Below are positions 1 through 32,991 of a DNA stretch of 32,991 nucleotides, piece after piece. Each line of letters starts with the position of its first letter. The first letter of the stretch is position 1. Below the pieces are notes generated by a model. The model was not told where the DNA came from and searched no databases. It worked only from the letters and a program-made list of their open reading frames with translations. Both the position numbers and the translations under genes were made by a program. The stretch spans positions 1-32,991 of the IMG/VR virus record IMGVR_UViG_3300042691_004597. The stretch is one strand, 5' to 3'. The DNA is from a virus.

Positions 1-69
1 CAACATCGATTTGCAGGCGTTGGCCATCGGTCAACTCGATGTATTCAATTGCCCATTGGTACAATGTCA
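1..69. repeat. Terminal direct repeat, left copy
   Basis: These 69 bases are identical to the last 69 bases of the window (32923-32991). Both copies lie inside one continuous reading frame when the ends are joined. This indicates an assembly overlap of a circular or circularly permuted molecule rather than a biological repeat, although a short packaged terminal redundancy cannot be excluded from sequence alone. Confidence 0.95.
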
Positions 70-676
70 ATTCGGAACCGGTCGCCATTTGTCCGGCCTC
101 GATGCCTGCGCAAAGTTTTTCGAATTGCTCCGGCGTCAAAATGCGTTTGGATGATTTCGGTGTTTCCACAACTTCCGCGGTTGTTTCTTCAATCACGGAT
201 TCCATTTCCTCCGGAACATACACCGGCGATTCGTAAATGTCCGGCGTGTACCATTTGACGCCGTTACTCATTGCCCTGGCAAACAACATGTTTTTCGGGA
301 AACGATCAATGTTTTTGGTTCCGGCCTTTTTTGCATCCTCAATGGTGAATGTGGATGTTCCCAATGATTTCAATCCGCCTGGTACCTTTTCACCGAATTC
401 GATTGAACAAACTTTGTCGGTGTGTTCCAAAACGCGATAGTCATATTTGCCGAATCCCTTCACCCTGGCTGCCATCAACCCGGCCCCAATGGTCGGTTTC
501 CCCTGGATGATATGGATTCCGGACATGGCCGCGAATGGACTGATTCCCATTTCTGCGCCTGCCATGATTTTCACAACGGCTTGTTGTGCTGATTTGATGT
601 CGCTGAACATTCCGGATTTGTGGAATGTTTCGCCGATTGTTAGCGCATCGGCTGCGCTTTTTACGATTTGATTCAT
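1..676 (-). CDS. recT: RecT-like single-strand annealing recombinase (5' part; continues across the circle junction)
   Basis: ATG at 676-674 opens a frame that runs off position 1 and continues at 32922 to a TGA at 32878-32876, giving a 240-residue protein when the circle is closed. Residues near the N-terminus read KSGMFSDIKSAQQAVVKI and then AAMSGIHIIQGKPTIGA. Later come STFTIEDAKKAGT and FPKNMLFARAMSNGVKWY. These match the pattern I know for RecT-family annealing proteins, which pair single strands during phage recombination and replication. The family length is usually 250-330, so this is short. Its stop overlaps the next start (ATGA), and it is followed by a nuclease and an SSB-like protein, a classic recombination neighbourhood. 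The family call rests on motif memory, not on a search. Confidence 0.78.
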   Translation of the reverse strand, partial: MNQIVKSAADALTIGETFHKSGMFSDIKSAQQAVVKIMAGAEMGISPFAAMSGIHIIQGKPTIGAGLMAARVKGFGKYDYRVLEHTDKVCSIEFGEKVPGGLKSLGTSTFTIEDAKKAGTKNIDRFPKNMLFARAMSNGVKWYTPDIYESPVYVPEEMESVIEETTAEVVETPKSSKRILTPEQFEKLCAGIEAGQMATGSELTLYQWAIEYIELTDGQRLQIDV

Positions 677-694
677 GTTGTGGGTTTTATATGA

Positions 695-856
695 TTAACG
701 AAATAATGACGGGATGATTAATAATTTCACGGCCTTTGTAAGTGATCCGTATTTTTTGACGATGGCCGCTTTGTCGTCATCTCGAAGGTATGCGCTGACC
801 AACTTCACGCGTTGATCAACCGGGATTTTCTTTCGACCTGGTTTCATTTTTTCCAT
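695..856 (-). CDS. Small basic protein, first gene of the replication operon
   Basis: A 53-residue frame begins MEKMKPGRKKIPVDQRVKL and contains KAAIVKKYGSLTKAVKLLI. It is lysine and arginine rich with a C-terminal amphipathic helix. This resembles tiny DNA-binding-like proteins common in Bacteroidetes phages, but I cannot assign a family. Its start is about 23 bases downstream of a minus-strand TAnnTTTG element (879-886), so it would be the first gene of the leftward operon. It lies 18 bases ahead of the RecT-like gene. A regulatory role is possible but only inferred from charge and position. Confidence 0.6.
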   Translation of the reverse strand: MEKMKPGRKKIPVDQRVKLVSAYLRDDDKAAIVKKYGSLTKAVKLLIIPSLFR

Positions 857-878
857 TTGATTGTGTTTTGATTTGATG

Positions 879-886
879 CAAATATA
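879..886 (-). promoter_or_regulatory. Bacteroidetes-type -7 element for the replication operon
   Basis: The minus strand reads TATATTTG, matching TAnnTTTG, about 23 bases before the 53-residue gene start. The -33 region is AT-rich but has no clear TTTG, so strength is uncertain. It is divergent from the plus-strand promoter at 932-963, and the two share a 125-bp AT-rich intergenic region. Confidence 0.5.
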
Positions 887-931
887 GGTAAAAACGGAAT
901 AAAAAAATAAAATAAAAAATATTTTTAAAAA

Positions 932-963
932 TGTTTCGTGATATTGTTTTTTCCTTATCTTTG
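932..963 (+). promoter_or_regulatory. Bacteroidetes-type promoter of the plus-strand small-gene operon
   Basis: TATCTTTG at 956-963 fits the -7 consensus TAnnTTTG. A TGTTTC stretch at 932-937 lies near the -33 position with a spacer of 18-19 bases. Transcription would start near 968, leaving a leader of only about 14 bases before the ATG at 982. Confidence 0.55.
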
Positions 964-981
964 AAATCTAAACCACAACAC

Positions 982-1281
982 ATGAACACAACAAATTTGA
1001 GATTCAAAAACAGAAAAGACATGATCCCGGATGTAATTGAAGGCCAATCTTTTATTGAATATATTAAATCAAACAATGGCGGCGAATATATCGCCTACGG
1101 ATATATCGGTATTGCCGGGAAAAAAACCCATAAGTTCACGGCGTCTTATATTAATATCAATGGCGAAAATGTCATAATATCTTTGTCAAGTGCTTGCGGA
1201 TCACAATCATATAAAAGTGGATTGTCGTCTAATTTGGAAATGGCAAATGATCAAGTGACTTGCAAAAAATGCTGCAAATAA
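982..1281 (+). CDS. Small Cys-rich protein, first gene of the plus-strand operon
   Basis: This is a 99-residue protein starting MNTTNLRFKNRKDM. The open frame extends upstream to 931, but an in-frame ATG at 982 sits just after a promoter motif, and the upstream part would overlap that promoter, so 982 is preferred. The C-terminal half holds SSACGSQSY and ends QVTCKKCCK, a four-Cys arrangement of the kind that binds zinc. Similar small proteins ending in VTCxKC occur in Bacteroidetes mobile elements. The function is unknown. Confidence 0.7.
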   Translation: MNTTNLRFKNRKDMIPDVIEGQSFIEYIKSNNGGEYIAYGYIGIAGKKTHKFTASYININGENVIISLSSACGSQSYKSGLSSNLEMANDQVTCKKCCK

Positions 1282-1288
1282 ATAACCA

Positions 1289-1307
1289 GGGCCGGAACAC
1301 CCGGCCC
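1289..1307 (+). terminator. Weak hairpin after the first plus-strand gene
   Basis: GGGCCGG (1289-1295) pairs with CCGGCCC (1301-1307) around a five-base loop, eight bases after the stop codon. Only CATTTTC follows instead of a real T-tract, so it is more likely an attenuator or RNA-end stabiliser than a strong terminator. Genes downstream would otherwise lack a promoter. Confidence 0.4.
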
Positions 1308-1332
1308 CATTTTCAACCCTCAAAATCAATTT

Positions 1333-1419
1333 ATGAAACCAAAAACAATTCTCACATGGATGTTCATTTTAACTCTGCTTTGGATCGTTGGACAACTCCA
1401 GGATCAGTTTTGCCGGTAA
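1333..1419 (+). CDS. Tiny single-pass membrane peptide
   Basis: A 28-residue frame starts MKPKTILTWMFILTLLWIV and ends QLQDQFCR. Residues 5-20 form one hydrophobic helix after a basic N-terminus, predicting N-in topology. It lies 51 bases after the preceding gene. There is no family recognition. Two further membrane peptides occur in the same operon (2340-2429 and 2426-2548), which raises the chance that it is real. Confidence 0.5.
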   Translation: MKPKTILTWMFILTLLWIVGQLQDQFCR

Positions 1420-1439
1420 CGCCGTACGAACAATGGCAA

Positions 1440-1556
1440 ATGGAACGATTCGGAAATTTCATCCGTGAATCGAATCCCATCCCCCAGGAACCAAGAAAAA
1501 CATTTTTTGAATACCAAATTGAAATCTTTGAACATGATGAAATATATAATCAATAA
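1440..1556 (+). CDS. Possible small acidic protein
   Basis: From ATG 1440 the frame gives 38 residues beginning MERFGNFIRESNPIPQ and ending EHDEIYNQ. The frame is open much further upstream (to 1260), but that part overlaps the preceding membrane peptide in another frame. Its end overlaps the next gene's start at 1534 by 23 bases, in keeping with the compact operon. No family is recognised and the start is uncertain. Confidence 0.4.
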   Translation: MERFGNFIRESNPIPQEPRKTFFEYQIEIFEHDEIYNQ

Positions 1557-1749
1557 AACCGGGCCGATATTGTTTCCGTCCGATGTTCCACATGAAACAT
1601 TCGCCCCGGTTGTTGGCGAATTTATATCCTCCGGGTTTTGCGTGTTTTGGTTCAGCAATGAATCGAACCGCTTTGAATGCTTTACATTGCCGGAAATCAC
1701 CGCAACGCCTCAAGATAGCGAAATCATTGAAAAATTTTTAAATGGCTAA
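1534..1749 (+). CDS. Conserved-type small phage protein, unknown function
   Basis: A 71-residue protein starts MMKYIINKTGPILFPSDVPH, with AGFCVFWF-like hydrophobic and aromatic content in the middle and QDSEIIEKFLNG at the end. The ILFPS..PH start and the SSGF segment recall small proteins I have seen in Bacteroidetes mobile elements, which have no known role. Either of two adjacent ATGs (1534 or 1537) could start it. Its stop overlaps the next start at 1742. Confidence 0.6.
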   Translation: MMKYIINKTGPILFPSDVPHETFAPVVGEFISSGFCVFWFSNESNRFECFTLPEITATPQDSEIIEKFLNG

Positions 1750-1858
1750 AATCATAGCAATGTGGATTCGGTGCCGTTTGTGCCGATCCATCTACACAAT
1801 CACAACCTTAAATCAATCAACATGTCCGAAATGCTTTTGCCTAAATGGCCCGAAATGA
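1742..1858 (+). CDS. Tiny zinc-ribbon-like peptide
   Basis: A 38-residue frame, MAKIIAMWIRCRLCRSIYT, then STCPKCFCLNGPK. CRLC and CPKC are two CxxC knuckles 14 residues apart, a plausible zinc ribbon. It overlaps the preceding stop by 8 bases. Its TGA overlaps the next ATG as ATGA (1855-1858), which supports genuine translation and fixes the next gene's start. Confidence 0.55.
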   Translation: MAKIIAMWIRCRLCRSIYTITTLNQSTCPKCFCLNGPK

Positions 1859-2022
1859 ACACAATTGAACGCCACCGATTGCTCGGTGAATTGATAGACG
1901 CCATGATATATTCCGGCGCGGCGGTTGCCGTTGTCAAGGATTGCGTTGAAGCATTCCGCGCCGCCGGTTATATTAAATCCATAATTTTACCGGACAATCA
2001 AACGCTTGAAAATGGTATCTAA
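1855..2022 (+). CDS. Small hypothetical protein
   Basis: A 55-residue protein starting MNTIERHRLLGELIDAMI. An earlier in-frame ATG at 1822 exists, but the ATGA junction with the zinc-ribbon peptide favours 1855. The body is predicted helical, with one Cys in VVKDCVEAF. No family is recognised. The next gene starts inside its last codons at 2012. Confidence 0.55.
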   Translation: MNTIERHRLLGELIDAMIYSGAAVAVVKDCVEAFRAAGYIKSIILPDNQTLENGI

Positions 2023-2353
2023 TTTCATCACCTCAATTCATCACCTGCGCATTTGCGCTGAATACATGGACGACATCGTCCGCCAGGCTCCAGGCTCCAG
2101 GGCCGCCGTTTTGTTCGAAGGCTATTCCAAAAAAATCAAATGGATCCTCCGCGACATTTCAACATATCCGTATTTCAATGATGAAATCCGGGATGGCATC
2201 AAAACGGAAATTGCATCCGATCCGCTGACATATCGCGCCATCATGGAACGGATTTCCCTCCTGGCTCCGGCTCAACGGGATTTGTTGGAATTGGTTATTG
2301 ATGATCTTATCGATGGGAAACAAATCAAAATCGAGGTCGATGAACAATCGTAA
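2012..2353 (+). CDS. Small hypothetical protein, helical and acidic at the C-terminus
   Basis: A 113-residue protein starting MVSNFITSIHHLRICAEYM. A TTG at 2006 could extend it by two codons. It has a largely helical sequence with an acidic tail (ELVIDDLIDGKQIKIEVDEQS region). It overlaps the previous gene by 11 bases and the next by 14. No domain is recognised. Confidence 0.6.
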   Translation: MVSNFITSIHHLRICAEYMDDIVRQAPGSRAAVLFEGYSKKIKWILRDISTYPYFNDEIRDGIKTEIASDPLTYRAIMERISLLAPAQRDLLELVIDDLIDGKQIKIEVDEQS

Positions 2354-2429
2354 TTTTCAACATGGTTTTGTTGCCGGGTTCCTGGCTGCCATGATCGCAA
2401 TTTTCATAATCGGAATATTCACAACATGA
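2340..2429 (+). CDS. Tiny single-pass membrane peptide
   Basis: A 29-residue frame, MNNRNFQHGFVAGFLAAMIA, followed by IFIIGIFTT. Residues 9-28 form one uninterrupted hydrophobic helix. It overlaps the previous gene by 14 bases and the next by 4 (ATGA). No family is assigned. The tight junctions on both sides are the main evidence. Confidence 0.55.
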   Translation: MNNRNFQHGFVAGFLAAMIAIFIIGIFTT

Positions 2430-2548
2430 AAAAAAACATTGAATTCATCATTGATTTGATTTTCTTTTTTACGATTTCGGTTCCGTTGGCCGTTTGTTTC
2501 TACATCGCAAATGAATTATATTTCCTCATGAAAAAACCATTCAAATGA
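2426..2548 (+). CDS. Small membrane protein
   Basis: A 40-residue frame starting MKKNIEFIIDLIFFFTISVP, with a membrane helix over about residues 8-28 and a basic tail ending MKKPFK. The start is in an ATGA overlap with the preceding membrane peptide, and the stop is in an ATGA overlap with the next gene. The function is unknown. The adjacent pair of membrane peptides could be membrane-active or superinfection-exclusion factors, but nothing in the sequence proves it. Confidence 0.55.
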   Translation: MKKNIEFIIDLIFFFTISVPLAVCFYIANELYFLMKKPFK

Positions 2549-2754
2549 TCACAACTCATTCAATCACCGAATACATCGAAAAAAACGAACGCAGGAAAAA
2601 TGTTCGTTGGCGCATCCAGGGCGGAAAATGGTTTTTTGAAATGTTCCCAGGATTTTGGCAACATGAACAATCGTTTGATCGGTTTTTCCCGAAATACGAA
2701 TTCGAACGTTTCAACGACAAAGGATTGAACCCGGACAAAACGCGTATCGTATGA
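2545..2754 (+). CDS. Small aromatic-rich protein
   Basis: A 69-residue protein starting MITTHSITEYIEKNERRKNV. The middle is rich in W and F (GGKWFFEMFPGFW), suggesting a small compact fold. ATGA overlaps occur at both ends. There is no recognised family. Confidence 0.6.
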   Translation: MITTHSITEYIEKNERRKNVRWRIQGGKWFFEMFPGFWQHEQSFDRFFPKYEFERFNDKGLNPDKTRIV

Positions 2755-2963
2755 AAAAGTATGTTTTAAAATGCCGGACATTTTCCGGAAATATTTTGTT
2801 TTTTTGCCATCAATACGTTGCCGGTACCAAACAAAACGTGTTCGTTTCACAATTGAATCATTCGTTGTTTTACCTGGAAAACCAAATCGGCCCTGCTGAA
2901 CTCGAATTGATCCGAATAATGTCAACCCATCAAATCAAATCGTATGTCATTGAAATTTTGTAA
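2751..2963 (+). CDS. Small hypothetical protein
   Basis: A 70-residue protein starting MKKYVLKCRTFSGNILFF. It is moderately hydrophobic without a clear membrane helix. It begins in an ATGA overlap and overlaps the next gene by 20 bases. No family is recognised. Confidence 0.55.
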   Translation: MKKYVLKCRTFSGNILFFCHQYVAGTKQNVFVSQLNHSLFYLENQIGPAELELIRIMSTHQIKSYVIEIL

Positions 2964-3114
2964 ATATTGCAAGGAAACGAAATCGCGTGATGAATTCCCA
3001 TCCAACCCCATGATGAACGACCTCCGGGAAAATAAATGTAAAAAATGCCGGGCCGCCTATGACAAAATGAAACGGGCGAAACGCAAAGATTCAACGAACA
3101 TTTCCCATTTTTAG
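2944..3114 (+). CDS. Zinc-ribbon protein, last gene of the plus-strand operon
   Basis: A 56-residue protein, MSLKFCKYCKETKSRDEFPS, then NKCKKCRAAYDKMKRAKR. The spacing FCKYC...KCKKC with a basic tail matches the zinc-finger segment that often precedes HNH nuclease domains in phages, but no HNH domain follows. It may be a stand-alone nucleic-acid-binding module. Its TAG (3112-3114) overlaps the convergent stop of the M15 peptidase gene. Confidence 0.7.
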   Translation: MSLKFCKYCKETKSRDEFPSNPMMNDLRENKCKKCRAAYDKMKRAKRKDSTNISHF

Positions 3115-3575
3115 TATTTTGAATAAATCGTTTTCCCGTTGATCCTGGCCGCCCTCAATATTTGTTTGCGCTGCGTTCCGTTTGTTTCATATGAAACATG
3201 AACCCAATCCGGATTTTCCGGCGTTCCAAATTCAAATATCAATTGGTCGAAATTTAGGTTGTCTTTGATGTAATCAAAAACCATTCGATTGGTAACGCCG
3301 TGTGGCGTTCCGTCCATGTCAATGTCGATTGCCTCACCGCTGCAATGCTGCGATGTGGCGGAACCTCCAATGGCTGCGTTCAATTCCTTTGACCGGTACC
3401 CGGATGAAATGATGATCGGACAACGAAAATGAACCCGTATTGGTTCAAATATCTTTTCGGCCAACACCTTAAAATTGGCGATGTGTTCCGCCGTTGGCAT
3501 GTTTGAAATTCCTTTTCGTTTTGCTGATTCCGACCGGACAACCTCCGACAAATCCAAATGTTCCGATAATTTCAT
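3111..3575 (-). CDS. Endolysin, M15 family peptidase
   Basis: This 154-residue protein matches the peptidase M15A pattern: SSGYRSKELN at about 57-66, SQHCSGEAIDI with H77 and D84, FDQLIFEFG around E115, and PDWVHVSY with H126. The two histidines and the aspartate are the expected zinc ligands. Such enzymes cut peptide cross-links in peptidoglycan and serve as phage endolysins. There is no signal peptide, so export would rely on a holin. It is the last gene of the leftward lysis cassette. Its start lies in an ATGA overlap with a 22-codon frame, and its stop overlaps the convergent zinc-ribbon gene by three bases. Confidence 0.88.
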   Translation of the reverse strand: MKLSEHLDLSEVVRSESAKRKGISNMPTAEHIANFKVLAEKIFEPIRVHFRCPIIISSGYRSKELNAAIGGSATSQHCSGEAIDIDMDGTPHGVTNRMVFDYIKDNLNFDQLIFEFGTPENPDWVHVSYETNGTQRKQILRAARINGKTIYSKY

Positions 3576-3640
3576 CGCTTATAAATGTTTTTGATTAATA
3601 CCTCATTGATTCGGTTCAACAATTCAAAAATCCGTTTCAT
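3572..3640 (-). CDS. 22-residue amphipathic peptide bridging two lysis genes
   Basis: The frame reads MKRIFELLNRINEVLIKNIY followed by KR and TGA. Its ATG overlaps the stop of the upstream lipoprotein/membrane gene (ATGA), and its TGA overlaps the endolysin ATG in the same way. The sequence has a hydrophobic face flanked by basic residues. It may be a small membrane-interacting peptide or only a translational bridge that couples endolysin synthesis to the upstream gene. It is too short for any homology judgement. Confidence 0.5.
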   Translation of the reverse strand: MKRIFELLNRINEVLIKNIYKR

Positions 3641-4128
3641 TTCTTGTATCTTAAATATGCCAGGAATGCAATCGCCACGGCGACCAGGATAAGCCAAAAA
3701 CCGCGCTTTTGCGCCTTGCCTTGCCATTCCATCGTTTGCAACTTTTGGGCCGCCAATTCGCCCTGGATTAAGTTCAAACGCGCATTGTCCACAACAACCG
3801 ATTTGATGGTGTCATGGATGGTGATTGATTTTATAATATCCCGGTATTTTAATCGCGTCAAATATGTTGTGTCGTTCCTGGTTTCAACCTGGATCGTTGT
3901 GTCGTTTTGGATCAAGGTGTCCACCTGGATGGTTGTGTCCGATTTTACGATGAATGTTGTGTCGTTTGCGCAATACCCACCGGCAACGACAACCTTTGCC
4001 ACGGCATCCAATTTGTTTTGATCGCGCAACACTTGTTTCACCGGATTACATGAGGCCAACCACAACAACAAAAACAATGCAATCAACGCCACCAAAATGA
4101 TGTTGACGGGATCAATCTTTATTTTCAT
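3637..4128 (-). CDS. Lipoprotein with C-terminal membrane helix, candidate unimolecular spanin
   Basis: This 163-residue protein has an N-terminal hydrophobic signal ending in a lipobox (LLLWLASC, Cys27). A Thr/Asp-rich middle of probable beta strands follows (repeated DTTIQV), with a second hydrophobic helix near the C-terminus (GFWLILVAVAIAFLAYLR). Lipid anchor at one end and inner-membrane helix at the other is the architecture of u-spanins such as T1 gp11, which fuse inner and outer membranes at lysis. It overlaps the holin candidate upstream by 17 bases and sits before the endolysin. The spanin role is inferred from topology and context, not homology. Confidence 0.62.
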   Translation of the reverse strand: MKIKIDPVNIILVALIALFLLLWLASCNPVKQVLRDQNKLDAVAKVVVAGGYCANDTTFIVKSDTTIQVDTLIQNDTTIQVETRNDTTYLTRLKYRDIIKSITIHDTIKSVVVDNARLNLIQGELAAQKLQTMEWQGKAQKRGFWLILVAVAIAFLAYLRYKK

Positions 4129-4354
4129 CGTTTGGTTTTTTGAATATCTTTTCCGCCGATGTTAATCCCAACGCCGCAAATGCCAGGGATGCCACCGAAT
4201 ATACCAGGGCCTCCGATGGATCGGTGTTTTCAGTATGGTTTGCGTATAATGTCCAACAAAGGAAACCGGCGCACATCACCCCAACCAAACGTTTCGAACT
4301 TGCCTGGCCATTTTCTGCAACGAATCCGGCGAAAAAATTAATTGCCTTTTTCAT
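4112..4354 (-). CDS. Holin-like small membrane protein
   Basis: From ATG 4354 the protein has 80 residues, starting MKKAINFFAGFVAENGQASS. The frame can extend to a TTG at 4369. Two hydrophobic segments (LVGVMCAGFLCWTLYA and VYSVASLAFAALGL) are joined by a short polar loop, and the tail is charged (KKPNDENKD). The two-helix layout and the NGQASSKR segment resemble small holin-like proteins next to endolysins in Bacteroidetes phages. It overlaps genes on both sides within the lysis cassette. Confidence 0.65.
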   Translation of the reverse strand: MKKAINFFAGFVAENGQASSKRLVGVMCAGFLCWTLYANHTENTDPSEALVYSVASLAFAALGLTSAEKIFKKPNDENKD

Positions 4355-4685
4355 ATTCGGTTGAATCAATTGATTGAATGGAATCGGTTGTCACTCGTTT
4401 CCGGCCCCAAAAATTGGTTTTTTCTTTTATGATGATCGTGTCATGAATGATGATCGTTTTCACAACCTTTGCCGAATCCCTCAACAATTTAAACGCGCGC
4501 AAATCCGCGGCGTTTTTTTGTTCCTTGATGTGGATCACATGATCAACTTTTGGAATCAACGTTTGAATTGTGTCGGTTCGTTCAATTGACATTTGCAATA
4601 TTGAATCGTATTCATCAACGATAATCGTTGATTGTTTGCCTTTTGAACAACTCAACAAAAACAATATTGCAAAAATGTATCTCAT
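4338..4685 (-). CDS. Small lipoprotein, candidate outer spanin
   Basis: A 115-residue protein with a short signal and lipobox at the start (MRYIFAILFLLSCSKGK; Cys13). The remainder is polar, with KTIIIHDTIIIKEK-type beta-prone stretches and no second membrane helix. An o-spanin is a lipoprotein anchored in the outer membrane. Here the upstream overlapping gene (4682-4945) has the shape of an i-spanin, so the two could form a pair. The HDTI motif is shared with the lipoprotein at 3637-4128 (ITIHDTIKS), suggesting the two lipoproteins are related or interact. Confidence 0.58.
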   Translation of the reverse strand: MRYIFAILFLLSCSKGKQSTIIVDEYDSILQMSIERTDTIQTLIPKVDHVIHIKEQKNAADLRAFKLLRDSAKVVKTIIIHDTIIIKEKTNFWGRKRVTTDSIQSIDSTEYEKGN

Positions 4686-4945
4686 TTGATGGCCCCCAAT
4701 TCACGCAATGTCAAAAGTTTTGCCGTTGTGGCTGCTAACATTGAATCCGATCGTTTTAACTGCATGCTCAACGCATCGATTTTGATTTCAAGGTTTTCAA
4801 TTTTCTGCCCCTGCTTTTCGATTTGTTCCGTGTACTGCAATTTTTGGTCAACGTACAAATACCCAATGGCAAACAACGTAATGAATAAAAATCCCTTTAC
4901 CGGATCTTTACTGAATTGCTCAAAGGTGATCGGACTTGCTTTCAT
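4682..4945 (-). CDS. Membrane-anchored coiled-coil protein, candidate inner spanin
   Basis: An 87-residue protein with one membrane helix at about residues 17-32 (VKGFLFITLFAIGYLYV). A long charged coiled coil (KQGQKIENLEIKIDALSMQL) occupies the rest. A single N-terminal anchor followed by a periplasmic coiled coil is typical of i-spanins. It overlaps the next gene, a lipoprotein, by four bases (ATGA), the usual arrangement of spanin pairs. A simple structural coiled-coil role is the alternative. Confidence 0.55.
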   Translation of the reverse strand: MKASPITFEQFSKDPVKGFLFITLFAIGYLYVDQKLQYTEQIEKQGQKIENLEIKIDALSMQLKRSDSMLAATTAKLLTLRELGAIK

Positions 4946-5057
4946 CCTGGTTCATTTTTTTTAAAATTTCGTCATTCAGTTTTTTCAATTCCCTTTGCAT
5001 CAACTCGATCCTGGCGATCAAATCGTATGCACGGGCCTTCATTTCCATCAATTCCAT
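4920..5057 (-). CDS. Small coiled-coil protein
   Basis: A 45-residue frame starting MELMEMKARAYDLIARIEL, with heptad-like spacing through LMQRELKKLNDEILKK. It starts 2 bases before the stop of the previous gene and overlaps the next start by 26 bases. Similar tiny coiled-coil proteins occur next to fibre and lysis genes. No function is assigned. Confidence 0.55.
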   Translation of the reverse strand: MELMEMKARAYDLIARIELMQRELKKLNDEILKKMNQDESKSDHL

Positions 5058-5058
5058 G

Positions 5059-5268
5059 TTATTGTTTTATGGTTACCGGTTGCACAAAAAACGATGTGTT
5101 GATGTATTCCTCCAAATCGATTTCCGTTTCCGCGTCAACCAATGTGGCAAATAAATGCGCATTGTTGAAATTAGGCGTCCAACGATCCGACAATGGTTTT
5201 GAATGATCTTCGGTATAAAACAAATCATTCGTTGCGTCACGGATTATGTATTTTGTAATTGTTGCCAT
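5059..5268 (-). CDS. Small hypothetical protein after the fibre gene
   Basis: A 69-residue protein starting MATITKYIIRDATNDLFYTE. It is one base past the fibre gene stop and one base before the next start. It is of mixed alpha/beta character with no known domain. A virion accessory or fibre chaperone role would be a guess from position. Confidence 0.6.
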   Translation of the reverse strand: MATITKYIIRDATNDLFYTEDHSKPLSDRWTPNFNNAHLFATLVDAETEIDLEEYINTSFFVQPVTIKQ

Positions 5269-5269
5269 G

Positions 5270-6823
5270 TTATAAATTTGATTCCAGGTACATTCGATTA
5301 AGGGCCAACAATTTGGCCGTTGTTCCGGTGACGCTTTGAATGTGCGCCTGCATGTAAAAAAACGCGGTGTTCGCCGGCAAGTTTGAGGTTTCCTGCGAAT
5401 TTTTCAATACGGCATTTGTTACCGCGTTTCGTAATTCAAAATAAATTGTTGATCCATTCGGTTCGCAGTACATGTAAAAATCGTAAATCGTTGTTGTATC
5501 AACGGCGATCGTTGTATCGATTCTGGTTGTTACGGACGTGTTCCGAATCATGAATTGTAAATTCGTGTCCGCACTATCCAACCCAATCCCCAATGTATCA
5601 TTTAGTGTTGATGGCTGCGCGTTCAACGTTGCGTTGTTTGCACTCAATCCAACAAATAAACGATGTGTTCCGCTTCGAGCCTCAACGGCAAATCTCGAAA
5701 AAAAGAAAAACCCACCCAACCCGGCGGAACTTCCACGCCATGCGTTTGTCGCGGATGCTTGAACGCCGGATGCTCCGGTCGTTGTTGTGCCGGTTGAAAA
5801 TGTCGCTCGGTTCATTGAATTGATCGCGGATAAATTGTTTCGAATTGGGTGCGCCTGCGCGGCGTTTGTTCCGTTGTTCCTGGCCGTGAATGATGTTCCC
5901 CAATTGATTGCCAACGTTGTGCCGGTACCGGCCAACCACATGTATGTTGTTGAATTGAACAACGCCGGTTGAAAATCAAAATGGTTTCCGGCTGAATCAA
6001 CTGATCCAACCAGGCGGCGTGTGGCCATCGAATCCGTGAAAACCTTTGTTCGACCGGCCGCCGGCGATGCCGGGAATCCGGCGTCAACCAATGTCAAATC
6101 ACCGCCATCGATTTCAACGTTTGCCGCCCCGGCGAATACACCTCCATTGTTGTATTGAACCTCGCCCGTTGCGCCTCCTGGTGATGCGCTGCCACCGGCC
6201 GGCGTCTGCCATGATCCATCACCACGCAAAAACGTTGTGGCGGATGGCGTTCCGGTTATTGATGAACCAAACAACGGAATCCGATCCGTTGCCACCTCTT
6301 GAACCGATGCCGCCGATCCGGTTATGTTTGCCAAAAATGAATTGGCCGCAACGTTTTGAATCTTTGCATATGAAACAACCGCCGAATCAATTGTCCATGT
6401 CGCACCGGAACCCGTCACGGATATGTCGCCCTTGTCGCCATCGGTAACGCCTCCGCTAACGGATGCCCAGGATAAAATTGATCCGTTCGTTGTTAGGTAT
6501 TTGCCTGCGTTTCCGGATTGTGTTGGGAACGCTGCAACCCAGGTGTACGCGTCATCCCAATTGGATTGTTTCGTGTTCAATGGGATTGAATACCCGGCGG
6601 CGTATGTCAACGCCAACGTTCCGGATGTTGTGATCGGATTTCCCGAAATCGATAATCCCGTTGGAACGGACATATCAACGGATGTGACGCCACCGCCGCC
6701 ACCGGCCCATGTTCTATTTTGCGAAAGATCATAGGTAACGCCGCCAATGGTCAATGTGCGCGTTTCCGGTACTGCGTTATCAATGCCGGTTGTTGTTATA
6801 TTTGTTAATAATATACCGGCCAT
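5270..6823 (-). CDS. Tail fibre or receptor-binding protein
   Basis: A 517-residue, Gly/Thr/Ser/Asn-rich protein. The N-terminus has TLTIGGVTYDLSQNRTW and then a GGGGG hinge (residues near 40), a leader I associate with fibres of Bacteroidetes phages. The middle holds repeated short motifs such as ATTFLRGDGSWQTP and GATGEVQYNNGGVFAG, typical of trimeric fibre shafts. The C-terminal half (from about residue 290) has a denser, globular-looking composition and probably carries the receptor-binding or chaperone-like domain. It lies last of a run of adhesin-type genes, just before the lysis genes. Confidence 0.72.
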   Translation of the reverse strand: MAGILLTNITTTGIDNAVPETRTLTIGGVTYDLSQNRTWAGGGGGVTSVDMSVPTGLSISGNPITTSGTLALTYAAGYSIPLNTKQSNWDDAYTWVAAFPTQSGNAGKYLTTNGSILSWASVSGGVTDGDKGDISVTGSGATWTIDSAVVSYAKIQNVAANSFLANITGSAASVQEVATDRIPLFGSSITGTPSATTFLRGDGSWQTPAGGSASPGGATGEVQYNNGGVFAGAANVEIDGGDLTLVDAGFPASPAAGRTKVFTDSMATRRLVGSVDSAGNHFDFQPALFNSTTYMWLAGTGTTLAINWGTSFTARNNGTNAAQAHPIRNNLSAINSMNRATFSTGTTTTGASGVQASATNAWRGSSAGLGGFFFFSRFAVEARSGTHRLFVGLSANNATLNAQPSTLNDTLGIGLDSADTNLQFMIRNTSVTTRIDTTIAVDTTTIYDFYMYCEPNGSTIYFELRNAVTNAVLKNSQETSNLPANTAFFYMQAHIQSVTGTTAKLLALNRMYLESNL

Positions 6824-6824
6824 G

Positions 6825-9359
6825 TTATGGGTTTGTTAGTGTGAATCCGTTGTTTGCCAATGTTGCCGGTGATGTCAATGTGTATGTGTTTAATACGCTG
6901 ACAAAACCTTGCAACGTTTTCGTTCCGCCGCCGTTCAATGTCAAATTGCGATAAACTTGTTTTGGCGATGTTGTCGGTAAACCTTTGATGTCCTGGTTTG
7001 CGTTTCCATAAATCCAGGTATTCAAATTCGTTGATGTATCCAATATCCCCGTTGCCATCGGTTGCGTTGCGGATTGATAATTTACAATTGGTGTGTTCCC
7101 CGTTCCCATTCTAAAAATACTTGATCCATTTGTTCCGTTCAAAACACCGGCAATGATTAATGTTTGCGCAAACGCATCGTTTGTTGTTGTTAAAGTAATT
7201 CCCGAAATCAATATTGAACAACTAAATGTCGGCGTGTATGCGTTCCCAACAACATTGGCCAATGTTTGATTATTCGTTGTAAATGTCCATGTACCCGTTC
7301 CGGTGTTTATTGTTTGGTTTCCGTAACTCATTCCGCCTCTTAATTCAACCGATGGATTACCGGTGAAATTTACACTTGAAAACAACAACCCAACAAACAA
7401 CAAATTCCCGGCCCCATTTTTGGATAATGAACCGGCGCTTTGTGTTGTTGTTGTTCCGGTTACTGACAAATTAAATGTTGATGCTTCAAGAATTCCGGCA
7501 CTTGAAACAAATAAATTACCGGACAATGTAGTGTTTACCGACAATGTTTTTGTACCCGTTGCGCTTACTGATAAAGATGAAAACTCTGAATATGGTATTG
7601 TATAATTACCGGTAAATGTATAACGAACTTCATTTGCAAATGATGTAATATCAAATATTCCGGTTGTCATTAATAACGCAGTTGATGCGTTGTTAAGATA
7701 AATAACATGTCTATTTACAAATGTACTGCTTGCATTGTTGCCATTCACCGAATTATTAAATAATACAACACTCGGTGAAACGCCATTTGTTAAGTTCGAT
7801 AATGTTATCGCGCCGGATATTAATATCGGACAATTGAAAGTTACTACCGGCCCAGATCCCGATGAATGATAAATCGACTGATTGTTTGTTGTGAATGTCC
7901 ATGTTCCGGTTCCGGTATTCAATGGATCATTTCCGTTTCCATAACTTATACCACCTCTCAATTCAACCGATGGATTACCTCCGCTAAAATCAAGTTTTGG
8001 TTGTGCTGAATTTGAAAGTATTAATTCCCCTCTAAAAATAACATTGCCTGGCCCGGTTTTGTTTATTGTTCCCGTTCTAATTGTTGTAGTTGCTCCGATT
8101 GTAGTTGTACCGATTACATCAACATTGTAACTTGAAAAATCAAGTGTACCACCCGAAAAAACAAATAAGGAACTATTTATCGTTGTGTTAACTCCAAACG
8201 ATTTTGTTCCCGTTCCGGCAATGGTAAGGTTGCGGAATGTTGTAAAATACGATGGTATTGTTGCCGTATAATTTCCCGTGTAACCGATCGTATTTACATT
8301 TGTTGTAAAATTCCAAATACCGGTTGTCATTGATGCGACTGATGACAATGTATTAAAATATAAAACTCCGGTTGCGCCCATTAATAATTGACTTGATCCG
8401 GTTGTTCCATTGATTGGAGCATTTATAGTCAATCCGCCTTCAGCACCGGCTTGCCCTTGTAATGTCAATGTTATATTATCAATCAAAATTGGAGCATCCC
8501 AATTTATTGAATAATTCCATGATGTTATTGATTGATTGTTTGTTGTGAATCGCCATGTTCCCGTACCGGTTTTTATTTCATCACCACCATTTGAAACGCC
8601 GGTAAATATTCCGCCCCTACATTCAACATTTGGATTGCCTTGTGAAAAATCAATTTTTGGTGTAATGGTTCCAATATTTACACCCCCGGCAAATAGAACA
8701 TTTCCAAAATGCGATTTGGTTAATAAATTCCCACTATTAATCGCAGTAGAACCAAAAACCGATAAATCAAAATATGATAATTCCAAAAATTGTGATGTCC
8801 CTATCATTCTAAATTCATTCAAAACAACTAAATTGTTTTTAGGTGTTTTGATACCTCTACCACTAAAATATAAATTTTGATATTGAATGTCCATCAATGA
8901 TTGATTACCATTTTTTGCATAATCAATTGTTGAACCTGCATTTTGAACAATTGTTTGTACAAAATTATTATCGCCATACAATTTTAAATAAGCCCCGGAT
9001 GAAATTGCTGCAATATCTAAAATTCCATTTCCATTTAAACTCGAATAAACTTCAATTGAAATAACAGAACCAATATTCGGCCTAATTGATAAACGATTTG
9101 ATATGTTTAAATTATTAACACGATATGTATTTTCAAGACCAAAAATTCCAACATCATGTCGAATATAAACATCATCGTTTATTGTTGGCAATAATCCAAC
9201 ACGGCCACTTGCAGTTTGCCATATACCTTGATCGGTATAACTACCATCACGAACGGAATAAAAGATTTCCCGTTGTTGTATTTTGGGAAATCCATTATCC
9301 GCGTCATTCGTTAATTTTTGAACGCCACTATCTTGCAAGTTTACCGGGAATCCAAACAT
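6825..9359 (-). CDS. Large repeat-containing adhesin or tail fibre protein
   Basis: This 844-residue protein is Asn/Thr/Gly-rich with three imperfect repeats of roughly 210 residues. Each contains GNPSVELRGG (or NVECRGG) followed by NTGTGTWTFTTNNQ, centred near residues 265, 483 and 686. Between them are TLSVNTTLSGNLFVSS-type strands that suggest a long beta-solenoid. The N-terminus includes LLPTINDDVYIRHDVGI, which I know from Bacteroidetes surface and phage proteins. It starts 9 bases after the upstream gene. A fibre or tailspike role is inferred from composition and location; no catalytic motif was seen. Confidence 0.68.
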   Translation of the reverse strand: MFGFPVNLQDSGVQKLTNDADNGFPKIQQREIFYSVRDGSYTDQGIWQTASGRVGLLPTINDDVYIRHDVGIFGLENTYRVNNLNISNRLSIRPNIGSVISIEVYSSLNGNGILDIAAISSGAYLKLYGDNNFVQTIVQNAGSTIDYAKNGNQSLMDIQYQNLYFSGRGIKTPKNNLVVLNEFRMIGTSQFLELSYFDLSVFGSTAINSGNLLTKSHFGNVLFAGGVNIGTITPKIDFSQGNPNVECRGGIFTGVSNGGDEIKTGTGTWRFTTNNQSITSWNYSINWDAPILIDNITLTLQGQAGAEGGLTINAPINGTTGSSQLLMGATGVLYFNTLSSVASMTTGIWNFTTNVNTIGYTGNYTATIPSYFTTFRNLTIAGTGTKSFGVNTTINSSLFVFSGGTLDFSSYNVDVIGTTTIGATTTIRTGTINKTGPGNVIFRGELILSNSAQPKLDFSGGNPSVELRGGISYGNGNDPLNTGTGTWTFTTNNQSIYHSSGSGPVVTFNCPILISGAITLSNLTNGVSPSVVLFNNSVNGNNASSTFVNRHVIYLNNASTALLMTTGIFDITSFANEVRYTFTGNYTIPYSEFSSLSVSATGTKTLSVNTTLSGNLFVSSAGILEASTFNLSVTGTTTTQSAGSLSKNGAGNLLFVGLLFSSVNFTGNPSVELRGGMSYGNQTINTGTGTWTFTTNNQTLANVVGNAYTPTFSCSILISGITLTTTNDAFAQTLIIAGVLNGTNGSSIFRMGTGNTPIVNYQSATQPMATGILDTSTNLNTWIYGNANQDIKGLPTTSPKQVYRNLTLNGGGTKTLQGFVSVLNTYTLTSPATLANNGFTLTNP

Positions 9360-9368
9360 GATTAAAAT

Positions 9369-9788
9369 TTAAAAATTTCCACCTCTCAAAACAACATCGG
9401 TTCCGTCCGCCGCGCCACCATAAACGGATTGCGCAACGCTAACAATTTGTCCGGCGTTTATGATTAAGCCGTTTGTGAATGTTATCGTTGCCGTTGCTCC
9501 AATCGCGGTTGTTGATGCCGTTACGGCTGACAATACAACCTCCGAAATCAAACGCGGATTCAATCCGGATTCATCCGATAGGAACACGCGTTGAACGCGC
9601 GCGGAACTTGCCGCGGCCGTTGCCTGGCTCGATGTGAACGTAATGAAATCAACACGGGAACCATTGGCCCCGGATGTGAATAATGTAACCAATGCGCCGG
9701 ATCCATCACGCGCAGTATTGGCGGCGGAAATCCTGGCCGTTGCGGCCTTCGGTGTCAATGTAAAAATTGGCGATGTATTTGCAGGCAT
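9369..9788 (-). CDS. Structural protein, fibre-region
   Basis: A 139-residue protein starting MPANTSPIFTLTPKAATARI. It is rich in Ala, Thr, Ser and Val with alternating hydrophobics, suggesting a beta sandwich. The pattern SGANGSRVDFITF plus SARVQRVFLSD recalls a small phage virion protein family, perhaps a tail or head decoration. It sits between fibre genes. The function is not established. Confidence 0.6.
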   Translation of the reverse strand: MPANTSPIFTLTPKAATARISAANTARDGSGALVTLFTSGANGSRVDFITFTSSQATAAASSARVQRVFLSDESGLNPRLISEVVLSAVTASTTAIGATATITFTNGLIINAGQIVSVAQSVYGGAADGTDVVLRGGNF

Positions 9789-9803
9789 GTTATTATTTTT
9801 TAA

Positions 9804-10109
9804 TTAGTTTAAAGATGGATCAATGGTATTGTCAACAATTGGAACAACGGGTTCCGGAATTACCGGGATCAATGAATCGAGATAGGCCTGCAATTCTGCA
9901 TCCGTTGATTCACGAATCGTAATCAAAACCGAATCGAAATCAACAACGCGCGTAATGTGGATTTGTTGGATTCCGTATTGGTTGTTTTTGTATGTCGTTT
10001 CCAACGATTCAAAAGTTCCTTCAACCATTCCGGTTTGTGGACAATCATAACTGACCGGGCCGTTTGGATCGCTTACGATCACATGCCCATCGGGTGCAAT
10101 GTAGTTCAT
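9804..10109 (-). CDS. Small hypothetical protein, fibre-region
   Basis: From ATG 10109 the protein has 101 residues, starting MNYIAPDGHVIVSDPNGPVS. The frame is open upstream to 10148, but that part would overlap the preceding gene and is AT-rich. The C-terminus has a Pro/Val stretch (IPVIPEPVVPIVD). It starts directly after the previous stop. A virion-associated role is likely only by position. Confidence 0.6.
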   Translation of the reverse strand: MNYIAPDGHVIVSDPNGPVSYDCPQTGMVEGTFESLETTYKNNQYGIQQIHITRVVDFDSVLITIRESTDAELQAYLDSLIPVIPEPVVPIVDNTIDPSLN

Positions 10110-10110
10110 G

Positions 10111-10986
10111 TTAAATAAAATTATAATAGTTAAATAATGTTGACGCAAATGATGCTGATGTTGGCAATGGCTGATTTTCGTATCTCAATGTTGTCGAATT
10201 CCAAACAATTGTATCGCCATTGTTTGGTGATGGCAAATAGCAATCATGTAATTCGCCGACCTCATACCCGTTGTCAATTTTCGTAAAAATTTTTCCGTTG
10301 TTTGCATGCGCATAAACAACGAATCCGACAATGACGGAATGGTTCGGCGCAATCGGTTTCACATTTGTAATGGCTCCAGGTGTTGTTGGCGATAAATACA
10401 AAATGTTTCCATCAATCCACGTTTCCCCCTGCAATGCTCCGGTTGTATTGATGCCCTCAATCAATCCGGATGTACAAATGAATCCTGGTTGATTGTCGGC
10501 GATATTTTCGGAAATCATGCCCAATGTATCGGTTGAATTTGCGTCATTGTTTGCCTGCGCTAAATTGATTTGCAGTCGTTGGCCCTGCGCGCCGGTAACT
10601 TTTACAACCTGGTAATTGGCCGCCGTAACTGCTCCGCCGGTACCATTTACAACACGGGCATATTGATTTTGACCAATTTTCAACGTAACGTTTCCGCCCT
10701 TCAATCCCAGGTTCATTGTTCCGTCCGTATCGTTCCAAATCATTCGGCCAACTCCGCCGGTCAATGTCGGTGTCAAATCCGCCTGGAAATATCCTCCGGA
10801 AATTCCATATTCGCCCAGGTCAACATTGGTTGTGGCTCCGGTATATGGAACGCCATTCAATAATGTTTTTAAATCCGTTGCGGTTAATTTATATGATGTG
10901 CCGGTTGTTGGATCGCCAATCAACATTAAATCGGTCAACGCCGCGCCAACCCTGGCATCTAATTGATTAATTTTTTTATTCGCCAT
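10111..10986 (-). CDS. Tail fibre or head-fibre type structural protein
   Basis: A 291-residue protein starting MANKKINQLDARVGAALTDL, then GDPTTGTSYKLTATDLK and VPYTGATTNVDLG. This N-terminal layout is one I recognise from fibre-like proteins of Bacteroidetes phages. The middle contains GRMIWNDTDGTMNLGLKGG, a fibre-shaft type segment often followed by a beta-rich domain. The start overlaps the stop of the tail-completion candidate upstream (10976-11500) by 11 bases. Confidence 0.68.
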   Translation of the reverse strand: MANKKINQLDARVGAALTDLMLIGDPTTGTSYKLTATDLKTLLNGVPYTGATTNVDLGEYGISGGYFQADLTPTLTGGVGRMIWNDTDGTMNLGLKGGNVTLKIGQNQYARVVNGTGGAVTAANYQVVKVTGAQGQRLQINLAQANNDANSTDTLGMISENIADNQPGFICTSGLIEGINTTGALQGETWIDGNILYLSPTTPGAITNVKPIAPNHSVIVGFVVYAHANNGKIFTKIDNGYEVGELHDCYLPSPNNGDTIVWNSTTLRYENQPLPTSASFASTLFNYYNFI

Positions 10987-11500
10987 AAATTAGTTTTTCA
11001 GTATCATTTATCAAAAATATATCATTGTCATTCCACAAAAGGAAATTGCCCGAATCAACAACGGCCTGGCATTTGTTGGCATCAAATCGAACTCCGATTG
11101 TAACATCAACGGAAACGCCTGCCGTCAAATCCTGCAATTCATAATCGCGAATTTGCATTTCATATTCATCCTCAACCTCCCATTCCGTATATTCTTGATC
11201 CTTTAACAATGCAATGTAATCCATCGCCACCGACAACATATCCGATTTGACTTCCCATTCATTTTGCAATGACCTATTGGCAATGTCCATGAGATCAAAA
11301 AAATGAAATGTGAAATTGAAATTCGCAACCCTATTCGTCAATGATATTGTCGAATTTGGTTTCAACTCACAAAACAACGCCGGATAAACAACATCCGCAT
11401 CATCCAAAAATTCATCGAATCCTCCGATGAAAAAATGGTTAATTTGTTTGTGGCTTTCCGCTAACTCCGTTAATCTTTGTATGACTTGTTTTAATGTCAT
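10976..11500 (-). CDS. Tail-completion/terminator-like protein
   Basis: A 174-residue protein starting MTLKQVIQRLTELAESHKQI. The segment VYPALFCELKPNS, then NFNFTFHFFDL and NEWEVKSDMLSVAMDYIALL, resembles a conserved small protein found after the connector in Bacteroidetes phages. Its position and alpha/beta pattern suggest a tail terminator or neck component. It directly precedes the fibre genes. The assignment is tentative. Confidence 0.5.
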   Translation of the reverse strand: MTLKQVIQRLTELAESHKQINHFFIGGFDEFLDDADVVYPALFCELKPNSTISLTNRVANFNFTFHFFDLMDIANRSLQNEWEVKSDMLSVAMDYIALLKDQEYTEWEVEDEYEMQIRDYELQDLTAGVSVDVTIGVRFDANKCQAVVDSGNFLLWNDNDIFLINDTEKLIYGE

Positions 11501-11570
11501 TTTTTTTATCTTGTTGCGCTAAAAATAAACGCAATTTTTTTTCGTTTTTTTTGGATGTGTTTTTAGGCAT
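11439..11570 (-). CDS. Small basic peptide
   Basis: A 43-residue frame, MPKNTSKKNEKKLRLFLAQQ and on to KPQTN. Its ATG overlaps the TGA of the connector gene (TGATG), a coupling arrangement seen elsewhere in this genome. It overlaps the next gene by 62 bases, which is long. It is Lys rich throughout. It could be a real nucleic-acid-binding peptide or a by-product of an A-rich stretch. Confidence 0.45.
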   Translation of the reverse strand: MPKNTSKKNEKKLRLFLAQQDKKNDIKTSHTKINGVSGKPQTN

Positions 11571-12169
11571 CAAATATAATATGGATCATTGGAATTGTAC
11601 CCGGCCGGCGGACGCTTATTTAATGAATAATCATCGCGCGGAATTTCAGTTTCATCGCCCAAATAAATGGGTGATGTATATGATGCGCGTTCCGGATGGA
11701 CGACATCAACACCGGAAACAAAGTTCAAATATTCCGGGAAATAATCATCCGCGTATTCAATCAAATAATTGCGCAGCATTTTTCCGTAATGCTCCGCCCT
11801 GGATTTGTATTTGGCAACAATGGAATACATTTCCGACATGGTCGGTTGTGTTGCATTGTCAACGATTTTTTGTGAAACGCCTTTGTTCCAATATTGATAA
11901 TTCAACCCCTCCGGCAATTCCGCCATCACGTAATTGCAACAACATTCAACGATGTAATTGTCAACCAAATCCTTGTAATTTCCGGCCAATGTATTGGCGG
12001 CAATGTCTGCCAGGATTTTATTGAACAAAGTTGATCCCAGGATCGGCATGATGTATAAATCTTGAACCGCTTTGATTTCCGGATATATCAATTTGTCATC
12101 GATGTTGTCATGTAACGACATGCGTTCCTTTATGACGGATGGCAAAATCAAATATGTAATTGTAGCCAT
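11570..12169 (-). CDS. Head-tail connector-like protein (DUF6712-like)
   Basis: A 199-residue protein starting MATITYLILPSVIKERMSLH. The pattern of EIKAVQDLYIMPILGSTLF, then NYIVECCCNYVMAELPEG, fits a helical phage adaptor family that I recall as DUF6712, placed after the portal gene in many Bacteroidetes phages. It probably forms the ring between portal and tail. It starts four bases after the portal stop. The family name is from memory. Confidence 0.65.
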   Translation of the reverse strand: MATITYLILPSVIKERMSLHDNIDDKLIYPEIKAVQDLYIMPILGSTLFNKILADIAANTLAGNYKDLVDNYIVECCCNYVMAELPEGLNYQYWNKGVSQKIVDNATQPTMSEMYSIVAKYKSRAEHYGKMLRNYLIEYADDYFPEYLNFVSGVDVVHPERASYTSPIYLGDETEIPRDDYSLNKRPPAGYNSNDPYYI

Positions 12170-12173
12170 TGTT

Positions 12174-14177
12174 TTATTTTTTCTTAATTACAACATTTTT
12201 CATCCAGGCATGGCGGCAATGGAACTCAATCGTTCCGTTGTTGTTCCAAAATCCGCCGGCCCTGGTGAATACCGAATACCCCAAACGTTCCGACAATTTT
12301 TGAATGTCCTGGCGGCTGAACATGCGTGATTCGCTTAATTGAACCATCCGGCGACAAAACGGCCTGGATGTTGGAATCAATGTTGGCCCGGAAACATCGT
12401 CACGTTTTTCATAGGTGTACAAAACTTTGATTTCCGGCAATGTTTGGGCCGGCAACCTTTCATTGATTTTGCGGATCACGTTCCCACCTTTAACAACGGC
12501 GGAAATGATTTCACGTTTTACCATATCCTCAACGATGGTGTCAACGACTTGCAATTCGTATTTCAACGCCTCCGCAACTTGCCTATTCGACAAATCCGGT
12601 TGTTTCTTTAACAACTCCAATATTTTCGCCTCACGTTCCGTGAATTCCGTAACGGCGGCAAATGACATTTTGAAATCGTCATCCTGGCCGGTGTAAACTT
12701 CGGATTTTAGGATGTTGTATTGTTCGCGATCCTCACCATATTGTTCAAACATGATGGCGATGAATTCATCGGAATCCTCCGCGAATTGTTCATCCGCCGT
12801 CATTGGATTGTCATCAATGCCCAGGTATTGATTGATTTGGTCATCGGTGAAACCATAGGCCGACAATTGTATTGATGCCTGGCCCTTTGTCAACTTGCCC
12901 TGGCTGAACAAACGAACGATCCTCATGAGGTTTTGTTGTTGACGGCCGGACAATTTCACCAATGTTTCATTGCCCATCATTTCCGGCTGAACGTTGTTTG
13001 TGGCCGTTGGGATGCCGTATTTTGCCGGATCAATTCCAAACTTTTCCAATATCCATTCCTTCGGCAAAAGTTCCTTAAACTGCACCGGATCAAGTTCCAT
13101 GCCCACCGGTTCAACATCCTTCAATCTATATTCCGCCGGTACGTTGGCAATGCCGGAAAAATATCCGACAATTTCCTCAATCTGCTTTTGTTTGTGCGTG
13201 ACATATGTATTTTTGAAAATCTCATATGCCGTTTTCAATTCGCTTGAATTGCCCAACTTGCCCTCTTGTTGAATTCCAAAAAGCAGGGGATGTGTTATGT
13301 TATGGCCCGAATAAATATTGCCCGTGATCAACGCATCAATTGCGCCGAAATTTTCCTTTGTCAAATCGGATTGGCCCAGGTCGTCAATCGTTGGCTTTTT
13401 TGCCGGATCGTTGTTGAACGCAATCAACAATTTTTTGCCCTCCGCCCCGGTCGCGGCGTTTTCCATCCTGGCCGTGATCCTGCGTTTTTTATCCTCGTCC
13501 GGTTCGCCGTTGTAGAAATTTATAAATTTGGACGCGCTGAATCCGGTTTTCGCATTCGTCAACGTATGCCTGGAAACCTCAATGTCGGATTCAACCCAAT
13601 TGCAGGCGGCCACCCATGACGGCAACGCATATGGATTTTTCCCGCAACGATATTCTTTGAAATAAAAAATGGACGATGTTGTGCATGTTGGATGAAACGC
13701 CGGGAATTCGCTTTCGGGTTGCTCCCATGTATTGTTCCATTTTTTGCGATAGTAAAACCGATCGTTTGTTTCGTTCGTCCGAATACGATCATATGACATA
13801 TGATAAATGTTGAACCCACCGGCAAGTTTTGGAATCACCTGGAAATAAACTCCGCCGAAATTTTCGATGTCCAAACATGCCAATTTCATCAACTGATCCC
13901 AGGATTGTTTTTCGTTGGCTTTCTGCAAAAACAATTTGCCTGGCTCCGAATCGGTTGTCAATCCATTGCCCAGGATGTAAACACATTTACCATTGATGAT
14001 CGCGTTGTGTTTTGCTGACTTGTTGTATAGCCACAACAAATATGTTGGATAATCGTTTCGATCACCAAATGGAACAAATGACAATCCGCGTTTGATTTCC
14101 ATCAACGGGATGCGTGAATCGGCAAATTGCATCGATCCGACCTCCATAATGTCGCCATCGGATTGTTTATCCTGCAT
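12174..14177 (-). CDS. Portal protein with C-terminal winged-helix and MuF-like segments
   Basis: From ATG 14177 the protein is 667 residues. An ATG at 14204 is also in frame but lies further inside the upstream gene. Residues 1-390 have portal character: SFVPFGDRNDYPTYLLWLY, then IENFGGVYFQVIPK and ITHPLLFGIQQEGKLGNSSE. A region near 505-565 (EREAKILELLKKQPDLSNRQ, VAEALKYELQVVDTIVEDM) reads as a winged helix. The C-terminal 80 residues contain PTSRPFCRRM, DIQKLSERLG and EFHCRHAW, the signature I associate with MuF/SPP1 gp7-type minor head proteins. The portal is the dodecameric gate through which DNA is packaged; fusions to MuF segments are known in this phage group. Confidence 0.8.
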   Translation of the reverse strand: MQDKQSDGDIMEVGSMQFADSRIPLMEIKRGLSFVPFGDRNDYPTYLLWLYNKSAKHNAIINGKCVYILGNGLTTDSEPGKLFLQKANEKQSWDQLMKLACLDIENFGGVYFQVIPKLAGGFNIYHMSYDRIRTNETNDRFYYRKKWNNTWEQPESEFPAFHPTCTTSSIFYFKEYRCGKNPYALPSWVAACNWVESDIEVSRHTLTNAKTGFSASKFINFYNGEPDEDKKRRITARMENAATGAEGKKLLIAFNNDPAKKPTIDDLGQSDLTKENFGAIDALITGNIYSGHNITHPLLFGIQQEGKLGNSSELKTAYEIFKNTYVTHKQKQIEEIVGYFSGIANVPAEYRLKDVEPVGMELDPVQFKELLPKEWILEKFGIDPAKYGIPTATNNVQPEMMGNETLVKLSGRQQQNLMRIVRLFSQGKLTKGQASIQLSAYGFTDDQINQYLGIDDNPMTADEQFAEDSDEFIAIMFEQYGEDREQYNILKSEVYTGQDDDFKMSFAAVTEFTEREAKILELLKKQPDLSNRQVAEALKYELQVVDTIVEDMVKREIISAVVKGGNVIRKINERLPAQTLPEIKVLYTYEKRDDVSGPTLIPTSRPFCRRMVQLSESRMFSRQDIQKLSERLGYSVFTRAGGFWNNNGTIEFHCRHAWMKNVVIKKK

Positions 14178-14547
14178 AGCCTTTGTATGTCGTTTCGGGT
14201 TCATATCCTTGTTGTATTAAATTCGCCGCCGGGTTCAATAACATTTTGCCACATTCAACCAGGTTCAACCCGGATGGATTCGTGTTCACCGAACTTTGTT
14301 GTTCGAATACTTCATAACTATATTGGCCGGCCTGCGCAGTTGAAAATAATGTGATGGTGTTGAATTGATAAATGTTCGCGCGTTCCGGAAATTCGCTTGT
14401 ATCGGACGCGGAATCAACAATGATTTTGTACTCAACCTTTGTGGAAACATTCGTGAACACAAACAAATAAAACGGATTCGTCAATCTCGTTGATTCATTC
14501 AACGTGACGATTGTTTCCGATTGTTGTCCTATTGTGTAAACGATCAT
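14167..14547 (-). CDS. Small structural protein before the portal gene
   Basis: A 126-residue protein starting MIVYTIGQQSETIVTLNEST. Central beta-type segments YLFVFTNVSTKVEY and AQAGQYSYEVFEQ lead to LVECGKMLLN near the end. It resembles small head-module proteins of Bacteroidetes prophages. It follows a terminator and a TTTTGCCACAAT motif, so it may begin its own transcript. Its stop overlaps the chosen portal start by 11 bases. Confidence 0.6.
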   Translation of the reverse strand: MIVYTIGQQSETIVTLNESTRLTNPFYLFVFTNVSTKVEYKIIVDSASDTSEFPERANIYQFNTITLFSTAQAGQYSYEVFEQQSSVNTNPSGLNLVECGKMLLNPAANLIQQGYEPETTYKGYAG

Positions 14548-14553
14548 ATTCCC

Positions 14554-14565
14554 ATTGTGGCAAAA
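14554..14565 (-). promoter_or_regulatory. Conserved TTTTGCCACAAT element, copy 1
   Basis: On the minus strand TTTTGCCACAAT lies 6 bases before the ATG at 14547. The same 12 bases lie before the ATG at 24162. Both copies come right after a strong terminator, so a phage-specific promoter or translation signal is inferred. Confidence 0.5.
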
Positions 14566-14584
14566 AACGTTCGTTTGTTGAAAT

Positions 14585-14612
14585 AAAAAAGGCCGCCAAA
14601 TTAACGGCGGCC
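14585..14612 (-). terminator. Intrinsic terminator after the tail-tube candidate
   Basis: In the minus direction GGCCGCC pairs with GGCGGCC around an 8-base loop (14591-14612), followed by six Ts (14590-14585). It lies 34 bases past the stop of the 14647-15159 gene. Confidence 0.85.
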
Positions 14613-14646
14613 CCTCGTTGTATCATGTGCAACCCACAACATGAAA

Positions 14647-15159
14647 TTATGTTGTCAATGTACCCAGGGCGGTTGAACTCACCTCATAGGCCAGGTTTTT
14701 CTCGTCACCGCTGAACGATAATTCGTACCCGTTACGATCGGCCAAAACCTTTCCGGTTTTTGCTGCCAGGGTGTCCATCATCAATCCGTATTCACGGCCA
14801 TACATCCAACCGGTTCCGTTTTCGTCAACATAAACAAAAATCAACCTATTTTGTGCCAACAACATCAATTCGTTGCGCACGGCGGTTGTCATTTTGTTGA
14901 TAGGAAATTTGATGGTTTGTTTGTTTGACAATGTACCCATTTCGCGGTTGCCTGCATATGCCTCATCGGCTTCGGCGGTGTGCGCGATCAAATTATATTT
15001 CTTGAATGTCTTTGTTGCAACCTTTGTGATTGCGCTGATCACTCCGGCGGTTTCGGTAATCGCGGAAACGTTTTCGAATTCGATAACGTAAACCTCTTTT
15101 ACACCGCCGTAATTGAACCGGCAATCAAGGTTGTAACCCTGCGTTAAACTACATGGCAT
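14647..15159 (-). CDS. Major tail tube protein candidate
   Basis: A 170-residue protein starting MPCSLTQGYNLDCRFNYGGV and containing FENVSAITETAGVISAI, then VRNELMLLAQNRLIFVYVD and DRNGYELSFSGDE. I recognise this arrangement from a highly conserved virion protein of Bacteroidetes phages, best interpreted as a tail tube or similar ring-forming protein. It lies alone between an upstream hairpin and a downstream terminator, consistent with high separate expression. The tube assignment is inferred; a capsid-associated role is the alternative. Confidence 0.5.
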   Translation of the reverse strand: MPCSLTQGYNLDCRFNYGGVKEVYVIEFENVSAITETAGVISAITKVATKTFKKYNLIAHTAEADEAYAGNREMGTLSNKQTIKFPINKMTTAVRNELMLLAQNRLIFVYVDENGTGWMYGREYGLMMDTLAAKTGKVLADRNGYELSFSGDEKNLAYEVSSTALGTLTT

Positions 15160-15205
15160 ATTAAAAATTTTTATTATGTGTTAATACCTCAAAAACAATA
15201 AGTTA

Positions 15206-15227
15206 GGGCGGATTAATTCATCCGCCC
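15206..15227 (-). terminator. Hairpin between capsid and tail-tube candidate genes
   Basis: GGGCGGAT pairs with ATCCGCCC around a six-base loop just past the capsid gene stop. The following bases (TAACTTATTGTTTTTG) are T-rich but interrupted, so this is probably a partial terminator that lowers read-through or protects the abundant capsid mRNA. Confidence 0.6.
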
Positions 15228-15235
15228 GTTATTAT

Positions 15236-16234
15236 TTATCCCAGGTACAAAACGTTGTTTGCTTGACGGGCAACATGCGCGGCGATGGTGAAAATGTGTT
15301 TCACGAACATGTCCTCGCGATTGTTGGCAATCTTGTTGATTTCCATTTTGTTGATGTCGGCCACCAGGTCAGTACACCAAATCAAATTTGATGGCAACGC
15401 GGCGATGATACAATTTTCCGGAACGGGAACGAATTTGATTTCGATTCCGTTGTAGAAATATTTATCGGCTTTGATGTCAACGCTGAACAAATCGCGATAC
15501 GTTGCACTAACATTGAAAATGTTAATGAATTGTTTGTGCGAATATGGTGCATACAAATACGGCTTTTCGGTTTGTGCCAAAACAACGGCCGGGATTGCGG
15601 CGTATACTTTGCCGTATTCGGTAGCCACGTTTGAACTTGAAATGGTAGTTCCGGCAACTTTAACGCGTGTTCCCAATGCGCCGTTGTTGTAGATCATTTT
15701 TGCAACAACGCCGTCAAATTGTGTGGCGGTTTGTGCGGCTGCCCATGTTTGTTCTGCGGCTCCAACCTGGTTGTTTGCGGTGCCTGGTGTAAGGCCTGCA
15801 ATTGATGTTTTGGTCGCTGCCAAAATACCACTCCACCATTTTGATTCTGCATCCAATGAAACCTCTTTTCCGTATGCTGCCAACACAACCCTTTCGAATT
15901 CGGTTGACATCATTTCCCATGCGCCTGGCTTCATGCTGCGCTTGAACCTTGATGGCCTCAATGTGTTTGGATCGAATTCCTGGTAGAACATCACCTTTGT
16001 TGGTGTCACCGCGGTGTCAACCAATGTGATGGTTCCGTTGCTTGTTGGCGCGCCGGATGAAAACGCCTGCAATGATACGATGTTTGTGTTTTCTGTGAAA
16101 ATGCTTTCGTTTTTCACATCGCTTTCGAATGAAACCAAATTTTCGGAAATGGTTTTGTTTTCAAACAACAATTCTTCCAAAACTGGCTCATAGGCCTTAC
16201 CGCGCAGATCGACTATACTTGCTGAAATTGCCAT
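15236..16234 (-). CDS. Major capsid protein
   Basis: A 332-residue protein starting MAISASIVDLRGKAYEPVLE, with AYGKEVSLDAESKWWSGILA and EIKFVPVPENCIIAALPSNL. Length, the C-terminal EIKFVPVPENCI..A segment and the order protease, scaffold-like protein, this gene all fit a HK97-fold major capsid protein of the type common in Bacteroidetes phages. It has an alanine- and asparagine-rich middle. It is followed by a hairpin and precedes the tail-tube candidate. Confidence 0.82.
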   Translation of the reverse strand: MAISASIVDLRGKAYEPVLEELLFENKTISENLVSFESDVKNESIFTENTNIVSLQAFSSGAPTSNGTITLVDTAVTPTKVMFYQEFDPNTLRPSRFKRSMKPGAWEMMSTEFERVVLAAYGKEVSLDAESKWWSGILAATKTSIAGLTPGTANNQVGAAEQTWAAAQTATQFDGVVAKMIYNNGALGTRVKVAGTTISSSNVATEYGKVYAAIPAVVLAQTEKPYLYAPYSHKQFINIFNVSATYRDLFSVDIKADKYFYNGIEIKFVPVPENCIIAALPSNLIWCTDLVADINKMEINKIANNREDMFVKHIFTIAAHVARQANNVLYLG

Positions 16235-16235
16235 C

Positions 16236-16415
16236 TTATTTTATTTTAGATTTTAAAGATTTCTTGTCTTGTGTTTCGGTTTCCTCGATGTCGTCCGGGA
16301 ACCTGGATTGCAAATGTTCCAATTGTTCCTGGCTCAACTTCGATTCCGATGTGAACGGGTTCGATCCTTTGCCATATGCCCAAATTTCGATCCCGTCTTT
16401 TATTTTCAACGCCAT
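16236..16415 (-). CDS. Small head-module protein
   Basis: A 59-residue protein starting MALKIKDGIEIWAYGKGSNP, with a Lys-rich tail (DKKSLKSKIK). It fits precisely between the scaffold-like gene and the capsid gene, with one to two bases on either side. The same order with a protein of this shape is familiar from Bacteroidetes phage head modules. Its role is unknown, perhaps decoration or capsid folding. Confidence 0.65.
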   Translation of the reverse strand: MALKIKDGIEIWAYGKGSNPFTSESKLSQEQLEHLQSRFPDDIEETETQDKKSLKSKIK

Positions 16416-16417
16416 GA

Positions 16418-16969
16418 TTAAAATGTTTTTTGTGCGCGGAACTTTTCCAACGGCGACAATTCATCAAATGATTTCACGGGTTCAACCGGTGATTGAATGG
16501 ATGAATTCGCGATGGTTTCAACCAGGTGAAACATTTGTTTCAATGTTTCCGCTTGTTTCGCGATGGTGTTTTTTTGCTCGTCAATGGTTGATTTCAATTC
16601 GGCGATGTCGGTTTTTGCGGCCGCAAAACCTTGCTCCATTTCGCTGAACATTCCAGGTAATTTTTTCATTGCCTCGACTTCAACCTCAACAACGGGTGCG
16701 GCTTCGGGTTTCTTTACTTCGCTGATCAATCCACCAACAACAACGATTTTCGTTCCATCTTCGAACTCATGTTCGCCATCCGGTGCCGGTTGTCCGTTCA
16801 ATGTAACTGATCCGCCGACCTCTACTTTGTCAACTTCGACAATCGCGCCGGATTTCAATTTGTATTCTGCAAACTTCAACGGCTCCGATGGTGCCGGTGT
16901 TGCGACTTGCTTTTCTTCATCGCCAAATATCATTGTGCGAATCTTTTCGACTGCTTCTTTTGGGCTCAT
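16418..16969 (-). CDS. Scaffolding-like head assembly protein
   Basis: A 183-residue protein starting MSPKEAVEKIRTMIFGDEEK. The middle carries KSGAIVEVDKVEVGGSVTLN and GEHEFEDGTKIVVVGG. A helical stretch ending LEKFRAQKTF follows. A beta-rich segment plus a C-terminal coiled coil (TDIAELKSTIDEQKNTIAK), placed between protease and capsid genes, is what is expected of a scaffold that is cleaved or released at maturation. No direct homology was tested. Confidence 0.62.
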   Translation of the reverse strand: MSPKEAVEKIRTMIFGDEEKQVATPAPSEPLKFAEYKLKSGAIVEVDKVEVGGSVTLNGQPAPDGEHEFEDGTKIVVVGGLISEVKKPEAAPVVEVEVEAMKKLPGMFSEMEQGFAAAKTDIAELKSTIDEQKNTIAKQAETLKQMFHLVETIANSSIQSPVEPVKSFDELSPLEKFRAQKTF

Positions 16970-16999
16970 GTGATAATTCTTTTTTGTTTGTGGCGGATT

Positions 17000-17611
17000 T
17001 TAAATGGTTGTTGAATTTAAAATCTCAACTATTTTTTCGAATTGTTCCAAATACTGATCTTTTTTCTTCATTCCGAAATTGCCCTCAACGGAAAAACCCT
17101 TAATGAACCCGTCTTTGATCATCTGCCACGCCACCGGATTTTCGACATACATTGATCCAAACAATGTTCCATCCGCCAAATCTTCAAATCCTTTCATCGG
17201 ACGAATGCCCCTGGCTTTGTCGGATTGGAAAACCTCGAACAATGTCACGCCTGGAACCTTCATATCCGCGTTGTGCATCAAATTAACATTGTTGTGAAAT
17301 CCTTTTTTCGCCATTTTGATGGCGATTTTCTTTATTGTTTCGGGTGAAAAAAATACCTCGTAATCACCCAATTCGGGATCCGTCCGGAAAATTTTTTGAT
17401 TTGCAATCATCAATGGCCCGGATATTATCCGTTTTTCCTCGTCCTGGATTGCAAATGTTTGAACAAACTGATTTGATTCAATTTCTTGATCATTGAATTT
17501 CACAAAATCCTTTTTGATGGCCGGACGATCAACCAGGGCGATGAAATCGACCATCAAATCCGAATCCATATTTTCATCGATTAACATTTCATAAACCGGT
17601 AATTTTTCCAT
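17000..17611 (-). CDS. Prohead protease, XkdF-like
   Basis: A 203-residue protein starting MEKLPVYEMLIDENMDSDLM. It contains FIALVDRPAIKKDF near residue 24, then HNNVNLMHNADMKVPGVTLF with the candidate catalytic His, and DGFIKGFSVEGNF with the candidate Ser. These are the features of the XkdF-type phage serine peptidase family, which trims scaffold and capsid during head maturation. Its place before the scaffold-like and capsid genes supports the role. Confidence 0.8.
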   Translation of the reverse strand: MEKLPVYEMLIDENMDSDLMVDFIALVDRPAIKKDFVKFNDQEIESNQFVQTFAIQDEEKRIISGPLMIANQKIFRTDPELGDYEVFFSPETIKKIAIKMAKKGFHNNVNLMHNADMKVPGVTLFEVFQSDKARGIRPMKGFEDLADGTLFGSMYVENPVAWQMIKDGFIKGFSVEGNFGMKKKDQYLEQFEKIVEILNSTTI

Positions 17612-17629
17612 TTTATATTTTTTTATTTA

Positions 17630-19693
17630 TTAACCTAATCTTGCCGCCCTTTGCAAACGAACATTGCGTTCTTCACTATTGCGGATGTCCGAATCCAAAA
17701 CAAACGCCCTATTCACCCCACCGGATGCCGCGTTTCCAATCCCCTGGATGGATGCCGAATCCAATCCGGTTGTCATTGTTTGTGGCCTCACCGGTGCCGG
17801 TAACGTTGCAGGCGTTGGAATGCCTCCGCCTCCGCCGCTTTGCCCAGGTACCTGGACGGCCAATATTTTACGAACGTTTGCAATACCGGCCAAAACTGCC
17901 AGGCCTGCGCTAATTGGTGCCAATACCGGGCCAACAATTGGAACTCCGATTGTTGATTCATAGGCTTTTTGTGCCGATGTAAATGTCGAAATGGTTGCGG
18001 ATGCAACGGCCAACGTTTTACCGGCCGCCGTATTTTTACCCAACAAATCCGCCGCCATGTTCAATGATGCCGCGACCGCGTCCGCTGCTTCAACGGCTGC
18101 GCTTATCTTTGCCTTTGCCAAATCCTTTTCCGAAATCGCAATCGCCGTATTGATTGCCATTTCCTCGTTTGCATACTTTTGCTTTATTTGAACCGAATCC
18201 AGGCCGGCCTTTTCGGCGGCTGCGACCTCTGCATCACGTTTGCGATGCAATTCATTGATTTGCGCGTTGGCCTCCTCTTTTGCAATCTCAATCAATCGTT
18301 GGGCCTTACTGAATGCGTCCATCCTTTCCGTGTCCAACAATTGGCGTTTCAAGTTGAAAAACGATTGTTCGTTTTCTGCGCGCTGATCCAAAACGGATTG
18401 TTCGCGTTCCAATTTGATATTGGCAACCTCTTGCATGTACGCGGCATCCTCAATGTCCAACGCTTGTTTGCGTTCGTTGAATGCGATTTCGGCATCAACG
18501 CGCGCCTGCGTTCCGGCGGTTGTTGCGTCAATGTTCGCCTGCAACCTGGCCAACTCAATCGTTTTTTCCTCCTGGCGAATTTGGTTCAACGTTTCCGCCT
18601 TTTCCAATTCATCCGTGATCAAATCCGCAATTGCTTTGCGCCTTTCAAATGCTAAAACGTTTTCGGCCTCTTTTGCCGATTTGATCATTTCGATTTGTTC
18701 TTTCAACAATGATCGTTCGTTTTGGATTTGCTCCGACCTTTGCCCGGCGATTTCCTCACGTTTTCCCTCCAATTCCGTTTCCGCTGCGATCAATGCCAAT
18801 TTTGCCTCCTTGCCTCCATTGGTTGCATCGACTTCATTACGCGCCGCCTCAACTCTTTTTTGTGCCGCCTCCAATTCAAACGCCAATTGTTTATTGAGGA
18901 TTTCACCCAATTTTGTATTGGCCGCCAATCGGTCGGCAATGGATGCGAATTCATTGTCACGGATTTGTCGTTGTTCCTCCGCCAATCTTTTTTGAATGGC
19001 TGCGTTTTTCGCTGCATTGGCGGCGGCAAGTTCCGCCGAATTATTCATTGCCGTTTGCGCGGCGGCGGCGTTCCATGTTTCCGTTGCGTAATCCGCCACG
19101 GCTGACGCTGCGTCCGCAATGATTCCGGATGTGTCATCGATGCCGGTTGCAACATCAAGCATTTCCTTGCCTGCGCTTTTGACCGATTCAATGGCCGCGT
19201 CAAAATCACCGGTGAAAAGGTTTTTCAATGCCGTTCCCAAATACCCGAATACCTCCAACAATGAATTGAAACGTTCAATCAAATTGTTTTTGATTGCATC
19301 GCCAAAATCCATGATGGCTTGTTTTGGATCGCTAAAAATGCTTTTGAAAAACTCAATGACCGATCCAACGTTTTTTTGTAGGAATGAAATTAAATCGCTG
19401 AACGCACGCGTTAAAAAGTTCATCGCGGTTGTCATCAAATCCGCGATCACCTGGTTTTTGCCCAGGGTTTCCTTGAATACTCCGAATGCCCCCTCAACGA
19501 CTGAAACAATTCCCAATCCTTTCAACGCCGTACCCAATCCACCAAATGCGCTGCCACCCTTTTTGGCATCCTCACCGGCGGCCTCCGCCGCCTTTCCGGT
19601 TTTCCTTATTTCGTCCTGCGCACTTTTCGCCGATTTTTCCGCGCCGGATGTGTCGTATTGTAACTCCGCTTTTATCTTTATTTTGTCAGCCAT
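17630..19693 (-). CDS. Tail tape measure protein
   Basis: A 687-residue protein starting MADKIKIKAELQYDTSGAEK, largely alpha-helical. Long charged coiled coils (about residues 215-520, rich in Ala, Glu, Arg and Lys) are flanked by two Gly/Ala hydrophobic regions (LGIVSVVEGAFGVF near 55-75; VPIVGPVLAPISAGLAVLAG near 575-605). This is the classic tape measure layout, which sets tail length and helps DNA exit. By the usual rule of about 0.15 nm per residue a tail near 100 nm is expected. It starts in a TGATG overlap with the upstream tail gene. Confidence 0.85.
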   Translation of the reverse strand: MADKIKIKAELQYDTSGAEKSAKSAQDEIRKTGKAAEAAGEDAKKGGSAFGGLGTALKGLGIVSVVEGAFGVFKETLGKNQVIADLMTTAMNFLTRAFSDLISFLQKNVGSVIEFFKSIFSDPKQAIMDFGDAIKNNLIERFNSLLEVFGYLGTALKNLFTGDFDAAIESVKSAGKEMLDVATGIDDTSGIIADAASAVADYATETWNAAAAQTAMNNSAELAAANAAKNAAIQKRLAEEQRQIRDNEFASIADRLAANTKLGEILNKQLAFELEAAQKRVEAARNEVDATNGGKEAKLALIAAETELEGKREEIAGQRSEQIQNERSLLKEQIEMIKSAKEAENVLAFERRKAIADLITDELEKAETLNQIRQEEKTIELARLQANIDATTAGTQARVDAEIAFNERKQALDIEDAAYMQEVANIKLEREQSVLDQRAENEQSFFNLKRQLLDTERMDAFSKAQRLIEIAKEEANAQINELHRKRDAEVAAAEKAGLDSVQIKQKYANEEMAINTAIAISEKDLAKAKISAAVEAADAVAASLNMAADLLGKNTAAGKTLAVASATISTFTSAQKAYESTIGVPIVGPVLAPISAGLAVLAGIANVRKILAVQVPGQSGGGGGIPTPATLPAPVRPQTMTTGLDSASIQGIGNAASGGVNRAFVLDSDIRNSEERNVRLQRAARLG

Positions 19694-21732
19694 CAGTATA
19701 TTCGATTAATAATTTTAAGTAATTCCACGGAACAAACATCCTCATTTGTCGCGTTGAAATCCGTGATTTTATTCAACCGGTACAACACGCCATCGATCCA
19801 AATCAACCTGGAAAAATCCAACTTATAAATGTCTTTGAACGCCAATTTCATGGTACATGTCAACAACCTTGAATCCTTATCGGTGATTTCAGCCATGTAC
19901 GAATCCCAATAATTGTTGAACAAATTGTTCGATGTGTAATTCGAAATTGTGAATGACAATTCGGATGGCGGCGCAAAACATAGATCAAATGTTGGCGTTG
20001 TCGGATCATCCAAATGGCCAACATATCCGTACGCCGTTGTTGTTCCCAACGTTGTGCCGTTGTTCTTAATCGACCAGGACGCAACCCCGGTGATTTTTTT
20101 GGCCTGCATGATCCGGATCACGGAATCCATTCGATCCTCCGTGTTGTTTGAATTCGACAATTTATAAATTGACGGGAATGTTTTGTCGGTTCCGTTGAAC
20201 CTGGTCAAAACCGAATTGGCAAAAATCAATTCAACGGATGTTGTTTCCTTTGCGAATTCATAACCGGTGTCGAAAATATAATCGCCATAACCTTCATTAT
20301 ATTTTTTGCGATAGTTTTCCGAAAAGAAATCATTATCGGTTTTGAACTTATAATTGTAGTAACGGGAATTTAATTCCGACATCGGTTTGATGCGCATCGG
20401 CTTCGACCGGTCAACCTTCAACGACCAATCCACGGATGTGGCATCCTCATAAAATGTGACGAATGGTAAAACCTTCAACTTTTTGTCGGTTTCGTAATCC
20501 TCGAAAACATACAAATTGAACATTTTACAAATGGTCGAAAAATATTCCTTTTGAAAAATACCTTTTGGGATGCAATCATTTGCGGCGATTGTGTCGCCAT
20601 ATCCAACCGAAACCTGGCCGGCAACACTTAATTCAACGCTGATCAATCCGCCGGTTATATCATAGCCAATGCCTGCCCCTGCATCCGTTACGACATAAAT
20701 ATCAAACGAATCCGCCGGGTTGATTGTAACGTTTGCAACATCCAAAACCGCCGTGAAACCATATGGGAAATACCCGGTTGAATATCCCTGCGAATTCAAA
20801 ATCGTTCCATTTTTACGGATCGATATATCAAAATACGTTGTTGCCGGATCGAATATTTCGCCGTAAATCTGTATTGATAAATTGGTCGTTATTGCGGACG
20901 CGCCGCCATATGTGAACGTATCGTTCGAAGGTGTGACGCTAAACGGCCCCAATTGCGTTGTTGTAAACTTAACCAATCCAGGAACCGGATATGTTATTGA
21001 ATTTGGCGTTGCGGCAAAACTCGATGAATCAAATCGATAAATGTTTTTTTGGTTGTTTGGCATGACCAAACGATTGAACAACGCCGATGACAACGCCGGA
21101 AAATCCCAGGTGTACCCGGACGCCGTGATCATCTTTTCCAACATTTCACGAACGTAAAACGATGGCCGGAATGTATCAAATTCAAAATCTATTTTGAACC
21201 TGGCCGGATCTTTTGACGCTGCGCCAAAATCTACCAATGGAAACAACAACCCGGAACCGGCGATGGTGTTCCATGAATTCGTAATGTTGGCATATGTCCA
21301 CGCCGTATCGTATGCGCTGAAATCAAGTTCCTCAATCTTTTTATTCCCCAGGGCCGCAACAAAACCGCCCAGGGTTCCGAAAACTGCACATTCAAATTCG
21401 ATGAATCCATCCTCGACAATGATTTCCAGGATTCGAAACACGCCTTTGAACACTTGCATGTTGTCGGCAAATATGACGGCATCCGCCGCGATTGCCGGAT
21501 TGAAATTTTCGCCGATGTTTGACGCCGCCGGATTGTAATCGTTCCGGGCGTTGATGTTGAATATATTTCCAAAAACTTTGTTGTTGTTTTTGGTACCTGG
21601 TAAAATGATGGTTTTCGAAAACGTTGTGTTTTTCGCGCCGAAATCCTTAATGTCATCAATCGACATTGTCAACAATGTGCTGAACGCATCGTTGATATCA
21701 ATCGGTTGCTTTTCTACGAACAATTGGATCAT
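19693..21732 (-). CDS. Large tail or baseplate hub-type protein
   Basis: A 679-residue protein starting MIQLFVEKQPIDINDAFSTL. The segment NTTFSKTIILPGTKNNNKVF and then FRILEIIVEDGFIEFECAVF are recognisable from a tail protein conserved in Bacteroidetes prophages. The middle (about 220-370) is beta-rich, and the end returns to the pattern KLDFSRLIWIDGVLYRLNKI. It sits directly upstream of the tape measure, sharing a stop/start overlap. Hub or tail-tip function is inferred from size and position. Confidence 0.6.
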   Translation of the reverse strand: MIQLFVEKQPIDINDAFSTLLTMSIDDIKDFGAKNTTFSKTIILPGTKNNNKVFGNIFNINARNDYNPAASNIGENFNPAIAADAVIFADNMQVFKGVFRILEIIVEDGFIEFECAVFGTLGGFVAALGNKKIEELDFSAYDTAWTYANITNSWNTIAGSGLLFPLVDFGAASKDPARFKIDFEFDTFRPSFYVREMLEKMITASGYTWDFPALSSALFNRLVMPNNQKNIYRFDSSSFAATPNSITYPVPGLVKFTTTQLGPFSVTPSNDTFTYGGASAITTNLSIQIYGEIFDPATTYFDISIRKNGTILNSQGYSTGYFPYGFTAVLDVANVTINPADSFDIYVVTDAGAGIGYDITGGLISVELSVAGQVSVGYGDTIAANDCIPKGIFQKEYFSTICKMFNLYVFEDYETDKKLKVLPFVTFYEDATSVDWSLKVDRSKPMRIKPMSELNSRYYNYKFKTDNDFFSENYRKKYNEGYGDYIFDTGYEFAKETTSVELIFANSVLTRFNGTDKTFPSIYKLSNSNNTEDRMDSVIRIMQAKKITGVASWSIKNNGTTLGTTTAYGYVGHLDDPTTPTFDLCFAPPSELSFTISNYTSNNLFNNYWDSYMAEITDKDSRLLTCTMKLAFKDIYKLDFSRLIWIDGVLYRLNKITDFNATNEDVCSVELLKIINRIY

Positions 21733-22874
21733 TGGAATTGTGTTTTGTAGGTTGCCCCGAAATCAACATCGATCATCAAATTCACCATGCCATCCACAAT
21801 GTGTTCCTTGAATTCGTAATTGTTGGCCAACATGTTCACCGGGAACAATTCCCCGTCATCCTCAACAAATATTTCCGGTGATGCAACCAATTGCGCCAAC
21901 CATTGATATTGTGCATCGGACAACCAATCCGTGTTCAAACGCAACTTTTCGCGGAATCTTCCGGCAAATTGTGTCGTTTGTTTGTACATGGTGTAATTAT
22001 TCAAAACGGAAACGCCGCCGGATGAACTCACCCGGTATGGTAATTGTTTCCAGGATTTCCGTTCTATGTCGTATGTTTTCCGCGATACCTTGTTGAACAT
22101 CATGGTTTCATATCCGCCCCATTTATTGAGGAAATGCACAAAGTAATTTTTGTACAACCCGGAACAAACAATTGTCACCTGGTATGTTTTTGAACCCACC
22201 TGGACGGAATATCCGGTTGATGATGTTGTGAAATTTCCGGGATATTCATCGTTGATGGCGGACGGCGAAATGTTGATCAACTGCATTGTGTTGGCCGCCG
22301 TTGGCGTGATCGTTTTCGTCCTGGTTGCGGTTCCACCGGTAACAACAACGTTGAACGATGTGGCCACCTCCGCAAAATATGGTATGTAATAATTCCCCGT
22401 TGTGAATGTCAATTCAATTGGTGCCGGACGATCCGAAATCACATCGTCCGTAAATGGCGACAATGATTCCATTCCAGGATATCGGCCGTTGTAGTAATTG
22501 AAAAATACACGCGATGAATCCGTGACCAATACCGCCGATGTTGTTGTTCCGTATTCCTCGCGGATTTTCACCACGCATGAAACGCGCCATTCGCCCTCGC
22601 CCATTTCATCGGCAACCATTGAACCGCCAACATTGGCCGTAAATGATTGAACGCAATATTCGCGGATCACGGCCCCCAGGTCAATGATTCCCCGGTTTGA
22701 TGTTGGATGTGGAAAATACTTCCCTTTGAAAACTTGTGTTCCATTTATTTCAAGTTCTGCAACATATTTATAATTTGGATATGTTGTCGGGTTTGCCGCG
22801 TGTGCATCGTATACCACGTATACCAATGGATCATTGACGGATGAATATTGAACGGGTGTGTATTCGAATGTCAT
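21729..22874 (-). CDS. Tail protein, distal-tail type
   Basis: A 381-residue protein starting MTFEYTPVQYSSVNDPLVYV. The first part alternates strands (KYVAELEINGTQVFKGKYF), and the later part reads YFVHFLNKWGGYETMMFNK and ends VNLMIDVDFGATYKTQFQ. It overlaps both neighbours by four bases. The family is familiar from Bacteroidetes phage tail modules but has no assigned function that I know. A tail-tip or distal-tail role is likely from context. Confidence 0.58.
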   Translation of the reverse strand: MTFEYTPVQYSSVNDPLVYVVYDAHAANPTTYPNYKYVAELEINGTQVFKGKYFPHPTSNRGIIDLGAVIREYCVQSFTANVGGSMVADEMGEGEWRVSCVVKIREEYGTTTSAVLVTDSSRVFFNYYNGRYPGMESLSPFTDDVISDRPAPIELTFTTGNYYIPYFAEVATSFNVVVTGGTATRTKTITPTAANTMQLINISPSAINDEYPGNFTTSSTGYSVQVGSKTYQVTIVCSGLYKNYFVHFLNKWGGYETMMFNKVSRKTYDIERKSWKQLPYRVSSSGGVSVLNNYTMYKQTTQFAGRFREKLRLNTDWLSDAQYQWLAQLVASPEIFVEDDGELFPVNMLANNYEFKEHIVDGMVNLMIDVDFGATYKTQFQ

Positions 22875-23494
22875 TTTGTGATATTATTAATTATGTCAAC
22901 GCGCAACGCTTCGGCCAATTCATCCTCAAATATCGGAATGAATCGTTCCGTTGCATCGCGCCAAAAATGCCGCGGTTTTATTCCAAATCGTTTGATTAAA
23001 TATGCCATGTTTACGGCTGCGCGTGTTGTTGCGTCCGGCATTGCTTTGCCTTTGCGTTCCCTGGATGTTACCGAAACCTTCACATTGCGCGCGCTTGAAC
23101 CCTCACGGCTGATGTATTCCTTTAACGACTTAACCATTTCGCCCTCCGGATCAACGCCCTTTGTCACGAATTTGCGTTTTGATCCGCGATCCAATGCCCA
23201 CCCGTTGACGCCCTCGTCAACATATGACGCATATTCAATGGCGTTGATTCCAATTTTTAGGACATCGCCATCGATTTCCATTTGTGTTGGCGTGATGCTG
23301 CCCTGCATCCGGCCGGAACTTGCAACATCCTTTTTTTCGATTTCCTCGTTGATCAACTCGATGTAAACGGCGGCAAGTTTTACAAATGTATTTTTGGTGT
23401 CTTTGAAATTGACCGGTTCAAAATCCGCCCTGGATTCGGACGCCAATTCAACATCCGACAAATCAACAACCTGGTGAACAATCTTTTTCGCCAT
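22871..23494 (-). CDS. HK97 gp10-like neck/tail completion protein
   Basis: A 207-residue protein starting MAKKIVHQVVDLSDVELASE. The motif IEYASYVDEGVNGWALDRGS at about 90-110 and the ending GIKPRHFWRDATERFIPIFE match the general shape of gp10-type proteins: a YA.YV..G core and a C-terminal PRxFW..A helix. Such proteins complete the head-tail joint. Here it lies in the tail block rather than near the connector. Confidence 0.6.
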   Translation of the reverse strand: MAKKIVHQVVDLSDVELASESRADFEPVNFKDTKNTFVKLAAVYIELINEEIEKKDVASSGRMQGSITPTQMEIDGDVLKIGINAIEYASYVDEGVNGWALDRGSKRKFVTKGVDPEGEMVKSLKEYISREGSSARNVKVSVTSRERKGKAMPDATTRAAVNMAYLIKRFGIKPRHFWRDATERFIPIFEDELAEALRVDIINNITK

Positions 23495-23496
23495 GT

Positions 23497-24162
23497 TTAT
23501 TTGTTGATGTGTTTTTGATAGGATTGGAACGCCTTCAAATATGCCAGGTCATTAAACGCCTGGACAACGGGCAAATCGAATGCCTCGTCCAATGTGATGC
23601 CCTCATGTTCCGCCACTTGTTTGGCCGAATATATCCATCCGTATTGATCAATGAATGGGTGTGGTTTTTCGGGTTTGGCTATTTCATCGCTTTCATCCTC
23701 GATTTCATCCGTTTCAAATAGGCCTTTGTATGAATTAACGAATTCAGCAAATGAAATATAAAATTTCGAAATGTCCTGCAATACATGGCGGATGTTTGTT
23801 TTCAGTAATATTTCCGACTTTTCTACATGTGTCCGTTTGTCGTTCCATATGGATGCGCCAACCAGGTGCATGGAATCAACCTGGCCCATTTTAATGAAAT
23901 GCTGAACCTCGACAAATTGGCCCAGGGTTATTTTTGACGCGTCCGTTTCGAACTTCAACCGGGAATAAAATGGTTTTTTGTCGATGCCCTGGAATTGTTT
24001 GGCGGCCTTGTCGGAATACTTCAAAAACAATTTGGGATCCATTTGATCCACCTGGTCATATGTCATGCCGTACATGTCCATGATCACCCAGGCGATTTGT
24101 GAAACCTCGTCATCGCCCTCGTTCCAAAATGCTGAAACCCGTTGATAATCCGCCAATGTCAT
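23497..24162 (-). CDS. Tail-module protein, possible tail assembly chaperone
   Basis: A 221-residue protein starting MTLADYQRVSAFWNEGDDEV. It is mainly helical, with QFVEVQHFIKMGQVD in the middle and PFIDQYGWIYSAKQVAEHEG, then FDLPVVQAFNDLAYLK, at the end. Proteins with this ending stand upstream of the tape measure in Bacteroidetes phages, where a chaperone function is plausible. No frameshift site was seen. It follows a terminator and the TTTTGCCACAAT motif, so it likely opens the tail transcript. Confidence 0.5.
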   Translation of the reverse strand: MTLADYQRVSAFWNEGDDEVSQIAWVIMDMYGMTYDQVDQMDPKLFLKYSDKAAKQFQGIDKKPFYSRLKFETDASKITLGQFVEVQHFIKMGQVDSMHLVGASIWNDKRTHVEKSEILLKTNIRHVLQDISKFYISFAEFVNSYKGLFETDEIEDESDEIAKPEKPHPFIDQYGWIYSAKQVAEHEGITLDEAFDLPVVQAFNDLAYLKAFQSYQKHINK

Positions 24163-24166
24163 GCCT

Positions 24167-24178
24167 ATTGTGGCAAAA
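24167..24178 (-). promoter_or_regulatory. Conserved TTTTGCCACAAT element, copy 2
   Basis: On the minus strand TTTTGCCACAAT lies 4 bases before the ATG at 24162, after the terminator at 24200-24225. It is identical to copy 1 at 14554-14565. Similarity extends to GG two bases beyond the motif. Confidence 0.5.
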
Positions 24179-24199
24179 TCGGCCGGTTTGTTGCGGCAT

Positions 24200-24225
24200 A
24201 AAAAAACCCGGCGTTTTGCCGGGTT
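24200..24225 (-). terminator. Intrinsic terminator after the isolated gene
   Basis: In the minus direction AACCCGGC pairs with GCCGGGTT around a five-base loop, and a run of seven Ts overlaps and follows the stem (24206-24200). It begins 7 bases after the stop of the gene at 24232. Confidence 0.92.
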
Positions 24226-24231
24226 CGTATG

Positions 24232-24714
24232 TTAGAAATTATAATCGTAATGTTTGTGTGGTTTGTCGGCCATGCGAAATTTTCCGTTGCCCCATCCTTT
24301 TTTCCCTTTGCGAATCCGGATTGTTGGAAATGACGGATCGGATATGTATTCATATTTTTGGTTGAAATTATCCGCGCAATGTGCGCTGAATCCACCGACA
24401 AAAAATTGTGATGGGAACACGATTTGTTTTGTTGACATCTCACGAACTTCAACGCAATTTGCGCTGATCACGCGTACAACCTCATATGGTTCAACATCCG
24501 AATATCCAAATTCGTTGCAATATTGGCGAATCTTTGTTGTGTGATGGTACCCTCTCAAATACGATTTGAAACGATCTTGAATTTTGAACATGCGTTCAAC
24601 AACTTCACTCACTTCGCTTTTGTCTTGATCTGCGATGAATTCGAACCATTGGGCGGTTTCGATTTCTTTTGTTGAAAATGCTTTTTTCCACATTGATTTG
24701 ATTGACTGATTCAT
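24232..24714 (-). CDS. Isolated accessory (moron-like) gene, unknown function
   Basis: From ATG 24714 the protein is 160 residues, starting MNQSIKSMWKKAFSTKEIET. The open frame reaches 24807, but the extra part overlaps the promoter and the upstream terminator. The middle carries YEVVRVISANCVEVREM, then FPSQFFVGGFSAHCADN. The GGFxAHC pattern occurs in small uncharacterised proteins of Bacteroidetes plasmids and phages. It is the only gene here with its own good promoter, its own terminator and an upstream terminator, so it is expressed independently of its packaging and tail neighbours. Confidence 0.72.
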   Translation of the reverse strand: MNQSIKSMWKKAFSTKEIETAQWFEFIADQDKSEVSEVVERMFKIQDRFKSYLRGYHHTTKIRQYCNEFGYSDVEPYEVVRVISANCVEVREMSTKQIVFPSQFFVGGFSAHCADNFNQKYEYISDPSFPTIRIRKGKKGWGNGKFRMADKPHKHYDYNF

Positions 24715-24745
24715 GATGTTGTTTTTTTGTTGTGATTTGATAGAG

Positions 24746-24778
24746 CAAATATAAAACAATATTGTTTTATTATCCAAA
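24746..24778 (-). promoter_or_regulatory. Bacteroidetes promoter with palindromic operator
   Basis: On the minus strand TTTG (24778-24775) and TATATTTG (24753-24746) match the -33 and -7 elements with a 21-base spacer. Bases 24751-24770 form a perfect 20-bp palindrome (ATAAAACAATATTGTTTTAT) that fills the spacer and overlaps the -7 box. A dimeric repressor bound there would block transcription of the 24232-24714 gene. Confidence 0.72.
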
Positions 24779-24807
24779 TAAAAAACATATTTTTTTTTAC
24801 AACTCAT

Positions 24808-24835
24808 AAAAAAGGCCCAGGTTGAAACCCAGGCC
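24808..24835 (-). terminator. Intrinsic terminator after the large terminase gene
   Basis: In the minus direction GGCCTGGGT pairs with ACCTGGGCC (two G-T wobbles) around a four-base loop at 24835-24814, followed by six Ts. It closes the sigma-terminase transcript. Confidence 0.82.
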
Positions 24836-24868
24836 GGTCATTTACTAACCAAACTAACAACACATATT

Positions 24869-26062
24869 TCAAAAATCATCGTCCGCGAATGAGTATTCGC
24901 CGATGGCTTCAAATTGCGATAATTTATTCAAACCGACATATCGGATGGCATCAATGGTATGGTTCAAAATATCCTCCGGAGCATTCAATGAACGGCCTTC
25001 TCGATCCTTTGCCCATCTATATTGGCGCAATTCCTTGATGATATTCAACGAACTTTTGGTGATCCTCATTTCATAACCCTGCAAACGATCAATGGACGCC
25101 TTAATCGAATCCGGCCCCTTTTTGGCGGCCTCAACATAAAACCCGGCGTTCGTCAATTCTTGAATTGATTTCGGTTCCGCTGAATCCGCAACGATGCACC
25201 TGGATGAATTGATCCCGAATTGTTTCAAATGGGAAACGATTTCGGCGTTTGTCAATTTGGTTTGGTACAATAACTCGTTGATGTAGATTCGGCCATCGTA
25301 TCGGTAAACCTCAACCAATGCCGTGGGATCGTTCGTGAATCCCCAATCGAGGCCGTACGAAATGAATTGCGCATCCGATGGAATCTTTTCGCATTGCTGC
25401 CAATTTGAAAAGATCACGCCATCCAGGGAACCGATTTCACCCAGGCCATACACCCGGAACCAATTGGCCCAAAACGCTGAACCGGCGTCCGCCTTTTCTT
25501 TTGCCTTCAAAATGAAATTTAACGCCGATTCCGGACATGCTTCATTGTCGGTGTAGTTGATTATCAAGAAATCAACATCCGGATCGTTGATCAATTCATC
25601 GTGGAACCAAAACGGGTTTGTCGGGTTCCAATCCAGGAAAACACCCTGCTTTGTCCGGGATGCAAGTTCCGTATATGAATGAAATGTCATGTTGTTGCAC
25701 TCGTTCATGTACAACCAATCACGCCTGGCCCCCCTTAATTTGGCGTCATTGTCTGCGCTGAAAAATTCAATTTGTGATCCGTTGCCGAATGTGTATTTGA
25801 AATCGGTTGCGTTCCAACGATCTTCGAACCATCGCCCGGTTTCAAACATGATCTTTTTGAAATCTTTCATGGCCCCCCGTTTCAAATGTGGAATCGATTC
25901 CGCCACAATGCTGATTTCGGAAAACGGCGTTTTGGCTGCGATATCAACCAGGATGGGAATGATTGCATATGTTTTGCCGGCGGATGTTCCGCCCTGGATG
26001 CCACGGATGAACCGCCGCAACTTCAGTATTTTGTTGATTGCCGTTGTTCGAATGAATGCCAT
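24869..26062 (-). CDS. terL: Terminase large subunit
   Basis: A 397-residue protein. The Walker A motif GGTSAGKT is at residues 24-31, a Walker B-type WLYMNECNN at 116-124, and the nuclease acids are D239 (YGLDWGF), D293 (VADSAEP) and D371 (HTIDAIRYV). This is the ATPase-plus-nuclease layout of phage DNA packaging motors, closest to the Terminase_3/PBSX-type family by feel. It starts one base after a 31-residue membrane peptide gene that follows the small subunit. A terminator lies just downstream. Confidence 0.93.
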   Translation of the reverse strand: MAFIRTTAINKILKLRRFIRGIQGGTSAGKTYAIIPILVDIAAKTPFSEISIVAESIPHLKRGAMKDFKKIMFETGRWFEDRWNATDFKYTFGNGSQIEFFSADNDAKLRGARRDWLYMNECNNMTFHSYTELASRTKQGVFLDWNPTNPFWFHDELINDPDVDFLIINYTDNEACPESALNFILKAKEKADAGSAFWANWFRVYGLGEIGSLDGVIFSNWQQCEKIPSDAQFISYGLDWGFTNDPTALVEVYRYDGRIYINELLYQTKLTNAEIVSHLKQFGINSSRCIVADSAEPKSIQELTNAGFYVEAAKKGPDSIKASIDRLQGYEMRITKSSLNIIKELRQYRWAKDREGRSLNAPEDILNHTIDAIRYVGLNKLSQFEAIGEYSFADDDF

Positions 26063-26063
26063 A

Positions 26064-26159
26064 TCAACCGATCAATGTTTTCAAAACGAAATACCAAAAC
26101 GGAATCCCGGTTGCAAACAAAATGAAAACGCCCAATACTTTGTATTTATCGATTTTCAT
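26064..26159 (-). CDS. 31-residue membrane peptide between the terminase subunits
   Basis: The frame reads MKIDKYKVLGVFILFATGIP followed by FWYFVLKTLIG. A basic N-terminus and one hydrophobic helix predict an inner-membrane peptide. It fills the space between the small-subunit stop (26164) and the large-subunit start (26062) with gaps of four and one bases, in an otherwise gap-free operon. It has no known function. Confidence 0.62.
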   Translation of the reverse strand: MKIDKYKVLGVFILFATGIPFWYFVLKTLIG

Positions 26160-26163
26160 GTGA

Positions 26164-26607
26164 TCAGTTTTCCGGAAACAATGGTTGTTCGATTTTCAAA
26201 TCGGTTTGGGTTTTCTCAACCAGGTTATTCAAACGCTGCGTTATTGATGGATTGTACATCCCGGCCATGCCCCCGGCGATCTGATCCTCACGGATTACAC
26301 GCTTAATACGTGAACAGATATCCGAATAGGAATCATAGGCTCCGCCCGTGTTCCCGAAATAATCGTCCGTATCTTTTATGATTCCCTTAGAAAAAACATA
26401 ATTGGAAAAACCTTCATATGTCAACGGCTTTTCTTTTGGTCGTTCGACTTGCATTGCCATGCCGCCAACCCAATCACGAACCATGAACGGATTTGATTTT
26501 ACTTTTGTTTGGTATTCCTCAAACAATTGCCACATCATTTCCGGTGATTCGATGTATTTCTTTTTATTCGGCGGATTCGGTTTTTGTTCCTTTTTTGGCT
26601 TTGCCAT
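26164..26607 (-). CDS. terS: Terminase small subunit
   Basis: A 147-residue protein starting MAKPKKEQKPNPPNKKKYIE. A basic N-terminus is followed by PEMMWQLFEEYQTKVKSNPF, a helical region, and the ending MYNPSITQRLNNLVEKTQTD, which I know from DNA-recognition subunits of Bacteroidetes phages. It binds packaging sites and regulates the large subunit. It overlaps the small Cys protein upstream by 44 bases. Confidence 0.75.
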   Translation of the reverse strand: MAKPKKEQKPNPPNKKKYIESPEMMWQLFEEYQTKVKSNPFMVRDWVGGMAMQVERPKEKPLTYEGFSNYVFSKGIIKDTDDYFGNTGGAYDSYSDICSRIKRVIREDQIAGGMAGMYNPSITQRLNNLVEKTQTDLKIEQPLFPEN

Positions 26608-26803
26608 CTAATTTGGATTTGTTTTCGAATACGAATCGGATCATTTCATTCACGCATGGTTGACAACCGCGAAATGAGAAATCCGATTGCGGATCGATTT
26701 GTTTTGAAAGTTTTTCGAATTCGATCAGTTCCTCCATTGACGGGTGAACATCAATTCCGGCGATGATCCGGTCATAAAGAAATGTTTGCGATAATACATC
26801 CAT
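26564..26803 (-). CDS. Small CxxC protein of the packaging operon
   Basis: A 79-residue protein starting MDVLSQTFLYDRIIAGIDVH. The segment FRGCQPCVNEMIRFVFEN has one CxxC pair. The C-terminus is Lys rich and its coding region overlaps the small terminase start. Similar short proteins with C..C and NEMIxF sit beside terminase genes in related phages. One CxxC pair is not enough for a zinc site unless it dimerises. Confidence 0.6.
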   Translation of the reverse strand: MDVLSQTFLYDRIIAGIDVHPSMEELIEFEKLSKQIDPQSDFSFRGCQPCVNEMIRFVFENKSKLDGKAKKGTKTESAE

Positions 26804-26814
26804 GATATTTGTTT

Positions 26815-27285
26815 TTAAAGATCCATGTGTTTTTTTATTTCGATCCTGGCTTTTTTTATGGTTTTACATATTCCCGAAAATTCGATGCCGGTCACGGCTT
26901 CAACCTTTCGGTACGAACCATGCTCCGCGTAAAGTTCCAACATTTTCGCATCGTACCAATAAAGTTTTTCTAAAGGTACAACAATGATTTCAATCGGTTG
27001 TTCATCGGCAATATCGGAAAACGATTCCAGGGCCGTTTCCCGGCCTTGTAATTTCCGAAATGATGATCGTTCCCACCTCACCATGTTAACAAGCATTTTG
27101 GCCACGTATGCCGTGAATTTGCCACGTTCCCACAAATCCATGATGTCCGCCTCCGGCTTCAACAACAATTCCGTGAACACATGTTGTTTGACATCATCCC
27201 GGATATCGGCCGGTTGAATCCTGGCCAAACAATTTTCCAGGTCGTCCGATCGGTACAATTGCTCGATGATTTGTTTTGCGTTCAC
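26815..27285 (-). CDS. Sigma-70-like transcription regulator
   Basis: A 156-residue protein starting MNAKQIIEQLYRSDDLENCL. The central FTAYVAKMLVNMVRWERSSF looks like a sigma region 2-type helix. The C-terminal MLELYAEHGSYRKVEAVTGI plus CKTIKKARIEIKKHM reads as a region-4 helix-turn-helix. Proteins of this size and layout often precede the terminase genes in Bacteroidetes phages and are thought to direct late transcription. It lies beside the repeat-rich region at 27286-27618. A full sigma factor is longer, so it may act as a partial or alternative one. Confidence 0.65.
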   Translation of the reverse strand: MNAKQIIEQLYRSDDLENCLARIQPADIRDDVKQHVFTELLLKPEADIMDLWERGKFTAYVAKMLVNMVRWERSSFRKLQGRETALESFSDIADEQPIEIIVVPLEKLYWYDAKMLELYAEHGSYRKVEAVTGIEFSGICKTIKKARIEIKKHMDL

Positions 27286-27321
27286 GATATAAATTTACGG
27301 GTTTTTTGTTGTTTGTCTTTT

Positions 27322-27353
27322 GGGGATGCGCTGCGATAGCATAGCGCATTCCC
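27322..27353 (+). other. Long hairpin upstream of the sigma-like gene
   Basis: GGGGATGCGCT (27322-27332) pairs with AGCGCATTCCC (27343-27353), 11 pairs including one G-T, around a ten-base loop that itself contains GC-GATA-GC. No T-tract follows on the minus strand, so it is not a normal terminator. It would lie in the leader of the sigma-like mRNA or in an origin structure. Confidence 0.6.
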
Positions 27354-27401
27354 TATATATTTATATTTATAGTTATATCAAACCGATATCAATGTAATTG
27401 T

Positions 27402-27466
27402 TTTGTTATAACGTTGTTATCAATCAATTGATTTTCAATAAATAACACATTCAAAATATTTGTTAT
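27402..27466 (+). repeat. TTTGTTAT repeats, left cluster
   Basis: TTTGTTAT occurs at 27402-27409 and 27459-27466, with GTTGTTAT at 27413-27420 and a reverse imperfect copy (ATAACACA) at 27442-27449. The first two start 11 bases apart. They are in the opposite orientation to the right cluster. Confidence 0.55.
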
Positions 27467-27572
27467 AATGACAATTTTCAACATATTGAAAAACAACATC
27501 GCGAAACATTTTGTTTTTTGTAAAGTATTGATATTCAATTGATTGGAATTTTTATGGTTTTTTTGCTTGTTA

Positions 27573-27612
27573 ATAACAAAAAATAACAAACGCATAACAA
27601 AGTTATAACAAA
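27573..27612 (-). repeat. Four helically phased TTTGTTAT repeats
   Basis: On the minus strand four exact TTTGTTAT copies lie at 27573-27580, 27583-27590, 27594-27601 and 27605-27612. Starts are 10, 11 and 11 bases apart, so all face one side of the helix. This resembles iterons or cooperative regulator sites. They stop seven bases before the primase stop codon. Confidence 0.75.
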
Positions 27613-27618
27613 ACGCAT

Positions 27619-29376
27619 CTAATCAATTGGTTCATATTGGCGTGATAACGTGTTGAAACTGAACGATGTAAATCCAATTTTGCCAATCCACCACCAACGA
27701 ATTTTTTGAACATAGGCCGTGACAACGTTCGTTTCAAAATCTCGATAGATCGTCAACCCGTTGTCCGTCTTGTTGAAAAAATTTGCTGATCCGCTGATTG
27801 AATACATGGTCGGAACCTCATATTTTCCGGTTGCTTTGTCTTTTTGTAATTTGGTCGGGTGTGCAATTAAAAAAATATGAATGCCCAATTTCCTGGCTGC
27901 CATCCGGATTTTTGAAAGTACATCCGAAATGTACTGCGTTTCGGTGTAACCATTCGGAACTTTATGTTCGATGTAATTCCACGGATCAATCAACAATCCT
28001 TTGATTCCTTTACGCAATACCAATTCAGCGGTTTTGGCCAATATGCCGTCAATGGTGATGTCGGCCTCCATTGTATTGATAAAAAAGAAATTGTCCGATA
28101 AATAACCCGAAACCATTTCCAACTCGAATTTTGAAATTCCGGTTGCTGATTTGTTGAATGGTTTTTCGGATAACTTTTCAATCAATTTGGTTGCATGGAA
28201 TACCGGCGGCGAATTCTCAAATGAACAAATGGCCCATTTCCAACCATGATTGACCGATGTTTTCGCCATCAACCAATCCGTGAATTCCGATTTTCCCGAT
28301 CCTGGAATCCCGGTGATTGTTGTCAAATCACCTGGCATGAATGAAATCAATTTGTCCAATGAATCAATTCCAATCTTTACACCTGGCGGATATCCGTTTT
28401 CGTACAAATCAAAGATTTCGTTTTCCAATGTTTCACGTTCAACAATGCCCTTGATTGGAAACGGAATCGCATTTTCAACCATTGATTTCACGGCATCGCG
28501 TCCGTGTTTGATCAGCACATCATTGGCATCCTTGCAATCATTTGGATATTGGATGAACGAACATTTTTCAATCCCAAAACGCCTGGCTAATTCATCTTTG
28601 AGATTTTGCCCCACCTGGTCGTTGTCGGTCGCAATGATGATTTGTTTTTTGTCGATGAAATACTCTGCGCAATTGTCAAGGTATGGCAATTTCATCACGC
28701 CCTTTGGTGTTGTGCCATTGGGAACGCTTACAACGTTATAAATGCCGGATTCATACATTGACATTGCATCGATTTCGCCCTCAACAATGATGGCCGTTTC
28801 GGTGTCCTTGATTGCGTCAATGTTGTAAAAAATCAATTCAGCATCCTTTGCCAATTTGAAATCCTTTCCAGGGCCGCGGAACTTGATGTTGATTAATTCC
28901 TCATTGCGGAAATAATTGAAACAAACGACATTTGTTTCCTTTTGCGCCTTCGGCATCCACTCAAACGCCTGCGATATTTTGAACCTCAACAACGTGTTGT
29001 TTGATATGCCACGGCCTTCAAAGTATTCAATGAACTTTGAATGGATTTTTTCCAATCGTTGAACCGGACGGATGTAATCCTTTGAATCCTTGTCCAATTC
29101 AAAATTGTAATGTTTGGCCACATGCTCAACGGCATCATTGAAATTGCAATTCGTATGTTTCATCACGAATGCAAAAACATCGCCGGATTCACCGCAACCG
29201 AAACATTTGTAAAAATTCCCGTTCACCGGTATTTTGAACGATGGCGTTTTTTCATTGTGAAATGGACAATGTCCGACAAAATCCGATCCGGTGCGTTTCA
29301 ACTTGATGAACGTTTCGACAACTTCCGAAACCTTCGCAATTGCTTTCAATTGCATGATTGATTCATGGCTGATCAT
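27619..29376 (-). CDS. Primase-helicase fusion, T7 gp4-like
   Basis: From ATG 29376 the protein is 585 residues. That start overlaps the previous stop (ATGA), which favours it over an in-frame ATG at 29412. It has a CHC2-type zinc finger (C37, H40, C58, C61; HCPFHNEKTPSF and CFGCGESGDVF). The TOPRIM core has E199 in IIVEGEID and D251/D253 in ATDND. The RecA-like helicase half has Walker A GIPGSGKS (356-363), Walker B-type GLLIDPWNY and LIAHPTK. It primes and unwinds at the fork. No DNA polymerase gene is present, so host polymerase is presumably used. Confidence 0.92.
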   Translation of the reverse strand: MISHESIMQLKAIAKVSEVVETFIKLKRTGSDFVGHCPFHNEKTPSFKIPVNGNFYKCFGCGESGDVFAFVMKHTNCNFNDAVEHVAKHYNFELDKDSKDYIRPVQRLEKIHSKFIEYFEGRGISNNTLLRFKISQAFEWMPKAQKETNVVCFNYFRNEELINIKFRGPGKDFKLAKDAELIFYNIDAIKDTETAIIVEGEIDAMSMYESGIYNVVSVPNGTTPKGVMKLPYLDNCAEYFIDKKQIIIATDNDQVGQNLKDELARRFGIEKCSFIQYPNDCKDANDVLIKHGRDAVKSMVENAIPFPIKGIVERETLENEIFDLYENGYPPGVKIGIDSLDKLISFMPGDLTTITGIPGSGKSEFTDWLMAKTSVNHGWKWAICSFENSPPVFHATKLIEKLSEKPFNKSATGISKFELEMVSGYLSDNFFFINTMEADITIDGILAKTAELVLRKGIKGLLIDPWNYIEHKVPNGYTETQYISDVLSKIRMAARKLGIHIFLIAHPTKLQKDKATGKYEVPTMYSISGSANFFNKTDNGLTIYRDFETNVVTAYVQKIRWWWIGKIGFTSFSFNTLSRQYEPID

Positions 29377-29756
29377 AAAATCATTTTTGGTTGTTCCGGT
29401 TTCGCGTTCCATCTTTTTTCCATTCCAATTTTTCCGGCCTTCGACCTGGCGGATTTCAATTCCTTGTATTGGTTCATTGAACGGATTAAACGATCGGAAA
29501 AAAATGTTTCATCCTCGATCAAAAAAAGATCATAACCACGAATAACGGCCTCAACCTTTTCCTTTGAACAATTGATTGAAAAACCGATGTCGTCAATGGA
29601 TTCAATCGGCAATTTATTGCCAGGTGCATCGCGTAACATTTCAATCAATGCCCAATAAATGCCATATCCCTCCATGCCTAATTGTCGGCGCAACTTAATG
29701 ATTTTGACATCATTTCGCGCGTTGCTATCATGCGAAAAATAAAATGATTCTTTCAT
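29373..29756 (-). CDS. Lin1244/Lin1753-type (DUF4373) replication-associated protein
   Basis: A 127-residue protein starting MKESFYFSHDSNARNDVKII, then QLGMEGYGIYWALIEML. These match the N-terminal domain named Lin1244/Lin1753-like (DUF4373), common in phage replication initiators. The C-terminus KAGKIGMEKRWN also occurs in that group. Its ATG stands six bases past the U-run of the structured RNA at 29761-29870, and its stop overlaps the primase start. A role as initiator or helicase-loader partner is likely from context. Confidence 0.75.
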   Translation of the reverse strand: MKESFYFSHDSNARNDVKIIKLRRQLGMEGYGIYWALIEMLRDAPGNKLPIESIDDIGFSINCSKEKVEAVIRGYDLFLIEDETFFSDRLIRSMNQYKELKSARSKAGKIGMEKRWNAKPEQPKMIL

Positions 29757-29760
29757 AAAA

Positions 29761-29870
29761 TAAAAAAACCCAAAGGAATGGAACCGGTGAAAGCAATCTT
29801 TGCAGATTGGCGGCTCCGCCCCTTTGGGCGTTAATTAGTTTTTATTCGTCATGCTTTCACCTATGACGCT
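29761..29870 (-). ncRNA. Structured RNA with pseudoknot potential and terminal U-run (candidate attenuator, riboswitch or sRNA)
   Basis: Minus-strand elements in order: P1 CGTCAT/ATGACG (29868-29863 with 29852-29847). Its loop holds GGTGAAAGC (29861-29853), an exact 9-bp complement of GCTTTCACC (29794-29786). P3 CCCAAAGG/CCTTTGGG is at 29828-29821 and 29776-29769. P4 GGCG/CGCC is at 29820-29817 and 29812-29809. P5 CAATCT/AGATTG has a GCAA tetraloop (29809-29794). Seven Ts then run 29768-29762. P2 and P3 interlock, as in a pseudoknot. P1 and P2 compete for the same bases, so a two-state switch is possible. A TATCTTTG promoter box lies just upstream, and the next ATG is at 29756. I do not recognise a known family. 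Confidence 0.75.
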
Positions 29871-30330
29871 ACAAAGATACGATTTCAAAATACAAATCAA
29901 AAAATTCATCCGGTGTTCCGATGAACTCATAAATTCCGCCGGCGTTCCGTTCCCGGATTTGTTCCGATAATTGATCCGGCCGCGGTTTGTCGCGTCCGAC
30001 TTTGATTTCGATCATCACGGAACGGCCTTTGATGGTTGCGGATATGTCCGCGGTTCCTTTCCTGGTTGATGATGGAATCCATTTTTTCACGCCGACCTTT
30101 GCGCCGGATGGTTGTTTCTCAACGCCATCAACCAGGCGGCCGGAAACGTTGATCCTGGTTGCCCGGTGATTCATCCAGGATAAAAAATTGCAAATGAATG
30201 TTGTCAATCCGTTTGCGGTGTCAACCTTCGGAATTTTTGGTTCCAAATAATACCCGTCTTTGTAGGCCTCCGGATATTTGATTTTGAACCATTGTTCATG
30301 TGCTGATTGATAGCGTTGTTTGGGTGTCAT
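29869..30330 (-). CDS. VRR-NUC-like nuclease
   Basis: A 153-residue protein starting MTPKQRYQSAHEQWFKIKYP. The core is GTADISATIKGRSVMIEIKV followed by GRDKPRPDQLSEQ. This has the PD-(D/E)XK-type acid in ADIS, the EIK motif and the downstream Gln, in the order seen in VRR-NUC proteins. They cut branched or replication-fork DNA. It overlaps the small gene upstream by four bases. The promoter for the structured RNA lies inside its last codons. Confidence 0.75.
   Translation of the reverse strand: MTPKQRYQSAHEQWFKIKYPEAYKDGYYLEPKIPKVDTANGLTTFICNFLSWMNHRATRINVSGRLVDGVEKQPSGAKVGVKKWIPSSTRKGTADISATIKGRSVMIEIKVGRDKPRPDQLSEQIRERNAGGIYEFIGTPDEFFDLYFEIVSL
29872..29901 (-). promoter_or_regulatory. Bacteroidetes-type promoter for the structured RNA
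   Basis: On the minus strand TTTG (29901-29898) precedes TATCTTTG (29879-29872) by 18 bases, matching the -33/-7 pattern. The predicted start near 29868 falls at the first base of the P1 stem, just past the VRR-NUC stop codon (29871-29869). Confidence 0.6.
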
Positions 30331-30536
30331 TTGGAATAGTATTCATTATAAAAATCTTCAGCCATCAACAACGCATCCGGTTTTTCCATGTCGGTTGTGC
30401 CGTTCCAATATGCGTTCATGATTTGTTCCTTTTCCATTGCTTTTGCTTTTTGTATTGCTGAATGATAATCCGATTGATAGGCAATTGGATTTTCTTTACT
30501 CCATTGTATAATCCAATCAACTGCCGTTTGTGTCAT
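30327..30536 (-). CDS. Small hypothetical phage protein
   Basis: A 69-residue protein starting MTQTAVDWIIQWSKENPIAY. The centre has IQKAKAMEKEQIMNAYWNG and the end has AEDFYNEYYSK. This sequence type is very frequent as a small frame in Bacteroidetes phages and prophages, with no known function. It overlaps the next gene by four bases and follows a terminator. Confidence 0.7.
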   Translation of the reverse strand: MTQTAVDWIIQWSKENPIAYQSDYHSAIQKAKAMEKEQIMNAYWNGTTDMEKPDALLMAEDFYNEYYSK

Positions 30537-30556
30537 GTTATTTATTTTTAAAGTTT

Positions 30557-30585
30557 AAAAAAGGGCCACCATAGAAATGGCGGCC
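30557..30585 (-). terminator. Intrinsic terminator after the SSB-like gene
   Basis: In the minus direction GGCCGCCAT pairs with ATGGTGGCC (one G-T) around TTCT at 30585-30564. A C and six Ts follow. It separates the recombination genes from the nuclease and primase genes, so downstream genes need read-through or another promoter. Confidence 0.85.
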
Positions 30586-30613
30586 GTAATGCTCACAACT
30601 AAATACAAATCAA

Positions 30614-30883
30614 CTAAAATGGTAAATCATCGAATGCTTTTTGTTCCGGTTCCGCCGGTTTCAAATCCGATGTTTTGAAATTGCCGAAATAAACTTTTTT
30701 CAATTTGGCCTCGCGTTCCTCTTTTGTTTGACGAACCGAAACGGAACCGATGTTTCCGTATTGGTCAACATTCTCGTTGATCCAAATGTCGATGTTCAAA
30801 TAAAGTTTTCCGTTTTTTGCCTGCGTTAACTTGTCTTTTGGAATGTCCGAAACGCAAATCGAACCGATAAATAACTGATTCAT
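30614..30883 (-). CDS. SSB-like single-stranded DNA-binding protein
   Basis: An 89-residue protein starting MNQLFIGSICVSDIPKDKLT, with the strand pattern GKLYLNIDIWINENVDQYGN of an OB fold. The ending AFDDLPF is like the acidic DDDIPF tail by which SSB proteins recruit partners. Single-stranded DNA would be handed to the RecT-like protein encoded upstream. At 89 residues it is much shorter than host SSB. The call rests on tail and context. Confidence 0.72.
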   Translation of the reverse strand: MNQLFIGSICVSDIPKDKLTQAKNGKLYLNIDIWINENVDQYGNIGSVSVRQTKEEREAKLKKVYFGNFKTSDLKPAEPEQKAFDDLPF

Positions 30884-30922
30884 AAGAAATGCCGGGTATC
30901 GGTTGCCGGTGCCGTTAAAAAT

Positions 30923-31489
30923 TTAATATGTTGCAATGTTTAAAGGGATGCCATATTTCAAAACCTGGCGTTCCCAAAACCCTGGATTTTGTCGGATCAT
31001 GGCCTTTTCCGTTTTCAATGTTTTTGGACAAACGCGAATGATAATTCCCACCGGTGTGTTTGTTGCCAGGCAATACCCGGTCAACTGCTCACCATATCCG
31101 AAATGATCGATTGATCGCCCCAACGGGATTTCCGATATTTTCAAATCAATGATCAACTTCCCTGGCCGGATCATGTCGATCCGGCCTTTGTATGCCATCG
31201 ACAATCCATCATGTTCCATGTTGCATGTGATCGACATTTCGGTTTTCATGTGTTTCACCAATTCACCAATTTGGGCCAACAATACCCTGGCGATGGGAAC
31301 GACCAATTCGCGATTGGCCCCGTTGTATTTTTCGGGTTCCAAAATGTAATTGTGGACGGCCGTTCCCAACATCATTTTTTTTGTCGGTACGAAATCACCT
31401 TTTTTTATCCCCGAATATGAAAGGCCAGGAAGGGCGCGGTAATCCTCGAATGAAAGGCCGGGATGAATTTTCAATCCAATTATTTGCAT
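30923..31489 (-). CDS. PD-(D/E)XK exonuclease, RecE/Cas4-like
   Basis: A 188-residue protein. The N-terminal PGLSFEDYRALPGLSYSGIK resembles that of phage exonucleases. GTAVHNYILEP supplies the His, YKGRIDMIRPG the Asp, and KLIIDLKIS the D-x-K core. The later YGEQLTGYCLA fits the helix with a conserved Gln. This is the RecB-type nuclease layout that provides single strands to RecT. It is shorter than typical RecE C-terminal nucleases. It overlaps the coiled-coil gene by 10 bases. Confidence 0.78.
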   Translation of the reverse strand: MQIIGLKIHPGLSFEDYRALPGLSYSGIKKGDFVPTKKMMLGTAVHNYILEPEKYNGANRELVVPIARVLLAQIGELVKHMKTEMSITCNMEHDGLSMAYKGRIDMIRPGKLIIDLKISEIPLGRSIDHFGYGEQLTGYCLATNTPVGIIIRVCPKTLKTEKAMIRQNPGFWERQVLKYGIPLNIATY

Positions 31490-32526
31490 ACTTCAACCAT
31501 TTCAATGCCAGGAATCACATTTCCGGTTTCATTGATATGCTTTGCCAGGGCGTCCGCCATTTGACCAATGGTCAGTTTTTGCCATGATTTGACGCGAACA
31601 TATTTGTTGCAGTATGGCCACAACCGGACGAAATTCGAAACGATTGTTTTTGCCCATTGTTCCGTTTCCTCTGCAACAATTTTCATTTCCTTTTTGACTT
31701 TCGGCGTTTCAACAATTAATGTTTCGGCCTCTGCGATCAATGCGTTTGTTGCCGTTTCCAATTCAACATCCATTTCAAATGCCATTTCGGCCAATTTTTT
31801 ATGTTGATCAATGGATTCAATGGCGGCGTCTGCGTTGGCCAGGTCGTTGGCGTATGTTGACCAAACGGCGGAAACATTGTTTTTGGCGTTCTGCAAATCA
31901 TTGGCCGGATTGTATTTCTCGATTGAATCAAAAATTTCCTTTGCGTGTCCATCCTTTACGTGTTGGCGTTCGAACTTTTCGAACTCCGGCAAATTCCATC
32001 CGTCCAAAATTGTTTTCATGTCTTGAACCATTGCCGGGATAGAATGAACCGGGTGTTTGGCCTTCAAACAATTTTGATATGATTCCAGGGTGATGCGTTC
32101 CAATTCATACCGGTATTGCGCGGCGATCCGGAACCATTCGTTCACAATGTGCGCCTTCAACGCGGCGGCCTCATTGGCGATGATTTGTTGCGCCTGCGCT
32201 GATTCGGCGGCTTGTTTGCGCATTTCCAATTCAATGGCGGAACCGGATTCGATATTGGCCGCCATGCGTTTTTCGAACTCCATTGTTGGGTTGATCAACT
32301 TTTCATCGATCATCCTGGTAAACTCCAGGCGTTTGGATTTTGCATCCGCCAACGTTTGTTTGGCGGATTTTAGATTGTGTTGGATGGCTTCAAGTGATTG
32401 ACCATCGATTGAAATCCATTTCAAATATTCCTGGACGGCCAATTCGGCGCGTTGTAGATCGTCAAACAATGCTGATTTGATATCGGACAATTTGATCCAT
32501 CCGGTTTGTTGTGGCGTTAAATTCAT
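31480..32526 (-). CDS. Coiled-coil protein between recombinase and exonuclease
   Basis: A 348-residue protein starting MNLTPQQTGWIKLSDIKSAL. Long helices with an alanine-, glutamate- and lysine-rich coiled coil follow (AKQTLADAKSKRLEFTRMI, then KRMAANIESGSAIELEMRKQ). It ends with a globular-looking region that includes RVKSWQKLTIGQM. The arrangement recalls DUF1351-type proteins that accompany RecT and exonuclease in phages, but the match is weak by eye. It could be a recombination accessory or an inhibitor of host nucleases. Confidence 0.55.
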   Translation of the reverse strand: MNLTPQQTGWIKLSDIKSALFDDLQRAELAVQEYLKWISIDGQSLEAIQHNLKSAKQTLADAKSKRLEFTRMIDEKLINPTMEFEKRMAANIESGSAIELEMRKQAAESAQAQQIIANEAAALKAHIVNEWFRIAAQYRYELERITLESYQNCLKAKHPVHSIPAMVQDMKTILDGWNLPEFEKFERQHVKDGHAKEIFDSIEKYNPANDLQNAKNNVSAVWSTYANDLANADAAIESIDQHKKLAEMAFEMDVELETATNALIAEAETLIVETPKVKKEMKIVAEETEQWAKTIVSNFVRLWPYCNKYVRVKSWQKLTIGQMADALAKHINETGNVIPGIEMVEVCK

Positions 32527-32531
32527 GATGT

Positions 32532-32879
32532 TTATTTTTTTATGAATGTGAAACTGACCATTCGGGTTTTGTTTTCATTGTATTCAATTTCACAAAAGTT
32601 CCGAATTTTCAAGGTTTTCAAAATTTGGGATAAATCTTTCACCCTATGTTCCCACTCCAATCTTGCAACAATTTTGTCGTTTCTATTGATTGGAACATTG
32701 TATCCATATTTATTTATCAATGAATGAATCAATGACCTGGTTTTATCCTGCAAATATTTATCCCATTGGATGACATTTTCATTTGGTTCAATGGTTTCAT
32801 TTACCGACATCGATTCCTTTATTTCTTGTATCGCCTTTTCAATGATGGCGATTTTTTCCAAAATTATTAATTGGTTCAT
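32532..32879 (-). CDS. Small hypothetical protein in the recombination block
   Basis: A 115-residue protein starting MNQLIILEKIAIIEKAIQEI. The first 30 residues are helical, and a C-terminal basic part follows (WEHRVKDLSQILKTLKIRNF). It begins in an ATGA overlap with the RecT-like gene and ends five bases before the coiled-coil gene. No family is recognised. Confidence 0.62.
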   Translation of the reverse strand: MNQLIILEKIAIIEKAIQEIKESMSVNETIEPNENVIQWDKYLQDKTRSLIHSLINKYGYNVPINRNDKIVARLEWEHRVKDLSQILKTLKIRNFCEIEYNENKTRMVSFTFIKK

Positions 32880-32991
32880 AATACAAAATTTGAATCGTTT
32901 GAAATTTGTTTCGGCTCATTGGCAACATCGATTTGCAGGCGTTGGCCATCGGTCAACTCGATGTATTCAATTGCCCATTGGTACAATGTCA
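32876..32991 (-). CDS. recT: RecT-like recombinase (3' part; continues at the left end)
   Basis: This is the C-terminal end of the gene at 1-676. Bases 32923-32991 duplicate 1-69. The unique part encodes the last residues, ANEPKQISNDSNFVL, then TGA at 32878-32876 overlapping the next ATG. Confidence 0.78.
   Translation of the reverse strand, partial: TLYQWAIEYIELTDGQRLQIDVANEPKQISNDSNFVL
32923..32991. repeat. Terminal direct repeat, right copy
   Basis: Exact copy of 1-69. It supports circular closure and a unit of about 32,922 bp. Confidence 0.95.

Follow-up and report, generated by a model that had tools for sequence, protein, structure and literature searches.

A recurrent promoter-linked leader RNA with a covarying loop–loop contact ahead of replication genes in Bacteroidota phages: a candidate transcription attenuator

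The window (the whole stretch of viral DNA analysed, 32,991 nt) carries a compact element on its minus strand, located between a nuclease-like ORF and a replication-initiation gene of the Lin1244_N/DUF4373 type. Its parts come in the order TTTG-N18-TATCTTTG, hairpin P1, an A/U-rich linker and a long hairpin ended by U7. The upstream ORF encodes 153 aa and is weakly matched in PHROGs by families of endonucleases and Holliday resolvases, and the putative promoter overlaps the 3′ end of this ORF (stop codon 29871–29869). The features of the locus are the following.

29872–29901, minus strand: putative Bacteroidetes-type promoter (TTTG 29901–29898, N18, TATCTTTG 29879–29872), read from the sequence
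29847–29868, minus strand: P1, the 5′ hairpin (CGUCAU 29868–29863 / AUGACG 29852–29847), present in the MFE and centroid folds and covarying in relatives
29853–29861, minus strand: loop A, GGUGAAAGC, inside the P1 loop, the exact 9-nt complement of B; the kissing helix covaries
29829–29846, minus strand: A/U-rich linker between P1 and P2, AAUAAAAACUAAUUAACG; similar linkers, often AAACTTATT, occur in relatives
29769–29828, minus strand: P2, the closing (terminator) stem (CCCAAAGG 29828–29821 / CCUUUGGG 29776–29769), from the fold; the equivalent stem abuts the U-run in relatives
29780–29817, minus strand: P3 (GGAGCC 29817–29812 / GGUUCC 29785–29780), flanking the interior that bears B, from the fold; the equivalent in group C covaries
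29795–29808, minus strand: inner hairpin AAUCU-GCAA-AGAUU, from the fold; a variable accessory absent from most relatives
29786–29794, minus strand: B strand, GCUUUCACC, the complement of loop A, read from the sequence; the kissing helix covaries
29762–29768, minus strand: U7 run, an intrinsic-terminator-like end, read from the sequence
29373–29756, minus strand: downstream gene, Lin1244_N/DUF4373 replication-initiation protein, 127 aa (Pfam and PHROGs)
27619–29412, minus strand: next gene of the operon, primase/helicase, 597 aa (Pfam DnaG zinc ribbon, Toprim and DnaB_C; phrog_239)

The 127-aa protein matched PF14297 (E = 1.3e-11) and phrog_2562, ‘replication initiation protein’ (E = 1.8e-17). 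The leader RNA is about 105 nt long, and the A–B pairing can be stretched to 10 bp by using one base of P1. The inner hairpin varied in two relatives (L003 and L004), and P3, used by the MFE fold, competes with a hairpin, GGCG-GAGC-CGCC, drawn in an earlier sequence-only reading of this DNA. That reading had described the layout accurately, except that the gap between the U7 run and the ATG (29756) is five bases and not six and that its shared-base helices did not stand. It had proposed a two-state switch between P1 and P2; only one base of P1 could be shared, and P1, P2, P3 and the A–B helix can coexist in the predicted structure, A and B being loops. A plain terminator-like hairpin, GGCCGCCAUUUCUAUGGUGGCC then CUUUUUU, lies elsewhere in the window (30564–30585, minus strand), about 28 nt upstream of the ATG of the ORF at 30327–30536; it has no obvious P1 or kissing partner and is possibly a reduced form of the element or an ordinary terminator.

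The RNA fold of the window element had an energy of −39.6 kcal/mol (z = −4.8), and none of 200 shuffled sequences was equally stable; the terminator hairpin was stable in RNA folding without the kiss. When the promoter was kept and the next 150 nt were dinucleotide-shuffled 2000 times, the architecture score of the window (36.5) was never reached, the shuffle maximum being 29.5. We regard the existence of a structured RNA at this locus as practically certain. The 9-mers of A and B had no further occurrence within the window. A DNA similarity search of phages with the window sequence returned nothing related. Rfam 15 at gathering thresholds left the element unmatched in the window, in 20 relatives, in 19 further loci and in the phage lillamy9-1, in agreement with the earlier reading, which knew of no described family with this layout. 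A simple terminator scan did not list the window hairpin because its loop is longer than 8 nt. The pattern GGTGAAAG...CTTTCACC, tried in viral contigs, was rejected, being self-complementary in unrelated DNA with almost no promoter-linked elements at those loci.

In IMG/VR loci coding for a relative of either the DUF4373 protein or the primase, the same layout stood at the same place, built from other sequences. Their loop pairs include CGUGCCGG/CCGGCACG, GUAGAAGC/GCUUCUAC, GUACCAG/CUGGUAC and GUUGCAG/CUGCAAC. In two of these loci (L006 and L007) the DUF4373 proteins are 94–95% identical to that of the window and the flanking DNA is about 80% identical, while the elements are entirely different (loop A is GGUGAAAGC in the window vs CGUGCCGG in L006). 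The TAnnTTTG motif was found at the same position ahead of P1 in most relatives; in L012 (GUAGCAU/AUGCUAC), for example, the layout comes with no consensus promoter. Despite the drift of loops and stems, AAACTTATT is a frequent reading of the linker that precedes the terminator stem (alignment A2 columns 43–59, e.g. L048 and L076), and the same string was seen in the otherwise unrelated members L003, L052 and L299.

The layout, with other sequences, was also observed ahead of the replication genes of cultivated phages, namely Flavobacterium phages lillamy, morran, mumin and snusmum, Cellulophaga phages phi10:1 and phi19:1, Tenacibaculum JQ, Olleya Harreka_1 and, by eye, Nekkels_1. The lillamy-type stretch is common to 46 records. 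Loop sequences vary between sibling Flavobacterium phages that share hosts, with kissing pairs such as GUGAGACG/CGUCUCAC, GUGAGAAG/CUUCUCAC and GUGGAACG/CGUUCCAC. In the group with the best sampling, A and B each make up the entire 7-nt apical loop of a hairpin of its own, and the four helices are mutually compatible. The element was not detected in PJN03, Flavobacterium phage 1/32 or P. gingivalis phage005b, where scan scores were near background. Since the list of 45 members was hand-curated by requiring a perfect A–B pair, its 31 distinct loops illustrate diversity and are not statistical evidence.

Recurrence was measured with a scan anchored on promoter and terminator, which superseded first scans that were too permissive (one gave mostly false positives). 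Scanning for a promoter, P1 with loop A and a terminator with B gave 54 matches, redundant loci included, at a score of at least 29, vs 2 in dinucleotide-shuffled DNA of the same loci. An element-like match lay within 400 nt upstream in 45 of 77 DUF4373 viral loci, vs a shuffled mean of 0.45 (maximum 2). A covariance model, R1, was built from group C alone, with the kiss and the window left out. In 417 kb it produced 25 matches with E ≤ 1, each of which fell on an element known from the architecture scan or by eye. The window was the second-best of these (35.5 bits, E = 0.0019, the E-values being rough and the promoter and U-run included in R1 adding to the score).

The tests of covariation were carried out with the pseudoknot as stated. 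In group C (24 distinct sequences) 94.4% of the cells paired vs 75.6% after shuffling, two-sided changes were present in 17 of 24 pairs and the covariation score was 0.482 vs 0.146; on each measure, none of 500 shuffles reached the observed value. The kissing helix of this group taken alone covaried in 5 of its 7 pairs, with up to four pair types, and the P3 equivalent showed two-sided changes in 6 of 7 pairs. Such changes were also found in 5 of 6 pairs of the P1 stem in alignment A2 and in 11 of 28 pairs in group D. In the Flavobacterium group 100% of the cells were paired and 3 of 8 kissing pairs had compensatory changes; with n = 5, the cells paired, double-changed cells and covariation score exceeded the shuffles, and the numbers of pairs and pair types did not. 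As judged from these alignments, compensatory change maintains P1, the A–B kissing helix and also the terminator stems. On comparative grounds the element is a real RNA family that recurs, has covariation in its support and is, as far as our searches show, new. The promoter-driven RNA with a loop-mediated pseudoknot that had been predicted from the window was supported, with homologues that covary. A plain terminator that insulates the upstream gene, with a loop complementarity due to chance, would account for a U-run that follows a G+C-rich stem shortly past the end of an ORF. It is refuted in practice by the covariation of the kissing helix and by the recurrence of the layout, the promoter moreover sits between the end of the ORF and the hairpins, and we give this explanation almost no weight. 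The possibility of a ligand-binding riboswitch, raised earlier, was not supported because the conserved columns are mainly those of the promoter, the linker and the U-run/ATG, with no conserved unpaired core beyond promoter, linker and U-run, and the loops and stems drift with compensation.

The element heads early operons, mostly of replication, with genes for replication initiation, primase, RecT, homing nucleases and methyltransferases. Directly behind it stand genes for DUF4373 and DUF7833/DnaD-like replication-initiation proteins, or small ORFs and then these; other genes found in this position encode RecT, a helicase-methyltransferase, a methyltransferase, NUMOD4-HNH and GIY-YIG nucleases and a pentapeptide protein. 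Where a small gene was inserted (L003, L041 and L074) the element was still at the head of the operon. Nearly whole DUF4373-type contigs (the window, L007, L028 and L049) contained one true element each, and several Flavobacterium-type contigs contained at least two with different loop pairs. When R1 was run over 395 Bacteroidota genomes, a match was obtained in just one, the MAG from which the model had partly been built; there was no sign of a cellular family with this model, which is tuned to one group, and we therefore call the element a phage element.

Several further observations concern the neighbourhood of these elements. Extra copies lie directly ahead of NUMOD4/HNH homing-nuclease genes (L063:4598-4720 and L340:1961-2050), and in L064 an element precedes a GIY-YIG gene; the leader may travel with homing nucleases or may have been taken over by them. 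The small ORFs (62–78 aa) often found between the element and the DnaD-like or DUF4373 gene (L003:478-678, L041:2795-2995, L074:2803-2988, L326:10381-10596 and L327:36091-36324) in several cases share a similar helix-like C-terminus, and gp024 of phi10:1 matches an unknown PHROG only. A conserved block, approximately TTTAATTTAATAGTTATAGGTAATCTTAAAACC, precedes a start codon in Flavobacterium, Cellulophaga and Olleya phages (L326:10337-10381, L329:14204-14252, L354:1640-1695 and L357:1501-1541) and sits behind the terminator of the element where the two adjoin. A different recurrent promoter-linked hairpin, approximately TATATTTG...AACRTTGTGAAACANAGGTTT, was seen in Flavobacterium phages (G020:C1:19958, G008:C1:7392 and G009:C1:9150).

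The spacing between the element and the gene behind it bears on what the RNA does. In most DUF4373-type members the U-run ends 8–15 nt before the start codon, whatever gene follows, and for this reason a separate sRNA, suggested as one of the options in the earlier reading, became less likely. An independent stable sRNA or structural RNA, in which the kiss makes a compact fold and the gene behind is not controlled, would fit with an own promoter-like site, a terminator-like end and 5′ and 3′ structure as in stable RNAs. The tight spacing across unrelated genes speaks against it, as do the lack of a conserved unpaired target-binding sequence and the several different copies per genome, and we consider it unlikely.

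The same spacing could mean that the hairpin and the kiss beside the ATG control the access of ribosomes, the U-run being part of an A/U-rich start region. Starts in Bacteroidota are generally A/U-rich, and the gap of only five bases in the window agrees with such a translation-level leader. Against it, T-runs of at least 5 within 25 nt upstream were present in only 7 of 34 window ORFs, and the DUF4373 gene was alone among the listed window ORFs in having T7 directly behind a stem. Moreover, the ATG lies 23–51 nt beyond the U-run in the Flavobacterium, Cellulophaga and Tenacibaculum phages, so that a terminator fits better than translation control. As the whole explanation, control of translation appears quite improbable to us, although in the DUF4373-type members the stem and U-run beside the ATG could serve it in part.

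The element is best read as a cis-acting leader RNA and, with somewhat better than even confidence, as a transcription attenuator tuned by an intramolecular kissing contact. A promoter-proximal hairpin and a U-run are located inside the leader of the downstream operon, and the terminator-like 3′ end lies directly ahead of the replication-initiation gene. The cis attenuator, already proposed from the window, stays the best reading. Transcription would start just ahead of P1, and P1 would fold first. In most members B ends 10–22 nt before the U-run, which is about the length of RNA covered by RNA polymerase; B should thus leave the polymerase at about the time when the U-run is made, and the capture of B by A would coincide with the decision on termination. 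A would capture B before the terminator hairpin is complete, and whether this contact forms would set how frequently the polymerase terminates or continues into the replication genes. We lean slightly towards early capture delaying closure of the hairpin and favouring read-through; the opposite sign is somewhat less likely. The kissed form would be the end state in the released RNA. Candidate modulators are a phage or host protein that recognises the kissing complex by its shape, the speed of the polymerase and an excess of leader RNA. The need for the kiss we infer from conservation alone.

The main rival to this cis attenuator is control in trans of copy number or superinfection, in which terminated leaders would accumulate and their free A or B would kiss the nascent leaders of other genome copies, causing termination of the replication operon. 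It would resemble the CI RNA of satellite phage P4, and the loop sequence would define compatibility groups. In both systems a phage replication operon lies behind an untranslated leader, and RNA–RNA complementarity governs premature termination in P4 (PMC4825925); the leader with a terminator upstream of primase genes is as in P4 (PMC4825925). The wholly different loops of close relatives, such as the window and L006 with their similar flanks, and of sibling Flavobacterium phages on the same hosts would also be in agreement with action in trans. However, a single RNA carries both A and B, so pairing in cis should win. P4 uses three complementary segments (seqA, seqB and seqC) and a processed trans-acting RNA and works in lysogeny (PMC4825925), whereas the window has one complementary pair, A–B, in one short leader, with no third site and no segment complementary to two leader segments as seqA and seqC would require. 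Lysogeny genes were not detected in the window: a search of 20 of its proteins yielded neither an integrase nor a repressor. The loops are not consistently faster-evolving than the stems either: substitution in group C was 0.25–0.31 in the loops vs 0.37 in the P1 and P3 stems, and in A3 it was 0.23 vs 0.06–0.15. When A and B of seven phages were searched as trans targets, they recurred near chance expectation in most genomes; A somewhat exceeded it in two of the seven (7 vs 1.5 plus 2 in the L007 contig and 18 vs 6.6 plus 2 in the L049 contig). We hold action in trans to be rather unlikely. A related idea, that the loop is an address, with each operon and phage lineage having its own orthogonal A–B pair and released leaders counting transcripts or genomes and shutting the matching operon, that of a superinfecting relative included, is speculative and in our view improbable.

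The cis attenuator was also compared with other leaders of replication genes. P4, pT181, the IncI/IncB leaders and putRNA of HK022 each have one part of its logic in common with it. Attenuators of the pT181 type resemble it in their kissing loops, in the hairpin at the 5′ end and in the intrinsic terminator that follows ahead of a replication-initiator gene (PMC4878617). Judged by sequence features, a putative intrinsic terminator is present here upstream of the replication-initiator gene. The staphylococcal plasmid pT181 works with a countertranscript, and the 5′ half of its terminator stem is sequestered by an antiterminator (PMC4878617). Here no antisense promoter was seen (no antisense TAnnTTTG in 20 members, other promoter types being possible), and the complement lies in the interior loop of the terminator and not in its stem: B is between the arms, and no pairing with the 5′ half of the stem was found. 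In ColIb-P9 translation is switched on by the pseudoknot, and a leader peptide and an antisense Inc RNA take part; the present element differs from the IncI/IncB type in its terminator-like end and in having no conserved leader ORF. A leader peptide was considered and rejected by inspection, the 5-codon ATG frame of the window being shorter or absent in relatives such as L006. The loops of ColE1 RNAI/RNAII are fully complementary 7-nt apical loops on short stems that pair between sense and antisense molecules; group C has 7-nt complementary loops alike, both of them in one RNA. The IncI/IncB rep leader (ColIb-P9 RepZ pseudoknot; references within PMC10724649) is alike in that the loop of a 5′ hairpin pairs with a strand farther downstream, in front of a gene for a replication initiator.

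Two phage RNAs were also considered. The present element includes a terminator and shows hardly any conservation of sequence, whereas for putRNA of HK022 we know of no terminator of its own, and putRNA acts on the polymerase directly. What the two would have in common is an effect in cis on termination in the early operons of phages (PMC9378689). The Rfam DUF805b RNA (RF02914) is likewise a short leader-type motif in the same Flavobacterium phages; it is 35 nt long, conserved in sequence, located elsewhere in the genome and without a match to the element. This RNA (52 bits) was found between genes of lillamy9-1 (L329:12781-12815) and morran9-1 (L354:199-233), in the same early region.

A search of the open literature, with subscription papers and preprints outside its scope, for a kissing-loop leader in Bacteroidota phages returned nothing relevant. 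To our knowledge, no described attenuator has a 5′ hairpin that kisses the interior loop of the terminator under near-complete turnover of sequence. A study of RNAs from the human microbiome reports palindromic candidates from Bacteroidetes phages (PMC8040213). The element looks like an undescribed class of gene switch. It represents an RNA class outside Rfam that recurs among the phages of a major bacterial phylum, and little is known of how phages of this phylum regulate their genes. The element precedes the genes that start DNA replication. Its presence in cultivated phages of environmental Flavobacterium and Cellulophaga makes it directly testable, and the natural orthogonal loop variants would be ready-made parts for programmable control of transcription.
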